A stretch of DNA of 64,000 nucleotides, from assembly GCA_949285555.1 (NCBI GenBank), contig CASDYG010000003.1:231932-295931 (forward strand), given 5' to 3'. The stretch is from an uncultured Eubacteriales bacterium (GTDB taxonomy: Bacteria > Bacillota > Clostridia > Peptostreptococcales > Anaerovoracaceae). Below the pieces are notes generated by a model. It made no database searches, had not been told where the DNA came from, and saw nothing but the letters and a program-made list of their open reading frames with translations. Below are positions 1 through 64,000 of this stretch, in pieces (the stretch's first letter is position 1; the number at the start of each line of letters is the position of its first letter). The position numbers and the translations under genes were made by a program.

Positions 1-1
1 A

Positions 2-790
2 TATGCAGTTCTTATAGATGCAGACAACATAGGATACAAGTATGTACCTCTTATTTTGCAGGAAATTTCCAGCTACGGAGTTGCTACATATAAAAGAAGC
101 TATGGGGACTGGTCAAGCGAAAACATGAAAAACTGGAAGAAGGTGTTACTTAATAATTCAGTGACGCCTGTACAGCAGTACAGCTATACAACAGGTAAAA
201 ATTCAACGGACTTTGCCATGGTTATTGATGCTATGGATATCCTTTATTCCCAGCATGTAGACGGGTTTTGCATAGCAAGTAGTGACAGCGATTTCACAAG
301 ACTTGCCACCAGACTCAGGGAAGCAGGCATGGATGTAATTGGAATGGGTGAAACAAAGACACCTAAGCCATTTATAAGTGCATGTAATGCCTTTAAATAT
401 CTAGATAAGCTAGCCGAGGCAGAGGCGGAGGAAGGTTCAGAGGATACATCTGTTGAGCTTGATGATGAAGCAGAGGTAATAGAGGATGTAAGAAAGTCCA
501 ATGTACTCAGGTTAAACAAGCTTAAAAAGGTGTTAAAGACATTAGTAGAGGAAAATTCCGACGGTGACGGATGGATGCATATTGGAGATTTAGGTAATAG
601 GCTACAAAAAAGATTTCCGGATTTTGACCCCAGAAACTATGGATTTAAAAAATTCTCACTATTTATCGAATCATTGGATGACTTATTTACTATTAAAAAG
701 GAAAATCAGGCTGTGGGAAGTGGGGTAATTATATATGCAAAGCTTAAATATAATAACTCCGGAAAAGGTCGAAAAAGAAGCTCTAAGTAA
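2..790 (+). CDS. NYN-domain nuclease-like protein with C-terminal LOTUS/OST-HTH domain (5' truncated)
   Basis: The reading frame is open from base 2, so the true start lies upstream of the window; 262 residues are visible. The N-terminus reads AVLIDADNIGYKYVP, the signature of NYN (LabA/DUF88) PIN-like metal-dependent nucleases, and further acidic positions follow in SSDSDF (about residues 95-100) and the preceding TDFAMVIDAMDIL. A Glu/Asp-rich linker near residues 137-160 joins a C-terminal segment (about 172-240; DGWMHIGDLGNRL, FGFKKFSLFIESL-like) typical of LOTUS/OST-HTH RNA-binding domains. NYN-LOTUS proteins are thought to act on RNA, but the substrate here is unknown. It is probably complete apart from a few N-terminal residues. 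Confidence 0.85.
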   Translation, partial: YAVLIDADNIGYKYVPLILQEISSYGVATYKRSYGDWSSENMKNWKKVLLNNSVTPVQQYSYTTGKNSTDFAMVIDAMDILYSQHVDGFCIASSDSDFTRLATRLREAGMDVIGMGETKTPKPFISACNAFKYLDKLAEAEAEEGSEDTSVELDDEAEVIEDVRKSNVLRLNKLKKVLKTLVEENSDGDGWMHIGDLGNRLQKRFPDFDPRNYGFKKFSLFIESLDDLFTIKKENQAVGSGVIIYAKLKYNNSGKGRKRSSK

Positions 791-817
791 TTTAATATTT
801 AATTTGCGATGATTTAC

Positions 818-846
818 TTTACATATATAAAAATGTAAAATATATT
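818..846 (+). promoter_or_regulatory. Promoter of mscL
   Basis: A -35 box TTTACA (818-823), a 17-base spacer and a -10 box TATATT (841-846) precede mscL by 34 bases. The -35 and spacer lie inside a short inverted repeat, TTTACAT (818-824) and ATGTAAA (833-839), which could be an operator or chance in AT-rich sequence. Confidence 0.5.
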
Positions 847-880
847 GTTGCAATAATAATAAATGAAAAAGGAGTAAAAT

Positions 881-1288
881 ATGAAGAAATTTGCACAGGA
901 ATTTAAGGAATTCATTTCGCGTGGCAATGTTATGGACATGGCTATAGGTGTGGTTATGGGTACTGCTTTTACCGCAATAATAAATGCAGTAGTAAATGGA
1001 GTGCTTATGCCTATCATAGGTTTTATTCTAGGCGGAAATCAGTATGACAATATTAAAATTGTTCTTGCCGCAGCAAAGGGAGATAAGCCTGAGGTAGCTA
1101 TTGCTATTGGAACGGTACTTGGAGCCATTATTAATTTCCTAATCATTGCCGCAGTTCTTTTCTGTGTGGTAAAGGTAATAAACAGGTTCAGAAAGAAGCA
1201 GGAGGAAGAAATTATCGAAGAGCCTGCACCGGAGGTTCCTGCTGATATTGCCCTGTTAACAGAGATAAGAGATTTACTGAAAAAATAA
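881..1288 (+). CDS. mscL: Large-conductance mechanosensitive channel MscL
   Basis: The 135-residue product matches the usual MscL length. It begins with the amphipathic N-terminal helix (KFAQEFKEFISRGNVMD). The pore-lining first membrane helix follows (AIGVVMGTAFTAIINAVVNG), then a periplasmic loop of about 35 residues, a second membrane helix (about residues 76-100) and a charged C-terminal bundle (DIALLTEIRDLLKK). MscL forms a pentameric tension-gated pore in the cytoplasmic membrane that releases solutes on hypo-osmotic shock. The start is set by GGAG (871-874), six bases before the ATG. It has its own promoter and is followed closely by ferritin. Confidence 0.97.
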   Translation: MKKFAQEFKEFISRGNVMDMAIGVVMGTAFTAIINAVVNGVLMPIIGFILGGNQYDNIKIVLAAAKGDKPEVAIAIGTVLGAIINFLIIAAVLFCVVKVINRFRKKQEEEIIEEPAPEVPADIALLTEIRDLLKK

Positions 1289-1311
1289 AATAATTTATTG
1301 AGGGGGTACTT

Positions 1312-1818
1312 ATGCTTAAAGAACAGGTTGCTAAATTATTAAATGAACAGGTTAATAAGGAATTTTTCTCTTCTTATCTGTATCTTGATTTTTCCACCTA
1401 TTTTGCAGATAGAGGCTTAGATGGATTTGCAAATTGGTACATGATACAGGCTCAGGAGGAAAAGGATCATGCTCTAATGTTTTATAATTATCTGTTGGAG
1501 CATGGAGAAAAGGTAAAGCTGCTTCCTATCGAAGGGCCAAGTGGCAAGTATAAGGACGATATTAGTGTATTAAAGGCTGCTCTTGCTCACGAGAAGCAGG
1601 TAACAGAATGGATTCATAAAATCTATGAAGCTGCTGAAAAAGAAAAGGATTTCAGCACCATGCAGTTCTTGCATTGGTTCATTGAGGAGCAGCGAGAGGA
1701 AGAAGCTAATGCAAGTGATCTTGTGACTAAGATGGAAATGTTTGGAAGTCAGCCGCAGAGTCTATATATGCTGAATTCAGATTTAAAGGGTAGGAGCTAT
1801 GTTCCGCCTCAGGAGTAG
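1312..1818 (+). CDS. ftnA: Non-haem ferritin (FtnA type)
   Basis: A 168-residue four-helix-bundle ferritin that stores iron as a ferric mineral in a 24-mer cage. Ferroxidase ligands are visible: a helix A Glu in NKEFFSSYLYL, the EExDH cluster in QAQEEKDHALMF (helix B) and the Glu-rich EEQREEEANAS of helix D. The start follows a strong GAGGGGG site. It lies 23 bases after mscL and is probably co-transcribed with it. A hairpin follows immediately. No haem-binding Met typical of bacterioferritin is evident, so FtnA-type ferritin is preferred over Bfr. Confidence 0.95.
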   Translation: MLKEQVAKLLNEQVNKEFFSSYLYLDFSTYFADRGLDGFANWYMIQAQEEKDHALMFYNYLLEHGEKVKLLPIEGPSGKYKDDISVLKAALAHEKQVTEWIHKIYEAAEKEKDFSTMQFLHWFIEEQREEEANASDLVTKMEMFGSQPQSLYMLNSDLKGRSYVPPQE

Positions 1819-1823
1819 TGGGT

Positions 1824-1848
1824 AAGCCGACGCCAGTCGGCTTTACTT
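1824..1848 (+). terminator. Hairpin after ferritin
   Basis: AAGCCGAC (1824-1831) pairs with GTCGGCTT (1836-1843) across a four-base loop and is followed by an interrupted T tract (TACTTAT). It is a good stem with a weak tail, so termination may be partial. Confidence 0.6.
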
Positions 1849-1870
1849 ATAATTAGGAAGGAAGGTAAGA

Positions 1871-3304
1871 ATGTACATCAACAAGAGATCGATGAAAAGG
1901 CTCATTCTTGTAATTTTTATATCTATCATCTTCTTTTTAGTGATGAAGAATCTAGGCCTTTTAGCAGGAGAGCTTGGCAAGGTAGTTGCCGTATTTAGTC
2001 CATTTATATTGGGGGCAGGAATCGCATTTCTAATAAATGTACCAATGGTAAAGCTGGAATATTGGCTCTTTGACCGTTGGCTCTATGGGAAAAAGCCTAA
2101 GGAAGAAAGAGAAAAGCCTAAAAAATTTGAAAGGGAAAAAGGTCTTTGTGGAAAGGATTTCAAAAGACTTTTTAAAGGAAAGTTCAAAGGCTTTGGTAGA
2201 AAGCTTGCCATCTCATGCAAGAGACCTATCAGTATGCTTCTTACCTTTATTTTGGTAGTGGGCTTATTTGCGGTAATGCTGTATTTAATAGTGCCACAGC
2301 TTGCAAACACTATCAGGGAGGTAGCAGACAATTTGCCTGCGGCCGTTAATAAGGTTCAATACTGGATAGAAAATCATGCAGACACTATTGAATATTTTAA
2401 AAGTTACTCCAATAAACTATCAATAAACTGGGACGAAATGGCAGGTAAAGCTTCCCAGTATTTGCAGGATTTCGCAAAGGGATTATTAAATTCCAGTATC
2501 GCAACTGCAAGCTCTATAGTAAGTGGACTGGTTAGCTTCTTCTTGGGCTTAATATTTGCTATCTATCTACTTTTACAAAAGGAAAAGCTAAATAGACAGG
2601 GCAAGCAGATTATCTATGGAGCCATACCTGAAAAGGTTGCCGATGGGTGTATGTATACCCTCTCATTAACACATAGGACCTTTAGCAAATTTATCGCAGG
2701 ACAATGTCTTGAGGCATGTATACTTGGACTGATGTTTGCAGTAACTATGCCGTTATTCAAACTTCCCTATGTAATTTTGCTGAGCTTTATAATTGGTTTC
2801 TTAAATCTTATTCCATATGTGGGAGCATTTATGGGACTTATTATTGGTGCTCTTCTTGTAGCAATGGAGGATCCACACCAGGCAGTAATCTTCATTGTCC
2901 TATTTTTGATACTACAGCAGATTGAGGCTAATTTAATATATCCTATAGTGGTAGGAAATTCTGTTGGGCTTCCGTCTATCTGGGTACTTGTGGCAATTAC
3001 CATTGGTGGCAGCGTTGCAGGGGTAGTAGGAATGATTCTATTTATTCCACTTTTCTCAGTACTTTATACCATGATAGTCTTTTATGTGAAGCGTGCTCTT
3101 GAAAAGAAGGATATTGATGAAGATAAGTGGAAGGAACCGGTGACACTAGATAAAGAGGCTCTGACCTTTGGAGCCGGGAAAAAAGCTGTTAGCAGTGAAA
3201 CTTCCTGTTGTGAAGAGTATGAAGCAGAATGTAAAAGTGAAGCTTCAGGTAAGAATAGCGATGAGTCAGTGATTAGTAAAATTATTGATATTTTTAAGAA
3301 TTAA
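1871..3304 (+). CDS. AI-2E family transporter (YtvI/PerM-like permease)
   Basis: The 477-residue integral membrane protein has the layout of the AI-2E transporter/PerM family. Two N-terminal membrane helices (about residues 10-60) are followed by a basic cytoplasmic insert (about 73-118, many Lys and Arg) and a third helix near 125-150. A soluble region comes next, then a cluster of five C-terminal helices (about 205-420) containing the family pattern LNLIPYVGAFMGLI. Members are proposed to be ion-coupled exporters; AI-2 transport is established for only a few. The C-terminal tail of about 60 residues is charged and has a CC pair. The start follows AGGAAGGAAGG. Substrate unknown. Confidence 0.85.
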   Translation: MYINKRSMKRLILVIFISIIFFLVMKNLGLLAGELGKVVAVFSPFILGAGIAFLINVPMVKLEYWLFDRWLYGKKPKEEREKPKKFEREKGLCGKDFKRLFKGKFKGFGRKLAISCKRPISMLLTFILVVGLFAVMLYLIVPQLANTIREVADNLPAAVNKVQYWIENHADTIEYFKSYSNKLSINWDEMAGKASQYLQDFAKGLLNSSIATASSIVSGLVSFFLGLIFAIYLLLQKEKLNRQGKQIIYGAIPEKVADGCMYTLSLTHRTFSKFIAGQCLEACILGLMFAVTMPLFKLPYVILLSFIIGFLNLIPYVGAFMGLIIGALLVAMEDPHQAVIFIVLFLILQQIEANLIYPIVVGNSVGLPSIWVLVAITIGGSVAGVVGMILFIPLFSVLYTMIVFYVKRALEKKDIDEDKWKEPVTLDKEALTFGAGKKAVSSETSCCEEYEAECKSEASGKNSDESVISKIIDIFKN

Positions 3305-3386
3305 AAAAGAGCCTGCCTCTTTGCACAGAATTTCATTCGTTGGATTTGAAATTAACGGCTTAGCACTATAAGGGGCAGGCTCTTTT
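3305..3386. terminator. Bidirectional terminator, convergent genes
   Basis: AAAAGAGCCTGCC (3305-3317) is exactly complementary to GGCAGGCTCTTTT (3374-3386), with A and T tracts on the outside, so it can stop transcription from the permease (+) and from the ABC exporter (-). The 56-base loop holds a smaller inner hairpin (AATTTCA with TGAAATT). Confidence 0.8.
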
Positions 3387-3444
3387 ATTGCATAATATTA
3401 TAGATTTTAATTATCTGACATTTCCATGAGTTTCACACACTTTG

Positions 3445-6400
3445 TTACTCTACAGCTTTTAGTGAATCTGCCATGCTGATTCTTCTGACTTTAAAATACA
3501 TGATGAAGCTTACAAGGAGTGCAAATCCAATGGTTATTAGGATGGAATAGATATAGCTGTACCACATTATATGTACATCGTAGTAGACCATTTCCACCTG
3601 TATTTTGAGCATTACGAAGGCATGTAGAGCTCTTCCTAATCCTAAACCCAATAGTGAGCTCATGATGGTGAGCATTATTATTTCACGAAAAACGTAAGAA
3701 ATTGTCTCATACTCATTGAAGCCAAGAACCTTTAAAGTGGCAATTTCACGGGCTCTTTCAGTAATGTTGATATTAGTTAGATTGTAAAGAACGATGAATG
3801 CTAATATTCCGGCACTGATTATGATTAGCAAAATGACGGAGTTTAGATTGTTCATCATTGCATCTATTCGTCTGTAGGTATCCATATTTATATCAATACT
3901 TGCCACCTGATTCATCTCCATTACTGATGCTGATGAATCCAGAATTTTGTTTTCAGACGTTTTATCATGTAAGTCGATAGGTCTTTGTACGTGACGAACC
4001 TTAATGAGGGCATTAGATGCCTTTGGTGGGCTTCCCCACGCTTTTTCATATGTAGCGGGCGTCATATATGTATAATTTAACACATGATTTATAAATATAT
4101 CATCAACACGCAGCTTGGCGATTTGTCCCTTGCTGTTTTTTAAGCTGACTGTATCACCTTTTTGTATCTTATTTTCTTTCGCCAGCTTTTCACAAATAAG
4201 TATTCCACCATCATCAGGCAGTCTTTTTTCTTCCCCGTAATTTTCAAGGTGGATAAAGTTAGGGACTTTCTCCCCATCTGTTGCAATAATATAGGTTTCT
4301 GTACTTTTTTTATTTTTGATAATACTTCCCTTACTTTTGTGAATGAGTAGTGCATCATCAATATGGGAATCAGCAGATTTGAGAAACTCATTGTATTTTA
4401 ACAATGACGCATCATCAAAGCCCATTGACTGCTTAAAGCTTACGGTGTAGTCGAAATTATAAAGCTGGCTAAACTGCCTTTCCGATATATTTTTTATAGA
4501 ATCGTTTACGCCAAAGCCGGTAAGTACAAGCGCAGTACAGCCACTGATACCAAGCAGCATCATGAGAAATCTTTGCTTGTAGCGAAAGGTATTTCTTATA
4601 CTGACCTTTTGTAAAAAAGATAGGTGATTCCAGACTGGTGGAATTTTTTCTACAAGAGTTCGTTTGCCAGACTTGGGTGGCTTTGGACGAAGTAGGAAAG
4701 CAGGGTTTTCACGAAAATCTTCATAGCAGCTGATCCATGTAGTTGCTGTGGTGCAAAGCATAGCAACAAGAAAAGCTAAAATTCCGATTTTTGGATCAAG
4801 GCGATACTGTAGCCTGTCGCTGAAGCTATAAATGATGCCATATGCATTCCAAATAGTTTTTGGGAACAAATAGTTACCTAAGAAATAACCTATTATAGTT
4901 CCTATGAACCCACTAGAGCCTGCATAGATAAGGTAGCGAGAAGCGATTATAAAATTACTATATCCAAGGGCCTTAAGGCTTCCTATCTCAACCCTTGATT
5001 CTTCTACCATTCTGCTCATTGTGGTCATGCAGACTAAAGCAGCGGTCAGAAAGAAAAAGATTGGAAAGACCTTTGCAACACCATTTATTATATTGGAGTC
5101 ATTCTTAAAGAGTGCAAAGCCCAGATTGCTGTAGGCATCTAGGCAGTAGCCGTGAACCTTGAGCTTCTTTATCTCAAGCTGTTCAGTTTGTGCAAGCTGT
5201 TCTAAAGCCTTATCCAGCTCCTGATTCTTGGTAGCAAAGGTGGCTTCTAGCTCATATTCCTTAGCATTTAGCTCCTTAATACCTGAATCCAGTTCTACTT
5301 TATTGTCACTTAGTATTTTTTCCTGACTTTCTAATTCTAGTGTAGCCCTGTCTAATTTGCTCTTTGCTTCTGCAAGAAATACGGAAGCTTCTTCAAGCCT
5401 TTTTTTCATTAAAAGCTTTTCTGATTCAGGTATATTGGAGGAGTTATTATATAACTGCATGAGATTTTCATATTCTGATAGCTTCGCAAAATATTCACTG
5501 CTTTGCTTACTAAGCTGCTCTCTTGCAGTTAAAAGCTGTGATTTAGCTTCGTTTATTTGCTGTTTTTGTTCATTAACTTCGGCTTTCTTTTCGTAAATAG
5601 CATACATGGCTTTGGATTTCTCAGCCTCTAAAGTAGCTTTGCCGGCATTAATTTCCTCACGTTTTGATTCTAGCTCACTTTGCAGGCGGGATAAAAGCTC
5701 GTTTCTACGCTCGTTAATAATATCATCAAGAACAGACTTTATCTCCGTCCTTGAACTATCTAGCATTTTGTCATATTTTTTACTATATATGATACTATCT
5801 TCACTACGATCTGCAAATCTAATATATATATTTGAATAATAGTCATTTGTTATTAAATCAGGCTTAGTATATATGAAGGCAGATACCTGTCCATTTCCCA
5901 GCTCGCTACTACCTCTGTCGAAATTAAGGAAGAGTGGGGACTTGCAAATTCCAACGATAGTAAGCCTTTGAGAAGCAAAACTAGATTTGGTCTTGTCACT
6001 GTTTTCATGAGCAATCTGTATTTTTTTACCAATATCTCGGTTTTTAAAATAACGTGAATCACCTAGTACTTCATTTCTTTTTTTCGGCATACGCCCTTTT
6101 TCCAGCTGTATTTTGTTCAGCTTTGTAGGAAGGTTAATGGCAATAAGTACCTTATCAATATTTTTCGATGTTTTATACAGAAAGTGTACTTGCTTGCTTC
6201 CTTCTACAATGAAATCTTTCCCAAGCTGCTCTTTTGCATGCTGAAGATTTTCGCTGGAAAAGCCCTTGGTAGAAACGAGGTGATAATCAAAAAATTTTTT
6301 CTCATCTAAATATTCATTGGCAGAAAAAACCATAGCATCTCTGCTAACTTTTAGACCGGAAAAAAATCCGACTCCTAATGCGATTATACCTAGTATGGCT

Positions 6401-6450
6401 ATGTAGCGACCAAGACTTTTTCTTATGTCCCTTATGGTTGTTTTAATCAT
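3445..6450 (-). CDS. ABC exporter permease, FtsX/MacB-like, with long coiled coil
   Basis: A 1001-residue permease with two FtsX-type halves. A membrane helix at residues 15-35 is followed by an extracytoplasmic domain. A long Glu/Lys/Ala-rich coiled coil (about 240-440) comes next. Then there is a three-helix FtsX core (about 455-610), a second FtsX-like extracytoplasmic region and a final three-helix bundle (about 850-1000). This is the large two-FtsX class of Gram-positive permeases, related to MacB/LolE, which use ATP to export lipids, peptides or antibiotics or to act on the envelope. It starts three bases after its ATPase partner, so the two are one operon. The exported substrate cannot be deduced. 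Confidence 0.9.
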   Translation of the reverse strand: MIKTTIRDIRKSLGRYIAILGIIALGVGFFSGLKVSRDAMVFSANEYLDEKKFFDYHLVSTKGFSSENLQHAKEQLGKDFIVEGSKQVHFLYKTSKNIDKVLIAINLPTKLNKIQLEKGRMPKKRNEVLGDSRYFKNRDIGKKIQIAHENSDKTKSSFASQRLTIVGICKSPLFLNFDRGSSELGNGQVSAFIYTKPDLITNDYYSNIYIRFADRSEDSIIYSKKYDKMLDSSRTEIKSVLDDIINERRNELLSRLQSELESKREEINAGKATLEAEKSKAMYAIYEKKAEVNEQKQQINEAKSQLLTAREQLSKQSSEYFAKLSEYENLMQLYNNSSNIPESEKLLMKKRLEEASVFLAEAKSKLDRATLELESQEKILSDNKVELDSGIKELNAKEYELEATFATKNQELDKALEQLAQTEQLEIKKLKVHGYCLDAYSNLGFALFKNDSNIINGVAKVFPIFFFLTAALVCMTTMSRMVEESRVEIGSLKALGYSNFIIASRYLIYAGSSGFIGTIIGYFLGNYLFPKTIWNAYGIIYSFSDRLQYRLDPKIGILAFLVAMLCTTATTWISCYEDFRENPAFLLRPKPPKSGKRTLVEKIPPVWNHLSFLQKVSIRNTFRYKQRFLMMLLGISGCTALVLTGFGVNDSIKNISERQFSQLYNFDYTVSFKQSMGFDDASLLKYNEFLKSADSHIDDALLIHKSKGSIIKNKKSTETYIIATDGEKVPNFIHLENYGEEKRLPDDGGILICEKLAKENKIQKGDTVSLKNSKGQIAKLRVDDIFINHVLNYTYMTPATYEKAWGSPPKASNALIKVRHVQRPIDLHDKTSENKILDSSASVMEMNQVASIDINMDTYRRIDAMMNNLNSVILLIIISAGILAFIVLYNLTNINITERAREIATLKVLGFNEYETISYVFREIIMLTIMSSLLGLGLGRALHAFVMLKIQVEMVYYDVHIMWYSYIYSILITIGFALLVSFIMYFKVRRISMADSLKAVE

Positions 6451-6453
6451 TTT

Positions 6454-7155
6454 TTACCATTCCACTAAATCAACATCTAATTTATTATCATTTATATATG
6501 TATGAGTGACAGTTCCATTTTTTATATGAATGACTCTATCCGCTATTTTTTCTAAAGCTGAATTATGAGTGATAATTATAATGGTCATTTTAGTACTGTT
6601 ACAGGTCTCCTGCAGCAGCTTTAATATGGATTTTCCTGTATTGTAGTCTAAAGCTCCTGTTGGCTCGTCGCACAGGAGAAGCTTCGGATTTTTTGCAAGA
6701 GCTCTAGCTATGGCAACTCTCTGCTGCTCACCTCCTGAAAGCTGAGAAGGAAAGTTATTTAATCTGTGAGCAAGACCTACTTTTTCTAATATTTCCTTTG
6801 GATCTAGTGGATTTTTACATATTTGTGTGGCAAGGGAGACATTTTCGTATGCAGTGAGATTTTGAATAAGATTATAGAATTGAAATACAAACCCTATATC
6901 GTAGCGTCTGTAGTTTGTTAGCTCTCTTCGGCTATATTTAGAAATTTCATTACCATCTAAAAAGACGTGGCCTGAAGTCAATGTGTCCATACCACCTAAA
7001 ATGTTGAGGAGAGTAGTTTTTCCAGCACCGGAAGGACCTACAATGACACAAAGCTCTCCCTCATTTACTTCAAGTGATGCGTCGGTTAGTGCATCGATTT
7101 TCATTTCCCCTACCTGGTAGGTTTTACTTACTTTTTCTAATTTAATAAAGCTCAT
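6454..7155 (-). CDS. ABC transporter ATP-binding protein (LolD/MacB type)
   Basis: A 233-residue ATPase with all motifs intact: Walker [10 protein letters not shown] (near residue 40), Q-loop FVFQFYNL, signature [15 protein letters not shown], Walker [13 protein letters not shown] and H-loop IIITHN. The EPTGALD box is typical of LolD/FtsE-like partners of FtsX permeases, which agrees with the next gene. No Shine-Dalgarno is seen before the ATG, and the predicted -10 box ends only six bases upstream, so the mRNA may be leaderless. Confidence 0.96.
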
Positions 7156-7161
7156 ACTTAT

Positions 7162-7189
7162 ATTGTAGCATTATCTGAGATATATACAA
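7162..7189 (-). promoter_or_regulatory. Promoter of the ABC exporter operon, possibly leaderless
   Basis: On the minus strand TTGTAT (7184-7189), a 16-base spacer and TACAAT (7162-7167) preceded by TGC form an extended -10 promoter. The ATG of the ATPase begins only six bases after the -10 box, so transcription would start at or next to the start codon. Confidence 0.5.
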
Positions 7190-7190
7190 C

Positions 7191-7218
7191 AAAAAAGCTG
7201 ACCAGCGGTCAGCTTTTG
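7191..7218 (-). terminator. Terminator of the lipoprotein gene
   Basis: AAAGCTGACC (7194-7203) pairs with GGTCAGCTTT (7207-7216) across a three-base loop. Read on the minus strand, the stem is followed by T residues. It separates the lipoprotein gene from the ABC promoter that begins just beyond it. Confidence 0.8.
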
Positions 7219-7248
7219 TTCATAATCTGTAGATTTTGGGTCAGAAAT

Positions 7249-7827
7249 TTATTTCTTTTCTTCTGACTTACCAATCTTCTGGTTAGTAAGCTTTAGATTC
7301 TTTTCAAAATCTGCTCCGTATTTTTTCATCCATTTTCCATCAGGGCTGATGTCGGAGAATGTGATAATCCATGTCTTGGTTGAATCTAATGCCACCTGTT
7401 TTTGTCTTAGAGTCTTGTCATTAATTTTGTATTCAATAGTTGAAATAACCGCAGAATAGTCCTTAACAGGCTCCTTTTTAAAATCCTTAACATCTACATT
7501 AAGATCCTTAAATCCCTGCTTTTCCAAGGCTTCCTTAATGGATTTTTGCAGCTCATCCTTAGATAGGGAATCATAGAATTTATCATCCTTTGGGGCCTGA
7601 CTAATTGTGATATTAGTTAAATCTCCACTAGTCTGATAATCTGCTAGATGCCATAAATCAATGCTTTCTTCCTTTGTAAATTCCTTTATATTAGGATCAA
7701 TGCTTGCAATTTCTACTTTTGCATCCTTAGCACTGTTTTTTCCCACTTTTGGGGAGCCACAGGCAGCAAGGCCTACAGCCAGAGTAATAATCATTGCCAA
7801 GGCGAAAATTTTCTTAAAACTCTTCAT
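7249..7827 (-). CDS. Putative lipoprotein of unknown function
   Basis: About 192 residues. A short basic N-terminus (MKSFKK) and a hydrophobic segment lead to the lipobox VGLAAC, so the mature protein is predicted to be lipid-anchored to the outer face of the membrane at that Cys. The rest is a soluble, Lys-rich domain with no motif I recognise. I place the start at the second Met because GGGAGG lies just before it, inside the four extra codons of the longer frame. It is monocistronic between its own terminator and gapA. It could be a substrate-binding or stress lipoprotein; function unknown. Confidence 0.75.
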   Translation of the reverse strand: MKSFKKIFALAMIITLAVGLAACGSPKVGKNSAKDAKVEIASIDPNIKEFTKEESIDLWHLADYQTSGDLTNITISQAPKDDKFYDSLSKDELQKSIKEALEKQGFKDLNVDVKDFKKEPVKDYSAVISTIEYKINDKTLRQKQVALDSTKTWIITFSDISPDGKWMKKYGADFEKNLKLTNQKIGKSEEKK

Positions 7828-7956
7828 GTTTCCTCCCAATTATTTAATGTTATCTCATTAAATTTTAACGAAAAAAGTTATCTATGTCAAATCTGAGAGT
7901 AGCACTAGTCATGATATTTCAATATTCACAGCAATCTGATATGACTCAGGGTATAA

Positions 7957-8973
7957 CTATCTGAGGCTTGCCATATGCTTCAAAGTTCTGATTAGCTGAC
8001 TTACATAGCTCATTTCATTATCATACCATGCTACGATTCTTACCTCATAAATCTTCGTACCACATCTTTGAGAAAGTGTTTGAGTGGCATCAAATAAAGA
8101 ACCGTAGCTCATACCTATGATGTCAGAGGAGACAAGCTCTTCCTCAGTATAGCCAAAGGATTCGTTTGCAGCCTTTTTCATAGCTTCGTTAATGCCTTCT
8201 ACCGTAACGCTTTCAGTTTCATCTTTTAGTGTAGCGTCAAGAATGGTAATGGAACCACTTGCTACAGGTACTCTCTGTGCAGATCCAATAAGCTTTCCGT
8301 CAAGCTCTGGAATTACGAGGCCAATTGCCTTTGCAGCACCAGTGCTGTTTGGCACGATATTTATCGCTCCAGCTCTTGCCCTTCTCAAATCGCCTTTTTT
8401 ATGTGGACCATCTAAAAGCATTTGGTCTCCAGTATATGCATGGATCGTAGTCATAAATCCGGTTCTTAGCTCACGGTAATCGCTAAGGGCTTTAGCCATT
8501 GGAGCAAGACAGTTTGTAGTACAGCTTGCACCGGAAACTATCTTATCCTCTGCCTTTAAAGTATTGTGATTTACTCCGTAAACAATAGTAGGCAGATCAT
8601 TTCCCGCTGGAGCAGAGATAAGCACCTTCTTTGCACCTGCATCTATATGTGCCTGGGATTTAGCCTTGCTAGTATAAAATCCAGTACATTCCAAAACAAT
8701 ATCTATGTCAAGCTCCTTCCATGGAAGCTGAGATGCATCGGCAATTGCATAAATAGGGATTTCCTTTTCTCCGACCTTGATGGACTTTTCCAATGCCTCT
8801 ACAGGATAATCTCTAAAGGCTCCCTGTACGCTGTCATATTTTAAAAGATGGGCAAGCATGGAAGGGCTAGTCAAGTCATTGATAGCCACTATCTCTATTT
8901 GCTCATCATTTATAAGCTTTCTAAAAGTAAGACGACCAATACGTCCAAATCCATTAATAGCAACTCGTATCAT
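7957..8973 (-). CDS. gapA: Glyceraldehyde-3-phosphate dehydrogenase
   Basis: The 338-residue enzyme oxidises glyceraldehyde-3-phosphate to 1,3-bisphosphoglycerate with NAD+ in glycolysis. The Rossmann motif INGFGRIGR is at the N-terminus, followed by [19 protein letters not shown], in which the Asp after INxx favours NAD+. The catalytic Cys lies in [15 protein letters not shown] and the C-terminal [11 protein letters not shown] is the usual ending. It is alone rather than in a gap-pgk-tpi operon. The start follows AAGGAGG. It is transcribed divergently from the SDR gene. Confidence 0.97.
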
Positions 8974-8997
8974 ATTTTCCTCCTTATGTAGTATTTA

Positions 8998-9026
8998 ATT
9001 ATACAACAACAGGCCATTTTAAACAA
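8998..9026 (-). promoter_or_regulatory. Promoter of gapA
   Basis: On the minus strand TTGTTT (9021-9026), a 17-base spacer and a consensus TATAAT (8998-9003) lie 24 bases upstream of the gapA start codon, leaving a very short leader that contains the AAGGAGG site. Confidence 0.55.
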
Positions 9027-9121
9027 TATGTCATTTGGCACAAAACGAAAGTTTTAATTAAAAATCTTTCGAATTATCTACCTGAACTATTATAATATCA
9101 TTGCCTGAGCGTCAGTTTATT

Positions 9122-9150
9122 TTGACACTAGGTAAGCTAGATAGTATAAT
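9122..9150 (+). promoter_or_regulatory. Consensus sigma-A promoter of the SDR-RodA-PBP operon
   Basis: TTGACA (9122-9127), exactly 17 bases, then TATAAT (9145-9150): both boxes match the housekeeping consensus in full. The SDR ATG follows 22 bases after the -10 box with AGGAG at 9161-9165. The promoter shows that codons upstream of 9173 are not part of the gene. Confidence 0.85.
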
Positions 9151-9172
9151 TTTAGTATATAGGAGTGTATAT

Positions 9173-9949
9173 ATGTGCAGATATTATTTTGTGACGGGAG
9201 GTTCTGGTGCCATTGGAAGCAGCTTGGTAAAAAGTTTGCTACGGTCAGGACATAAAGTAGCTTTTACTTATAATAAAAATGAAGCAGTCGCAAAGGAACT
9301 ATCAAAGGAGGAGGTTTGTCTTCCGCTGAAATGGTCTATGGGCGAGGCCCTTTTAGAAAATACAGAAAATAGACAAATAAGGGAGGGCACAGTGGATAAG
9401 CAGGCACAAAGCCTTATAGATTCTGCTTGCACATATTTTGGTATAAAAAGCTTTGATGGATTTGTGGCGACAGCTGGAGTCAGTTATAGAGGATTATTTC
9501 AGGAAGCAGATTTTCATCAGTGGGAAGAAATATTTAAAGTAAATGTCATCTCCAATGCATTGTTAGCTCGAAAGCTAATAGGAAGAATGATTTCTGCTGA
9601 AAAAGCTGGCTCAATTATTTTCACAAGCTCTATTTGGGGTGGTAAGGGTGGCTCAATGGAAAGTCTTTACTCTGCCAGCAAGGGAGCGATTGAGTCATTG
9701 ACTAAAGCTCTTGCCAAAGAGCTGGGACCATCAGGCATTCGTGTGAATGCTGTTGCCCCAGGATTTATTAACAGTAATATGAATTCATGGATGAGAGAGG
9801 AAGAAAAGGATATGATTAAGGAGCGTATACCTTTAGGATACATTGGAAGCGCTTCAGAAGTTACATCAATCATGCAATTTCTTCTTTCGGAAAAGTCATC
9901 TTATATAACAGGGCAGATAATAGGTGTTGATGGAGGTGGATTTGAATAG
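9173..9949 (+). CDS. Short-chain dehydrogenase/reductase, FabG-like
   Basis: A 258-residue classical SDR, an NAD(P)-dependent oxidoreductase. The cofactor motif is VTGGSGAIGSSL, the NAG-like motif ATAGVSYRG, catalytic Ser in FTSSIWGG and the YxxxK pair in YSASKGA; the PG turn (APGFINSNM) and the C-terminal ITGQIIGVDGGGF match 3-oxoacyl-ACP reductases. About 20 residues are inserted after the beta-3 region (around 55-75). The start at 9173 is chosen because AGGAG lies seven bases before it and a perfect promoter occupies the sequence upstream. It overlaps the next gene and is not next to other fatty-acid genes, so it may act on another ketone. Confidence 0.9.
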   Translation: MCRYYFVTGGSGAIGSSLVKSLLRSGHKVAFTYNKNEAVAKELSKEEVCLPLKWSMGEALLENTENRQIREGTVDKQAQSLIDSACTYFGIKSFDGFVATAGVSYRGLFQEADFHQWEEIFKVNVISNALLARKLIGRMISAEKAGSIIFTSSIWGGKGGSMESLYSASKGAIESLTKALAKELGPSGIRVNAVAPGFINSNMNSWMREEEKDMIKERIPLGYIGSASEVTSIMQFLLSEKSSYITGQIIGVDGGGFE

Positions 9950-11738
9950 ATATTTTCAAGCAATTATAGATACCTTTAATAATACTGTAGAAGATTTTAA
10001 AATAGTATTTAATTCAGGCCATGGTACGGAAATAATATATACAGCCGTAGTAAGGTGGGTATTTATAGTGCTGGCATTTTTAATCGTATATAAATGTCTT
10101 CGCAGCCTCATAAGAGGAAAGACTTCCTCGGAGGTATGGGCTTATTTCCATATTGATACCTTGAGTAGGGAAGGTGGAACCAATATACCGATCACACACT
10201 GGGAAAATGTCATAGGAAGACATAGAAGCAGCGATTTACAGATAGATGACAAGCTGATTTCCAGAACACATGGAATATTGTCACGCGAGGATGATGGAGC
10301 ATGGTCCTATGTGGACATGGGATCCAAAAATGGAGCTATTGTAAATGGAAAGCAGTTAGAGCCGGGTAGCAAGGCTACTATAAGGCCAGGTGACTCGCTG
10401 ATTTTAGGTATGACTAATTGCAGTATCTATCCAATTAGTCTTGAAGAGCATAATAATAATATAAATATGAGGAAAACAGATACATGGTTTAGTTCACCAT
10501 GGATACTACTCATACTTCTTTCTACATTTCAGCTTCTTACTATGATGCAGCTTAAAATAGCATTAGGGGAAGAGTATCTTCAAAATATTACCGTTGCATT
10601 TCTCGGACTTATGGGGATTATGTGGGCATATGTGATTGTACTTAAAAGTTTTAACCGAAAGGCATTTGAGATGGAATTTTTAGCCTTCTTTTTAAGTACA
10701 CTCAGCTTTGCTGTTACAGCCACCAAATATCCTGAATCAGTTTTTAAACAATTTATTGCACTCGTAATGGGAGTTGGAGTGTTTCTGCTTATGGGTAGCA
10801 TACTACGTAACCTGCATAGAGTACTGGCACTCAGGCGTTATATAATGGTGGGTGCGTCACTTTTGCTGATTTTCAATTTGCTCTTTGCTACAACAAAGTT
10901 TGGTGCATCTAACTGGGTGTCGATTGGAGGCTTTTCATTTCAACCCTCAGAGCTTGTTAAGGTAGCATTTATATGGATTGGTTCCGCATCATTAAGCAAG
11001 CTTCTTGATCGAAAGGATAACCTAAAGTTCATGGGCTTTTCTGCATTTTGCTTTATTTGCCTTGCTCTTATGGGCGACTTTGGTACAGCCATAATATTTT
11101 TCGTTACATTTCTTGTGATTTCATATCTTAGAAGTGGAGATTTCACAAAAATAATACTTCTTGTGGGCGTAGCATTTGTAGGTGGGCTCATGGTGCTTAA
11201 GTTTAAGTCCTATGTTGCAGTGCGATTTGCATCATGGCTTCACGTGTGGGAATATGCAGATACAACCGGATTTCAGCAAACCAGAGGCCTTTCAGCTGCT
11301 GCCAGTGGCGGCCTTGTAGGAGTGGGAGCCGGTAACGGATGGCTAAGTGACATTCCTGCATCTGATACGGACTTGGTATTTTGCCTAGTGACGGAAGAAT
11401 GGGGGCTTATTATTGCCATTTTGGCAATTTTATCTCTCATGATTTTATCGCTTTATGCTATATTTTCCGTCTGGTCTGGAAGGTCGGGCTTTTATACCAT
11501 TGCTGCATGTGCAGCCACATCCATGTACATTTTCCAAATGATGCTAAATGTCTTCGGTTCGGTGGATATTTTCCCATTTACAGGCGTTACATTTCCATTT
11601 TTATCTAACGGAGGAAGCAGTATGATTGCCTCATGGGCTATGCTTGCATTTTTAAAAGCCTCAGATACAAGACAAAATGCCAGCTTTGCTATAAGTACAT
11701 CATCTAAGGGATTAGATTGGAGAGGAGGCTTAGTATGA
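9942..11738 (+). CDS. FHA domain fused to a RodA/FtsW/SpoVE glycosyltransferase
   Basis: About 598 residues. After one N-terminal membrane helix (about 33-55) comes a forkhead-associated phosphothreonine-binding domain (about 90-165; VIGRHRSSDLQI, SRTHG, GSKNGAIVNG). A SEDS-family polymerase core with about nine helices follows. SEDS signatures include FQPSELVKVAFIWIG, QQTRGLSAAASGG and the C-terminal PFTGVTFPFLSNGGSSM. SEDS proteins polymerise lipid II glycan strands with a class B PBP, which is the next gene. The TTG start at 9942 is chosen because GGAGGTGG ends a few bases before it. The FHA domain suggests control by Ser/Thr phosphorylation. Confidence 0.88.
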   Translation: MNRYFQAIIDTFNNTVEDFKIVFNSGHGTEIIYTAVVRWVFIVLAFLIVYKCLRSLIRGKTSSEVWAYFHIDTLSREGGTNIPITHWENVIGRHRSSDLQIDDKLISRTHGILSREDDGAWSYVDMGSKNGAIVNGKQLEPGSKATIRPGDSLILGMTNCSIYPISLEEHNNNINMRKTDTWFSSPWILLILLSTFQLLTMMQLKIALGEEYLQNITVAFLGLMGIMWAYVIVLKSFNRKAFEMEFLAFFLSTLSFAVTATKYPESVFKQFIALVMGVGVFLLMGSILRNLHRVLALRRYIMVGASLLLIFNLLFATTKFGASNWVSIGGFSFQPSELVKVAFIWIGSASLSKLLDRKDNLKFMGFSAFCFICLALMGDFGTAIIFFVTFLVISYLRSGDFTKIILLVGVAFVGGLMVLKFKSYVAVRFASWLHVWEYADTTGFQQTRGLSAAASGGLVGVGAGNGWLSDIPASDTDLVFCLVTEEWGLIIAILAILSLMILSLYAIFSVWSGRSGFYTIAACAATSMYIFQMMLNVFGSVDIFPFTGVTFPFLSNGGSSMIASWAMLAFLKASDTRQNASFAISTSSKGLDWRGGLV

Positions 11739-13069
11739 AAAAACTAGAGAAAAGAGCACTCATGTGCATCGTGTTTGCTCTTATACTTGTACTAGGACTA
11801 GGCTTTTTCGTATGGCAATTTGCCACTAAAGGGGTTAGTTGGGCTACCTTCTATGCGAATAGACATATTTATAGTGAAGGTAGACTGGCGATAGGTAGCA
11901 TTTATGATGTAAATGGAAAGCCGCTTTTGGTAAATGATAAGGAAGGTACCCACTACAACGATGATGAACAGATAAGAAGAGCAACTGTTCATGTGGTAGG
12001 CGATGGACGTGGAAATATCTCAACATCGGCACAAAGTATTTTAAGCCAGCAGATTGTAGGTTACAATCTCGTAACAGGTACATATTCATTTGCAGGCAGA
12101 GGAAGGACTATAAAACTTACTATCGACAGTGAAATTAGCAAGGTGGCTGATGAAGCTCTGGGATATAGAGATGGACTTGTAGGTATATATAATTATCAAA
12201 CTGGCGATATACTTTGTATGGTCAGTCATCCTAATTATGATCCTGTAGATCCTCCTACACTTGATGAGGATGATGATTCAGGAATATACATGAATAAATT
12301 TCTTTCATCTACTATAGTGCCGGGATCAATTTTTAAGCTTTTGACGGCAGGTGCTGCCATTGAAAATATGGATGTTGATAATTTTTCGTATTATTGTCCT
12401 GGGACAAATGTGATCGATGGAGAGCCAATCAGATGCACTATGGCACATGGGCAACAGGATTTTGATAGTGCGCTTGCCAACTCTTGTAATGGTGCATTCG
12501 CTGAAATTACCAATACCATCGGTGCAGATGTAATGAAAAAATATGTTAAAAAGGCAGGCCTTACCAGCTCGTATGATATTGATGGTATAAAGACAGCAAA
12601 GGGCCACTTTGATTTTCCTGACGGAGCTAAATATAGTAATGCCTGGGCTGGAATTGGTCAGCATGAGGACTTAATAAATCCATGTTCATATCTTGTATAT
12701 GTGGGTGCAATTGCCAATGGAGGAAAGGCAGCAATGCCAAGAGTAATTTCTAATCAGCTAAGCTCTCCTAAAATGACAGAGCAAATAATAAAACCTGATA
12801 CAGCAGCAAGACTTGATTCCATGATGAAAAACAATGTGGAATCTACCTATGGAGAGTGGAATTTTAGAGGACTGGATATTTATGCTAAATCTGGAACTGC
12901 AGAGCTGGAAGGAAGGACGCCACACGCATGGTTTACAGGCTATATTAGAAATGATAACTGTCCATATGCATTCATTGTATGTGTAGAAAATGGTGGCTAT
13001 GGAAGTCAGGTAGCAGGTCCTGTAGCAAAAGAGGTGATGCAGGCGGTAGTTGAAAAATACGGTAATTAA
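11735..13069 (+). CDS. Class B penicillin-binding protein (PbpA-like transpeptidase)
   Basis: A 444-residue membrane-anchored transpeptidase. The N-terminal helix (about 8-30) is followed by a small non-catalytic domain and a transpeptidase domain from about residue 135. All three active-site motifs are present: SIFK (in VPGSIFKLLTAG), SCN (in LANSCNGAF) and KSG (in YAKSGTAELEG). It cross-links peptides of nascent peptidoglycan at the outer membrane face. It is short for the class, like actinobacterial PbpA, which also sits beside rodA and FHA genes. ATG 11735 follows GGAGAGGAGG and overlaps the SEDS stop codon, so the pair is translationally coupled. Confidence 0.92.
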   Translation: MKKLEKRALMCIVFALILVLGLGFFVWQFATKGVSWATFYANRHIYSEGRLAIGSIYDVNGKPLLVNDKEGTHYNDDEQIRRATVHVVGDGRGNISTSAQSILSQQIVGYNLVTGTYSFAGRGRTIKLTIDSEISKVADEALGYRDGLVGIYNYQTGDILCMVSHPNYDPVDPPTLDEDDDSGIYMNKFLSSTIVPGSIFKLLTAGAAIENMDVDNFSYYCPGTNVIDGEPIRCTMAHGQQDFDSALANSCNGAFAEITNTIGADVMKKYVKKAGLTSSYDIDGIKTAKGHFDFPDGAKYSNAWAGIGQHEDLINPCSYLVYVGAIANGGKAAMPRVISNQLSSPKMTEQIIKPDTAARLDSMMKNNVESTYGEWNFRGLDIYAKSGTAELEGRTPHAWFTGYIRNDNCPYAFIVCVENGGYGSQVAGPVAKEVMQAVVEKYGN

Positions 13070-13218
13070 CAATGACTTTAGAAAATTTTGGATGTATCGT
13101 ATTTAGAAATAGCTTAGTTACATAAATGCAAGATTTCTAAAATGCTGTTAGCTGTCAGTATTTGATTAAGCAGCCAGCTTATTAGCATAATAGATAATTA
13201 CAGTTCAGAGAGGAAATA

Positions 13219-14208
13219 ATGAAAACAATATATATAAATGATTTTAAAACTGGCGATAATGTTACTGATTTTTTCATGTTAAATAATCTTACAAGAAAGG
13301 TTGGCTCAACGGGGAAACCGTATTTGGATATGACACTTACTGACAAGAGTGGGAAAATTGCCGGCAAAAAGTGGGATGTATCCAAGGATGATGAGCTGCT
13401 GCTTTCCAATGTGGAAAACGGAATTATCGTAAAAGTTAGTGGGAGTGTAACCAGCTTTAATGAACAACCACAGTTTCGTATTGGACAGATAAGAAGGGCA
13501 ATGGGAGATGAACTGACAAGGCTGGGTATAGATGTAGATGATTTTGTCAGAAGAGCTCCTGAAAAATCTGGCGAAATGTTTAAATATCTCTGCTCGGTGG
13601 CTGAAGCTATGAAAGATGAGGATTTCAAGATGGTAGCTTTAAAGGCACTTATTGATAATAAGGAAAGGATAATATCACATCCTGCGGCTATAAGTAATCA
13701 TCATTCACTTTATGGAGGACTTTTATATCATATGAAAAGGATGGTGGAGCATGCTCTTGTCTTATGTGATATATATAAAATATTAAACAGGGATTTGCTT
13801 GTGACAGGTACCATACTCCATGATATTGAAAAGCTAAATGAAATAGAGGCAAATAAGATGGGTATCGGGACAGGTTACTCCATGGAGGGAAAGATGCTAG
13901 GACATCTGGTTATGGGAGCTAAGACTGTATCCAGATGGTGTGAGGAGCTTAGAGTAGGAGATGAGAAATCCTTGATGCTTCAGCATATGATGCTCTCCCA
14001 TCATGGAAAACTTGAGTTTGGAAGTCCAGTCAGACCGATTTTTCCGGAAGCCATGATGCTGCATTACATTGATGCAATGGATGCCAATATGTATGATATG
14101 GAAGAGGCGTTAAATCAGGTAGCAAGTGGAGGATATACTGAACCGATTAGAACCATGGATAATAGAAGGCTATATAAGCCTACGTGGGCAAATGATAGTA
14201 ACGAATAA
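13219..14208 (+). CDS. yhaM: 3'-5' exoribonuclease YhaM
   Basis: A 329-residue protein with the two YhaM domains: an N-terminal OB fold (about 1-95; YLDMTLTDKSGKIAGKKW) and a C-terminal HD phosphohydrolase domain (about 140-300) with metal ligands in HHSLYGGLLYH, ILHDIEKL and LSHHG. YhaM trims RNA and single-stranded DNA from the 3' end in Firmicutes. GAGAGGA precedes the ATG. A terminator follows, so it is likely a single-gene unit. Confidence 0.93.
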   Translation: MKTIYINDFKTGDNVTDFFMLNNLTRKVGSTGKPYLDMTLTDKSGKIAGKKWDVSKDDELLLSNVENGIIVKVSGSVTSFNEQPQFRIGQIRRAMGDELTRLGIDVDDFVRRAPEKSGEMFKYLCSVAEAMKDEDFKMVALKALIDNKERIISHPAAISNHHSLYGGLLYHMKRMVEHALVLCDIYKILNRDLLVTGTILHDIEKLNEIEANKMGIGTGYSMEGKMLGHLVMGAKTVSRWCEELRVGDEKSLMLQHMMLSHHGKLEFGSPVRPIFPEAMMLHYIDAMDANMYDMEEALNQVASGGYTEPIRTMDNRRLYKPTWANDSNE

Positions 14209-14221
14209 AACTAAGAGGGAT

Positions 14222-14252
14222 AGGGATGTACCTTTATGCATCCCTTTTTTAT
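14222..14252 (+). terminator. Terminator of yhaM
   Basis: AGGGATG (14222-14228) pairs with CATCCCT (14239-14245), followed by TTTTTATTT. Confidence 0.85.
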
Positions 14253-14274
14253 TTAGAGTAAATTGCGATGACTG

Positions 14275-14304
14275 TTTAGAAGTGGTGCCATTCTGTGATA
14301 TAAT
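14275..14304 (+). promoter_or_regulatory. Promoter of the cca-like/recD-like operon
   Basis: An extended -10 (TGA then TATAAT at 14299-14304) with a weak -35 TTTAGA (14275-14280) lies 40 bases before the start. The 13 bases CTGTGATATAATT recur in the promoter of the raiA RNA near 18.1 kb. Confidence 0.5.
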
Positions 14305-14344
14305 TGATATAATACTAACAAATAAATTAGACCAAGAGGCAAAT

Positions 14345-15631
14345 ATGATATTTAATAAAGACGTATTACAGGTTATTAAGACTATTGAAGAAAACGGAAG
14401 TAAGGCATATGTATATGGAGATGCAGTTAAAGAAGGCTATATAGGACGAGATAGCTGGGATTGGGATATTATTACAGATATGGAAGAAGAACCTCTATGT
14501 GAGATTTTCCCCAAGGCAAGGCTTCTTCGAGAAGATGTAAAAGGAGATTTATATAAGTCTACCATAAGATTGGATATGACATATACAGATGATCAAGGAG
14601 AGCTTCTTGGATCTATCATAGATATAAAAACTGGAGTGAAAAGCTTCAGTGATTTTTTGGGACAGAGCGACTTTACAATCTACGCTATGGGTTCTCATCC
14701 ACAGAAGAGCTTAATAGATCCATTTAATGGCAAAGCAGATGCAAAGAAAAGGGTACTTCGTACTGTCAGACCGGCCGATAGTTTGTTTGAAGAAAAGCCA
14801 GAGCTTATGATGAAGACGCTTCGCCTTGTAGCAGAGACAGGCTTTGACCTAGATACAAATCTTTATAATGCCATAGTGACTTATAGAGATAGACTACTGG
14901 ATAAGGATAAAAAGCTTGTAACTGATGAATTTATTACGCTTATGGGAAGCCCATATGTATGCAAAGCTTTGCAATTTCTTGTAGGTAGTGGTCTAATTCT
15001 TCCTATCCTTGGCGGAGAGCAGGAAGCAAAAATGATATCCATGAAGGAGATGAAATTTCTAAATGGCATTATGGAGCATTTAGATGAGATTTCAGACGAT
15101 TCAACACTTAGATTAGCTCTTTTCTATAGATGCTTTAAGGACTCTCGTATACTTAAAGTTATAAAAAACTTGGATTTCCCTGAAGATGTACGTATTCATC
15201 TTGAGGATGTAGCCAATAAATATGACAGACTTTCTATGATGAAAAGCAAGATAACTTTCAAAAGATTTGCCGGTGAAATGGGAGAAGAAAGATTCACGCT
15301 TCTTTATAAGGTTGCAAGGGCAAGACTTTCCCTTTTTGCCGCCAAAGAAAGATCTCTTGATAAAAGAATGAAGTGGATTGAAAAACATCTAAGGGAGATA
15401 AAGTCCTTTGGTGAGCCATTATATTTGGATGATTTGGCGATTACTTCAGAGGATATATTGGAAGCAGGTATAGTAGGAGATGAAAAGGAAGCGGACAAGC
15501 TTTTGTGGTATACACTTGCAATTGCTCATAAAAATCCCTATCACAATAATAGATACAAACTGCTTCAGGGAGCAAAAAAATACAAGAACCCAATTTTGGC
15601 GTCTTTACGCTATTTTACATTGATTAAATAA
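14345..15631 (+). CDS. Divergent tRNA nucleotidyltransferase / poly(A) polymerase-like protein
   Basis: A 428-residue member of the class II CCA-adding/poly(A) polymerase superfamily, which adds nucleotides to RNA 3' ends. The head domain keeps the acidic pair in DSWDWDII and the strand SDFTIYAMG corresponding to RDFTxNA. RPADSLFEEKPELMMKTLRLVAETGFDLD-like sequence around residues 145-170 matches the neck that reads RFxEDPLRxLRxxRF in true enzymes. The GGxVRD signature is reduced to YGDAVKEG, and several Arg and Asp positions differ. No HD domain is seen. ATG 14345 is preceded by AGAGG; the frame extends further upstream through the yhaM terminator, which is not credible. Whether it still adds CCA is uncertain. 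Confidence 0.75.
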   Translation: MIFNKDVLQVIKTIEENGSKAYVYGDAVKEGYIGRDSWDWDIITDMEEEPLCEIFPKARLLREDVKGDLYKSTIRLDMTYTDDQGELLGSIIDIKTGVKSFSDFLGQSDFTIYAMGSHPQKSLIDPFNGKADAKKRVLRTVRPADSLFEEKPELMMKTLRLVAETGFDLDTNLYNAIVTYRDRLLDKDKKLVTDEFITLMGSPYVCKALQFLVGSGLILPILGGEQEAKMISMKEMKFLNGIMEHLDEISDDSTLRLALFYRCFKDSRILKVIKNLDFPEDVRIHLEDVANKYDRLSMMKSKITFKRFAGEMGEERFTLLYKVARARLSLFAAKERSLDKRMKWIEKHLREIKSFGEPLYLDDLAITSEDILEAGIVGDEKEADKLLWYTLAIAHKNPYHNNRYKLLQGAKKYKNPILASLRYFTLIK

Positions 15632-15632
15632 T

Positions 15633-17363
15633 ATGGAAAAATATAGTAAAAAGTTTTTAGCAGATGCAGAGCCTTTAATGCAGATGATTCTGGAAATCTT
15701 TGACATAAACCTAAGTAGTGGGAATATTTACATTCCACTGGAGGTATTTTATGGAAATCTGCTATATATTATAGGCAAGAAGAACAAGCATTATAATATG
15801 GAAGACGTTGATAATGATAGTGAAATCTATGTACCTAGCATGGATGAGATGATGGCACTAATTACCCAACTTGAGGCAAATGGGAAAAATATAGCATTAA
15901 ATGTATTTGACAATGAAAAGTTTGTGATTAGTCCAAAACATATGGCCATGGAAAAGGGCATAGCAAGGATGTTAAATGACATTTCTTCGTCAGAAAAGGA
16001 GCTGCAGCTGGATGTAGATGAAGCAAGAGTTCATGCCCTGGGAAGTGAAATAGGTATAAGGCTGTCAGAAAGTCAGATAAAGGCTGTTTTAAGTGGACTA
16101 AAGAAGGATTTAGTAGTAATAAATGGAGATCCAGGTACCGGAAAAACGACTATAATTAAAGTGATAGCTACCATACTTGCAGAAGAGGGCATAGACTTTG
16201 CTATATGTGCCCATACCGGTCGGGCTGCCAAAAGAGTGGAAGAAGCTACAGGCTTTGCTGCATCTACAATACATAGGTTACTTGAGGCTAAACCTTTTAA
16301 GAACTCTCAAGGAGAGGCTGGTGGCTTTTTCTTTTTACGAAATGAAGAAATGCCACTTGACGTTAAATATATTATTGTTGATGAATTTTCACTGGTTTCA
16401 ATAAGCCTTATGCACTCACTTTTGCGTGCATTAAGAAGTGATTGCCGAATCATATTAGTGGGAGACTATAATCAGTTACCTTCTATTGATGCGGGCAAGG
16501 TACTTAAAGACATAGTAGACAGCGACTTTGCAACTGTAGTCACACTTACCGATAATTTTCGTATGATGGCAGGAAGCTCAATTGTTTCTCTGGCAAATAG
16601 AGTTAGAAAAGGTGAGCTTGAAGATATATTCAGTATAGCAAAAGATGACTATCGCTTTATTGAAGAATCTGATCCACAGATTATTATGGATACGATCAGT
16701 GAGCTTGTAACATTACACGATTTTCAGGTAATATGCCCTACAAATAAAGGGATGCTTGGAATAAGTAATGTAAATAGATGCATTGCAGAAAGTCTGGCAG
16801 ATGGTAGATTCAAGGATTTGTCATTTAACCTGGGCGATAAGATGATGCAGATTCGTAACAATTACGAAAGAATACGTTTTGATAAAGATAAAGTACCTGT
16901 ATCTGAGGGTGTATATAATGGCGAAATTGGCAGAATAGTAGGAATTAGTTACGAGCAGCTGACCTTTGATGATGATAATGATTTGAAGATTGGAAAATTT
17001 ATTTGTACACCTGATGTGGCTGAGTATAAGTCAACTATATTAAGCATGAAAGGTGACTATATTGTCTCCTATGATGGGGAGCTTGTGGAATACAAATTCA
17101 AAGATAATGAGACCATACTAGCTTATGCCATTACTATCCATAAGAGCCAAGGTGGGGAGTTTCCCAAGGTGGTTATCCCAATGCTAAATATCCAAGGTGG
17201 CTTTTATAACAGAAAGCTAATATATACTGGGATTACCAGGGCAAAGGAAGAATTAATACTTATAGGTGATCCACAGTGTCTGCTTTATATGATTAGAAAT
17301 GACAGGAGAGATGCGGACAGGCGAAGCAGATTAAAAAATTATTTAGAAGCATTTTATAGTTAG
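15633..17363 (+). CDS. RecD-like superfamily 1 DNA helicase
   Basis: A 576-residue ATP-dependent helicase. Walker A is GDPGTGKTTIIK (about residue 168-179), Walker B VDEFSLVS, motif III VGDYNQLPSIDAGKVL and the C-terminal UvrD_C_2 region AITIHKSQGGEFPKVVIP with the terminal YTGITRAKEELILIG. It is shorter than RecD2 (about 740 residues) because the N-terminal OB/helix-hairpin region is missing or replaced by about 150 unassigned residues. It begins one base after the cca-like gene with no separate Shine-Dalgarno, which indicates coupled translation. A role in DNA repair or recombination is inferred. Confidence 0.88.
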   Translation: MEKYSKKFLADAEPLMQMILEIFDINLSSGNIYIPLEVFYGNLLYIIGKKNKHYNMEDVDNDSEIYVPSMDEMMALITQLEANGKNIALNVFDNEKFVISPKHMAMEKGIARMLNDISSSEKELQLDVDEARVHALGSEIGIRLSESQIKAVLSGLKKDLVVINGDPGTGKTTIIKVIATILAEEGIDFAICAHTGRAAKRVEEATGFAASTIHRLLEAKPFKNSQGEAGGFFFLRNEEMPLDVKYIIVDEFSLVSISLMHSLLRALRSDCRIILVGDYNQLPSIDAGKVLKDIVDSDFATVVTLTDNFRMMAGSSIVSLANRVRKGELEDIFSIAKDDYRFIEESDPQIIMDTISELVTLHDFQVICPTNKGMLGISNVNRCIAESLADGRFKDLSFNLGDKMMQIRNNYERIRFDKDKVPVSEGVYNGEIGRIVGISYEQLTFDDDNDLKIGKFICTPDVAEYKSTILSMKGDYIVSYDGELVEYKFKDNETILAYAITIHKSQGGEFPKVVIPMLNIQGGFYNRKLIYTGITRAKEELILIGDPQCLLYMIRNDRRDADRRSRLKNYLEAFYS

Positions 17364-17423
17364 AGCAACTAATTAAATGAACTAATAATATTTTGTAAAC
17401 GTTGGTGAGAGTAGCAAGATGAG

Positions 17424-18086
17424 ATGCAAAATATAATAAAATATATAATGGATTTGCTGTATCCATCTCATTTATATTGCATTTGTTGTGGAAACATTAT
17501 AGATAAAAGCAGGCCGTATGAGCTTTGTAATCATTGCATGAGCAAGCTACCATGGTATGAAGAGGGGATAAGTATCATCAAAGGCGTTCCGATGGTACGA
17601 GCATGTCTTTATGACGATTATAGTAAAAGAATTGTATTTAATCTAAAGTTTAAAGGTAAAAGATACATTGCCAGAATATTAGGTGAGATAATTGCAGACG
17701 CACTTTTGGCACAGGAGGTTTTTTGTTTAGATAATTTTTCCTTAATCACCAGCGTTCCAATTAGTGTAAAAAAGAATAATGATCGAGGCTTTAATCAGGC
17801 TAAGCTTGTGGCCATATATGTAGCTGAGCAATTGAAAATACCCTATGCTGAGCTTATGGTACGAGTGAAAAATACCAAGCCTATGTCTCATCTTGATAAA
17901 AAGGAAAGGCAGGAGAATATAAAGGAGGCCTTTTCATTGAAAAATGGAGTTGATATTAAGGGCAGGGGCATTATTATAATAGATGATTTTCTGACTACAG
18001 GAAGTACATGCTCAGAATGTGTAAGTGTGTTAAAAAGAGAAGGTGCAGGTGATTGCTTTATAGGTGTGTTTGCTTCTAATCATTAG
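17424..18086 (+). CDS. comFC: ComF-family phosphoribosyltransferase-like protein
   Basis: A 220-residue ComFC homologue. The N-terminal zinc site is CICC...CNHC (about residues 13-37) and the PRPP-binding loop is IIIIDDFLTTGSTC (about 184-197), with SVPISVKKNNDRGFNQAKLVA as the conserved central block. ComFC is needed for DNA uptake in transformable Firmicutes, possibly helping ComFA; its reaction is not established. No comFA is present nearby. It ends just before a raiA-type RNA and hpf, a recurrent neighbourhood. Confidence 0.92.
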   Translation: MQNIIKYIMDLLYPSHLYCICCGNIIDKSRPYELCNHCMSKLPWYEEGISIIKGVPMVRACLYDDYSKRIVFNLKFKGKRYIARILGEIIADALLAQEVFCLDNFSLITSVPISVKKNNDRGFNQAKLVAIYVAEQLKIPYAELMVRVKNTKPMSHLDKKERQENIKEAFSLKNGVDIKGRGIIIIDDFLTTGSTCSECVSVLKREGAGDCFIGVFASNH

Positions 18087-18115
18087 TATGTATGCTTTTA
18101 AGTGTGACTTCACTG

Positions 18116-18124
18116 TGATATAAT
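18116..18124 (+). promoter_or_regulatory. Extended -10 promoter of the raiA RNA
   Basis: TGA immediately followed by TATAAT (18119-18124). The predicted start falls near 18131, exactly where the RNA's terminal stem begins. No good -35 box is seen, as is usual for extended -10 promoters. Confidence 0.6.
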
Positions 18125-18130
18125 TTATTT

Positions 18131-18299
18131 AAGACTTCCAGTCTGTGATTGAAAATCCAAGCCAGCTACGGGCGAAAGGATCCACGTAAGCTAATGGAAA
18201 ATAGTTAGTGAGCATGGCGTAGTTTAGAAGTAAGTCCTCGGAGAAACTCCGGTAAAGGCAAGTGTGGGGGCAAAGATCAGGTCAGTGGAAGTCTTTTTT
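18131..18299 (+). ncRNA. raiA-motif structured non-coding RNA
   Basis: A 169-base intergenic RNA between comFC and hpf (raiA), the genomic position typical of the raiA RNA class found by comparative genomics. A perfect 10-bp terminal stem joins AAGACTTCCA (18131-18140) to TGGAAGTCTT (18286-18295), followed by TTTT, so the closing stem can double as a terminator. Internal helices are visible, for example CTCGGAG/CTCCGG around 18237-18252 and CTACGGGCGAAAGG near 18167. It has its own promoter and no credible reading frame. The class function is not settled. The call rests on location and overall structure, not on a covariance-model score. Confidence 0.75.
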
Positions 18300-18421
18300 A
18301 TTGCTGAATTTTTAGTGCTTTCGAAAGAATAATGTCCAGCATTAAAGGTGAATATAATTAAAGTGATGATAGATTAGTCTGCGATATAAAAATTGCCTTA
18401 CTGTTTTTTTATAGGTATATG

Positions 18422-18430
18422 TGGTAAAAT
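18422..18430 (+). promoter_or_regulatory. Promoter of hpf
   Basis: Extended -10: TGG then TAAAAT (18425-18430), with T-rich sequence where the -35 would be. It lies about 30 bases before the hpf start and separates hpf from the upstream RNA. Confidence 0.45.
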
Positions 18431-18459
18431 AAAAGTAACAAATGATAGGAGGTAGAGCG

Positions 18460-18993
18460 ATGAAAATTAACATTATAGCTAAGAATTTTAGATCCTATAA
18501 TCATTTAGAAGAGACTATTGAGAAGAAGCTGGAGAGGCTTGGAAAATTCTTTTCAGATGATATAGAGGCACATGTTAAGCTCTCCCATGAAGCAAATTTA
18601 CAGAAGATAGAGACTACTATCAATGCTAAGGGTACCATATTCAGAGCCGAAGAAGCAGCAGATGACATTTATGATGCTTTGGATAGAGTAGAACACAAGC
18701 TTTCAAGTCAGATGAGTAAGTTCAAAGGAAAGCTTGAAAAGCGTTATAAGGATAATAAAGCTCTAAAGTTTGAATTTTTCCCGGAAATACAAGATACAAG
18801 TGAGGAAAAAGAAGGTAGAATTGTTAGGAACAAGCAGTTTGAGCTTAGACCTATGGATGAAAAGGAAGCAGTACTTCAAATGGAAATGCTTCATCATGAT
18901 TTTTTTGTATATCTGGATATGAATACTGATAGTGTTAATGTAGTATACAAAAGAAAAGATGGCAACTATGGTTTGATAGAGACAAAATATTAA
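18460..18993 (+). CDS. hpf: Long-form ribosome hibernation promoting factor
   Basis: A 177-residue HPF/RaiA protein. The N-terminal RaiA domain (about 1-100) is followed by a linker and the C-terminal dimerisation domain (about 120-177; FELRPMDEKEAVLQMEML, HDFFVYLDMNTDSVNVVYKRKDGNYGLIE). The long form joins two 70S ribosomes into inactive 100S dimers in resting cells. The start is placed at 18460 because TAGGAGG lies in the six codons of the longer frame. It has its own promoter and terminator. Confidence 0.96.
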   Translation: MKINIIAKNFRSYNHLEETIEKKLERLGKFFSDDIEAHVKLSHEANLQKIETTINAKGTIFRAEEAADDIYDALDRVEHKLSSQMSKFKGKLEKRYKDNKALKFEFFPEIQDTSEEKEGRIVRNKQFELRPMDEKEAVLQMEMLHHDFFVYLDMNTDSVNVVYKRKDGNYGLIETKY

Positions 18994-19051
18994 AAATGCG
19001 ATATGAAAATCAGTCACTAAGCTATAGTTGACTATATATTAAGGATATTTG

Positions 19052-19077
19052 GCCCCTGAGACAGGGGCTTTTTATTT
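19052..19077 (+). terminator. Terminator of hpf
   Basis: GCCCCTG (19052-19058), loop AGA, CAGGGGC (19062-19068), then TTTTTATTT: a canonical intrinsic terminator. Confidence 0.93.
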
Positions 19078-19158
19078 AGGTGATGGTTAATTGATGCTTT
19101 GTTTGTACAATTTTTAAAACAGAGTAAAATTAAATTTTTAAAAAATTTTTATTTAGGT

Positions 19159-19208
19159 TTGATTAAAGAAAATAAAAGGGTGTATAATATAGTTAGTTGA
19201 TTCTAACT
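19159..19208 (+). promoter_or_regulatory. Promoter and possible operator of ahpC
   Basis: TTGATT (19159-19164), an 18-base spacer and TATAAT (19183-19188) form a good promoter. The predicted start overlaps an inverted repeat AGTTAG/CTAACT (19191-19196 and 19203-19208) with a six-base centre, which could be an operator or an early RNA hairpin. The leader to ahpC is about 100 bases. It does not match the PerR box. Confidence 0.55.
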
Positions 19209-19292
19209 TTTTGTATGTAGATACTATTAGTGTAAACGCTGGTTGTTATCTGATGAAAAATAGGTTAGATAAAGAATTAATTAGGAGGAGGT

Positions 19293-19856
19293 ATGTCATT
19301 AATTAACAAGGAAATAGCAGATTTTAAGGTAAAGGCCTACGCAGGCGGAAAGTTTATTGATGTAGAAAAGAAGGATTTAGCAGGAAAGTGGTCCATTTTC
19401 TTCTTCTATCCAGCAGATTTTACATTCGTTTGCCCAACAGAGCTAGAGGATTTAGCAGAAAAATATGATGAGTTTAAGAAGGCAGGCTGTGAGATTTACT
19501 CCGTATCATGCGATACTCATTTCGTACATAAAGCATGGCATGATGCATCAGAGAAAATCAAGAAGATTCAGTATGTAATGCTTGCTGATCCTACTCATGC
19601 ACTTGCTAAGGATTTTGAAGTGCTAATTGAAGAGGACGGCCTTGCGGAAAGAGGAACATTCATTGTAAATCCAGAAGGAAGAATTGTTTCTTATGAAGTG
19701 AGTGCAGGAAATGTAGGACGTAACGCAGATGAGCTTCTGAGAAAGCTACAGGCTTGTCAGTTTGTGGCTGAGCACGGAGATGAGGTTTGCCCTGCAAAAT
19801 GGCAGCCAGGTGCTGAAACCTTAGTTCCAAGCTTAGATCTAGTAGGACAGCTATAA
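19293..19856 (+). CDS. ahpC: Peroxiredoxin AhpC
   Basis: The 187-residue typical 2-Cys peroxiredoxin reduces hydrogen peroxide and alkyl hydroperoxides. The peroxidatic Cys lies in FTFVCPTELEDL (about residue 47) and the resolving Cys in DEVCPAKWQPG (about 166), with the FFYPADFTF loop upstream. Length and ending match bacterial AhpC. A strong AGGAGG precedes the ATG. Its likely electron donor is the AhpF-like flavoprotein encoded about 200 bases downstream, separated by a terminator. Confidence 0.97.
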   Translation: MSLINKEIADFKVKAYAGGKFIDVEKKDLAGKWSIFFFYPADFTFVCPTELEDLAEKYDEFKKAGCEIYSVSCDTHFVHKAWHDASEKIKKIQYVMLADPTHALAKDFEVLIEEDGLAERGTFIVNPEGRIVSYEVSAGNVGRNADELLRKLQACQFVAEHGDEVCPAKWQPGAETLVPSLDLVGQL

Positions 19857-19874
19857 GAAAGTGAAAGGTAAGAG

Positions 19875-19903
19875 AAAGGCCCTATTCGTAGGGCTTTTCT
19901 TTT
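19875..19903 (+). terminator. Terminator of ahpC
   Basis: GCCCTA (19879-19884), loop TTCG, TAGGGC (19889-19894) flanked by AAA and TTTT pairs, then CTTTT. Read-through into the reductase gene is possible. Confidence 0.85.
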
Positions 19904-20057
19904 CAAAGTAGGTTAGCTTCTACTAACAATAAAAAATCAGGAAGAATAACAGGAACATTTGCAGGAAACAAAATTTTGCTAAAAGCTATAGTGCATACAC
20001 ATAGAAAGCTGTAATGAAGTAATTAAGTTTTAGATTAAATGACAGATAGGAGAGTAA

Positions 20058-21686
20058 ATGGATAATTTATATGATGTGATTGTGATAGGTGGAGGTCCTG
20101 CCGGTCTAACATCGGGTATATATCTGGCTAGGGCTAAATATAAAACCTTGATATTTGAAAAGGAGACATTTGGTGGGCAGATCACTATTACCTCTGAGGT
20201 GGTAAACTATCCTGGAGTATATAACACCAGTGGAAAAGAGCTCACTGAAACCATGAGGAGGCAGGCCGAATCCTTTGGAGCAGAATTTGCCCTGGGAGAG
20301 GTACTGTCCATTGAAAATGATGGTGATTTTAAGGTGCTCAAAACCAGCAAGGGTACTTATAAGGCGTTTGGTATAATCGTTGCTACGGGAGCACACCCAA
20401 GGCAGCTTGGTTTTACTGGAGAGTCAGAGCTAAGAGGCAGAGGAGTGGCCTACTGTGCAACATGTGACGGAGAATTCTTTACAGGCAGGGAAGTATTTGT
20501 AATAGGAGGAGGATTTGCAGCTGCAGAAGAAAGTGTATTTTTGACGAAATATGCCAGCAAGGTTACTGTTATTATGATAACCGATGATTTTACTTGTGCA
20601 AAGGCAACAGCAGATGCAACTAAAAAACACCCTAAAATTGATATTATATATAATACGGCAGTAGAGGAAATAAGAGGCGAAAATGGCGTTACATATATAA
20701 GATATAAAAATTTAAAGAATGGTGAAGTTACTGAATATACTGCTAAGGAAGGAGAAAGCTTTGGAGTCTTTGTGTTTGCTGGATATATTCCTGCTACTTC
20801 ACTTGTAAAGGATCTAGTAGAGCTGGATGAAGCAGGATATATAGTAACTGATAAGAATCAGAAAACATCTTGTGATGGAATTTATGCAGCCGGTGATGTT
20901 TGCATTAAGAGTCTTAGGCAGGTTGTGACTGCAACAGGAGACGGAGCACTAGCTGCTACAGAAATGGAAAAATATGTAGCACAGATGCATGAAAAAACTG
21001 GTATAAAGCCTGAAATGAAAGAGGTGATAGCACCTAAAGCTGCCGGTACTGACGAAGAAAGTAGTGTAGCCACATCAGGTGGAAAAATCATCAATGATCA
21101 GATGGCGTCGCAGCTAGAGCCAATATTTAGCAGGATGACAGATAGACTTGTATTGAAGCTGTATTTAGATGACAGATCAATATCATCTGAGCTAAAGGAG
21201 TATATGGATGAGCTGGCTGCACTTACTGATAAGATAAGTGTTGAAGTGGCAGAAAATAGTGAATATAAAGATCTTCCTATGGTAGAGATAGTAAAGGAAG
21301 ATGGTACTGCCACAGGACTTGCATTTCATGGTGTACCGGGAGGACATGAATTTACATCATTTGTACTTGGCCTTTATAATGCAGCAAGCCCAGGTCAGGC
21401 TGTGGATGAAGATGTTAAAGCAAAAATAAGCAAGCTAAGTAAGGCAGATATAAAGATAATGGTTTCTCTTTCATGCACTATGTGTCCTGAGCTGGTGACA
21501 GCAGCACAGAGAATTGCCACATTAAATGAGAATATAACAGCCCACGTTTATGACATAAATCATTTTGGGCATATGAAGGAAAAATACAGAGTAATGAGCG
21601 TTCCTTGCTGTGTAATAAATAATGAACATATCAGCTTTGGAAAGAAAAATGTAAATCAGCTTGTGGAGATTTTAGAATCTATTTAA
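20058..21686 (+). CDS. AhpF-like peroxiredoxin reductase with permuted domain order
   Basis: A 542-residue flavoprotein. Residues 1-310 are a thioredoxin-reductase fold with FAD motif VIGGGPAGLTSG, redox pair CATC (133-136), NAD(P) motif VIGGGFAAAEE and the C-terminal FAD motif GIYAAGDV. Residues from about 345 to the end match the tandem thioredoxin-like domain that is N-terminal in E. coli AhpF (LDDRSISSELKEYMDEL, GHEFTSFVLGLYNAASP, SLSCTMCPEL with Cys473 and Cys476). The two parts are therefore in reverse order, joined by a linker of about 35 residues. It probably passes electrons from NAD(P)H to AhpC. AGGAG precedes the ATG. Confidence 0.92.
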   Translation: MDNLYDVIVIGGGPAGLTSGIYLARAKYKTLIFEKETFGGQITITSEVVNYPGVYNTSGKELTETMRRQAESFGAEFALGEVLSIENDGDFKVLKTSKGTYKAFGIIVATGAHPRQLGFTGESELRGRGVAYCATCDGEFFTGREVFVIGGGFAAAEESVFLTKYASKVTVIMITDDFTCAKATADATKKHPKIDIIYNTAVEEIRGENGVTYIRYKNLKNGEVTEYTAKEGESFGVFVFAGYIPATSLVKDLVELDEAGYIVTDKNQKTSCDGIYAAGDVCIKSLRQVVTATGDGALAATEMEKYVAQMHEKTGIKPEMKEVIAPKAAGTDEESSVATSGGKIINDQMASQLEPIFSRMTDRLVLKLYLDDRSISSELKEYMDELAALTDKISVEVAENSEYKDLPMVEIVKEDGTATGLAFHGVPGGHEFTSFVLGLYNAASPGQAVDEDVKAKISKLSKADIKIMVSLSCTMCPELVTAAQRIATLNENITAHVYDINHFGHMKEKYRVMSVPCCVINNEHISFGKKNVNQLVEILESI

Positions 21687-21785
21687 GGATTCTATTTAAG
21701 AATGGATATAAGCATTCTGCGTATTAGTAAGCTTGCTTTAGCATATATATCTATAGTTAAGCTTGATCTGGTGCGGATGGATTTT

Positions 21786-21828
21786 CACCGTATAAAGACT
21801 GGGAAAAGCCTTTGTACGGTGTTTTTTT
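21786..21828 (+). terminator. Terminator after the AhpF-like gene
   Basis: CACCGTA (21786-21792) pairs with TACGGTG (21815-21821), the stem extending inward through AAAG/CTTT, followed by seven T. It lies 100 bases after the stop; I see no gene between. Confidence 0.85.
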
Positions 21829-21966
21829 ATGCTATATATTTTATGTAGAGAAATGTGTTGCATATCCTTCTTGTATCAATAAAATATAGTGAGGATACTG
21901 CAAATATATGGTTTGGTTAACAGCAAATCACACTATAAATAACATGAGCTTGCAAAGTATGATTTA

Positions 21967-21995
21967 TTGAAAAAATAGGCTTAATATAGTAAAAT
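21967..21995 (+). promoter_or_regulatory. Promoter of the cdaA-cdaR-glmM-glmS operon
   Basis: TTGAAA (21967-21972), a 17-base spacer and TAAAAT (21990-21995). The rest of the 345-base gap between the two genes holds only the terminator upstream and a short leader. Confidence 0.65.
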
Positions 21996-22031
21996 AGTAA
22001 TGATAATTATTGAAAGGTGCATGGCAGGGTA

Positions 22032-22877
22032 ATGAAAGAGTTTTTGGGGAATATTACCTCCAGCATAAGTATTACAGATGTACTGGATATATTGATTGTA
22101 TCCTTTGTAATATACAAGGTATTAGACTTTATCAGAGAAACTAGAGCACAGCAGCTTGTAAAAGGGTTGCTGGTTTTGGTGATTACTTTTTTTGTATCAG
22201 ATTTGTTTCATCTTTATACTTTAAACTGGATTCTTAAAGGAACAATGACATTGGGAGTTATTGCATTGGTAGTGGTATTTCAGCCTGAGCTTAGAAGAGG
22301 TCTGGAATATGTAGGGCGAAGTAAGCTTATGCGATCACCTCTGTCGCTATTAAATAAGGATGAGATAGATGCTATTGTAGGATCGATTGTTCACTCATCA
22401 GAAACATTTTCCAAAGAGCGAACTGGAGCGCTGATAGTTTTTGAGAGGGAAACACAGCTTATTGATATAAGTGAAACGGGTACGTTTTTGGACTGTGAAA
22501 TTTCTTCGCAGATACTTGGAAATATATTCTACGAGGGTGCACCACTTCACGATGGAGCAGTAATTATACGTGGTGACAGGGTGCTTGCAGCAGGTTGTGT
22601 ACTGCCTCTCACAGAGGACAAATCTTTAAACCGAAACCTTGGAACAAGACATAGGGCTGGCATAGGAATATCAGAGCAATCGGATGCGGTAGTGCTTATA
22701 GTAAGTGAGGAGACGGGTGTTGTCAGCGTTGCTGAAAACGGTGTGCTAAAGCGATTTGTGTCTGCGGATGATTTGAAGCATATTTTAATTTCCAGAGTAT
22801 ATAAGAGTAATGATAATGGTAATTCTTTCGTAAAGCTCTTTGAAAGGCTGGGAAGGAGAGACAAGAATGTTAAATAA
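22032..22877 (+). CDS. cdaA: Diadenylate cyclase CdaA
   Basis: A 281-residue membrane-bound enzyme that makes cyclic di-AMP from two ATP. Three N-terminal membrane helices (about 10-85) lead to the DAC domain, with DGA in APLHDGAVII and RHR in GTRHRAGIGIS; both catalytic motifs are intact. It is the first gene of the conserved cdaA-cdaR-glmM(-glmS) operon linking c-di-AMP to wall precursor synthesis and potassium control. I prefer ATG 22032 because the homologous N-terminus begins there; GTG 22017 is an alternative. The ATG overlaps the stop of a three-codon reading frame (ATG 22021), a possible coupling device. Confidence 0.96.
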   Translation: MKEFLGNITSSISITDVLDILIVSFVIYKVLDFIRETRAQQLVKGLLVLVITFFVSDLFHLYTLNWILKGTMTLGVIALVVVFQPELRRGLEYVGRSKLMRSPLSLLNKDEIDAIVGSIVHSSETFSKERTGALIVFERETQLIDISETGTFLDCEISSQILGNIFYEGAPLHDGAVIIRGDRVLAAGCVLPLTEDKSLNRNLGTRHRAGIGISEQSDAVVLIVSEETGVVSVAENGVLKRFVSADDLKHILISRVYKSNDNGNSFVKLFERLGRRDKNVK

Positions 22878-24072
22878 CAAAAAACTTAATATTCTTATTT
22901 CCCTGATTGTAGCCTCTGTCCTTTGGATATATGTGGTGGGAGAGATAGATCCAGTTATTACTAAGAAGATTTCCGGACTTCCTATTTCCTTTGAAAATGA
23001 GGATGTACTTGCAGAAAATGGAATGGCTATTTCCGAGGTAAGTAATGATATGGTATCAGTGACTATCGAGGGTAAAAGATCCAATTTAAGTAAGGTGGAT
23101 GAGGGAGATATAAAGGCCAGCATAGATCTGAGCCAGGGCTCTAAGGGTGAAAATAGCTTTAGCGTGAGCTTTAAGATGCCTGCTGGCGTCGAGCGAAAGA
23201 GAAGCAATCCAAGTAAGGTAAATATCAAAATAGATAAGCTGGTAGAGGTTGAAAAACCCATTGAGGTCAAATTTGATGGAATGAGAGAGCAGGCTCATGA
23301 ACCTATCGTATTAGAACAGCAACTAAAATCTGTGGTGGTGCGTGGTGCACAGAGCCGTATTTCGGATATTGACAAGGTAGCTGCTCATATTGATATATCC
23401 AGCGTTTCCAATGATAGCAAGGTGATAAGAGCAAAGCTTGTTGCAGAGAACAAGCACGGGGTGGCTGTACCATATGTAAGCTTTGAACCTCGATATATGA
23501 ATGTAACTGCTGCAATGGGAACTGTTAAGAGCGTACCGCTGGATATAACTGTAGTTGGTGCTGAAAGTGGAGACGTAAAGAGGAAGGTCTCTTTTCCTGA
23601 AACCATAGAAATTAAGGGAACGGAGGAAGATCTTAAAAATATACAATCCATAAAGGCTGAGCGGGTTGATGTTTCATCAGTTATGGAAAGTGGCAAAATA
23701 GAGATTAAGCTAATACTTCCAGATAACATCATGCTTGCTGACGAAGGAAAGCCACCAATGGTTACGGTTACCGTAGGTGTGGAAACTAAAAGTAAAACCA
23801 TCACTTTTAGCGCAGATGAAATGATAATTCAAGGATTAACTGATGGCTTAAATGCCACAGTTAAAGAAGGTATAAAGGTCACTGTAAATGGAAAACCGTC
23901 CTATATTGATTCGTTGAATAAGCAAGATATAAAAATCATATTAGATGTATCAGGACTTTCTGAAGGTGAAACCAAGGTCAAACCAAGCGTCAACATTAAG
24001 GAAGGCTTTGGAAGCTATTCAACAGATAAGGAGTCGGTACCAATTACCATAGTAAGTGGCAGTGAGGGCTGA
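22867..24072 (+). CDS. cdaR: YbbR-domain protein CdaR, regulator of CdaA
   Basis: About 401 residues. One N-terminal membrane helix (about 8-27; ILISLIVASVLWIYVVGE) anchors an extracytoplasmic chain of about four YbbR repeats, each of 80-90 residues rich in beta strands. CdaR binds CdaA and modulates c-di-AMP output. The start is placed at 22867 because GGAAGGAGAG lies directly upstream, inside the end of cdaA; the two genes overlap by 11 bases. Confidence 0.94.
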   Translation: MLNNKKLNILISLIVASVLWIYVVGEIDPVITKKISGLPISFENEDVLAENGMAISEVSNDMVSVTIEGKRSNLSKVDEGDIKASIDLSQGSKGENSFSVSFKMPAGVERKRSNPSKVNIKIDKLVEVEKPIEVKFDGMREQAHEPIVLEQQLKSVVVRGAQSRISDIDKVAAHIDISSVSNDSKVIRAKLVAENKHGVAVPYVSFEPRYMNVTAAMGTVKSVPLDITVVGAESGDVKRKVSFPETIEIKGTEEDLKNIQSIKAERVDVSSVMESGKIEIKLILPDNIMLADEGKPPMVTVTVGVETKSKTITFSADEMIIQGLTDGLNATVKEGIKVTVNGKPSYIDSLNKQDIKIILDVSGLSEGETKVKPSVNIKEGFGSYSTDKESVPITIVSGSEG

Positions 24073-24133
24073 TTAGCAAGCATTTTTATCAGTCTGGCGT
24101 AAAAAATAGAAATTTAAGAAGGTATTTTAGGAT

Positions 24134-25486
24134 ATGGGAAGATTATTTGGAACAGATGGAGTTAGAGGTATAGCAAATAAGGAGCTTACCCCGGAACTTG
24201 CTTTTCATCTTGGTAAGGCAAGTGCAACCGTGCTAAAGAAGGGCAATAAGTCCCCTGTATTTCTTATCGGTATGGATACGAGAATATCTGGACATTTATT
24301 AGAGCACGCAATAACATCTGGCATTCTTGCTGTCGGTGGAAAAGTAATAAAGGTAGGAGTAATCCCTACTCCCGCTGTCGCACATCTAGTAAAGGCCTAT
24401 AATGCTGATGCAGGAGTCGTTATATCTGCATCCCACAATCCCTTTGAATATAATGGAATAAAGTTTTTTAATGGAAAAGGCTTTAAGCTAGATGATCTAA
24501 TAGAGGAAGAGATAGAAGACCTTGTCTTAAGCGGTATAGATCAAGGAGAACATAAGACAGGTATGGAAATCGGAACCTGCTTTAGTGAAATGGATAAGGC
24601 AAAAAAGCTATATGAAGCTTTCCTCATAAGCACTGCTCCAAGCTCTTTAGAAGGATTTAAGGTCGTTTTAGACTGTGCAAATGGTGCAGCATATGAGGTG
24701 GCACCCAATGTATTCAAAAAACTGGGAGCAGATGTAACTGTAATTGGAGATAAGCCAGATGGAACAAATATAAATCAGGCTATTGGCTCTACTCATCCAG
24801 AGAAGCTACAGGCTACTGTACTAAAAGTAGGAGCCGATTTAGGACTTGCCTACGATGGTGATGCAGACAGACTTATTGTAGTTGACGAGGCAGGTCGAAT
24901 AATTGATGGAGACAAGATAATATGTCTATGTGCAAAGTATCTTAAAGAAAAAGGACGATTAACGGGAGACCTTGTTACAGGAACGGTAATGAGTAATCTT
25001 GGATTTCATAAATATTTAGAAAAGCTGGGAGTAGTTACTCAATCTACCAAGGTAGGAGACAGATATGTTCTGGAGGCTATGTTAAAAACGAATTCGGTCA
25101 TAGGAGGAGAGCAATCAGGTCATATAATTTTTCTTGAACATACTACAACTGGTGATGGTATACTTTCGTCATTGCAGTTCATAAATGCCATGATGCATTG
25201 GAAAAAAAAGGCTTCTGAACTTTCAAAGGAAGTTACACTATATCCTCAGGTACTTGAAAATGCTAAGGTATCCAAGCGTGGACAGAAGCTATATGAGCAG
25301 GATGAAATCATTATGGAAGAGATAGCCAAGATCAATGAGGTACTTGGTGATGATGGCAGGCTGCTGATAAGACCTTCAGGAACAGAACCTCTTGTTAGGG
25401 TAATGATCGAGGGCGAAAATCTGGAAAAAATAGCTGCTATGGCTAAAAGCTTAGCAGAGTTAATAGAAGAAAGGTTTAGGGACTAG
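24134..25486 (+). CDS. glmM: Phosphoglucosamine mutase
   Basis: The 450-residue enzyme converts glucosamine-6-phosphate to glucosamine-1-phosphate for UDP-GlcNAc synthesis. The N-terminal GRLFGTDGVRG, phosphoserine loop ISASHNPFEYNGIKFF (Ser near residue 100), metal loop DGDADR (about 240-245), sugar loop GGEQSGH and phosphate-binding RPSGTEPLVRV are all present. It lies between cdaR and glmS; in other Firmicutes CdaA binds GlmM and is inhibited by it. Confidence 0.97.
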   Translation: MGRLFGTDGVRGIANKELTPELAFHLGKASATVLKKGNKSPVFLIGMDTRISGHLLEHAITSGILAVGGKVIKVGVIPTPAVAHLVKAYNADAGVVISASHNPFEYNGIKFFNGKGFKLDDLIEEEIEDLVLSGIDQGEHKTGMEIGTCFSEMDKAKKLYEAFLISTAPSSLEGFKVVLDCANGAAYEVAPNVFKKLGADVTVIGDKPDGTNINQAIGSTHPEKLQATVLKVGADLGLAYDGDADRLIVVDEAGRIIDGDKIICLCAKYLKEKGRLTGDLVTGTVMSNLGFHKYLEKLGVVTQSTKVGDRYVLEAMLKTNSVIGGEQSGHIIFLEHTTTGDGILSSLQFINAMMHWKKKASELSKEVTLYPQVLENAKVSKRGQKLYEQDEIIMEEIAKINEVLGDDGRLLIRPSGTEPLVRVMIEGENLEKIAAMAKSLAELIEERFRD

Positions 25487-25489
25487 CGT

Positions 25490-27313
25490 ATGTGTGGAAT
25501 TGTTGGTTGTATAGGAAGTAGTCAAGCTAAGGACGTAGTGCTTGAAGGACTTAAAAAAATGGAATATAGGGGATATGACTCCTCGGGTATTGCTATAATC
25601 AATGACAAGCTCAGAGTTTATAAAAAGGCAGGTAGACTTGAGAACTTACTTGAAGAAATTAAAGATAAGCCTATGGATACAAGTATTGCCATAGGTCATA
25701 CCAGGTGGGCTACACATGGGGAGCCATCTGATTTTAATGCACATCCTCATACCAATGAAGCCAAAACTATTGCGGTTGTGCATAATGGAATAGTTGAAAA
25801 TTTTGTATCTTTAAGAGAAATGCTGATTAAAGAGGCAGGTGTTCATTTTGTCACAGATACTGATACAGAGGTAATAGCTCACCTGATTGGATATTTGTAT
25901 GAAGGAGATATACAGCAGGCGGTTTGGAGGGCTGTGGAAATGATGGATGGAGCATATGCAATTGCAGCCATTGCCAATGATAACCCTGATATTCTTGTCG
26001 CGTATAGAAAAGATGCTCCACTGGTAGCAGGCTTTAATGATACTGGAAGCTTTGTTGCATCTGATATTCCAGCCCTGTTAAAGCAGACAAAGGACTTCTA
26101 TTTAATAGAAAATGATGAAATGGTAGTTTGTAAAAAGGATGGAATTACCATTTATAATAGTGAACATAAAAAAGTTGATAGAGAAATATTCCATGTGGAT
26201 TGGGATACAGAAGCGGCTGAGAAGGGAGGCCATCCTCACTTTATGATTAAGGAAATCCTTGAGCAGCCAAAGGCTATTAGTGAGACTTTATCCCGCAGGC
26301 TTACGGATGATAATAAAATTAATCTGGATGGAATAAGTCTTTCCCTAGAAGATATAGAAGGGTTTACTAAGATTTATATCGTTGCATGTGGTACTGCATA
26401 CCATGCGGGGCTTGTGGGTAAATATATAATTGAGAAATTTGCTAAGGTTCCAGTAGAGGTAGATGTGGCATCAGAATTTAGATATAGGGATCCTTATATT
26501 GATGACAAGACATTATTTATTGCAATTTCACAGTCGGGAGAGACTTTGGACACCTTGGCTGCACTACGTGAAGCAAAAAGTAAGGGGGCAAGGGTTTTAT
26601 CTATTGTAAATGTAGTTGGAAGCTCTGTTGCCCGTGAGTCACATGATGTATTCTACACATGGGCAGGCCCTGAAATTGCTGTAGCTTCCACAAAGGCCTA
26701 CACGACGCAGCTAGTTTGTCTTTATCTGATTGCACTTTATATGGGCAGACTTAAAGGCACGATGAATGAGGCATACTATATAGAAATCATAGATGAGCTT
26801 AAAAAGATTCCTGATAAAATAGATGAGCTTCTTGAGTCTAGAGATAGCATACATGATCTGGCTAATGAAATAAAGGATAGAAACAGCTTCTTCTTTGTAG
26901 GAAGAGGATTAGATGCAGCAGTTGCATATGAAGCTTCACTTAAGCTAAAAGAAATTTCTTATATAAACTCGTTTGCTATAGCTGCTGGTGAGCTAAAACA
27001 CGGTACGATAGCTCTTATGGAAGAGGGAACTGTTGTAGTAGCATTAGCTACACAGGACTTTTTATTTGATAAGATGCTGTCTAATATTGAGGAAATTAAA
27101 GCACGTAATGCATCAGTACTTACGGTGGCAAAAAATGATAGCAATGCTAAAAACTACGGAGATATGCATATAATGGTACCGGTAGCTAAGGACGAGGTAA
27201 TGCCTCTAATTAGTGTTGTTCCAATGCAACTATTGTCATATTATGTGGCGGCTGAGAGAGGAGAAAATATTGACCAGCCGAGAAATCTGGCAAAAAGTGT
27301 TACTGTAGAATAA
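25490..27313 (+). CDS. glmS: Glutamine-fructose-6-phosphate aminotransferase
   Basis: A 607-residue GlmS that makes glucosamine-6-phosphate from fructose-6-phosphate and glutamine, the first step of amino sugar synthesis. It begins MCGIVGCIG with the nucleophilic Cys2 of the glutaminase domain, which runs to about 240 (GHTRWATHGEPS). Two SIS domains follow (about 290-420 and 460-590), and the family C-terminus DQPRNLAKSVTVE is intact. It starts three bases after glmM, leaving no space for a glmS ribozyme, so regulation must differ from that in Bacillus. Confidence 0.98.
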   Translation: MCGIVGCIGSSQAKDVVLEGLKKMEYRGYDSSGIAIINDKLRVYKKAGRLENLLEEIKDKPMDTSIAIGHTRWATHGEPSDFNAHPHTNEAKTIAVVHNGIVENFVSLREMLIKEAGVHFVTDTDTEVIAHLIGYLYEGDIQQAVWRAVEMMDGAYAIAAIANDNPDILVAYRKDAPLVAGFNDTGSFVASDIPALLKQTKDFYLIENDEMVVCKKDGITIYNSEHKKVDREIFHVDWDTEAAEKGGHPHFMIKEILEQPKAISETLSRRLTDDNKINLDGISLSLEDIEGFTKIYIVACGTAYHAGLVGKYIIEKFAKVPVEVDVASEFRYRDPYIDDKTLFIAISQSGETLDTLAALREAKSKGARVLSIVNVVGSSVARESHDVFYTWAGPEIAVASTKAYTTQLVCLYLIALYMGRLKGTMNEAYYIEIIDELKKIPDKIDELLESRDSIHDLANEIKDRNSFFFVGRGLDAAVAYEASLKLKEISYINSFAIAAGELKHGTIALMEEGTVVVALATQDFLFDKMLSNIEEIKARNASVLTVAKNDSNAKNYGDMHIMVPVAKDEVMPLISVVPMQLLSYYVAAERGENIDQPRNLAKSVTVE

Positions 27314-27368
27314 AATAAAAATTAGAGTATGGATTTACAGTATAAAATTTGTGATTTATGGAGGAGCT

Positions 27369-28616
27369 ATGGTGAAGTATGAAATTAGAGATATAGGCTT
27401 GGCTGAAGAAGGCCTTCAAAAGATTAGATGGGCTAAGGAGCATATGCCTGTTTTAAGGAGTATTGAGGAGGAATTCAGAAAAACTCAGCCATTAAAAGGT
27501 CTTCGTGGATCTCTATCCATTCATTTGGAAGCAAAAACAGCCTATTTGAGTATGGTGCTGGCAGCAGGAGGAGCACAGATGTGTGTGACAGGTAGCAATG
27601 TTTTGTCCACTAAGGATGATGTGGCGGCAGCTCTTGCTAAGTCTGGCATTGGTGTTTTTGCATACCACAATGGAACACCTCAAGAATATGAAAGGCATGT
27701 AGAGATGTGCCTTGAGCATAAGCCTCATTTTATAATAGATGATGGTGCAGATTTAGTAACTACAGTTCACAGCAAAAGACCAGATCTGGCAGAGTGCGTG
27801 CTAGGTGGCTGCGAGGAGACTACAACAGGACTTATTCGCTTAAGAGCCATGGAAGAAGAAGGTGTTCTTAAGTTTCCAATGGTTGCAGTAAATGATGCAG
27901 ACTGTAAGCATTTGTTTGACAACAGATATGGAACAGGACAATCCGTATGGGATGGAATTATGCGTACTACTAATCTGATGATAAACGCAAAAAATGTAGT
28001 TATAATCGGATATGGCTGGTGTGGAAAAGGAATAGCTCAGAGGGCAAGTGGTCTTGGAGCCAGGGTCATAGTCACAGAAATAGATCCTGTTAAAGCTATT
28101 GAAGCAAAAATGGATGGTTTTGATGTTATGACCATGAATGAAGCATCTGTAATAGGTGACATTTTCGTGACGGCCACAGGTGGCTGCGATGCTATTAGCA
28201 TGGAGCATATGAAGCTTATGAAGGACGGTGCTATATTAGCCAATGCAGGACATTTTGCCCATGAAATAGATATGGAGTCTCTGGAAGAGGCTGCTGACGA
28301 AAAACGTATGTCTCGTGATAATATATTCGGCTACAGACTTGGCGAAAAGTGGATTCATGTTATTGCTATGGGTAGATTAGTGAATATTGCAGCTGCAGAT
28401 GGACATCCGGCTGAAATAATGGATATGAGCTTTGCTGTACAGGCACTATCAGCTTTATATATAGTGAAAAATCAAGGGAAGTTACCAAATAAGGTAATAA
28501 ATGTAGGCAAGGAAATTGATGATCTTGTGGCAAGAAGAAGACTTGCGGCATGGGGTATAGAGATAGATAGCCTGACAGAAAAGCAGAAAAAATACCTGAA
28601 GTCCTGGCAACTGTAA
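27369..28616 (+). CDS. ahcY: S-adenosylhomocysteine hydrolase
   Basis: A 415-residue homologue of adenosylhomocysteinase, which reversibly splits S-adenosylhomocysteine into adenosine and homocysteine. Family blocks are visible: SNVLSTKDDVAAALAKSG, the NAD-binding IIGYGWCGKGIAQRASG and TATGGCDAIS with GAILANAGHF. At 415 residues it is shorter than the long bacterial forms and resembles archaeal and thermophile-type enzymes, some of which also act on inosine analogues. Start chosen at 27369 after GGAGGAG. It shares its unit with the next gene only loosely (about 120 bases apart). Confidence 0.9.
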   Translation: MVKYEIRDIGLAEEGLQKIRWAKEHMPVLRSIEEEFRKTQPLKGLRGSLSIHLEAKTAYLSMVLAAGGAQMCVTGSNVLSTKDDVAAALAKSGIGVFAYHNGTPQEYERHVEMCLEHKPHFIIDDGADLVTTVHSKRPDLAECVLGGCEETTTGLIRLRAMEEEGVLKFPMVAVNDADCKHLFDNRYGTGQSVWDGIMRTTNLMINAKNVVIIGYGWCGKGIAQRASGLGARVIVTEIDPVKAIEAKMDGFDVMTMNEASVIGDIFVTATGGCDAISMEHMKLMKDGAILANAGHFAHEIDMESLEEAADEKRMSRDNIFGYRLGEKWIHVIAMGRLVNIAAADGHPAEIMDMSFAVQALSALYIVKNQGKLPNKVINVGKEIDDLVARRRLAAWGIEIDSLTEKQKKYLKSWQL

Positions 28617-28738
28617 TAGAAGCCTTGGCTAAATTAACTGTATCTCTTCGCAAGGGGAGTGTAATTTAAAGGTGTTATGTATTATAAATTTACATAAAAT
28701 TTCACATAAAATGCTAAATGCTCTAAGGAGGTATGACA

Positions 28739-29317
28739 ATGGATTTTCTTAAGGAAATTGAAGATGATGCAAGACAGCTTGTCATAGAGCTTCTGAGTGC
28801 TTCCCAGCTTAAAAAGGGAGATATGGTAGTAGTGGGATGTTCATCCAGTGAAGTTATGGGAGAGCATATAGGAAAAGGATCTAGTCCAAAAGTAGCTAAA
28901 GCTATTTTCGATGGCATTTTCCCAGAATTAGCTAAGAGAGGCATATTTCTTGCTGCACAGGGCTGTGAACATATAAACAGGAGCCTTGTTATTGAAAGAG
29001 AGGCACTCAGATATAATATGACTGAGGTAAATGTAGTGCCACAGCTTCATGCAGGCGGTTCATTTTCTGTGGAGTGCTATAATAGATTTAAGGATCCTAT
29101 AATGGTGGAAGCCATACAGGTGGAAGCGGGTATTGATATTGGAGATACCTTCATAGGAATGCATTTAAAGCCTGTTGCGGTTCCCGTGAGGACTGGCATA
29201 AAGTCAATAGGAAAGGCTCATATCACATGTGCAAGAACTAGACCTAAATTTGTAGGTGGGAAAAGAGCTGAATATGATATGAAGCTGGCAGGAGGTAAGG
29301 AAGTAAGAGATAAATAA
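28739..29317 (+). CDS. YwlG/TIGR01440 family protein (DUF436)
   Basis: A 192-residue conserved protein of unknown biochemical role. It shows the family's GCSSSEVMGEHIGKGSSP, AAQGCEHINRSLVIERE, VVPQLHAGGSFSVECYNRF and GIDIGDTFIGMHLKPVAVPVR blocks. GGAGG at 28727-28731 is too close to the first ATG and correctly spaced for ATG 28739, which I use. In other genomes it lies near glyA, upp or rpiB; here it follows the SAH hydrolase, so a link to one-carbon metabolism is only a guess. A terminator follows. Confidence 0.88.
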   Translation: MDFLKEIEDDARQLVIELLSASQLKKGDMVVVGCSSSEVMGEHIGKGSSPKVAKAIFDGIFPELAKRGIFLAAQGCEHINRSLVIEREALRYNMTEVNVVPQLHAGGSFSVECYNRFKDPIMVEAIQVEAGIDIGDTFIGMHLKPVAVPVRTGIKSIGKAHITCARTRPKFVGGKRAEYDMKLAGGKEVRDK

Positions 29318-29328
29318 TTGTAAATATG

Positions 29329-29354
29329 GCGATGGGCTATCCCGTCGCTGTTTT
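29329..29354 (+). terminator. Terminator after ywlG-like gene
   Basis: GCGATGGG (29329-29336), loop CTAT, CCCGTCGC (29341-29348) with one G-T pair, then TGTTTT. Confidence 0.85.
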
Positions 29355-29409
29355 AAATTATTGCCACGAATTTTGGCAGAATACATTTTAATCAGTTGAA
29401 AATAAGTAG

Positions 29410-30789
29410 ATGATGGAGGATGGATTTATTAAAAAGCTTAATAAGCCTCAGGGAGCAGAATTTTATAAAAAATTGTTTATTATAGGCGTTCCTGTAGTTA
29501 TACAAAATCTAATTAATCTAGGTTTGAACATGATAGATACACTTATGCTTGGTGCCTTGGGCGAAAAGGCAGTAGCTGCCACAGGCGCAGCTAATCAAGT
29601 ATTTTTTGTGTTCTCTGTTACAATGTTCGGAATTTTAAGTGGCTCTGGAGTATTTACTACCCAGTACTTTGGTGCAGGCAGAAAAAAGGAAGTCAGGATG
29701 ATGACTGCAATTACCCTGTCACTGGCTGTTGCCTTTACTATGATTGTAACTTTGATCAGCCTAATTTTTGCTCCTGAAATAATAAAAATATACTCGTCTG
29801 ACAGCGAGGTTATCAGCATAGGTGCAGCATATCTTAGGAGGGTACTTTTAGCATATATTTTCTTTTCCGTGTCAATGGTTTATGCATATAATTCAAGAAC
29901 CATACAGGATCTTAAGCTGCCGACAATAATTTCATTTTTTGCCATGTGTATAAATGCTATCTTAAATTATATTTTTATTTTTGGAAAGCTTGGAATTGCT
30001 CCTCTAGGAGTTAATGGCGCTGCATATGCAACAACAATGGCTCGTTTTTGTGAAATGACGATAATGACATTTATGTTAACTTATAAAAAAGAAGGATGGC
30101 TTAAGATCAATAGAGAAGCTATTGCCATTATCAATCTTAATCAATACAAAAGAGTCATAAAAACCGTGCTTCCAGTAATGTTTACAGAGGCTACATGGGC
30201 GATTGTAACTACATTAATAATGGCAGCATATAGCCTTTTGGGAACCATAGCACTGGCAGCAGTACAGGTGGCTACTGTTGTAACTGAGCTATTGCAGTCT
30301 GCATATTATGGTTTGGGCAATGCCACGGCCATGATAGTAGGAGAAGCCATTGGTATGGGCAGAAATGATATTGCAAATTATTATGCAAGAAAGTCGGTTA
30401 GACTGACATGGTTGTTAAATTTGATAATCGGTGGCATGTTAATAGCCCTTTCAAAGCCAATTACATATCTATATAATTTTCAGGAAGAAACTAATTTACT
30501 AATTACCATGACACTTATAGCAATGGCATTTACCCTTATACCTAAGATGATAGGATATATTTATATAGTGGGTATTTTACGAGCTGGAGGGGATACTCTC
30601 TATTGTATGTATCTGGAACTATTGGTAAATGTTGCAATTCAGTTACCATTTGCGTATTTTGCAGTCCTGGTTCTTAAAGCCAGCCTGCCTGTTGCCGTTC
30701 TACTGGTTTCGCTTGTGGAATTTATAAGAGTAGTGCTTGGGCACAGGAGATTTAAAAGTGGTAGGTGGCTCAGAAATCTTATAGTATGA
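29410..30789 (+). CDS. MATE family efflux transporter
   Basis: A 459-residue membrane protein with about 12 predicted helices in two six-helix halves, the MATE/NorM layout. Characteristic stretches are VPVVIQNLINLGLNMIDTLMLGALG near the N-terminus and the repeated pattern AAVQVATVVTELLQSAYYGLGNATAMIVGEAIG at the start of the second half. MATE pumps exchange Na+ or H+ for cationic drugs or metabolites. No Shine-Dalgarno precedes ATG 29410; a GGAGG lies just inside the gene. Substrate unknown. Confidence 0.93.
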   Translation: MMEDGFIKKLNKPQGAEFYKKLFIIGVPVVIQNLINLGLNMIDTLMLGALGEKAVAATGAANQVFFVFSVTMFGILSGSGVFTTQYFGAGRKKEVRMMTAITLSLAVAFTMIVTLISLIFAPEIIKIYSSDSEVISIGAAYLRRVLLAYIFFSVSMVYAYNSRTIQDLKLPTIISFFAMCINAILNYIFIFGKLGIAPLGVNGAAYATTMARFCEMTIMTFMLTYKKEGWLKINREAIAIINLNQYKRVIKTVLPVMFTEATWAIVTTLIMAAYSLLGTIALAAVQVATVVTELLQSAYYGLGNATAMIVGEAIGMGRNDIANYYARKSVRLTWLLNLIIGGMLIALSKPITYLYNFQEETNLLITMTLIAMAFTLIPKMIGYIYIVGILRAGGDTLYCMYLELLVNVAIQLPFAYFAVLVLKASLPVAVLLVSLVEFIRVVLGHRRFKSGRWLRNLIV

Positions 30790-30830
30790 AAATAGCAGTA
30801 TTACTATTTGTAGAAAATAAAGGTGAAATA

Positions 30831-30839
30831 TGTTATACT
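30831..30839 (+). promoter_or_regulatory. Extended -10 promoter of the LCP gene
   Basis: TGT followed by TATACT (30834-30839), about 48 bases before the start of the LCP gene; the -35 is weak. Confidence 0.4.
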
Positions 30840-30886
30840 GAAAGATGACGTTTAGGTTCGAAAGATAGCTGGAAAGAGGTAATTTG

Positions 30887-32176
30887 ATGATTGGAAAAAA
30901 AAGAAATAATTCCTATGAAATGAATAATAAAATAGCTAAAAAAGGTCGCTGGAAGAGGATGAAAAGGTGGCAAAAAAGTCTTATTTTGATTTTTATTGCT
31001 GCTTTAATCGTTGCAGGAGCTTTGATTGGCTATACCTATACAAAGCTTGACAAAATAGAAAAGGTAAAGGTGAATGAAGAAGAACTTTCCGCAGTGGATG
31101 TGGATGGATATTTGAATATATTGATTCTTGGTGTTGATGCTAGGGACATGAACAAACTGGAGGGCTCCAGAACAGATACAATATTGATAGCATCTATCAA
31201 TGAGAAAACAAAGGATGTAAAACTTATTTCTCTATACAGAGATACATTCCTAAAAATGGGAGATACCTCCACCTACGATAAAATAACTCATGCCCATGCA
31301 TTTGGTGGTGCTAAAATGGCGATTAAGTCCATAAATCAGGCTTTGGATCTAAACATTAAGAAATTTGCCATTATCAATTTTGAAGGTGTGTCCGACATGG
31401 TTGACGCGCTTGGCGGAATAACTTTGAATATAGAAGATTATGAGATTGATGAATTAAATAGAGCTGTCGAAGAGAATGCTCGAATACTTGGCCAGACATA
31501 TAAGCCGGTAGAAAAAGCTGGAAAGCAGACTGTAAACGGACAGCAGGCCCTTGCATATGCAAGAATAAGACAGGGTGTTGGAGATGATTTTAAGCGAACG
31601 GAAAGAGCAAGAATAACAATTAAAGCAATTCTTGACAAGGCGAAAAAATCCAACCCTTCTAAGCTTAATAAGATGGTTGACAAGGTACTTCCTTTTGTGA
31701 GAACAAATTTATCAAATTCAGATATTCTACTTTTGGCATCCAGAGTTACTAAGTACAGTATAAAAGGAAGTATAGGATTCCCTTATTCTGTGGCTGGAGG
31801 AATGCATAATGGTGTTTCCTATGTATTCCCAACGGATTTACTTGAAAATGTGAAGAGGTTACATAAGGAAGCTTTTGGGCAGGAAGACTATGTGCCTAGC
31901 GCTATGGTATCCCAAATAGCTGCGAACATTATGTCGATATATAATAATGCAGGTGCTACATCCGAGTATGAGGATATACCTCAAGAGACTCAGCCTTCAG
32001 AAGAAACCAGCACTACGACTGAGACTAAGCCTGAGCCTACACCTGAGCCATCTGCTCCTGTACAACCAGTGCAGCCTGAGCCAACTCCTCAGCCAACACC
32101 ATCGCCAGATCCTGGAGCTGGTACGGAGCAACCAGATCCTGCACCTCAGCCTCCTGTAGATGGTGGGAATCAGTAG
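30887..32176 (+). CDS. LytR-CpsA-Psr (LCP) family cell-wall ligase
   Basis: A 429-residue type II membrane protein: basic cytoplasmic N-terminus, a membrane helix (about 30-50) and an extracytoplasmic LCP domain (about 85-290). LCP enzymes transfer teichoic acids or capsule glycans from a lipid carrier to peptidoglycan. Key positions are visible in LGVDARD, EGSRTDTILIASI, LYRDTF and YARIRQGVGDDFKRTERARI. The C-terminal 70 residues are a Pro/Thr/Glu-rich low-complexity tail that probably spans the wall. AGAGG precedes ATG 30887. Confidence 0.93.
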   Translation: MIGKKRNNSYEMNNKIAKKGRWKRMKRWQKSLILIFIAALIVAGALIGYTYTKLDKIEKVKVNEEELSAVDVDGYLNILILGVDARDMNKLEGSRTDTILIASINEKTKDVKLISLYRDTFLKMGDTSTYDKITHAHAFGGAKMAIKSINQALDLNIKKFAIINFEGVSDMVDALGGITLNIEDYEIDELNRAVEENARILGQTYKPVEKAGKQTVNGQQALAYARIRQGVGDDFKRTERARITIKAILDKAKKSNPSKLNKMVDKVLPFVRTNLSNSDILLLASRVTKYSIKGSIGFPYSVAGGMHNGVSYVFPTDLLENVKRLHKEAFGQEDYVPSAMVSQIAANIMSIYNNAGATSEYEDIPQETQPSEETSTTTETKPEPTPEPSAPVQPVQPEPTPQPTPSPDPGAGTEQPDPAPQPPVDGGNQ

Positions 32177-32282
32177 ATGAATAAAAGCAGAGTTATGGGG
32201 TATATAAACTTTTAATAAAGTATTAGAAATACACATAAATGTAATAAATGAAAATTAAAAACAGTAGAGGAAAGATAATATT

Positions 32283-34028
32283 ATGAGCAAGGAAAAATTA
32301 GATTTTAGCAGTGAGGATCTACGTCATAGATACAGACATAGTAGTTCTCACTTAATGGCACAGGCTATAAAAAGGATATGGCCAGATGCTAAGCTGGCTA
32401 TAGGCCCAGCTATTGAAAATGGTTTTTATTATGATATAGATATGGAGCATAAGCTGACAGATGAAGATCTTCTGAAAATACAAAAGGAGATGAAGAAGAT
32501 AATCAAGGCAAACTATCCGATTGAAAGATTTGAGCTTCCAAGGGATGAGGCATTGAAATTTGTTGCTGAACAGGGAGAGGATTACAAGACAGAATTAATT
32601 AATGATCTTCCAGATGATGCAGTTATTTCCTTTTATAAGCAAGGTGAATTTACCGATCTTTGTGCAGGCCCTCATATGGACTCAACAGGGCAGATAAAGG
32701 CGATAAAGCTGACTAATGTTGCTGGTGCATATTGGAGGGGAGATGTTAATAATAAGATGCTCCAAAGAGTATATGGAACTTCATTTCCAAGCCAGCAGGA
32801 ATTAGATGAGTATTTGGCTAAGATTGAAGAAGCCAAAAAGAGGGATCATAGAAAAATTGGTAAGGAGATGGATCTGTTTACCATTATGGAAGAAGGTCCG
32901 GGCTTTCCATTTTTCATGCCAAAGGGTATGATCCTTAGAAATGAGTTGGAGAGATTTTGGCGAATTGAGCACCAAAAGCGAGGCTATGAAGAGATTAGGA
33001 CACCTTTGATTCTTAATGAGGGGCTTTGGAAAACATCGGGACACTGGGATCATTATAAGGATAATATGTATTTTACAGAGATCGATGAAACACCTTTTGC
33101 TATAAAGCCTATGAATTGTCCAGGCGCAATGTTATCGTATAAGCGAAAGATGCACTCATACAGGGATCTACCTCTTCGTTTGGCAGAGATGGGACAGGTT
33201 CACAGACATGAGCTTTCAGGTGCACTTCATGGTCTTATGAGAGTAAGAACATTTACTCAGGATGATGCACATATATTTATGCTTCCTGAACAGGTGACAG
33301 ATGAACTTGTAGGTGTAGCTAAATTTATTGATTATGTATATAAGAAATTTGGATTCAAATATCATATAGAACTTTCTACAAGGCCAGAAGATTCTATGGG
33401 AACAGATGAGGAATGGAATCTGGCTGAGAATGCGTTAAAGCAGGCTATGAAGGAGCTTGATGTACCTTATGTCATTAATGAAGGAGATGGTGCCTTCTAC
33501 GGTCCTAAGCTTGACTTCCATTTGGAGGACTCTCTTGGAAGAACATGGCAGTGTGGTACTATACAACTTGATATGCAAATGCCGCAAAGGTTTGATTTAA
33601 GTTACGTTGGTGCTGATAACCAAAAGCATAGGCCAATTATGATTCATAGAGTAATATTTGGATCTATAGAGAGATTTATTGGAATTTTAACTGAGCATTT
33701 TGCTGGCAAGTTCCCTCTATGGCTTGCACCGGTACAGCTTAAGCTGCTAACGGTTGCTCCTGCATTTGAAGAATATGCTAAGAAACTATATGAAAGATGC
33801 CTTGAAGAGGGTATTCGTGTAGAGCTGGATGTTAGAAATGAGAAAATAGGATATAAGTTAAGAGAGGCTCGAAATGAGAGGGTTACTTATATTGCAGTTA
33901 TAGGTGAAAGAGAGGTTGCCGATGGTACTTTATCTGTAAGATCAAATACCAAGGGAGATTTAGGAGTGCTTAAGGTAGACGATCTATTGGCAACGATGCA
34001 TGAACAAATAAAGAACAAGGCTTTGTAG
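32283..34028 (+). CDS. thrS: Threonyl-tRNA synthetase lacking the TGS domain
   Basis: The 581-residue enzyme charges tRNA-Thr. It begins directly at the editing domain (HSSSHLMAQA near residue 20, CAGPH near 135) and continues into the class II catalytic core. The zinc ligands are kept: Cys in KPMNCPGAML, His in GALHGLMRVRTFTQDDAH and His in PIMIHRVIFGS. A C-terminal anticodon domain ends the protein. The usual N-terminal TGS domain of about 60 residues is absent, and no frame for it is seen upstream. AGAGGAAAG precedes the ATG. No T-box leader is present in the 106-base gap. Confidence 0.95.
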   Translation: MSKEKLDFSSEDLRHRYRHSSSHLMAQAIKRIWPDAKLAIGPAIENGFYYDIDMEHKLTDEDLLKIQKEMKKIIKANYPIERFELPRDEALKFVAEQGEDYKTELINDLPDDAVISFYKQGEFTDLCAGPHMDSTGQIKAIKLTNVAGAYWRGDVNNKMLQRVYGTSFPSQQELDEYLAKIEEAKKRDHRKIGKEMDLFTIMEEGPGFPFFMPKGMILRNELERFWRIEHQKRGYEEIRTPLILNEGLWKTSGHWDHYKDNMYFTEIDETPFAIKPMNCPGAMLSYKRKMHSYRDLPLRLAEMGQVHRHELSGALHGLMRVRTFTQDDAHIFMLPEQVTDELVGVAKFIDYVYKKFGFKYHIELSTRPEDSMGTDEEWNLAENALKQAMKELDVPYVINEGDGAFYGPKLDFHLEDSLGRTWQCGTIQLDMQMPQRFDLSYVGADNQKHRPIMIHRVIFGSIERFIGILTEHFAGKFPLWLAPVQLKLLTVAPAFEEYAKKLYERCLEEGIRVELDVRNEKIGYKLREARNERVTYIAVIGEREVADGTLSVRSNTKGDLGVLKVDDLLATMHEQIKNKAL

Positions 34029-34029
34029 T

Positions 34030-35007
34030 ATGAAAAGAAAAAGTTGGGTGAAACGAAATAAGGGAGCCGTAATTTTTCTTGGTATATTCGCCTTAATTTT
34101 AGTGCTGGGCGTAGTAGGTACCATGGCGGGTATTGGACAAGGTCGCTCTGGCTTTGGTGGAGGAGAGTATGTAGCCACCCTACATGTTGAGGGGACAATA
34201 GCAGAAAATTCTAATTCCTCTCTGCTATCTACAGGAGCATATGATCATGATTACTTGATAAAGACTATAGATAAGCTTGGAAATGATCCTAGTAATACAG
34301 GCATCCTTTTATTTATTAACTCTCCTGGTGGTAGTGTGACTGCTAGTGATGAAATGTATCTGGCACTTAAGGAATATAAAAACAGAACCCATAGACCTGT
34401 ATATGCATATTATCATAATATGGCGGCATCAGGTGGTTACTATATTTCAATGGCGGCAGATAAAATCTATGCTGATAGAAATGCGTGGACTGGTTCCATA
34501 GGCGTAACTATAGGAAGTATCTATGATGCTACAGAGCTTCTAAATAAGCTGGGGATTCGTGCAGTTCATATAGATTCGGGCGTAAATAAGGCAATGGGAT
34601 CTCCAACAGCTCCTTTAACAGATGAGCAGGCGGCCATATTTAAAGGCCTCGTTGATGAAGCCTATGAGCAGTTTTTGGCTATTGTTGCTGAGGGTAGAAA
34701 GATGAATATTGAAACTTTAAGACCTTTGGCTGATGGTAGAATTTATACTGCAAGGCAGGCGGCAGCATTACATTTAATAGATGATGTGGCCTCACTAAAA
34801 TCCACAAAGCATGCCATGGAAGATAGTATAGGTAAGAAGGTGGAATTTAGAGAGTATAAGCCTATTCAAAAGGAAAGCTTTGGTTCCTTATTTTTCAAGA
34901 GTGATAATGAGCACGATAAGGTATTAAATGGCTTGAACAGGTTAATTGAAAAGGTTGAGCAATCATCTACATTCAATGTTAGCTATATTTCTCATATTAG
35001 AAAGTAA
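34030..35007 (+). CDS. sppA: Signal peptide peptidase SppA, 36K type
   Basis: A 325-residue membrane-anchored serine protease that degrades leftover signal peptides. One N-terminal helix (about 14-36) is followed by a Clp-fold S49 domain with INSPGGSVTASDEMYLAL, the nucleophilic Ser in NMAASGGYYISMAADKIYA and the general-base Lys in SGVNKAMGSP. Length matches Gram-positive SppA. It starts one base after thrS with a weak Shine-Dalgarno and is probably coupled to it. Confidence 0.94.
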   Translation: MKRKSWVKRNKGAVIFLGIFALILVLGVVGTMAGIGQGRSGFGGGEYVATLHVEGTIAENSNSSLLSTGAYDHDYLIKTIDKLGNDPSNTGILLFINSPGGSVTASDEMYLALKEYKNRTHRPVYAYYHNMAASGGYYISMAADKIYADRNAWTGSIGVTIGSIYDATELLNKLGIRAVHIDSGVNKAMGSPTAPLTDEQAAIFKGLVDEAYEQFLAIVAEGRKMNIETLRPLADGRIYTARQAAALHLIDDVASLKSTKHAMEDSIGKKVEFREYKPIQKESFGSLFFKSDNEHDKVLNGLNRLIEKVEQSSTFNVSYISHIRK

Positions 35008-35018
35008 AGAGTGAGTTT

Positions 35019-35146
35019 GTTATTCCGAAGCAGTAGCTTCGGAATAACAGGCTGTAAATAGTAATTTTTTAAAATGCATGTTGTATTAGATGCATTGAAA
35101 GATGTGCCAATCTACCTGTCCCCATACAGGGGATGACAGGCTGTAA
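35019..35146 (+). repeat. Two hairpins each followed by ACAGGCTGTAA
   Basis: A perfect 13-bp hairpin (35019-35031 with 35036-35048, loop AGTA) runs into ACAGGCTGTAA (35047-35057). A second hairpin (CCTGTCCCC near 35116 with GGGGATGACAGG) runs into the same 11-mer (35136-35146). Neither has a T tract. The 190-base gap may encode a small structured RNA or a leader for the downstream peptide. Confidence 0.55.
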
Positions 35147-35197
35147 GGTTGACAAAGGATAGTAAAAAGGTTAATATATTAAAGGATAGGAGGGTGT

Positions 35198-35293
35198 ATG
35201 TTTAAGCTGATTAAATTTACTTTTAAGTTAGGTGTGCTAGTAGCACTTGTTGCTGCTGTTGCTAAGTATGTAGATGTGAATAAGGAAAATTAA
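35198..35293 (+). CDS. 31-residue putative membrane peptide
   Basis: A short frame with a strong AGGAGG at 35188-35193, five bases before its ATG. The product has a basic N-terminus (MFKLIKFTFK), a hydrophobic stretch (LGVLVALVAAVA) long enough to insert in a membrane, and a polar tail (KYVDVNKEN). It ends 11 bases before the tRNA. No family is recognised. The good ribosome site and membrane-peptide composition are the only support. Confidence 0.5.
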   Translation: MFKLIKFTFKLGVLVALVAAVAKYVDVNKEN

Positions 35294-35304
35294 ACTATCA
35301 ATCT

Positions 35305-35380
35305 ACTCCCGTAGCTCAGGGGATAGAGCGTCGGTTTCCTAAACCGTGCGTCGCACGTTCGAATCGTGTCGGGAGTGCCA
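35305..35380 (+). tRNA. tRNA-Arg (anticodon CCT)
   Basis: A 76-base cloverleaf with encoded CCA: acceptor ACTCCCG with CGGGAGT, D arm GCTC/GAGC, anticodon loop TTCCTAA with anticodon CCT (reads AGG), and a T arm with TTCGAAT loop. Position 27-43 is a T-T mismatch at the top of the anticodon stem. It is a lone tRNA gene directly followed by a terminator. Confidence 0.95.
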
Positions 35381-35385
35381 TTTTT

Positions 35386-35410
35386 CCTGCAAAAAAGCAG
35401 GATTTTTTTT
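35386..35410 (+). terminator. Terminator of tRNA-Arg
   Basis: CCTGC (35386-35390), six A, GCAGG (35397-35401), then A and eight T. Confidence 0.9.
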
Positions 35411-35421
35411 GCCAATTTTAA

Positions 35422-35466
35422 GTGTCAAATAAAATACTTGACACCAGTATGTATTTCATATATGAT
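35422..35466 (+). promoter_or_regulatory. Promoter with overlapping inverted repeat, ylxM-ffh operon
   Basis: TTGACA (35438-35443), a 17-base spacer and TATGAT (35461-35466) form a near-consensus promoter. The -35 box is the right arm of an inverted repeat, GTGTCAA (35422-35428) and TTGACAC (35438-35444), suggesting a repressor site. It drives the SRP and ribosome-maturation genes. Confidence 0.7.
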
Positions 35467-35529
35467 ATAAAGGATGATGCTTTTCATAAGTTGAGATTTT
35501 GGCATAAGGATGAAAGGAGGGAATTTCAT

Positions 35530-35916
35530 ATGGAAAAGCACGAAAATATTTCCCTGCTTCTTGATACTTATGGAGAATTGATAAGTGAAAGGCATAGGGA
35601 AATCGCCAGGCTGTATTATGATGAAGATCTGTCTTTGAATGAGATAGGTCAGTTAATTCAGATATCAAAACAGGCGGTACATGATGCATTAAAAAAGAGT
35701 GAAAAGGAACTTAAGCTTTTTGAAGAAAAATTAAAGCTCTTGGAAAAAGAAGAACAAATAAGAGCAGAAATAAATGTAGTTCGTAGCTCTATGGAAATGT
35801 CCATAAGAGACATGGAAGAAAAACACGGACATAAAACTGAAAAATTTTCAGTAGACTGTTCTGCTATCCTTGAATGGATCGAAAAGCTCCATAACATTGA
35901 GGATTCCATTTACTAA
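35530..35916 (+). CDS. ylxM: YlxM/p13-like putative SRP-associated DNA-binding protein
   Basis: A 128-residue protein with an N-terminal sigma-70 region 4-like helix-turn-helix (ERHREIARLYYDEDLSLNEIG, SKQAVHDALKKSE) and a coiled C-terminal half. YlxM precedes ffh in Firmicutes and can affect SRP GTPase activity. The start is set at 35530 because AAAGGAGGG lies seven to eight bases before it; the longer frame would run into the promoter. Confidence 0.92.
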   Translation: MEKHENISLLLDTYGELISERHREIARLYYDEDLSLNEIGQLIQISKQAVHDALKKSEKELKLFEEKLKLLEKEEQIRAEINVVRSSMEMSIRDMEEKHGHKTEKFSVDCSAILEWIEKLHNIEDSIY

Positions 35917-35927
35917 TAGGAGATATT

Positions 35928-37268
35928 ATGGCTTTTGAAAGTTTATCCGATAAATTGCAACGCGCCTTTTCTAACATAAAAGGAAAGGGTGTACTAACGG
36001 AAAAGGATATTGATGCAGCTATGAGGGACGTAAAGCTAGCCCTCTTAGAAGCTGATGTAAACTTTAAGGTGGTAAAGGAATTTGTTGCTGAGTTGAAGGA
36101 AGAAGCACTTGGTGAAGAAGTCACTAGGAGTCTTACTCCTGATCAGCAGGTTATAAAAATGGTAAAAAATAAACTGGAGTCACTTATGGGTGGCACCAGC
36201 AGCAAGCTGACGTTTTCCTCATCTGGATTTACCACGATTATGATGGTAGGTCTTCAAGGTACAGGAAAGACTACTACATGTGGAAAGCTAGCATACCATT
36301 TAAAACAGCTGGGCAAAAAGCCGATGCTATGTGCATGCGATATATATAGACCTGCCGCCATAGATCAGCTTGAGGTAGTGGGAAAATCCGTAAATACACC
36401 TGTATATGTTGACAGAGAGGAGAAAAATCCATCTAAAATTGCTGAGGCAGCTAAGGCTGAAGCTGAAAAGAAGGGATATAACATACTTATTGTCGATACT
36501 GCAGGAAGACTTCATATTGATGAAACACTAATGGACGAACTGAAGGTTCTTAAATCGACAGTTAGACCTCACGAGATACTGTTAGTAGTAGATGCACTTA
36601 CTGGTCAGGATGCGGTCAATGTGGCCAAGGGCTTTGATGAAGCACTAGGTATTGACGGCATTATCATGACAAAGATGGATGGCGATTCTCGTGGCGGTGC
36701 AGCCCTTTCTGCCAAGAAGGTAACAGGAAAGCCTATTAAGTTTATGGGTACCAGTGAAAAAATGGATGGGCTTGAACAATTTCATCCAGAAAGACTGGCA
36801 AGTCGTATCCTTGGAATGGGTGATATTCTGACCATGATTGAGGATGCGGAAAAGCTATATGATGAGGAAGAGGCAAGGCGCCTTGAAGAAAAAATTCGAA
36901 AAAATAGCTTTACCTTGGAAGACTTCCTTGAACAGATGGGGCAGGTAAAAAAGATGGGCGGCATTAGAAAAATTATGGAAATGATGCCTGGTGTAGCTGG
37001 TAAGGTAAAGGATGTTGATTTTGATGCCGGAGAGAAAGAATTTACTCAAATGGAGGCAATCATCCAGTCTATGACCAGAGAGGAGAGACAAAACCCGGAT
37101 ATTCTAAATGCTAGCAGGAGAAAGAGGATTTCTGCAGGATGTGGGCTTCCTGTAAGTAAGATAAATAATATGATAAAGAAGTATAGCGAGGCCAAGGCAA
37201 TGATGAAAAAATTCTCAAATCCTAAGGCGATGAAGAAAAATCCTTTATTTAAGGGACTGTTTAACTAA
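35928..37268 (+). CDS. ffh: Signal recognition particle protein Ffh
   Basis: The 446-residue GTPase binds SRP RNA and signal sequences for membrane targeting. N domain, then G domain with GLQGTGKTTTCGK (about 106-118), DTAGRLHID, TKMDGDSRGG, and a Met-rich M domain from about 300 (MGQVKKMGGIRKIMEMMPG). Length and motifs are standard. A good AGGAG precedes the ATG 11 bases after ylxM. Confidence 0.98.
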   Translation: MAFESLSDKLQRAFSNIKGKGVLTEKDIDAAMRDVKLALLEADVNFKVVKEFVAELKEEALGEEVTRSLTPDQQVIKMVKNKLESLMGGTSSKLTFSSSGFTTIMMVGLQGTGKTTTCGKLAYHLKQLGKKPMLCACDIYRPAAIDQLEVVGKSVNTPVYVDREEKNPSKIAEAAKAEAEKKGYNILIVDTAGRLHIDETLMDELKVLKSTVRPHEILLVVDALTGQDAVNVAKGFDEALGIDGIIMTKMDGDSRGGAALSAKKVTGKPIKFMGTSEKMDGLEQFHPERLASRILGMGDILTMIEDAEKLYDEEEARRLEEKIRKNSFTLEDFLEQMGQVKKMGGIRKIMEMMPGVAGKVKDVDFDAGEKEFTQMEAIIQSMTREERQNPDILNASRRKRISAGCGLPVSKINNMIKKYSEAKAMMKKFSNPKAMKKNPLFKGLFN

Positions 37269-37325
37269 ATAGGTTTTAGCAGCAAGGCTGTTTAAAATAT
37301 ATAAATTAAAATTTTGGAGGAAATT

Positions 37326-37568
37326 ATGGTAAAAATTAGACTTAAGAGAATGGGAGCACATAAGAAGCCTTTTTACAGGGTGGTTGTAGCAGATTCAAGA
37401 AGGGCTAGAGATGGTAGATTCATCGAAGAAATTGGATATTATAATCCACTTAAGGATCCTGCTGAAATCAAAATTGATTCTGAGAAAGCGAAGAAGTGGT
37501 TAGGACATGGTGCTCAGCCAACAGAGGTGGTAAAGGGACTATTTAAGAAGTCAGGCATTATTGAATAA
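37326..37568 (+). CDS. rpsP: 30S ribosomal protein S16
   Basis: An 80-residue S16 with the typical [25 protein letters not shown]-terminus shape and the [13 protein letters not shown] block. It assists 30S assembly. ATG 37326 is used because TTGGAGG lies directly upstream. It starts the usual rpsP-khpA-rimM-trmD run. Confidence 0.97.
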
Positions 37569-37583
37569 TAGGTAGGTCAGATA

Positions 37584-37850
37584 ATGAAGGAACTTTTGCA
37601 AACCATTGCACAAAACCTTGTATCACAGCCAAATGAAGTAGAAATAGTTTCCCAAGATGAGGGCCGTAAGGAAGAGTACGTACTAAAGGTTGCGCCTACT
37701 GATATGGGAAAGGTAATAGGTAGACAAGGTAGGATAGCAAGAGCTATAAGAACAGTTATAAAAGCCAAGGCCATCAAAGAAAACAGGCATGTAAATCTGG
37801 AAATTGTGAGTAAGGAAGAAGAGCAGGCCAATGATGGAGCGGAAGGATAA
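37584..37850 (+). CDS. khpA: KH-domain RNA-binding protein KhpA
   Basis: An 88-residue single KH-domain protein (YlqC). The GxxG loop is VIGRQGRIARAIRTVIKAKA; the C-terminal tail is slightly longer than usual and acidic. KhpA pairs with KhpB (Jag) in Gram-positive bacteria and affects cell elongation and sRNA binding. It overlaps rimM by 20 bases. Confidence 0.95.
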   Translation: MKELLQTIAQNLVSQPNEVEIVSQDEGRKEEYVLKVAPTDMGKVIGRQGRIARAIRTVIKAKAIKENRHVNLEIVSKEEEQANDGAEG

Positions 37851-38352
37851 AATACTAATAGGCAAGATAACCTCACCGCATGGAATAAGAGGCGAGGTCA
37901 GAGTATATCCGTACGGAAAGGGATTAGCTTCCTTTAGCAAAGAGCAGGAGCTTACTTGCTGCAATCACGAAGGAAAGCAGCATACTGTTACGGTGGAAGC
38001 TGCCCGTTCGCACAAGGGTATGGTAATACTTAAGCTCAAAGAGATAAACAATAGAAATCAGGCTGAGATCCTACGAGATGGAAGCCTTTTTTTGGATGAG
38101 AAGAACCTGCCGAAACTGGATGATGATGAATTTTATGTTAAGGATTTAATTGGACTATCTGTATATAACGTGAAGGATAAAGTTAAGCTGGGTGTGGTTA
38201 ACGATGTATTGACACAAGGTCCACAGGATATTTACGAGATAAAATTAGAAGATGGGCGAACTGTATATGTTCCCGCTGTTAAGGAGTTTATAAAAGCCGT
38301 TGATCTTGCCAATGGAATTAGTATAGCTCTAATTGAGGGGTTAATAGATTAG
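37831..38352 (+). CDS. rimM: 16S rRNA processing protein RimM
   Basis: A 173-residue RimM with the N-terminal domain GKITSPHGIRGEVRVYPYG and the PRC-barrel C-terminal domain (DEFYVKDLIGLSVY, VYVPAVKEFIKAVDL). It aids 30S head maturation with S19. Its start lies inside khpA, indicating coupling. Confidence 0.96.
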   Translation: MMERKDKILIGKITSPHGIRGEVRVYPYGKGLASFSKEQELTCCNHEGKQHTVTVEAARSHKGMVILKLKEINNRNQAEILRDGSLFLDEKNLPKLDDDEFYVKDLIGLSVYNVKDKVKLGVVNDVLTQGPQDIYEIKLEDGRTVYVPAVKEFIKAVDLANGISIALIEGLID

Positions 38353-38355
38353 AAT

Positions 38356-39144
38356 ATGCAAATCAATGTTTTAACGTTATTTCCCAGTATGCTGACTCCT
38401 ATGAGAGAAAGCATAATTGGACGTGCACTTGATAATGGGATTGTGGATATGAATATTATTGATATTCGTGATTTCTCAACCGATAAACGAAAGGCAGCAG
38501 ACGATTATCCTTTCGGAGGTGGTGCTGGACTGGTTATGAGCTGTCAGCCCATATGGGATGCAATGTCAAGTGTAGGGCAGGGAGGTAAAAAAATTTTAAT
38601 GTCTCCCCGAGGCAGACTTCTCAATAAGGAATATATTGATAGTTTACTTTCAGAGACTGAAATCACCATATTATGTGGTCATTATGAGGGGATAGATGAA
38701 CGCGTGATTGAACATTTCCAGTTTGAAGAGGTATCCATAGGTGATGTTATTTTGACGGGAGGAGAAATTCCAGCTATGGTTCTCATGGATAGTTTAATCA
38801 GACTGATTCCTGATGTGCTTTCGTCCAGAGAATCTGCGGAGGATGAATCCCTATATTCAGGACTTGTAGAATATCCTCAGTATACAAAGCCAAGAAATTT
38901 TAGAGATCACATGGTTCCTGAGGTTTTGCTGTCAGGGGATCACAGGAAGATATATCTGTGGAGACTGGAAGAATCCATTAGGAGGACTTACAAAGTCAGG
39001 CGGGATTTATTTGATGCATATATGAAGAAATATGAGCTAAGGCTTAATGAAAAACCTAGGCCTCTAAAGGATGAACGCATGATGATGGAAAGGCTGTTAA
39101 AAGAATTGAAGTTAGGAGATTGTCATGATAGGACGAAAGAATAA
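38356..39144 (+). CDS. trmD: tRNA (guanine-37-N1)-methyltransferase
   Basis: A 262-residue SPOUT methyltransferase that makes m1G37 in tRNA. The trefoil-knot sequences LCGHYEGIDERV and SIGDVILTGGEIPAMVLMD are intact, as is the N-terminal FPSMLTPMRESIIGRAL. It starts three bases after rimM and overlaps the next gene by 20 bases. Confidence 0.97.
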   Translation: MQINVLTLFPSMLTPMRESIIGRALDNGIVDMNIIDIRDFSTDKRKAADDYPFGGGAGLVMSCQPIWDAMSSVGQGGKKILMSPRGRLLNKEYIDSLLSETEITILCGHYEGIDERVIEHFQFEEVSIGDVILTGGEIPAMVLMDSLIRLIPDVLSSRESAEDESLYSGLVEYPQYTKPRNFRDHMVPEVLLSGDHRKIYLWRLEESIRRTYKVRRDLFDAYMKKYELRLNEKPRPLKDERMMMERLLKELKLGDCHDRTKE

Positions 39145-40237
39145 TAAGCCGATCTCTAAAAAAAATACAACTCCTAAAAAAGAAAATGCCAAGGATAGGA
39201 GAAATAAAGCTAAGCGTAATATGAGTAAAGCCTCTACTCAAAAGGTAGCTAGAGAAGATAGAACCATAGTAGAGAGACTGCCGAAGAAGAAAACTATAGT
39301 TATTTTAGCTGTAGTTATGTTCATTTTATATATTATTTTATATGCATTTCCTGCACTAAAGGCTTCACTACAGCCGACATATGTCATTCAATATGGAGAG
39401 TTTTTAGATAGAGATAAGTCAATAGGCTATTTTTCCAGATATGAAATACCATATGTGGCAGAGGTAGGAGGAAATACAGAGTATCTTTTAAAAGAAAATA
39501 CACTAGCTAGAACTGGTAGTACGGTACTTCAGGTAAGCGGAGAAGGTGGTAAGCCATCATCTAAGCTTGAGAATATGGCAAAAGCATATAAGAAGAATGC
39601 AAAGTATACCAAGGACTTTAAGCTTGAAAATGAAGGACTAGTATCATTTTTTATGGATGGTAATGAAACACGCCTATCTCCAGATAAGCTAAAAAATATT
39701 TCATACGAAAAAATGACTAAGCTAAATCAGTCGGATATGGAAGATATGAGTCGCTCCCAGATAAACAAAGGTGAGCCTGTATTTAAGATTGTAGACAGGA
39801 CTAAATGGTACATACTTACATTCTTAGATAAGAAACGTGCCGATGAATATGAGGTAGGCAGAAAGGTTACTCTTGAAATAAATGGGGATGAGCTTGATGC
39901 GAGAGTAATGTATTCCAAGGAAGAAAAAGGCCAGCTGCGTGTAATTTTAGAAACTAATACATACTATTCCAAGCTTGCTCAGCTTCGTGTCAATGAAATA
40001 GGTATTGTATTAAATCATATGCGTGGTATACTTGTAGAGAATAGATGTATTACTCAAAAAAATGCTATGGATGGTGTTATGCGAAAAACCAACACCGGAA
40101 GGTATGAATTCGTACCAATCAATATCATTGCAAAGGGTGACGAGTATTCAGTGGTTTCTAAAAAGCTTTTTTATGATCATGAGGGAAAGCAATATGATAC
40201 CGTAGATACATATGATGAGCTTTTGAGAAATCCGTAA
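39125..40237 (+). CDS. HlyD-like membrane protein next to division genes
   Basis: A 370-residue protein with a very basic, Lys-rich N-terminal tail (about 1-55), one membrane helix (about 57-78) and a long extracytoplasmic part with weak resemblance to HlyD/biotinyl-lipoyl adaptor proteins (QVSGEGGKPSS, GEPVFKIVDRTKWYILTFLDKKRA, RVILETNTYYSKLAQLRVNEIGIVLN). No partner ABC or RND gene is present. Its fixed place before yggS and sepF suggests a role at the envelope or septum, by inference only. The start overlaps trmD. Confidence 0.7.
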   Translation: MIGRKNNKPISKKNTTPKKENAKDRRNKAKRNMSKASTQKVAREDRTIVERLPKKKTIVILAVVMFILYIILYAFPALKASLQPTYVIQYGEFLDRDKSIGYFSRYEIPYVAEVGGNTEYLLKENTLARTGSTVLQVSGEGGKPSSKLENMAKAYKKNAKYTKDFKLENEGLVSFFMDGNETRLSPDKLKNISYEKMTKLNQSDMEDMSRSQINKGEPVFKIVDRTKWYILTFLDKKRADEYEVGRKVTLEINGDELDARVMYSKEEKGQLRVILETNTYYSKLAQLRVNEIGIVLNHMRGILVENRCITQKNAMDGVMRKTNTGRYEFVPINIIAKGDEYSVVSKKLFYDHEGKQYDTVDTYDELLRNP

Positions 40238-40246
40238 GGAGGCAGT

Positions 40247-40939
40247 ATGAGTATCAAAGCAAATATACAGGCCATTGAAGAAATTAAGGCAAGGCATGCT
40301 GAGATTTCAGGTAGAGCAAGTGAGGACGTGCTTCTTCTTGCTGTTACAAAGCTACATGGTGCAGATGAAATAAATGAAGCTATAGAATGTGGTATAACAG
40401 ATATTGGTGAGAACAAGGTTCAGGAAATTATTGATAAATATGAAAAACTTAAGCCTGTTCGTATTCATTTGATTGGACATTTGCAAACAAATAAGGTAAA
40501 ATATATTATTGATAAGGTTCATATGATCCATTCGGTAGATAGTCTTAGACTAGCTCAGGAGATAAATAAGAGAGCTGAGCAACACGATTTGGATATGAAC
40601 ATTTTGATCCAGGTGAATGTGGCTCATGATGAAAATAAATTCGGTATTGACAAGGATGAATTAGAGCAGCTCTTAGGAGATATTTCATCAACATGTCCGC
40701 GACTTAAGGTCAAAGGATTGATGAGCATAGTTCCATACGCTGAGGATTTGGAAGAAGTTAGACCTTATTTTCAAATGGCTAAGAAGCTGTTTGATCAGAT
40801 TAAAGAAAAAGAGATTAAGGGAGTTGACTTTCAATTCTTATCCATGGGTATGTCCAACGACTTTACCGTGGCTATTGAAGAGGGATCAAATATAATTCGA
40901 GTAGGTACGGCTATATTCGGAGAAAGAGATTATAGATAA
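40247..40939 (+). CDS. yggS: YggS family pyridoxal phosphate homeostasis protein
   Basis: A 230-residue alanine-racemase-fold PLP-binding protein without known catalysis. The PLP Lys lies in LLLAVTKLHGADEINEAI; GENKVQEIIDKYE, HLIGHLQTNKVKYI and LSMGMSNDFTVAIEEGSNIIRVGTAIFG are family blocks. It is the ylmE member of the yggS-sepF-yggT division cluster. AAGGAGG precedes the ATG. Confidence 0.97.
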   Translation: MSIKANIQAIEEIKARHAEISGRASEDVLLLAVTKLHGADEINEAIECGITDIGENKVQEIIDKYEKLKPVRIHLIGHLQTNKVKYIIDKVHMIHSVDSLRLAQEINKRAEQHDLDMNILIQVNVAHDENKFGIDKDELEQLLGDISSTCPRLKVKGLMSIVPYAEDLEEVRPYFQMAKKLFDQIKEKEIKGVDFQFLSMGMSNDFTVAIEEGSNIIRVGTAIFGERDYR

Positions 40940-40954
40940 TATTTGGAGGCATGT

Positions 40955-41491
40955 ATGACATTTACAGACACTATCAAGAAGCTTATAGGCAGTGAAGAGG
41001 ATGTGTATGAAGAAAATTACACTCAGGAAGAGATAGAAGAGGCTAAGGCAAATATTGCAGCTGAGGAGTTTCATTCTACAGCCGAAAAGCCAAGCAGCTT
41101 CAGAGAAACTATGGTTTCATCCAGAGGAGGACAGAGCGTTACTAAGCCATCTTCCGCAGCTAGATTTTCTATCGCAGGTACCAGTGCACTTAAGCTGGTT
41201 GTGATCGAGCCTAAGGGCTTCAATGAGTGTGAAAAGCTAGTTGAGAGCTTGAAAAATAGAAGACCGATCATTATAAATCTTGATAAATTAGATACGGAAA
41301 CAGCAAAGAAAATTTTTGACTTCTTAAGTGGAGCCACATTTGCTATCAATGGAAATGTCCAGAAAATTGCAAATAACATCTTTGTATTTGCACCAGAAAA
41401 TATTGATATTGATTCTGATGATACACAGGAGAGTGGTGGATTTCAGTTTCAAATAGAAGATGGCGACAGTAATCCTTGGATTAGCAGATAG
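40955..41491 (+). CDS. sepF: Cell division protein SepF
   Basis: A 178-residue SepF. The N-terminal amphipathic helix (MTFTDTIKKLIG) binds membrane; after an acidic, low-complexity linker the SepF core (about 70-150; NRRPIIINLDKLDTETAKKIFDFLSGATFAINGNVQKIANNIFVFAP) polymerises and tethers FtsZ. ATG 40955 is used because TTGGAGG is just before it. Confidence 0.96.
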   Translation: MTFTDTIKKLIGSEEDVYEENYTQEEIEEAKANIAAEEFHSTAEKPSSFRETMVSSRGGQSVTKPSSAARFSIAGTSALKLVVIEPKGFNECEKLVESLKNRRPIIINLDKLDTETAKKIFDFLSGATFAINGNVQKIANNIFVFAPENIDIDSDDTQESGGFQFQIEDGDSNPWISR

Positions 41492-41502
41492 CATTTTTAG
41501 AT

Positions 41503-41793
41503 ATGATATCACTGTTTGTTTTAATTTTTAAGCTAATAGACTTAGTTAGCATTATATTATTTATTTTGCTATTTGCAAGAGCTATCATTTCATGGGTTCC
41601 ATATTCTAATATTGCAGTTCAGGTAAGAAAATTAAATTTTCTTACTGATTGGCTTGTAAATATTTCAAGGGGATTTTTGAGGGGAACATTTTTTGACCGT
41701 TTTCCAATAGATTTCTCGATTGTGCTATCCATGATTTTGATAGAGGTAGCAAGGTATATTTTAAAGAGAATTATACTCTTGTTTATATTCTAG
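41503..41793 (+). CDS. yggT: YggT family membrane protein
   Basis: A 96-residue protein with two hydrophobic stretches (about 3-27 and 64-94) and the family region ARAIISWVPYSN. YggT (YlmG) follows sepF in many Gram-positive bacteria and is linked to division or osmotic tolerance; its mechanism is unknown. It lies 11 bases after sepF. Confidence 0.93.
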   Translation: MISLFVLIFKLIDLVSIILFILLFARAIISWVPYSNIAVQVRKLNFLTDWLVNISRGFLRGTFFDRFPIDFSIVLSMILIEVARYILKRIILLFIF

Positions 41794-41800
41794 AGGAGGA

Positions 41801-41822
41801 GGGGGCAATGCCCCCTGTTTTT
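41801..41822 (+). promoter_or_regulatory. Hairpin at the lspA start site
   Basis: GGGGGC (41801-41806), loop AAT, GCCCCC (41810-41815), then TGTTTTT. ATG 41808 is inside the hairpin; ATG 41823 lies seven bases after it, and GGAGGA (41795-41800) abuts its 5' side. It may act as a weak terminator or control translation of lspA. Confidence 0.6.
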
Positions 41823-42272
41823 ATGAGATATTGGATCACAGCAATAATAATAATCATTTTGGACCAGGCAACAAAGTGGATGGTTAGAAGCGTTGAAATT
41901 TTCCGTGAAGGAGTAAACATAATAGATGGCTTTTTTCAGCTTAAATATGTGGAAAACCACGGTGCTGCTTTTAGTAGTCTGTGGGGGGAAAGATATCTTC
42001 TATTATGTATTGGAATTGTAGTTCTTGTAATTCTTTTTGCCTATATATATAAAGAGAGGAAAAGATTATCAAGCCTAAATGTACTTGCTCTGACTATGAT
42101 AATTACAGGTGGTATCGGAAATATGATAGACCGCTTTTTATTCGGATATGTTACAGACATGTTCAGCTTTTCTTTTTTTTCACCCGTATTTAATGTAGCT
42201 GATATATCCATTACACTAGGAGCAGGTCTTTATATATTATCAATTTTAGTTTTTGGACGAAGCAGGAATTAA
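41808..42272 (+). CDS. lspA: Prolipoprotein signal peptidase
   Basis: A 154-residue (or 149 from ATG 41823) aspartic peptidase that cuts lipoprotein signal peptides at the lipidated Cys. Four membrane helices are predicted. Catalytic blocks are LDQATKWMV, YVENHGAAFS, GGIGNMIDRF and FNVADISITLG, whose Asp residues are intact. The family usually begins close to RYWI, so either ATG is acceptable. Confidence 0.95.
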   Translation: MPPVFMRYWITAIIIIILDQATKWMVRSVEIFREGVNIIDGFFQLKYVENHGAAFSSLWGERYLLLCIGIVVLVILFAYIYKERKRLSSLNVLALTMIITGGIGNMIDRFLFGYVTDMFSFSFFSPVFNVADISITLGAGLYILSILVFGRSRN

Positions 42273-42274
42273 GA

Positions 42275-43243
42275 ATGAATATGGAAAAAGAGGATAAAAA
42301 CAATTTAATTGATGATGTTACCGAGGATACAGTTCTTGAAGTAAAGCTCAAAGAAGCTGGACGTTTGGACAAGGTGCTTGCAAAGTCCATTAGTGAGATT
42401 AGTAGAAATAGAATACAGCAGCTAATAGAAGAGCAGAGGGTATTTCTTAATAATATTAAGGTTGAGAACAAGAAGACTGAAGCTGATATGGGTGATGAGG
42501 TTAGGTTAATTATTCCTGCTCCTGTGGAACTGGACATTAAACCAGAGGATCTTAAGCTTGATATTGTTTATGAAGATGATGATATTTTAGTTATCAATAA
42601 GCCGTCAGGAATGGTAGTTCATCCATGTAAGGGGCATTATAGTGGGACGCTTGTACATGGGCTTCTGCATCATTGCAGGGGCAGGCTGTCAGATATAAAT
42701 GGTGTAATTCGTCCCGGAATCGTTCATCGAATAGATATGGATACAAGTGGTCTTCTGGTGGTTGCCAAGAATAATATTGCCCATGAGAGATTGGCAAAGG
42801 AGTTACAGGAGCATCTAATAGAGCGTACCTACTATGCACTAATATATGGACGAATGAAGCCTGAATGCGGAGTAATAGATTTGCCCATTGGTAGGGATCC
42901 TAATAACCGTAAGCGTATGTGGGTGTGTAAACAAGGGGGAAAAAGAGCGATTACCAGCTATGAGGAGATTGAGGTATTTCCGGCTTACAGCCTTCTGAAA
43001 CTTAATTTAAAGACAGGAAGGACGCACCAAATCAGAGTACATCTATCGTATAATAGACATCCAATAGTTGGCGACATATTGTATGGCCCTAAAAAAGCCT
43101 TAGTTGAGGGTGGGCAATTATTACATGCAAAAAAAATTGCATTTACTCATCCTGTAACGGGTGATAGAATGGAATTCGAAGTTCCATTACCATTGGATTT
43201 TGAAAGAGTATTGGAAAAGCTGAGAAAAAGTGGAAGAATATAG
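42275..43243 (+). CDS. rluD: RluD-type 23S rRNA pseudouridine synthase
   Basis: A 322-residue RluA-family enzyme with an N-terminal S4 RNA-binding domain (about 28-80) and the catalytic domain. The active Asp is in PGIVHRIDMDTSGLLVVAKN (HRID), followed by KTGRTHQIRVHLSYN. It modifies helix 69 uridines or a related rRNA site. It directly follows lspA as in many Firmicutes. Confidence 0.94.
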   Translation: MNMEKEDKNNLIDDVTEDTVLEVKLKEAGRLDKVLAKSISEISRNRIQQLIEEQRVFLNNIKVENKKTEADMGDEVRLIIPAPVELDIKPEDLKLDIVYEDDDILVINKPSGMVVHPCKGHYSGTLVHGLLHHCRGRLSDINGVIRPGIVHRIDMDTSGLLVVAKNNIAHERLAKELQEHLIERTYYALIYGRMKPECGVIDLPIGRDPNNRKRMWVCKQGGKRAITSYEEIEVFPAYSLLKLNLKTGRTHQIRVHLSYNRHPIVGDILYGPKKALVEGGQLLHAKKIAFTHPVTGDRMEFEVPLPLDFERVLEKLRKSGRI

Positions 43244-43413
43244 GCTGACAAGTAGCTTAGGATTATAAAAGGCTGGATGAAACAAGAATAGTACACCCAA
43301 CCTGAGGATATTATGTGAAGAGTAGCATACCTCCTTTTTAGATTTCCTCAAGAGATATCTTAGGCGAAATAAAATAAAAGAGTAATAGAAATATACAAAA
43401 AATGCAAATTTTA

Positions 43414-43446
43414 ACATTAAAATGTCGGAATTGGGTATTTTAATGT
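43414..43446 (+). promoter_or_regulatory. Inverted repeat before the hydrolase gene
   Basis: ACATTAAAAT (43414-43423) and ATTTTAATGT (43437-43446) are exactly complementary around a 13-base centre, ending three bases before the AGGAG of the hydrolase. It could be an operator or an mRNA hairpin masking the ribosome site. I see no other gene in the 216-base gap. Confidence 0.45.
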
Positions 43447-43459
43447 AATAGGAGAAATA

Positions 43460-44347
43460 GTGTTAGAGTGGAATAACTTTATTTTACAGGACGGATATGT
43501 AGCATATGAAAAAAAAGGGATAAGTCACAATCCAAAAAGAATAATCATCTTAGTACATGGCATGTGTACCCATGGCAGAAGCATAGGAGAGATTGGGCGC
43601 TTTCTTTCAAAGGATACTGCACTTTTTACCTTTGACTTGCCAGGCCATGGGCATTCTCAAGGAAGAAGGGGTGATGTTTCTGATCGAGAATTAATAATTT
43701 TACTTGTTGATAAGCTGATAGAGCACGCAAAAAGAAAATATGAAGATGCAGAAATTACGCTAATGGGACACAGCTTCGGTGGAGCAATCGTACTGGAGTA
43801 TTTGCAACGAGGAAGCCATAGAATGCTGATTGACAAGTATCTATCATGCTCACCATGGATAAGACTGGTGCATAAGGACAATCCTATTACATATTTTTTA
43901 AGCAAAATAGTTGGAAAAATCATGCCTCGTATCACAATTAATACAGGAGTTGATGAAGGCTGGAAGAAAGATTATAGAAAAAAGAATGATTTAGACGAAA
44001 AAAAGAAGGAAATATTAGAGCTTAAACATGGTAAAATAAGTCTTGGTGGTCTGACAAAGGCTGCCAAATTTGGCAGACAGTTTCAAAGAGGTAAGGTAGC
44101 CTATGATGAGCATGCTCTTAAAAAACCACTACTTGTCTTGTATGGTAAAGATGATGAGCTATGTAGCTATGAAGCATGCAAAAATGCATTTTATATATAT
44201 GAATTTAGAAATAGCAGCTTTATCGGTCTGGATAATCATGTGCATCTTATTTTTACTACCAAGGATAAGATAACAACGGAAGGTGAGGTAGCCAAAAGTG
44301 CTACAAAAGCAATGGTAAAAGTGTTAGAATATATTGAGGAGGCTTAG
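43460..44347 (+). CDS. Alpha/beta hydrolase, lysophospholipase/monoacylglycerol lipase-like
   Basis: A 295-residue serine hydrolase of the Hydrolase_4 group. The oxyanion block is ILVHGMCTHGRS, the nucleophile elbow GHSFGG (about residue 111), an acid in LYGKDDELCS and the His in GLDNHVHLIF. LPGHGHSQGRRGDVSD matches lysophospholipase and monoacylglycerol lipase proteins. It starts with GTG after AGGAG and precedes the relQ-like gene by two bases. The natural ester substrate is unknown. Confidence 0.88.
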   Translation: MLEWNNFILQDGYVAYEKKGISHNPKRIIILVHGMCTHGRSIGEIGRFLSKDTALFTFDLPGHGHSQGRRGDVSDRELIILLVDKLIEHAKRKYEDAEITLMGHSFGGAIVLEYLQRGSHRMLIDKYLSCSPWIRLVHKDNPITYFLSKIVGKIMPRITINTGVDEGWKKDYRKKNDLDEKKKEILELKHGKISLGGLTKAAKFGRQFQRGKVAYDEHALKKPLLVLYGKDDELCSYEACKNAFYIYEFRNSSFIGLDNHVHLIFTTKDKITTEGEVAKSATKAMVKVLEYIEEA

Positions 44348-44349
44348 GT

Positions 44350-45000
44350 ATGAGTAATATAGAGATAAAGCAAGCACTATTTGATGAGCTTAAGAATTCC
44401 TTTGAATATTCCATACTTATGATGAGATATGACTCTGCGATAAGAGAAGTAAAAACCAAGCTTGAGATATTAAATAATGAGCTTTCACTTACTAGTGAAG
44501 AAAGTCCAATTGCATCCATTCATGCAAGGCGAAAGAAGGATGTTAGTATTTTTAATAAGCTCATTAGACAGGAAAATGAAATCAGTCTTTCTGGCATAGA
44601 GGAGAATTTAAACGATGTAGCAGGGATCAGAGTAATATGTCCCTTTATTGATGATATATATAATGTGGTCGATATGCTGACTGCGCAGGATGATATTTCA
44701 GTTATTCAAATTAAGGATTATATAAAAAATCCCAAGCCCAATGGTTATCGAAGCTATCATATGATAGTGGAGGTTCCAGTATTTTTTTCTAATGAAAAAA
44801 AGCCAATGAGATGTGAGGTACAGATTAGAACCGTTGGTATGAATTTCTGGGCGAGCTTAGAGCATCAAATAAAGTATAAGCATGATATTGAGGATGATGT
44901 GGATGAAATCATGAATCAGTTGAAGCATTGTGCAGATACCATTGCAGAAACAGATAAGAGCATGCTCCAATTGCGAAATAGGATAAAAGGTAGCAAATAA
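44350..45000 (+). CDS. relQ: Small alarmone synthetase (RelQ/YjbM type)
   Basis: A 216-residue single-domain (p)ppGpp synthetase. Synthetase motifs are visible: ARRKKDVSIFNKL, NDVAGIRVICPFIDDIYNV, NPKPNGYRSYHMIVEV and RCEVQIRTVGMNFWASLEHQIKYK. There is no hydrolase, TGS or ACT domain, so it lacks ribosome-linked control. It forms an operon with the hydrolase. AGGAGG precedes the ATG. Confidence 0.94.
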   Translation: MSNIEIKQALFDELKNSFEYSILMMRYDSAIREVKTKLEILNNELSLTSEESPIASIHARRKKDVSIFNKLIRQENEISLSGIEENLNDVAGIRVICPFIDDIYNVVDMLTAQDDISVIQIKDYIKNPKPNGYRSYHMIVEVPVFFSNEKKPMRCEVQIRTVGMNFWASLEHQIKYKHDIEDDVDEIMNQLKHCADTIAETDKSMLQLRNRIKGSK

Positions 45001-45005
45001 AATAA

Positions 45006-45069
45006 ACCTATCATATATACTTGAAATCTAATTTTATTAGAAAAATCAAAATATATGATAGGTATTTTT
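45006..45069. terminator. Bidirectional terminator between relQ and rqcH
   Basis: ACCTATCATATAT (45006-45018) is complementary to ATATATGATAGGT (45051-45063), followed by ATTTTTT on the plus strand. It sits between convergent genes. Confidence 0.8.
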
Positions 45070-45071
45070 TG

Positions 45072-46823
45072 TTATTTATCACTGTTATTGACATTATCAG
45101 GTAATGCTGGATCTATCCAGATAGTTTTGTTGTTGGTAAAGATAACCATACCTGGCTTTGCACCAGAAGGCTTTTTTACATAACGTAAATATGTATAATC
45201 TACAGGAACATTATTGGAAAACCTTCCCTGACTGTGAAAGGCAGCAATAGCCGCAGATTGTTTTAGATCTTCCTCACTGGGAGTATAGCCTGGCGGAATG
45301 GAAAGCACTGCATGAGATCCATGTATGTCCTTAGTATGAAACCAAAGATCCGTCTTTTTTCCTTCCTTGAGACTAAGTCTGTGATTTTCTATGTTATTTC
45401 TGCCAACATACACAACAAGTCCACTATCTAACATATATTTGTGAGGCTTGTAGCTATCCTTTTTATTAGTAGTTATTTTCTTCTGATGCTTATTTTTTAT
45501 AAGACCCTCTGTTAATGCTTCTTCTTCAATAGCTTTTATATCATCTATGCTTCTTGCCAGCTCTAAGCTTGCTAAGAGAGTTTTTAGGTACTCTATCTGC
45601 TGCTGGACATCTTTAAGCTGTGATTTGGCTTTAATGAGCGTACGTTTACCTTTATTAAAGAGTGAGAAGTAACGCTGAGCATTTTCACTTGGACTTAGTT
45701 TTGGATCAAGCTGTATTTTAATCATAGAATTATCATAATAATTTTCCAACTCTATGCATTTGGAGCCGGTGTTAATCTTATACATATATGTAGTAAGTAA
45801 CTCACCAAATATACGAAATTCCTTGCTTTTTTCCGCCTTTTCCAAATCCTTTTGAATAGCAAGCTCTTTTCTTTGGGATTTTTTAAGTAATGATTTTAGC
45901 TGTGAGTTTAGTTTATTTGATCTCAGAGTTATCAGATTTGAACTGGTAATACCTTCAAAATAGGTCTCACAGCATGTAGAGGGGCTATCGCAAGGTTCAA
46001 GTGTGATGATGCCATCAAGATTTGTACTTGGAGATACTATATGAAAATCTGACAAATTGCCATTAGATCTTTCAAGATATGACATTGCAGAGCCCTCTTC
46101 AATGGCGCAACAGGTTTCCTTAATAAATTTTTGAGCAAATGAGGCAAATGAGTTACTAGTTTTAGTAATAAAACCAGTCTGAGTCTTAGTTAAATATAGA
46201 TCGTAAATTAGATTTGCTAATTTTAATGAGATTCCTCCTACTTCGCCCGACAGCTTTTTTCCATCATTAAAGAAAGGGTAGTCCTTCGCACTCATAAAAT
46301 CCTTAAATGGAATTTTATCCTGTACAGGGGGATATTCATATGGAAGAGAAGGTAGCATAGGCCTTGCAGAATTTGTATCTATGGATAGTGGTTTTAAGAC
46401 ATGTATAATCTGATTATTACTGGAATTTATCAGGCTTACATTGCTATGCCTGCCCATGATTTCTATGACTAATTTCTTTTCTATTTCATAGCCCATTTCA
46501 TCGAATGTATCAAAAGTAATTTCGATTATTCTCTCACTTTTATATTGTGAAATAGTCCTGATGCGACTGTTAGTCAGATGTTTTCTAAGTGCCATGGTAA
46601 ATGGGTAGGGTACAGAGGGATTTTCACGTTGAAGCTGGGTAAGATGCATACGTGCATCATTACCCTTTACATTTATGTAAAGCTGGTGCTTTTTCCCATT
46701 TGCATAGATATGAAATATTAGCTCAAACGAAGATGGCTGATAAATTTTATGCACCTTCCCCTGTCTCAGCTGTTTGTCAAGATGAGTGGCCATAGCCATA
46801 GTAAAAATACCATCAAAGCTCAT
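45072..46823 (-). CDS. rqcH: Ribosome quality-control protein RqcH (NFACT family)
   Basis: A 583-residue NFACT protein. NFACT-N (about 1-170; DGIFTMAMATHLDKQL) is followed by HhH and coiled-coil parts (about 300-430), and NFACT-R (about 450-570; SGLVVYVGRNNIENHRLSLKEGKKTDLWFHTKDIHGSHAVL). RqcH binds stalled 50S subunits and adds C-terminal alanine tails that mark peptides for degradation. The start follows GGGAG. It is separated from the rib genes by their terminator. Confidence 0.95.
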   Translation of the reverse strand: MSFDGIFTMAMATHLDKQLRQGKVHKIYQPSSFELIFHIYANGKKHQLYINVKGNDARMHLTQLQRENPSVPYPFTMALRKHLTNSRIRTISQYKSERIIEITFDTFDEMGYEIEKKLVIEIMGRHSNVSLINSSNNQIIHVLKPLSIDTNSARPMLPSLPYEYPPVQDKIPFKDFMSAKDYPFFNDGKKLSGEVGGISLKLANLIYDLYLTKTQTGFITKTSNSFASFAQKFIKETCCAIEEGSAMSYLERSNGNLSDFHIVSPSTNLDGIITLEPCDSPSTCCETYFEGITSSNLITLRSNKLNSQLKSLLKKSQRKELAIQKDLEKAEKSKEFRIFGELLTTYMYKINTGSKCIELENYYDNSMIKIQLDPKLSPSENAQRYFSLFNKGKRTLIKAKSQLKDVQQQIEYLKTLLASLELARSIDDIKAIEEEALTEGLIKNKHQKKITTNKKDSYKPHKYMLDSGLVVYVGRNNIENHRLSLKEGKKTDLWFHTKDIHGSHAVLSIPPGYTPSEEDLKQSAAIAAFHSQGRFSNNVPVDYTYLRYVKKPSGAKPGMVIFTNNKTIWIDPALPDNVNNSDK

Positions 46824-46861
46824 AACATATCTCCCGTTTATTTTCCTTATATTATACCAAA

Positions 46862-46888
46862 AAAATCAAGGGCTTGTCCCTTGATTTT
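46862..46888 (-). terminator. Terminator of the rib operon
   Basis: AAAATCAAGGG (46862-46872) pairs with CCCTTGATTTT (46878-46888), loop of five bases; on the minus strand the stem ends in a T tract. It lies 14 bases after ribH. Confidence 0.85.
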
Positions 46889-46902
46889 GATGTTTATAAA
46901 AT

Positions 46903-47364
46903 TTATACCATTGATTTTAATAAATTAACCATTTCTATCAGTCCAAGTGATACCTCAAACCCTTTGTTACCAGCTTTGGTTCCGGCTCGCTCTATAGCTT
47001 GCTCAATACTGTCGGTAGTCAATACACCAAACATAACAGGTTTTCCTTCTTTTAATGAAATTTGAGCTATTCCCTTTGTAACCTCATTGCAAACATAGTC
47101 ATAGTGAGATGTGCTTCCTCGGATAACGGCTCCAAGGCATATAACTCCGTCGTAATCTTTAGCAGCTAGTGTGCTGGCTGCAAGTGGTATTTCAAATGCT
47201 CCAGGAACCCATGCAATATGAATGTTTTCCTCCTTTACACCATGTCGCGTCAGACAGTCTAAAGCCCCGTCAAGAAGCTTGCCAGTAATAAATTCATTAA
47301 ATCTGCTGATAACAATTGCTACCTTTATATGCTCGCCATATAAATTTCCTTCAAATGATTTCAT
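46903..47364 (-). CDS. ribH: Lumazine synthase
   Basis: The 153-residue enzyme condenses 5-amino-6-ribitylaminouracil with dihydroxybutanone phosphate to 6,7-dimethyl-8-ribityllumazine. Conserved blocks: [45 protein letters not shown] (active His) and [32 protein letters not shown] precedes the start. It is the last gene of ribD-ribE-ribBA-ribH. Confidence 0.98.
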
Positions 47365-47397
47365 AATTCCTCCTTTAGCTTGTGTAATATATAATCA

Positions 47398-48606
47398 CTA
47401 ATTAAATTGATTTAAAATATGCCCCATTTTTTCCTTTTTAGTTTTGAGATAGAATTCGTCTTCTTCATTTTTCTCTATCTCAATAGGTACTCGCCCAGAG
47501 ATGGTAATACCAAATTCTTCCAGCTGATATACCTTGTCGGGGTTATTGGTCATAAGTCTCATACTCTTAATGCCAAGATCTTTTAGTATCTGTGCACCAA
47601 TATAGTATTCTCTAAGGTCACCGTCAAATCCAAGGGCTAAATTGGCCTCTAAAGTATCCATGCCTTTATCCTGCAAGGTATAAGCTCTAAGCTTATTAAT
47701 AAGTCCAATACCTCTTCCTTCCTGACGCATATACAGGACTACTCCACGACCTTCGGCTTCAATATTTGAAAGAGCCTTCGCTAGCTGCTGACCACAGTCG
47801 CAGCGTTTTGAACCAAAGGCGTCCCCGGTGAGGCATTCAGAATGTACTCTACATAAAATATTTTCTCCATTTCCAATATCACCTTTGATTATAGCAACAT
47901 GGTGTTCTCCATTTAAGATATTTACATAGCCTCTTGCAATAAAATCTCCATATTTAGTTGGTAGATTTGCACAAGTAGCCATAGTTACAAGCTTATCATG
48001 ACATTTACGATATTGTTGTAATGCCTTAATAGATATGAACTTCAGATTGTGTTCACAGGCAAATTCATATAGTTCACTTGTTCGCATCATATGACCATCA
48101 TTAGCCATTATTTCACAGCAAAGCCCACATTCCTTAAGTCCTGCAAGCCTTAGTAGATCAACCGTTGCCTCCGTATGTCCATTTCGCTCAAGCACACCGT
48201 TTGAATTTGCCATTAGAGGAAACATGTGTCCTGGGCGCCTAAAATCTTCAGCTACTGCATTTTCATCTACACAGGCCTTAGCGGTGATACTGCGTTCATG
48301 AGCCGAAATACCTGTAGTAGTAGAAATATGATCTATACTTACGGCAAATGCGGTCTGATGATTGTCTGTATTTGCTGTTACCATCTGAGGAAGGTTTAAT
48401 CTTTGACAGTATTCCTTGGACATAGGCATGCAGATAAGCCCCTTGCCATGAGTTGCCATAAAATTGATATTATCAGATGAAGCATGTTGAGCCGCACAGA
48501 TAAGATCACCTTCATTTTCCCTGTCCTCATCATCAATACAGATAATTATTTCACCTTTTTTTAATGCATCCAACGCTTCATTTATGGTATTCATCCTAAT
48601 TTCCAT
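47398..48606 (-). CDS. ribBA: Bifunctional DHBP synthase / GTP cyclohydrolase II
   Basis: A 402-residue fusion supplying both branches of riboflavin synthesis. The RibB half (1-205) has [16 protein letters not shown] and [15 protein letters not shown]; the RibA half has the zinc Cys cluster [18 protein letters not shown] and the catalytic region [18 protein letters not shown] is six bases before ATG 48606. Complete. Confidence 0.98.
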
Positions 48607-48621
48607 AATTCCTCCTTGTAG

Positions 48622-49320
48622 CTAGAGGGTTAAAAACCCATTTTCTGAAAGTAGCTTCTTAAGCTTAATATCGTTGCTTTTATTTATATCATTGTTCTTA
48701 GTGGTATGAATTTTGGCAGTACTATTAGCAAATTTATCTATGGCATATTTTTTTGCATATTTTCCCATAATATCAGTTTCGATATTTACCGTATCGCCTG
48801 CTCTTTTATGGGTTAGTGTAGTCTCTGACTGTGTAAAGGGGATAATTGAAACCTGAAATTCAGTCGTTGTCAAATCTGATATGGTGAGGCTGATACCGTC
48901 AATAGCCACAGAACCCTTATACACCATTGCATTTAGTATTTCAGCGGGAGGCTTGATAGTAAATACAAGACTTTCACCATCAGGCCTGATATTTGTTATG
49001 GTACCTGTTCCGTCAATATGGCCAGATACAATGTGACCTCCAAGAGGTGTCTGTGGAGTTAGAGCAGGTTCAAGATTGACCTTACTGCCTACGCTAAGCT
49101 TGGAAAAATAGCTTTTACGCAATGACTCTCCCATGATGAAAAAATCTAATATCCTGCCACGAATACGTGTTACCGTAAGGCACATTCCATTTACGGCAAT
49201 GCTGTCTCCAAGCCTGACATCTTTATGTACCTTGCTACAAAGTATTCCTATTTCAAAGCCTGAAGTCACTGCTTTTCGGGATACTATTTTTCCTACCTCA
49301 ATAATTATTCCTGTGAACAT
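48622..49320 (-). CDS. ribE: Riboflavin synthase alpha chain
   Basis: A 232-residue protein with two similar lumazine-binding barrels (about 1-97 and 98-190): MFTGIIIEVGKI, LTPQTPLGGHIVSGHIDGTG and KGSVAIDGISLTI. It dismutates two lumazines to riboflavin. A C-terminal extension of about 35 Asn/Lys-rich residues is longer than usual. AAAGGAGC precedes the start. Confidence 0.96.
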   Translation of the reverse strand: MFTGIIIEVGKIVSRKAVTSGFEIGILCSKVHKDVRLGDSIAVNGMCLTVTRIRGRILDFFIMGESLRKSYFSKLSVGSKVNLEPALTPQTPLGGHIVSGHIDGTGTITNIRPDGESLVFTIKPPAEILNAMVYKGSVAIDGISLTISDLTTTEFQVSIIPFTQSETTLTHKRAGDTVNIETDIMGKYAKKYAIDKFANSTAKIHTTKNNDINKSNDIKLKKLLSENGFLTL

Positions 49321-49424
49321 TATGCTCCTTTCTATATTTTTCGCATGTGTTAAGTGGATATTTATATTTATCTTGAAAATAAAATATCCTAAAAATCCTA
49401 GAATATGTTAGTGATAATAAATGT

Positions 49425-50915
49425 TTAGCCTATGTGCCCTTCCACGATAATATCAGTTTCCATGGTGCGTGATGTCATGGATGAAAGCGTTAGAGCAGTG
49501 CCCATATCTAAGATAGGGGGACCTGAAACAGGTAATTTTGCAGTAAGACCTGATACAAGCTTGCTGCCTATATGTATATGGCAGTAATCGGCAAGTCCTT
49601 CACATACCAGCATTCCATGAATATGGCTTCCACCTTCGACCAGTATAGATGTAGGTGGATAATCTGAGATAGATAGCTTATATAGCAGATCTGCCAAAGA
49701 AGGTATGAATTTATCTGAATGCTTGGAAGGTTTGCAAAGAATCATGGTACAGCCATTAGCTCTCAAATTTAATATTTTCTTTTCGTGAGGTGCCTTCATG
49801 GAGCGTGGTAAATACTCTGGAGCAACTGTAGCTATATGAGTATGAGATACTTTACTATTCCTTATTAAATAAAGCTCTTCAGATAGATTAAGACTTCCAC
49901 TGCAAATAATCGGTACAGGGCTTAGTCCCGATTCGAGACGACAATTTAGCTTAGGGTTATCCATTGAGGCTGTGCCAGCGCCAATCAGAATATGTGAGTA
50001 TAGATTTCTCAGTCTGTGGGTGTGGCGAAGAGCCAAATCTCCACTAATCCACTTAGAATGGCCCGAATCGGTAGCAATACGACCGTCCAAAGTCATTGCA
50101 TATTTCATGGCTATAAAGGATCTATTTTTTTCATGATTATGTAAAAATATTCTGTTTACATCTTTTCCCAGGCTTCCTAAAACATTGTCCGTAACCTGTA
50201 TTTTTGCTTCTTTTAAAAGACGCATACCTTTGCCGGCTACTTTTTTGTTGGGATCTATTAACGAGATAATGACGCTTGTCAGTTTTTTTTCAATTATCAG
50301 CTTGCTGCAGGGAGGTTGTTTCCCCTGATGGCAGCATGGCTCTAGAGTGACATACAATTTAGATGACTTGAGTAAATGCCCTAGCTTATGATCACAGTTT
50401 TTTATAGCCATTGCTTCACCATGAAGACTGCCGTAGTTTAGATGAGCACCCCACGAAGCTATGTGATCCTCATAAGTTATTATAGCTCCTACAAGAGGAT
50501 TGCTCTTTGTATGCCCAACGCCAAGAGTAGAAAGAATGTAGGCAAGTAGCATATGAACCTCATGCCTAATTGTTATAATTATTTGGCTGTCAATAAGTCT
50601 TGATTCATTGTATTTTCTAACTGCAATGCTATCCTCTAATACCTCAGCGGCTACGAGGTACGACTTATAATCAATAATCATTTTAGGCAGCCTATATGTA
50701 CCTAGGTTTAAATATTCTACATCTACCAGACATTGATCGAGAATTTGCTCTGCCATTGAAATAGTAGGAAACAAATTCTCTCGTAAATTACATCTGTGAT
50801 TCAGCTCCTCCTTACTGATCTCTAAAAGCTCCGGACAAGGAAGGGGGAGAAGTATAGTCGTTTTTTTAAAATTTAGTTTAAGGTTTTTGCCTTTTACCTC
50901 AATTCTCATTTTCAC
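49425..50915 (-). CDS. ribD: Bifunctional riboflavin deaminase-reductase RibD with N-terminal extension
   Basis: A 496-residue protein, about 130 longer than usual RibD. The deaminase domain starts near residue 118 (NPLVGAIITYEDHI), with the zinc site HGE (for HAE) and PCCHQGKQPPC. The reductase domain (about 265-496) has MKYAMTLDGRIATDSGHSKWISG and ILVEGGSHIHG. The first 115 residues are an unassigned domain with no signal peptide. The pathway step is deamination and side-chain reduction of the pyrimidine intermediate. It starts at GTG 50915 or ATG 50909; the upstream GGTGAG is weak. Controlled by the FMN riboswitch. Confidence 0.92.
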   Translation of the reverse strand: MKMRIEVKGKNLKLNFKKTTILLPLPCPELLEISKEELNHRCNLRENLFPTISMAEQILDQCLVDVEYLNLGTYRLPKMIIDYKSYLVAAEVLEDSIAVRKYNESRLIDSQIIITIRHEVHMLLAYILSTLGVGHTKSNPLVGAIITYEDHIASWGAHLNYGSLHGEAMAIKNCDHKLGHLLKSSKLYVTLEPCCHQGKQPPCSKLIIEKKLTSVIISLIDPNKKVAGKGMRLLKEAKIQVTDNVLGSLGKDVNRIFLHNHEKNRSFIAMKYAMTLDGRIATDSGHSKWISGDLALRHTHRLRNLYSHILIGAGTASMDNPKLNCRLESGLSPVPIICSGSLNLSEELYLIRNSKVSHTHIATVAPEYLPRSMKAPHEKKILNLRANGCTMILCKPSKHSDKFIPSLADLLYKLSISDYPPTSILVEGGSHIHGMLVCEGLADYCHIHIGSKLVSGLTAKLPVSGPPILDMGTALTLSSMTSRTMETDIIVEGHIG

Positions 50916-50937
50916 TCACCACATACTTTATGTAATT

Positions 50938-50962
50938 AAAAAAGCCCTGATATGATCAGGGC
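50938..50962 (-). terminator. Riboswitch expression-platform terminator
   Basis: GCCCTGAT (50944-50951) pairs with ATCAGGGC (50955-50962); on the minus strand it ends in six T. Its place between aptamer and ribD indicates control by premature termination when FMN is bound. Confidence 0.85.
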
Positions 50963-51027
50963 ATAAGGTCAAAATTATACATGAAGGTAATATGTATATA
51001 CATAAACAATCAATGAATTTTGTTCTT

Positions 51028-51141
51028 ATCTTCTTCCATCCAGACTATACTGTCGGTCTTGGAATTTCACCAAGTCAGCCTAGGAAACCTAGGGTCGTGG
51101 ACTATCACCACCGGTCGGGAATCTCACCCTGCCCTGAAGAT
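51028..51141 (-). promoter_or_regulatory. FMN riboswitch (RFN element) of the rib operon
   Basis: On the minus strand the aptamer opens with P1 ATCTTC and contains the conserved RFN blocks AGGGCAGGGTGAGATTCC, GACCGGTGGTGATAGTCC, GGTGAAATTCC and ACCGACAGTATAGTCTGGAT, and closes with GAAGAT pairing to the 5' end. These are the diagnostic core sequences of the six-helix FMN aptamer. It controls ribD-ribE-ribBA-ribH. Confidence 0.97.
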
Positions 51142-51245
51142 TTTTTTACTATATGAAACAAGCATAGCATAAAAAAATATAAAAAGCAAGAAAAAAGTTG
51201 GAACTAATTTTTGCATATATAGGTAAGATAGATATGGAGGTAGCA

Positions 51246-52019
51246 ATGATTATTCCATTATTTACTCAGACAGTACCAAGGCATGGTAGTTTATTAGGTA
51301 TGACCTTAGCATATACATTAAATAAGGCGTTTCATAAAAAGCTAATGTATATCAGCTTAGAAAGCTTTAATTACTTAGATAAACTTATGAGTGAGAAAAT
51401 ATCTCTATCATCATATATCGTTAGAAATAGCTGCATAGATGAAAAGCTGTTTGGTGATATTGTTGGTGAAAGTATTAATAGCAAAGATATGGTTGGTAGC
51501 TGGAGCAAGGGAGTTGATTATATTTATAATACAAATTTTACCCAATGCTTTTTGGTAGAAAAATATTATGATGTCATTAAGTTAATTGAAGATTTTCATG
51601 ATGAAAATTTATATGATGTTATCCTTATAAATCTCGGATCATCATATAGTCCTTTTATTCCTTATTTTTTTAAATATTATGTGACTATGATGATTTCAGA
51701 TGAAGCAGACGATAGCAGAAAACACATAATAGAAGCAGCAAAATATCATCGTGAAACTATATATACAGATGTGGTAAACACATCAAAATTAAAGGACACA
51801 TATAAGGCAGATTTTGATATGGTTTATGCAACATTAGTAAGAGCCTTTAGTCAGGATAGTAACGGTGAAATAGAGATAGGAGGTATGGACAATTTTGCAC
51901 AAGCTACAAATACCAGTATAAGCTTCGACGAGCTTGGAGAGAAACTGGAGCAATCCCTTGAGCTATACAATGATCTCAAATATCTTACAAGCTGTTATTT
52001 AAATAAAATATCTCGGTAA
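51246..52019 (+). CDS. TadZ/CpaE-like protein with degenerate P-loop
   Basis: A 257-residue protein at the head of the Tad locus. The N-terminus resembles a MinD/CpaE fold (MIIPLFTQTVPRHGSLLGMTLAYTLN...KKLMYISLE), but the Walker A lysines are missing: the loop reads TVPRHGSLLGMT. YDVILINLGSSYSP corresponds to the Walker B strand. TadZ proteins mark the pilus assembly site and often have atypical ATP loops. The start at 51246 follows GGAGG five bases upstream; an upstream TTG has no such site. Confidence 0.7.
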   Translation: MIIPLFTQTVPRHGSLLGMTLAYTLNKAFHKKLMYISLESFNYLDKLMSEKISLSSYIVRNSCIDEKLFGDIVGESINSKDMVGSWSKGVDYIYNTNFTQCFLVEKYYDVIKLIEDFHDENLYDVILINLGSSYSPFIPYFFKYYVTMMISDEADDSRKHIIEAAKYHRETIYTDVVNTSKLKDTYKADFDMVYATLVRAFSQDSNGEIEIGGMDNFAQATNTSISFDELGEKLEQSLELYNDLKYLTSCYLNKISR

Positions 52020-52020
52020 G

Positions 52021-53259
52021 GTGGTTGCTGTGAAAAATAGACTAATAAAAATTTCCGATATCATATTAGATGATATGAGAGAGTATATTAAAAATGCTAA
52101 TGTGACTGATGAGCAGGAGAAAAAAGGTAAAATTTTAGATAAAATTTTCCGTAGTGTAATAAGACTTGGCATAAGTCACAATGAAGCTAGTTTCGTAATT
52201 AGCAGAGTACTGCTTCAACTGTTTTTTCCACTTAGTATCATTCAGCCATTTATAATAGATAATAAAATAAATGAAATCATGGTAAATAGCTACAACATGA
52301 TTTTTATAGAGGAAAATGGAATCCTTAAAAAAACTGATTGTCAATTTTCCAGTACAGAGGAATTAGAGGAGGTAATTAGAAAAATAGCTGCTAGTGTCAA
52401 GAGGGAATTTAATGAAATGAATCCAATCTTAGATGCCAGAGTGGTCGAAACAGGGGCAAGAGTTAATGGCGTATATAAAAATATTGCCCTTGGAGGGCCG
52501 ACTCTTACTATAAGAAAATTTGCATCAGAAAAGCTTACGATAGAAGATATGGTAAATTGTGGAACCTTAACTAATGAAGTTGCGGATTTTTTGAAAGACG
52601 TAGTAAGGGCTGGTTACAATATTTTTATCAGTGGAGGTACTTCATCAGGAAAGACGACTTTTCTAAATGCCATGGCTAGTTTTATACCCAAACATGAGAG
52701 GGTTATTGTCATTGAAGACTCAGCAGAGCTTGATATAAAATCTGTGCCTAACATTATAAGCATGGAATGTAGAAATGCTAATTCTATGGGCCTTGGTATG
52801 GTGGATATGGCAGGTCTTATTAAAAGTAGCCTTAGAATGCGTCCAGACAGAATAATAATAGGAGAAGTGAGAGGTAGAGAAGTATTTCAAATGCTACAGG
52901 CACTTTGTACTGGCCATTCAGGGAGCATGTCTACTGGACATGGAAATTCTGTGAGGAGCATGCTCAGTCGTTTGGAATCCATGTATCTAATGGAAACAAG
53001 TGTACCCATAAGCGCCATAGCTGTGCAGATATGTGAAGCTATTGACATTATGATACATTTGGAAAGAGACAGGTATGGTAGGAGAAGGGTGAGTGAAATA
53101 TGTGAAATACTAGGCTATAAAAATGGTGAATATGTGTTAAATAAATTGTTTGAGCGTAATAAAGATGGCCTGTTAAAAACCGCAGGAGGTACATTGAAAA
53201 ATTTAGGGAAAATGCATAGATTTAACTTAGAACTGGAGAATAAAAATGGAAAAAAATAA
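52021..53259 (+). CDS. cpaF: CpaF/TadA-type secretion ATPase
   Basis: A 412-residue hexameric ATPase that drives Flp pilus assembly. The N-terminal domain contains the typical EIMVNSYNMIFIEENG; the catalytic part has Walker A GGTSSGKTTFLNA (about 203-215), the Asp box VIVIEDSAELD, Walker B RPDRIIIGEVRG and the His box GHSGSMSTGHGNSVRSML. Start is GTG 52021 or 52030; AAGGTGG favours the second. It overlaps the TadB-like gene by 14 bases. Confidence 0.95.
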   Translation: MVAVKNRLIKISDIILDDMREYIKNANVTDEQEKKGKILDKIFRSVIRLGISHNEASFVISRVLLQLFFPLSIIQPFIIDNKINEIMVNSYNMIFIEENGILKKTDCQFSSTEELEEVIRKIAASVKREFNEMNPILDARVVETGARVNGVYKNIALGGPTLTIRKFASEKLTIEDMVNCGTLTNEVADFLKDVVRAGYNIFISGGTSSGKTTFLNAMASFIPKHERVIVIEDSAELDIKSVPNIISMECRNANSMGLGMVDMAGLIKSSLRMRPDRIIIGEVRGREVFQMLQALCTGHSGSMSTGHGNSVRSMLSRLESMYLMETSVPISAIAVQICEAIDIMIHLERDRYGRRRVSEICEILGYKNGEYVLNKLFERNKDGLLKTAGGTLKNLGKMHRFNLELENKNGKK

Positions 53260-54019
53260 GCAAATATTTTCAATTCATGAAAAGTTAAATATTAATCTTA
53301 AGAAGCACAGATTCATGCCCATTGCCATTAGCATAAATGCCCTGTCCGGAGTGATGATTTGCCATATGTTCTTTGGAAGACCGTGTATTGGCTTACTTTG
53401 TACCCTTGCAAGCAAGTATACCTGCAACTATATGCATAATTACTTTATAGATAAAAGAAAAAGACAGATGAATAAAATAGTTAGAGACTTTTTATTTAAT
53501 ATTTCTGCATATCTTGAAATAGGTCATTGCTTGGGTGATTGTGCCATTCTAACACTGGATAAGATGAACTCAATATACGGAAATGATAATGAATTTTGCC
53601 GGGCACTAGCTTCATTTAAAAACAACATGCAAATTTCAGGAATCGGGGAAGAAGAAGCATTTGCAATTCTTGTAGATCAAATAGAGCATGAAGATTTGAA
53701 GGGGTTTTACCAAATTTTTTCCATTTGCAGAAAATCGGGAGGTAACTTAATTGAAGCATGTAACAATGCGGCACGCATCATAGGGGAAAAGCTAACTATG
53801 GAACAAGATATAAGTGCCATCTTAGCACAGCGAAAAATGGAAGGCAGAATAATGTCTATCATGCCATTTGCATTAGTTGGACTAATATCGTTCACAGCAC
53901 CAGAGTATTTAGAGCCTATGTACACCAGTATAGGTGGAATCGTTGTAATGGCATTAGCCCTGACTATGACACTTATGGGTATTTACATGATGGAAAGGAT
54001 AGTGAGAATTGAAGTGTAG
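53246..54019 (+). CDS. tadB: TadB-like inner membrane platform protein
   Basis: A 257-residue type II secretion F-domain protein. Two helices near the N-terminus (about 25-65), a cytoplasmic helical region (about 70-190; LGDCAILTLDKMNSIYG, GFYQIFSICRKSGGNLIEACNNAARII) and two C-terminal helices (about 207-250). TadB and TadC form the platform through which pilin is added. Position after cpaF supports the call. Confidence 0.85.
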   Translation: MEKNKQIFSIHEKLNINLKKHRFMPIAISINALSGVMICHMFFGRPCIGLLCTLASKYTCNYMHNYFIDKRKRQMNKIVRDFLFNISAYLEIGHCLGDCAILTLDKMNSIYGNDNEFCRALASFKNNMQISGIGEEEAFAILVDQIEHEDLKGFYQIFSICRKSGGNLIEACNNAARIIGEKLTMEQDISAILAQRKMEGRIMSIMPFALVGLISFTAPEYLEPMYTSIGGIVVMALALTMTLMGIYMMERIVRIEV

Positions 54020-55028
54020 GTTACGGTATCTAACAACAGAGATAAAGAGCATGCTCCTAGTAAAGAATGAACGTAGTAGACTTTTTTTGATAATAGTAGT
54101 TACGCTTGTTTTGTTTTTTGTTGCTATGTACAAAAGCATGAACACCCCTTTTACACTATATGAAACAGATGGAAAAATACAAAAAATTCATTTAAATGAG
54201 ATGTTATCTGATAATGCCAAGCGCATAAACTTAAGAATGGAGGTAAATGGTGAGGATGAGGTCGTAAGTATATCATGGAAGAAGAAAACAGTAAAAAAAG
54301 AGAGAAAGAAAAAGAGTATTGTAGGTAAGGAAAGTGAGGTACGTGAGAAAGAAAGGCTAATTAGAAAACTAAAAAAAGTAGAAAAACAGAGCCTTTATTT
54401 GCCACAAAGTTTGGCAAATGGCAAGAAGATAAGCTGGAGGTATGAAAAAGATCAAAGCTACCTTTATATTTTGCTCATTCCACCTATTTATATAATATGC
54501 TTTATAACGCAGCGAAAAAGTAGAAAACGTAAAACCAGGGAGGATATTTTCAGGAGGATATTAATTGAAATTCCTCAGATAAACCACAGGCTGATTTTAT
54601 TACTGGAAAGTGGACTTGTAATAGGTGACGCACTCATTAGAATAGGAGAAAGCTATGGCAGAAAGGAGGTGTCAACTGGCAGAAAGGAGGTGTCAGCCAG
54701 AAAGAATCCTGTGGCAGAACTTATTTACGAGGCAACAATGGAAAGTAAGCTGCTTAATATAAATCCTATAGAGCATTTTTATAGTAGAGCTTTAAAGCTA
54801 GGAAATCCAACCCTTAGCAGATTTGCCTCTGTTATCTATGATAGTGCCAATAAGGGTAGCCAGCTTAAGGAAAAGCTTCAGGAAGAAGGACATCTGTTAT
54901 GGAATGAACGTAAGAAAAGTGCACAGGAAATGGGGAAGGTGGCAGAAGCAAAACTAATGCTTCCCTTATCAATTATGCTTTTGGCATTGCTAATGATTAC
55001 TGCAATGCCTGCGATGTTAAATATGTAA
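54009..55028 (+). CDS. tadC: TadC-like inner membrane platform protein
   Basis: A 339-residue protein. An N-terminal helix (about 22-38) is followed by a Lys-rich region (about 90-125), a second helix (about 150-165) and a GspF-type domain (about 180-339; INHRLILLLESGLVIGDALIRIG, GNPTLSRFASVIYDSANKGSQL) ending in a hydrophobic helix. A 21-base tandem repeat encodes GRKEVST-GRKEVSA inside the domain. The start is TTG 54009, overlapping tadB, or an internal ATG near 54049. Confidence 0.8.
   Translation: MKCRLRYLTTEIKSMLLVKNERSRLFLIIVVTLVLFFVAMYKSMNTPFTLYETDGKIQKIHLNEMLSDNAKRINLRMEVNGEDEVVSISWKKKTVKKERKKKSIVGKESEVREKERLIRKLKKVEKQSLYLPQSLANGKKISWRYEKDQSYLYILLIPPIYIICFITQRKSRKRKTREDIFRRILIEIPQINHRLILLLESGLVIGDALIRIGESYGRKEVSTGRKEVSARKNPVAELIYEATMESKLLNINPIEHFYSRALKLGNPTLSRFASVIYDSANKGSQLKEKLQEEGHLLWNERKKSAQEMGKVAEAKLMLPLSIMLLALLMITAMPAMLNM
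54657..54698 (+). repeat. 21-base tandem repeat inside tadC
   Basis: Two copies (54657-54677, 54678-54698) share GGCAGAAAGGAGGTGTCA and differ only in the last three bases. Each contains AAAGGAGGTG, a full anti-16S match, inside coding sequence. Confidence 0.9.
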
Positions 55029-55074
55029 AACAAAACGGATAAGTATTTTAATGTTTAATATGAAAGGAGATAAT

Positions 55075-55218
55075 ATGAAAATTTTTAGAAGTAAGAAGGG
55101 AATGGAAATGGTACAGGTGGCTATTTTAATTGCATTGGCAGTTGCAGTAGGTTTGATTTTTAAGAATGAAATTACAGACTTTGTTACAAATACATTTGAT
55201 AATTTAAATGGATTTTAA
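55075..55218 (+). CDS. Flp-type pilin (Flp1-like)
   Basis: A 47-residue peptide too short for usual gene calling. A basic start (MKIFRSKKG) is followed by MEMVQVAILIALAVAVGLIFK, the Gly-x4-Glu-like prepilin pattern with a hydrophobic helix, and an acidic tail FVTNTFDNLNGF. The product fits the Flp1-like major pilin of Gram-positive Tad systems. AAAGGAG lies seven bases before the ATG. It overlaps the next gene by 11 bases. The prepilin peptidase that would cut after the Gly is not in the window. Confidence 0.88.
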   Translation: MKIFRSKKGMEMVQVAILIALAVAVGLIFKNEITDFVTNTFDNLNGF

Positions 55219-55552
55219 TGTGGGCATACTAAAAGATAAAAAAGGTGAAGCTATACTCTCTGCCAGCCTTGCTTATCCAATATTGGTTTTACTATGCATT
55301 TTCATGTGTCTTTGGGCTATAAATGCCTATATGGCTATGCATGAGGGGATTGAACTACAAAAGTCCATAATTACTCAAGACACTGTACCGAAAAAAATAG
55401 GATTCAGGAAGGAAAAGCAAGAATATAAAGGCTTCATAAATAAGCTTTTTATAAGTGAAATTAATAGAAACTATTCCATTTTATATTATTCCTTCCATGA
55501 ACCTTTTTTGATAAAAACTGGAAAGGGGATGAGGCTGATTGAGGATGATTAA
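55208..55552 (+). CDS. TadE-like minor pilin
   Basis: A 114-residue protein with a short cytoplasmic N-terminus and a pilin-like membrane helix (KKGEAILSASLAYPILVLLCIF, about residues 11-36) followed by a small extracytoplasmic part. The GEAxLSA...P pattern resembles TadE/TadF pseudopilins. The start overlaps the Flp gene and its end overlaps the next gene, so the three are coupled. Confidence 0.7.
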   Translation: MDFNVGILKDKKGEAILSASLAYPILVLLCIFMCLWAINAYMAMHEGIELQKSIITQDTVPKKIGFRKEKQEYKGFINKLFISEINRNYSILYYSFHEPFLIKTGKGMRLIEDD

Positions 55553-56744
55553 AAATGTTAAAAAGGGTAGTGTACTTGTAATGACAGCAATGCTTATTTC
55601 TGCAATGATACCGGTAATGGGCATATTCTTTTTTCATACTAAAGAAAAGGCTATAGACGGTAGTGTACATGCTCTTCTTAATCTTTGGAATCAGTCGGTT
55701 ATGGGCGAATATAACAGAGATTTGTTGCAGGCTTATGGAATTTATGGATATCGAGGCTATGATAAAAAAGTGAAAGACAAGCTCAGGGATTACATGGACT
55801 ATTCATTTAAGGATTCTGAAAATATAAAGGTAGAGGGAGTAAAAATATTGCTTAGAAATCATAGGCTGGCAGATTATGAAAAATTTAAAAAGCAGTTGGT
55901 TGAGCTTGGGCAAATTACACTTGCAGGCGATCTATCTTCAAAAATAGGGATAGGCAAAAGGCAGGAGAAGAAGATAATAGACAGATTGGAGGAGTCTAAT
56001 AGATATATAATAAATGAAGAAGTTTTACAGTATCTGCCTTCATATGGACATTTTGGTAGCTTTTCCTTTTCAGAGGTTAAGAATCTGAAATCCATAGATA
56101 ATATTGCGAAGAGGGGAAGTGATGCATATTTCATCCATAAGTATATTTTTCAGTATTTGGAGGAAGAAGATGGATATTTTAAATTTGCACCTGAATATGT
56201 CATATGTGGAAATAAAAGTGATACTGATAACTTGAATGGTGTTAAATGGAGAATAATAGGTATAAGGGAAATTTTCAATGCTATATATTTATATAACTCT
56301 CCTGATAAAATCAGTGCAATAGTAGCCGCTGCTCAGATTATAAGTCCTGGTATTGGAGGGGAGGCTGCCAAGCATGGTATAGTGGCAACCTGGGCATACT
56401 TGGAAAGTACAAACGATTATAAACTGCTGATAAAAGGTAAAAAGGTTCCTCTTTTTAAGGATGATATTAGCTGGGCCACCGAACCAAAGCATGTGATTGA
56501 AAGAATTTTTGGTATCTTAATAGATAAGGATAATAAAAATGGCAATACATATGATGATTATTTGAAGCTTCTGTTATTTCTTACTGATGAAAGGACGAAG
56601 GTTTTAAGGATAATGGATTTAATACAAATAAATATGCAATTTAGATTTGACAAGGACTTCATGCTTGAGGAACATTTTAACGGAATCACAAGTGTTATTA
56701 AAATCAATGGTAGAGTGCATGAGGTAAAAAAGGAGTATTATTAG
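55539..56744 (+). CDS. DUF5702-type extracytoplasmic protein of the Tad locus
   Basis: About 401 residues. A pilin-like N-terminus (KKGSVLVMTAMLISAMIPVMGIFFF) anchors a large extracytoplasmic domain, which I match to DUF5702 proteins of Gram-positive Tad loci by layout and position. These may be TadG-like tip or minor pilins. Start is TTG 55539 or ATG 55545; both lie after purine-rich sequence in the previous gene. No enzyme motif is seen. Confidence 0.7.
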   Translation: MRMIKNVKKGSVLVMTAMLISAMIPVMGIFFFHTKEKAIDGSVHALLNLWNQSVMGEYNRDLLQAYGIYGYRGYDKKVKDKLRDYMDYSFKDSENIKVEGVKILLRNHRLADYEKFKKQLVELGQITLAGDLSSKIGIGKRQEKKIIDRLEESNRYIINEEVLQYLPSYGHFGSFSFSEVKNLKSIDNIAKRGSDAYFIHKYIFQYLEEEDGYFKFAPEYVICGNKSDTDNLNGVKWRIIGIREIFNAIYLYNSPDKISAIVAAAQIISPGIGGEAAKHGIVATWAYLESTNDYKLLIKGKKVPLFKDDISWATEPKHVIERIFGILIDKDNKNGNTYDDYLKLLLFLTDERTKVLRIMDLIQINMQFRFDKDFMLEEHFNGITSVIKINGRVHEVKKEYY

Positions 56745-57506
56745 TTGATAAAGGAGATTAGGGATAAACTAAGAATAAGCAGCAAGGGTAGTATTATTTT
56801 GGAAGCAGCGATAATAATGCCTGTTTTTATATTAGCTTTTGCACTACTTATACAGGTGATTCCTGTATTTGCACAATGGGAGAATTCGATCTATATAATG
56901 GCAGAAGAAATGAGGGCAGAGAGTATAAAGGCGGCTGTTAGAGGTCCAGGTAACACTCTGCCTCTCATTTGTACCGGAAGAGTATATACATCTAACAGCT
57001 TCGTTGATACATTTATAATAACACGTTATGGAAAACATGGAGATAATGATACAATGCATCTTCATTATTATGAAAGCTTTAAAAATAAAAGCTTTCTGCC
57101 TACTGTGGGTAAAATTGCTTTTAAAGGAAAAATCAAGGCCAGAGCCTTCATAGGTCGTAAATATGAGGGGCAGGCTAGAGGAGAAGATGAATTTAAAACC
57201 CGTGGAAATGCCAATAGCGTATACATCTTTCCAGAAGCCGGAGAAAAATATCATAGGTCTGGCTGTAGGTTTCTGAAGTCTAATGGGCGGGAAGTGACTT
57301 TGACAGATAGTATAAAAAGAAGATATAAACCATGTACCCATTGCAATGCTAAAAATTTAGCTTTAGGCTCAAGGGTGGTCATATTTGAAAAAACGGGAGA
57401 TGGTTATCATGCTCCAAGCTGCCCTGTAGTAGATAAATTTTATATACGTGTTGATAAGAAACAGGCAGAAAAAAGAGGCTACAAACCATGTAAGGAGTGC
57501 TATTAA
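56745..57506 (+). CDS. TadE-like pilin with two C-terminal His/Cys modules
   Basis: A 253-residue protein. KGSIILEAAIIMPVFILAFALLIQV (about residues 14-38) is a TadE-type pilin helix, followed by an extracytoplasmic domain. The last 90 residues hold two copies of a H-x3-C-x22-C-x2-C module: His170-Cys174-Cys197-Cys200 and His222-Cys226-Cys249-Cys252, each ending YKPCxxC. They look like zinc sites. The TTG start follows AGGAG by nine bases and abuts the upstream stop. It is the last gene of the Tad unit. Confidence 0.8.
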   Translation: MIKEIRDKLRISSKGSIILEAAIIMPVFILAFALLIQVIPVFAQWENSIYIMAEEMRAESIKAAVRGPGNTLPLICTGRVYTSNSFVDTFIITRYGKHGDNDTMHLHYYESFKNKSFLPTVGKIAFKGKIKARAFIGRKYEGQARGEDEFKTRGNANSVYIFPEAGEKYHRSGCRFLKSNGREVTLTDSIKRRYKPCTHCNAKNLALGSRVVIFEKTGDGYHAPSCPVVDKFYIRVDKKQAEKRGYKPCKECY

Positions 57507-57671
57507 AGTGAGTAATAACTAAGCTTTTATACATAATCTCATATATAACAACATAAATTTAATGGATACATGAAAGAAATCTGCTTGTTCTTGATGACAA
57601 AAAGATATAGACAACTTGTAAATTGGTAATAGTATAATTTGTTGTGCAAATAATTTCAATGTTTAAGTATT

Positions 57672-57708
57672 AGACGACTTTTGTCAGATGACATATGTCG
57701 TCTTTTTT
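57672..57708 (+). terminator. Terminator of the Tad locus
   Basis: AGACGAC (57672-57678) pairs with GTCGTCT (57697-57703), with an inner GTCA/TGAC pair, followed by TTTTT. Bases 57507-57671 before it hold no gene I can support. Confidence 0.75.
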
Positions 57709-57811
57709 GTATGTACCGTTGTGAAACTGATTTTCCAAAAAAGAGGATGATATCTTAGGGTGGATATATTGAATCTATTAGAGTGTAGCTTTCATATTGA
57801 TATTTAACTTC

Positions 57812-57840
57812 TTAACAATTAAGTTGAAATATGATAAAAT
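57812..57840 (+). promoter_or_regulatory. Promoter of the murT-like/gatD-like/ATP-grasp operon
   Basis: TTAACA (57812-57817), a 17-base spacer and TAAAAT (57835-57840) with an upstream TGA (extended -10). The leader to 58003 is about 155 bases, AT-rich, with no recognised riboswitch, upstream frame or terminator. Confidence 0.6.
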
Positions 57841-58002
57841 TAATCGGTAAGTCATAGAAGAATGAAGCTTGAATAAGGAATAGTTATTGAGAGATATAGT
57901 TCCAATAATTGCATTTAAAGATTATGATTTTTAAATAAGTGAAGAAGTATAAATCTATAGCTTTTACATAATTCAATTAAATAAAAAATAAGAGGGAATA
58001 AT

Positions 58003-59376
58003 ATGTTGAGATTTTTTGTAGCTCTTTGGGCTGCTAAGCTGGTGATGTTTATCAATAAGTTACGTGGCAATTTGAGGGATGACTGGCCAGGACTTTTGGC
58101 ATTTAAAATTTGTCCTAGGTTTTTAGCCTATATTAAAAAGCCAAAGCTTGTGATTACGGTTACAGGTACCAATGGAAAAACGACTACATCTAATTTGATT
58201 AATGATTTTTTATGTGAACAGGGATTAAGTGTTAGTCATAACGATTGGGGCGCAAACCTGTATGCAGGATTTGCCCTAAATCTAATGAGGACAGTCAATA
58301 TTTTTAATAAGACAAAAATGGATGCATCAATTCTTGAAGCAGATGAGCTGACACTAGATCAAACCATGACTATGATAGAGCCAAATTATATTGTGGTTAC
58401 GAATATCTGTAAGGATAGCCTGAGAAGAAATGGTCATCCGGAGAATATTTTTAATCATGTTAATAAAACATTTGAAAATCTTGGGAATAAGACTGTGGCT
58501 ATTTTAAATGGTAATGATCCAATTAGTAGCAATTTAGCTAAAGGTTCAAAAAGGGTATATTATTCTATCAATGATCTGAAGCTTAATCCTAATGAAAATA
58601 TTGTGAGGGACATATCAATATGTCCAATTTGTGAAGGTGAAATTAAATATAACTACAGGCATTATAGACACATAGGGGATTTTTTCTGTGATACATGTAG
58701 CTACAAAACACCAGAAAGCAAGTATTTTGTCAATTCTGCCGACTTAAATGGGCGCACCATGGTAGTCCATGAAGGGGATGAATATACTGAGTATCCACTT
58801 ATCTCTGATAATATTTTTAATGCATTTAATGTATTATCATGTATAGCCATATTAAGAGAGCTTAAATATGAGAAAAATGAAATCGCTGATTTTTTAGCAA
58901 GGCAAAAGGTCACTGAATTTAGAGAAACAATAGTTGAGTTTAATGGCATAAAATATTATACATTTGGTGCAAAAAGTCAGAATGTTAGTGCCGCTTCAAC
59001 GGTGTTTGAATATATGGCAAAGGAACCATCAAAAAAAGATGTAGTACTTCTGCTGGATGAACTATATGATAGAAATCATCCGCCTGAGACAGTTACATGG
59101 CTTTATGAGACGGATTACGAATTTCTAAATAGCCCAAATATAAATAAGATAATAGTAGGAGGGCGAATGTTCCTAAACCATAAGCTACGTATGCTTTTGG
59201 CGGGAATAGATTCTGATAAGATGATCTGCTTGGAAGATGAAGATGAAATAGTGAATTATGTATCTACAGAAGGTATAGAAAAAGTGTATGTTCTTTTTGA
59301 AATTGACTATGTGACAAAGGCAAGAAAAATGCGAGATAAAATTGTAGAAAAAGCAAAGGAGAAGGTAAGTAGATGA
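58003..59376 (+). CDS. MurT-like Mur ligase (copy 1)
   Basis: A 457-residue homologue of MurT, the ligase half of the lipid II isoglutaminyl synthase. The Mur ATP loop VTGTNGKTTT (55-60) and the acidic SILEADELTLD are present. A zinc ribbon has Cys207/Cys210 and Cys229/Cys232, and a C-terminal DUF1727 domain runs from about 320. The canonical DQLDRYGE-like block reads DSLRRNGHPENI, and the DUF1727 block that normally resembles KNPxGxNE reads GAKSQNVSAAS; the usual DTSW Asp appears as TVTW. Start: AGAGGGA before ATG. It overlaps its GatD-like partner by four bases. Substrate may differ from lipid II. Confidence 0.85.
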   Translation: MLRFFVALWAAKLVMFINKLRGNLRDDWPGLLAFKICPRFLAYIKKPKLVITVTGTNGKTTTSNLINDFLCEQGLSVSHNDWGANLYAGFALNLMRTVNIFNKTKMDASILEADELTLDQTMTMIEPNYIVVTNICKDSLRRNGHPENIFNHVNKTFENLGNKTVAILNGNDPISSNLAKGSKRVYYSINDLKLNPNENIVRDISICPICEGEIKYNYRHYRHIGDFFCDTCSYKTPESKYFVNSADLNGRTMVVHEGDEYTEYPLISDNIFNAFNVLSCIAILRELKYEKNEIADFLARQKVTEFRETIVEFNGIKYYTFGAKSQNVSAASTVFEYMAKEPSKKDVVLLLDELYDRNHPPETVTWLYETDYEFLNSPNINKIIVGGRMFLNHKLRMLLAGIDSDKMICLEDEDEIVNYVSTEGIEKVYVLFEIDYVTKARKMRDKIVEKAKEKVSR

Positions 59377-60071
59377 AGACAGTTGAGTTTTTACTAGCTC
59401 CTTATTGTGAAATATATGGTGAATTTTACAATATAGAATATCTAAAAAAATCCAGTGATAAGATAAATATTATAAAATCCACTCATAAGGAAGAACCATA
59501 TTTTGTATCTCATCATGTGGATATGATTTATATGGGATGCATGACTGAGGAAAAGCAGGAAAAAGCTATTGAGCATTTGAGGCCGTACAAGGATAAAATT
59601 AAAGAGCTGATAGATAAGGGTACAATTTTCCTGGTGACTGGTAATGCAATAGAAATTTTTGGTAAATATATTATAGATGGTAAGCGTAAGATACCGGCTC
59701 TGGGAATATTTGACTTTTACAGCGAAAGAAGGATGAATGATAGACATAATAGCTTGTTTGTAGGTGACTTTAACGGTATGAAAATCATAGGTCATAAAAG
59801 TCAGTATTCTATGTCATATGGAAATATAGATAATTATTTTATCAATATAGACAGAGGTTATGGTATAAACCTTGATAGTAAAAAAGAAGGAATAAATGTA
59901 AAACATTTCTTTGGTACCTATTCACTTGGACCGTTTCTTGTGCTTAATCCTTATTTTACTAAATATTTGTTAAAGCTATTGGGAATTACTGATAGTCTCA
60001 AATTTGAGAAAGAAGCCGTAGAAGCCTATGAGTATAGATTGGCAGATCTTTTAGACAGGATAAAATATTAG
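59373..60071 (+). CDS. GatD-like glutamine amidotransferase without catalytic Cys/His (copy 1)
   Basis: A 232-residue CobB/GatD-fold protein. The order of blocks matches GatD: an N-terminal APYCEIYGEFYNI strand-loop, DMIYMGCM for the usual GGGQ loop, the nucleophile elbow and the final YxxGPxLxxNP block. The elbow reads LVTGNAIEIFG, so Thr89 replaces the nucleophilic Cys, and YSLGPFLVLNP has Leu185 in place of the catalytic His. The 96-residue spacing equals that between Cys94 and His189 of S. aureus GatD as I recall it. It should not hydrolyse glutamine and may serve as a structural or binding partner of the MurT-like protein. Confidence 0.8.
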   Translation: MKTVEFLLAPYCEIYGEFYNIEYLKKSSDKINIIKSTHKEEPYFVSHHVDMIYMGCMTEEKQEKAIEHLRPYKDKIKELIDKGTIFLVTGNAIEIFGKYIIDGKRKIPALGIFDFYSERRMNDRHNSLFVGDFNGMKIIGHKSQYSMSYGNIDNYFINIDRGYGINLDSKKEGINVKHFFGTYSLGPFLVLNPYFTKYLLKLLGITDSLKFEKEAVEAYEYRLADLLDRIKY

Positions 60072-60086
60072 TAATGGGGAGGCCGT

Positions 60087-61097
60087 ATGATAAGTATTCG
60101 ATATCTTATAAAGCGAATGAAAAATTCTAATTTCAGCAGATATACGGAAGCAGCAAAAAGAATATCAAAAATTACAGGACGCATGGAAAAATTACTGCTG
60201 ATTGATATGATTATATCAACATTAAAATATGGAGCAGGACCAGTAGACTATGAAACCTTTGCTATGTATGAAATGAAAGCCAAGGAAAGGGGAGATGTCC
60301 TTACAATAGGGAAAAATAATGAATTAGTCAAGAGATTAAACAATCCTAAGTATCTTCCATATTTTGAGGACAAATATGAATTTATAAAAAAGTTCGATAA
60401 ATATATTAAGAGAAGCTGGGCTATGATTGATGATAGTACTGACAGAATAGAAGCGTTTTTAAGTGACAAAGAAAAGATTATCGTAAAGCCTCTAGATGAA
60501 AGCTGTGGTAAAGGTATTAGAATAATAGATTTAACCAATTACGCATCAAAACATGATCTTTTGGAGGAGCTTAAGGCAGATGGTACGCCTCTCATGGAGG
60601 AGGTCGTAGTACAGGGAAGCTATATGAATAATATCTATAATAATTCGGTAAATACTGTCAGAATTATTACTATCTTAAATGGGGGAAAGGTTAATCTGGT
60701 AGCTGGCTGCCTCAGAGTTGGGCGTAATGGAAATTATGTAGATAATTTTAATAATGGTGGTATTGCATGCATCATTGACTGTAAGACTGGCCATGCGGCA
60801 ACAGATGGATATGATAAGTATAGAAAGCAATACGAAGTTCATCCTGATACCGGTGTAAAATTTAAGGAATTTAAGGTACCTAACTGGGACAAGGTAAAAG
60901 AACTCTTAGATGAGGCAGCCAATATTGTTCCTGAGGTGAGATATGTAGGCTGGGATATTGCATTTGATAAAGATAATATGCCTTTTTTAATAGAAGGAAA
61001 TGGCTATCCCGGACAGGATGTAACTCAGTATCCAAAGCTAGGAATTGGAAATTATAAAGTGATGAAAGAGGCATTAGGGGAAAATGAACAGAATTAG
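60087..61097 (+). CDS. ATP-grasp ligase (sugar-transfer-associated ATP-grasp type)
   Basis: A 336-residue ATP-grasp protein. The ATP-binding Lys is in IIVKPLDESCGKGIRI (about 131-146), the hinge MEEVVVQ, then NSVNTVRIITI, DNFNNGGIACIID and the metal-binding VGWDIAFDKDNMPFLIEGNGYPG. The pattern matches the ATPgrasp_ST group, which occurs in envelope sugar or amino-acid ligation clusters. GGGGAGG precedes the ATG. It begins 15 bases after the first GatD-like gene and overlaps the second MurT-like gene by 14. It likely forms an amide or ester bond on a wall or lipid substrate, but the acceptor is unknown. Confidence 0.85.
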   Translation: MISIRYLIKRMKNSNFSRYTEAAKRISKITGRMEKLLLIDMIISTLKYGAGPVDYETFAMYEMKAKERGDVLTIGKNNELVKRLNNPKYLPYFEDKYEFIKKFDKYIKRSWAMIDDSTDRIEAFLSDKEKIIVKPLDESCGKGIRIIDLTNYASKHDLLEELKADGTPLMEEVVVQGSYMNNIYNNSVNTVRIITILNGGKVNLVAGCLRVGRNGNYVDNFNNGGIACIIDCKTGHAATDGYDKYRKQYEVHPDTGVKFKEFKVPNWDKVKELLDEAANIVPEVRYVGWDIAFDKDNMPFLIEGNGYPGQDVTQYPKLGIGNYKVMKEALGENEQN

Positions 61098-62454
61098 ATT
61101 TTACCTAGCCCTTTGGATGGCAAAGCTGGCGGTTCTTACCATGAGTATTTTAAAATATAATGGTACCAATTTCCCAGGTCAACTTGCCATTAAAATATGC
61201 CCTGAGTTTTTAAGGTATATTGGTAAGCCGAAGGAGATTATAGGAATAACTGGAACCAATGGAAAGACATCGGTAGCCAATATGGTTGTGGATTCGCTTA
61301 AGCAGGATGAAGTTTATCCCTTAAACAATAGCTTTGGCTCAAACATACATACTGGAATTGCTACTGCACTTTTAAAGGAATGTAATATTTTTGGTAAATC
61401 GAAAAAAGAACTTGCGGTATTAGAAATAGATGAGCGTGCGATGCCTCTTATCATGCCGTATATAACTCCTAAAATTATGGCAGTTACTAATCTTTTCAGA
61501 GATTCGATGAAGCGAAATGCACATCCTGAATATATAGCAGGGATATTGGAAAAATATATAAGTGATGATGCTCTTATGATTTTAAATGGTGATGATGTTA
61601 TCTCATCTCAGCTAAAAAAGAAAAATAAAAGGGTTTATTTTGGTATAGAGAGTTTACCAACAGATTTACAAAAATCGATAAATATTATAAATGATGCCAG
61701 AATTTGTCCAAAGTGTCATCATGAACTTAAATATACTAATGTGCGATATCATCATATAGGCAGGTGTATTTGTGAAAGCTGCGGTTTTAAATCACCCGAA
61801 TTGGACTTTATGGGCGTTAAGGTTGATTTTGATGCTAAGAAATTGAGTGTTAGTTATAAAGGTGAGATATATGAACTGCCACAAAATAGTGGAGGTATCC
61901 ATAATGCGTATAATACACTTTGTGTTGCAACAATTTTAAGTAGCATGGGATATGATCTTACAAGAATATCTGAGCTTTTGAAAACTGTTTCAGTAGTAGA
62001 AAGTAGATTTTCAAAAGAAAAATGCGGACCTGTGACTGTTGCAAATCAAATGGCAAAGGAGAACAATGCAGTAGGAAGCTCAAGAGCATTTGATTATATA
62101 AGTAGTCTGCCGGGAGAAAAGGAGTTAATCCTAATGATGAACTGTCTTGGAGATCAGGAGCATTGGTCGGAAAATACTTGCTGGCTCTATGACTGTGATT
62201 TTGAGTTTTTAAATAAAGATGATATAAAGCAGATTATTGTAACGGGACCTAGAGGACGGGATTACCACTTAAGGCTGCTATTAGCAGGGGTAGCGGAAGA
62301 GAAAATAACATGGATCGAAAATGAAATAGATGCACCTGATGCGTTAAAATATACTCCTGGAGAGAGCATTTACATATTTTACGGAACAGATTCTCTTGCA
62401 TTAGGTAACAGAGTTATGGAAAAGACCAAAGAAATTGCCAGAAGGAGGGGCTAG
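61084..62454 (+). CDS. MurT-like Mur ligase (copy 2)
   Basis: A 456-residue paralogue of the first MurT-like protein. ATP loop ITGTNGKTSV (57-62), VLEIDERAMPLIMPYI, and zinc ribbon Cys208/Cys211 with Cys230/Cys233 at the same spacing as copy 1. It shares the altered block DSMKRNAHPEYI, and its DUF1727 region reads MAKENNAVGSSRAFDYI where MurT has KNPxGxNE; NTCW stands where DTSW is expected. It starts within the ATP-grasp gene after TAGGGG. The paralogues differ throughout, so this is an old duplication rather than a recent one. Confidence 0.85.
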   Translation: MNRIRFYLALWMAKLAVLTMSILKYNGTNFPGQLAIKICPEFLRYIGKPKEIIGITGTNGKTSVANMVVDSLKQDEVYPLNNSFGSNIHTGIATALLKECNIFGKSKKELAVLEIDERAMPLIMPYITPKIMAVTNLFRDSMKRNAHPEYIAGILEKYISDDALMILNGDDVISSQLKKKNKRVYFGIESLPTDLQKSINIINDARICPKCHHELKYTNVRYHHIGRCICESCGFKSPELDFMGVKVDFDAKKLSVSYKGEIYELPQNSGGIHNAYNTLCVATILSSMGYDLTRISELLKTVSVVESRFSKEKCGPVTVANQMAKENNAVGSSRAFDYISSLPGEKELILMMNCLGDQEHWSENTCWLYDCDFEFLNKDDIKQIIVTGPRGRDYHLRLLLAGVAEEKITWIENEIDAPDALKYTPGESIYIFYGTDSLALGNRVMEKTKEIARRRG

Positions 62455-62458
62455 TGCA

Positions 62459-63190
62459 GTGAATGTAGAGATACTTTTTCCAGAAGTAGCCAATCTATAT
62501 GGAGAGCTTTCTAATATCAGGTTTATGTTTGGCAAAACAAATCACAGGCTGATAAATACCCATTTGGAAGATATACCTGCTTTTGCTGAATCTGCTCCCG
62601 ATTTTATTTACATGGGCGCCATGAGTGAAAATGCGCAGGAGCTTGCTATAAATAGGCTTTTACCATATAAAAATAGGCTGAAGGAACTTATAAATCAGGG
62701 CACATTTATTCTGCTTACAGGTAATGCCGGAGATGTGTTCCTAAATGAAATCGTAGATAAAGAAAATAATATAAAGCTAAATGGGCTGGGAATTGTTGAT
62801 GGAATAACAGAGCGAAGGATGATGAAAAGGCATAATTCACTATATCTTGGAAATACGGATATGGAAGGAATAGAAAAGAAAAAAATAGTTGCTTTTAAGA
62901 GCCAATTCACAAGAACTGCGTATAGTGATAGCTATAGTCCGTTATTTACAACGATTAGAGGATATGGAAGAGGTTTAAAACCCGGAAGTGATGAGGGCGT
63001 TAGAATCAATAACCTGATGATAACTGAGCTACTTGGTCCACTACTTATACTTAATCCATTTTTTACCGAGGGGGTGCTTGGATGTATGGTTGAATGTGAA
63101 CCAAAGCTTCCATATTTTGATGTGGCTGTTGATGTGTATAATAAAAGAGTGGAAGAATTTAGCCAGCCAGATCGAGGTTTTACCTATTAG
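62459..63190 (+). CDS. GatD-like protein without catalytic Cys/His (copy 2)
   Basis: A 243-residue paralogue of copy 1. LLTGNAGDVFL has Thr87 at the nucleophile position, and TELLGPLLILNP has Leu192 in place of the catalytic His; its only Cys residues are near the C-terminus (VLGCMVECEPK). DFIYMGAM replaces the GGGQ loop. The GTG start is chosen because GAAGGAGGGG ends eight bases before it; the longer frame would contain that site. It lies four bases after the second MurT-like gene and closes the five-gene unit. Confidence 0.8.
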   Translation: MNVEILFPEVANLYGELSNIRFMFGKTNHRLINTHLEDIPAFAESAPDFIYMGAMSENAQELAINRLLPYKNRLKELINQGTFILLTGNAGDVFLNEIVDKENNIKLNGLGIVDGITERRMMKRHNSLYLGNTDMEGIEKKKIVAFKSQFTRTAYSDSYSPLFTTIRGYGRGLKPGSDEGVRINNLMITELLGPLLILNPFFTEGVLGCMVECEPKLPYFDVAVDVYNKRVEEFSQPDRGFTY

Positions 63191-63263
63191 CGATATTGTA
63201 TTTTCTCTATTTAAGTAATTACGATATTTATGACATATTTAAAAGATATAACATTGATATAGT

Positions 63264-63290
63264 AAAGAGCAATCTTCATGGTTGCTTTTT
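63264..63290 (+). terminator. Terminator after the MurT/GatD-like operon
   Basis: GCAATC (63269-63274), loop TTCAT, GGTTGC (63280-63285) with flanking AAAGA/TTTTT pairing, then T residues. Confidence 0.85.
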
Positions 63291-63322
63291 TCATATTTTG
63301 TACAATATAGGAAGGAAGTTCT

Positions 63323-63838
63323 ATGATTATTAGAAGAGAGAGGTCAGAAGATTATCAGCAAATATATAATCTGATAAGGATTGCATTTGAATCAGCACCG
63401 CACTCGGATGGAGAGGAACATGAGCTTGTGGAAAGGCTTAGAATGGGTAAAGGCTATATTTCTGATCTATCCTTAGTAGCTATAATTGACGATAGTATTG
63501 TAGGCCATATTATGTTTACAAAAGCAAAGGCTGGATGTACAGATGTTTTAGCACTTGCGCCAGTTACAGTCTTACCTGAGAATCAGAATAAAGGTATCGG
63601 TTCAGCTCTGATAAGAGAGGGGCACAGGTTAGCAAGAAAATTTGGATATGGATATTCGGTGGTATTAGGTGATCCAAAGTATTACTCAAAGTTTGGATAC
63701 ATACCGGCGGAAGCTTATGGTATTACTTCACCATTTGAGGATATACCAGAAGGCTATTTTATGGCTTATAAAATACATGATGAAGCACCAAAAGCTTGCG
63801 GAATGATGGTATATGCTGAAGAATTTGGAATAAATTAG
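63323..63838 (+). CDS. GNAT family N-acetyltransferase (YhbS-like)
   Basis: A 171-residue acetyltransferase. IRRERSEDYQQIYNLI opens the fold; VLPENQNKGIGSALIREGHRLA is the acetyl-CoA-binding loop (Q/RxxGxG/A), and VLGDPKYYSKFGYIPAEAYGI is the YhbS-type C-terminal block. The acceptor molecule is unknown. GGAAGGAAG precedes the ATG. It is a single gene between a terminator and the IS end. Confidence 0.92.
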   Translation: MIIRRERSEDYQQIYNLIRIAFESAPHSDGEEHELVERLRMGKGYISDLSLVAIIDDSIVGHIMFTKAKAGCTDVLALAPVTVLPENQNKGIGSALIREGHRLARKFGYGYSVVLGDPKYYSKFGYIPAEAYGITSPFEDIPEGYFMAYKIHDEAPKACGMMVYAEEFGIN

Positions 63839-63884
63839 CTTGCTATTTTTAATGAAACATATATGAACCTATTTTAAAATAAGG

Positions 63885-64000
63885 TGACCCCAAAAAGTTG
63901 GACTTTATACCAGAGACATTTAGAAATATTTGTCTCTGGTTTTTTGCGTCCTAAATATTTCCCCTAGGGGAAATCGCAGCTATGCTGCATTTAATTTTCT
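63885..64000. mobile_element. End of an IS3-family-like insertion sequence, cut by the window edge
   Basis: TGACCCCAAAAAGTTGGAC (63885-63903) matches the terminal repeat style of IS3/IS150-type elements. A hairpin follows (CCAGAGACA near 63910, TGTCTCTGG near 63931, then TTTTTT) and could be a terminator within the element. The transposase would lie beyond base 64000, so neither family nor integrity can be confirmed. Confidence 0.55.

Follow-up and report, generated by a model that had tools for sequence, protein, structure and literature searches.

The window examined here, meaning the whole stretch of 64,000 nucleotides, comes from an uncultured Eubacteriales bacterium of the Anaerovoracaceae, a small-genome clostridial organism whose assembly spans 1.45 Mb in 16 contigs and is 90% complete. 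At positions 58003-63190 it holds five open reading frames in the order murT-gatD-ATPgrasp-murT-gatD (Table 1), spaced by -4, +15, -14 and +4 bases, which bears out the preliminary description of a tightly packed five-gene operon. The +4 spacing between MurT-B and GatD-B holds with GatD-B starting at GTG 62459, preceded by AGAAGGAGGGG, a start that I prefer to the TTG at 62435 of the mechanical ORF call. Terminator-like hairpins number three in the region against 2.4 expected and are weak evidence when taken alone. The two MurT_C proteins found in this genome are the MurT-A and MurT-B of the locus. A defence system was considered and rejected, the five proteins having no PADLOC match at E 0.01.

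Table 1. Genes, motifs and terminator-like hairpin of the locus, in window positions
Feature	Position	Strand	Remarks
MurT-like A (P0001), 457 aa	58003..59376	+	MurT_C + Mur_ligase_M
MurT-A P-loop GTNGK	58165-58179	+	
MurT-A RNGHPE	58426-58443	+	
MurT-A zinc ribbon	CPIC 58621-58632, CDTC 58687-58698	+	
MurT-A HPPETVTW	59077-59100	+	Thr363 at MurT D349 site
GatD-like A (P0002), 232 aa	59373..60071	+	without glutaminase residues
GatD-A TGN	59637-59645	+	Gly90 at Cys site
GatD-A LGP	59925-59933	+	Leu185 at His site
ATP-grasp ligase (P0003), 336 aa	60087..61097	+	PF14397 ATPgrasp_ST
MurT-like B (P0004), 456 aa	61084..62454	+	MurT_C + Mur_ligase_M
MurT-B P-loop	61252-61266	+	
MurT-B RNAHPE	61513-61530	+	
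MurT-B zinc ribbon	CPKC 61705-61716, CESC 61771-61782	+	
MurT-B HWSENTCW	62161-62184	+	Asn364 at D349 site
GatD-like B (P0005), 243 aa from GTG 62459	62459..63190	+	without glutaminase residues
GatD-B TGN	62717-62725	+	
GatD-B LGP	63032-63040	+	
Terminator-like hairpin	63264..63290	+	73 bases past last gene

Family assignment is clear at the level of domains. Both MurT-like proteins score over the Pfam cut-offs for MurT_C and Mur_ligase_M, the ATP-grasp protein matches PF14397 at 9.4e-54 (182.9 bits against a curated cut-off of 31.4), and GATase_3 is found in GatD-A at 5.8e-10 and in GatD-B at 0.0015, the latter under the cut-off. None of the four MurT-GatD-type proteins is an equivalog in NCBIfam: the MurT cut-off of 800 bits compares with maxima of 152.3 (MurT-A) and 196.8 (MurT-B), and the GatD-like proteins likewise fall far under the GatD cut-off. 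The closest solved chains to MurT-B and GatD-B are S. aureus MurT and GatD, respectively; for the ATP-grasp protein a sequence search at E 1 gave no solved relative. The model of GatD-B (pLDDT 91.4) finds its best structural match in S. aureus GatD (TM 0.79/0.81), and in this model the GatD fold is kept. The MurT-B model has a pLDDT of 84.3, with values under 50 in stretches of the HPE and HWSEN loops.

Catalytic sites were compared in an alignment of 216 MurT-GatD pairs taken from loci and anchored on the S. aureus sequences, in which 192 GatDs remained once identical ones were removed. By type these are 133 TGN, 31 Cys+His, 16 TGT, 3 TGSS and 9 others, a GatD being called canonical when Cys and His are both present at the aligned sites. 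Membership of the TGN class was at first decided by motif, and a recount by aligned site returned the same 133 members. The Cys site is Gly in all 133 TGN GatDs, both window proteins among them, and the His site is never His (0/133; Ile 61, Leu 50, Thr 18, others 4). The alignment thus upholds the preliminary description in that both GatD-like proteins of the window lack the catalytic Cys and His and have Leu at the His site, and corrects it on one point: the Cys site was assigned to the Thr of TGNA, and the anchored alignment puts Gly there in every TGN row. A phmmer alignment of GatD-B places Asn at this site, and the start of the helix in its model leaves Thr possible. The register is therefore good to within one residue either way, none of the candidates is Cys, and Thr is the less likely choice.

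The third residue of the triad sits in MurT (D349 in S. aureus), where the exchanges D349N, C94S and C94G in the two subunits reportedly leave little or no amidation (PMC6113224). At this site the 133 TGN MurTs have Asn (95), Thr (21), Glu (7) or Asp (6), versus Asp in 30/30 canonical MurTs. The preliminary remark on a missing DUF1727 motif is partly right: PF08353, DUF1727 in older naming, still scores over its cut-off, and its triad Asp is replaced by Thr in MurT-A and by Asn in MurT-B. Because the changes are common to 133 non-redundant pairs, they are not chance. Judged from sequence, the triad is lost in both subunits and glutaminase activity is almost certainly lost with it; the glutaminase independence proposed earlier is thereby strongly supported, and by a change in MurT that lay beyond what the preliminary description could see.

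Could the ammonia come from another glutaminase acting in trans, or from a nucleophile relocated within GatD? A candidate for the latter is a Cys in an N-terminal loop (PE-x-C-N), present in 77/133 TGN GatDs including GatD-A. GatD-B has Ala at this position, and a check of the TGN GatDs for an alternative Cys or His found no column common to all of them, the best reaching 77/133, which makes this explanation very improbable.

The rest of MurT has been retained. Among the 133 TGN MurTs, the P-loop Lys is found in 131, N85 in 131, D112 in 132, E113 in 133 and each zinc Cys in 133; the P-loop and four zinc Cys are present in both MurT-like proteins of the window, as had been described. Equivalents of K59, N85, D112/E113, D136 and R140 are kept in at least 131/133, and in pneumococcus mutants of these residues have 1-13% of activity left (PMC6085368). 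The conservation of the ATP site and the zinc Cys indicates that TGN MurT is under selection and not decaying. There are also gains. The site of pneumococcal E143 is His in 133/133 TGN MurTs versus Glu in 29/30 canonical ones, and the Y/F141 site is Asn in 128/133; the altered block DSxxRNxHPE noted earlier in both MurT-like proteins is thus a clade-wide change that results from these two replacements. In S. pneumoniae, D139A and E143A are listed with 71% and 102% activity, and D355A with 28% in vitro (PMC6085368); the rebuilt loop positions thus tolerate change there, and neither the new His nor the loss of Asp is by itself proof of new chemistry. In GatD, the equivalent of Arg128, which binds glutamine in S. 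aureus, is Arg in 130/133 TGN rows and Val in 13/16 TGT rows. Taken together, the residues of the TGN pairs point to an enzyme that has changed and not to one in decay.

Set against the MurT-GatD complexes of the S. aureus, S. pneumoniae and S. pyogenes structures, the TGN pairs are alike in gene order, folds (TM about 0.8 for GatD), ATP loop, DE pair and zinc ribbon. They differ in that the joint Cys-His-Asp triad is absent, in that the MurT loop reads DSxxRNxHPE in place of DQxDRxGE, and in that their genomes usually carry an ATP-grasp gene and sometimes two paralogous pairs.

The main rival to an amino-acid ligase is an amidotransferase that uses free ammonia on D-Glu, or on another carboxylate, and keeps GatD as a structural partner. 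Anaerovoracaceae are amino-acid-fermenting anaerobes with an ammonia-rich life, and plentiful free ammonia could make a glutaminase dispensable. Such an enzyme would account for the activation residues kept in MurT and for the retained GatD fold and MurT pairing, and the rebuilt loop positions are ones that tolerate Ala in S. pneumoniae (PMC6085368). I nevertheless consider it unlikely, for it offers no reason why a new His should be invariant in 133/133 MurTs, nor why TGN should be invariant and the Arg kept in GatD.

At E 0.001 a TGN profile matched 94 of the 247 family genomes, and for 53 of these the match was strong (E about 1e-70 or better). In the class, 205/391 genomes matched, mostly weakly, and the weak ones that were fetched proved canonical or of other types. 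MurT_C was searched in 47 TGN-bearing family genomes, of which the loci of 46 were taken (G186 was left out); MurT_C matches outside the loci taken are G170:C33, G174:C48 and G186:C1, one below cut-off. As to the co-occurrence of a canonical murT-gatD, no GatD with Cys and His lies in the loci of these 46 genomes; canonical GatDs are found in three family loci (L122-L124). Two of the TGN family loci contain cobyric acid synthases with a CGGYQ of their own.

A scan of named sequences yielded 280 relatives among 349 stretches. Of the 280, the best 80 belong to MAGs of Clostridia, to a small number of isolates (Sporobacter termitidis among them) and to three further MAGs, two with Erysipelotrichaceae and one with Tenericutes in the title. 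In these best 80, MurT adjoins GatD in 78 loci, and in the remaining two the start of GatD is 74 and 172 bases away from the end of a contig. The ATP-grasp gene is found in 33/80 loci, on the same strand within the cluster in 30, while in three it lies apart from the pair and on the opposite strand. In Vescimonas fastidiosa a TGN pair is carried by an 861 kb replicon. In the tree all 133 TGN rows fall within a group of 138 (support 0.80), and 15/16 TGT rows fall within a separate group of 18 (support 1.0); because it has no outgroup, this tree is compatible with one loss of the triad as with two. An occurrence of the type outside the class was sought and rejected, there being no TGN among 20 MurT_C loci from outside it: 12 are canonical, three Cys-less with His (f101/g332), one TLGP (f108) and one with Ala and His, and in three no GatD ORF was found. 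Across the phylum, MurT_C occurs in 65/199 genomes, 63 of these outside the class. Neither a GatD without Cys and His, nor the TGN clade, nor a TGT-type MurT-GatD is described in the titles and abstracts of the literature matches listed, which mostly did not cover subscription papers.

The subfamily of the ATP-grasp protein is found in 48/53 family genomes with a strong TGN match, versus 1/25 chosen comparison genomes (G091, a weaker match at 5e-57). Full-length FemAB occurs in 12/247 family genomes (E below 1e-60), eight of these 12 having no strong TGN match. Among TGN genomes, FemAB is present in 3/5 that lack the ATP-grasp gene (G003, G015, G122) versus 1/48 that have it (G110), an exchange with a Fisher value of 0.0017, to be read with the relatedness of the genomes in mind. 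Two genera, g1 and g12, carry the contrast, and within each of them one gene takes the place of the other from species to species: G000 and G001 (g1) encode the ATP-grasp without FemAB and G003 (g1) the reverse, and in g12, G015 and G122 have FemAB and G170, G200 and G226 the ATP-grasp. The exceptions are G154 and G254, with neither, and G110, with both. FemA and FemB add interpeptide bridge residues, as tabulated in PMC12786226, so the job of the ATP-grasp that swaps with FemAB is probably alike. This supports the wall function and the linked ATP-grasp step proposed from the window, and I regard a wall role of the locus as likely. Bridge residue addition would also be a role shared with the E. 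faecium D-aspartate ligase, itself an ATP-grasp enzyme; FemAB belongs to another protein family (PF02388).

No DapF match was found in the window's own genome, at 90% completeness, and its MurE reads NEVPFDEDP at the position of the DNPR motif, which DAP-type MurE carries; its wall is therefore probably not of the DAP type, and bridges are plausible. Absence of DapF as a general marker of TGN bearers was ruled out, DapF being present in many of them. The literature search turned up no TGN bearer whose wall has been analysed.

An alternative substrate would be some other carboxylate polymer or lipid, such as a teichuronic or capsule-type polymer or a lipid head group. PF14397 is named as associated with sugar transfer, and a cardiolipin-synthase-like gene lies, by my reading, just upstream in 16/60 TGN loci (Pfam PLDc for one). 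This gene is also present at the TGT-type loci L117 and L120 and was not found at the window locus, so its proximity may be plain synteny. With the ATP-grasp exchanging with FemAB and lipid II enzymes as the closest solved relatives, a substrate other than peptidoglycan seems quite improbable. In three of the 16 loci the gene that follows the cardiolipin-synthase-like one is an ATP-grasp gene preceding MurT, and in the others it is MurT itself.

For the choice between ammonia and an amino acid, the TGT type is informative. It occurs in Eubacterium limosum (G617), in what is probably Acetobacterium woodii (G350) and in some Anaerovoracaceae, and shares with TGN the changes at the Cys, His and D349 sites: Cys is replaced by Gly, His by Leu (15/16), D349 by Asn (16/16) and Y141 by Asn, the 16 rows including one outlier (L156) with a TGN-like MurT. 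It differs from TGN in having Asp in place of the new His, in keeping KNP and in mostly having Val for Arg128, and its genomes G617 and G350 have no ATP-grasp of the TGN-linked subfamily. Both carry one MurT_C protein, so that their sole MurT/GatD is a pair without Cys and His and with Asn at D349. Eight f60 genomes were matched and seven read (not G569), six being TGT-type and one (G632) canonical.

The walls of E. limosum and A. woodii are reportedly group B. In group B walls the bridge is borne by the D-Glu alpha-carboxylate, where an amidating enzyme would be out of place and an amino-acid ligase needed. The Cys-less pair in these two organisms is why I favour an amino acid over ammonia, and the free-ammonia reading does not explain why a dead pair is retained where the D-Glu carboxylate should carry a bridge. 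A table in a review gives type B2alpha, beside A types, for the genus Eubacterium (PMC11382707), and Ala, Glu, Lys, Orn and Ser are listed for the E. limosum wall (PMC4791908). Extended to TGN, a clade apart from TGT, the argument is one of analogy, limited by the Val mostly found at Arg128 and the Asp in place of His in TGT pairs. A dead GatD was also tried as a marker of group B in Microbacteriaceae and rejected: the reachable copy, on a Leifsonia shinshuensis plasmid (plasmid copy only), is a canonical Cys/His GatD pair. Microbacteriaceae, this species included, presumably have group B walls, and since the plasmid pair is canonical, a group B wall is by itself no predictor of a dead GatD.

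I would put at about even the chance that the locus encodes two TGN-subfamily MurT-GatD-type complexes and an ATP-grasp enzyme, the complexes acting as ligases without glutaminase activity that couple an amine (probably an amino acid) to a precursor of the wall, and the ATP-grasp extending the bridge. MurT would turn a carboxylate of a peptidoglycan precursor into an acyl phosphate, a step suggested by the retained equivalents of K59, N85 and D112/E113. Since Cys, His and the MurT Asp are gone, GatD is almost certainly unable to hydrolyse glutamine, and the nucleophile would not be glutamine-derived ammonia; it would most likely be an amino acid, a choice favoured by analogy with E. limosum and A. 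woodii, placed with help of the remodelled MurT loop and its new invariant His. The former glutamine pocket of GatD, with its Arg128 equivalent kept, may help to place it. What would result is an amino acid attached as a branch to the D-Glu alpha-carboxylate, or to a carboxylate close by, after the manner of group B cross-bridges. To this branch the ATP-grasp would add a further residue, the job that FemAB appears to do in relatives without it. I infer the carboxylate activation, the wall substrate, the attachment site and the order of these steps. Of the original interpretation, glutaminase independence is strongly supported, and the wall function and the linked ATP-grasp step are supported by the exchange with FemAB; an amino acid in preference to ammonia I only infer. 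Still more tentative, and on balance doubtful, is the specific proposal that dead-GatD pairs are the group-B-type bridge ligase, joining an intact amino acid to the D-Glu alpha-carboxylate with the GatD pocket (TGN and Arg) as delivery site and the ATP-grasp, in place of FemAB, adding the next residue.

A large clade is named as though its members were MurT/GatD amidotransferases, yet its triad is lost in both subunits. I know of no enzyme identified as starting group B cross-bridges; if TGN pairs join amino acids, they would be candidates for it, would illustrate the conversion of a glutaminase into a delivery subunit and would point to a step in wall building in many Clostridia that have been little studied. 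With the sister type in the cultured acetogens E. limosum and probably A. woodii, the idea is open to testing. Among known systems, the archaeal pseudomurein genes likewise bring relatives of Mur ligases (pMur ligases) together with an ATP-grasp in a single pathway of wall synthesis; that ATP-grasp belongs to another group, and the MurT/GatD pair is single, alone or accompanied by a GatD-less MurT-like protein (PMC11915815).

A second type of GatD lacking both the Cys and the His of the glutaminase site, mostly with TGT and LGP motifs, was found in Eubacterium limosum and its kin (family f60; loci L167-L171 and L173) and at further relatives' loci (L027, L030-L032, L117-L120 and L125). Its MurT partner carries a motif like QKDQVQRNGDPD, with Asn at the site of the S. 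aureus triad Asp (D349), and in E. limosum this type is the sole MurT/GatD. In one genus (L215-L217), GatD reads V/LTGSS, with His retained and Cys gone, and the MurT, as aligned, is without equivalents of D112 and P323, a pattern that represents either another separate change or decay. The MurT at L099 (genome G226) is split across two frames and the GatD match at L141 (genome G634) contains three internal stops; both are possibly decaying or misassembled copies. On a Leifsonia shinshuensis plasmid (L190), a MurT with zero cysteines in its zinc-ribbon region adjoins a canonical GatD, and the pair adjoins a VanY-like M15 peptidase, with metal-resistance genes on either side.

Many relatives (L020, L022, L028, L066, L067, L070 and others) carry a cardiolipin-synthase-like gene immediately upstream of MurT-GatD and an M50 peptidase gene downstream; neither neighbour was found at the window's locus. 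There, a Tad/Flp pilus-like run ends ~500 bases upstream of the operon, and the repeats of its pseudopilin-like protein read HRSGCRFL..CTHC and HAPSCPVV..CKEC. The GNAT-like ORF probably lies outside the operon.

Coordinates of flanking genes and of two relatives' loci
Feature	Position	Remarks
Tad/Flp pilus-like gene run	window 51198-57506	assigned by eye; includes a CpaF-like ATPase and both TadB/C-like and pseudopilin-like proteins
Pseudopilin-like protein	window 56745-57506	Cys-rich tandem repeats at C-terminal end
GNAT-like acetyltransferase ORF	window 63323-63838	by eye; downstream of terminator-like hairpin
L. shinshuensis plasmid locus	L190:5001-7950	
Split MurT, G226	L099:6139-7495
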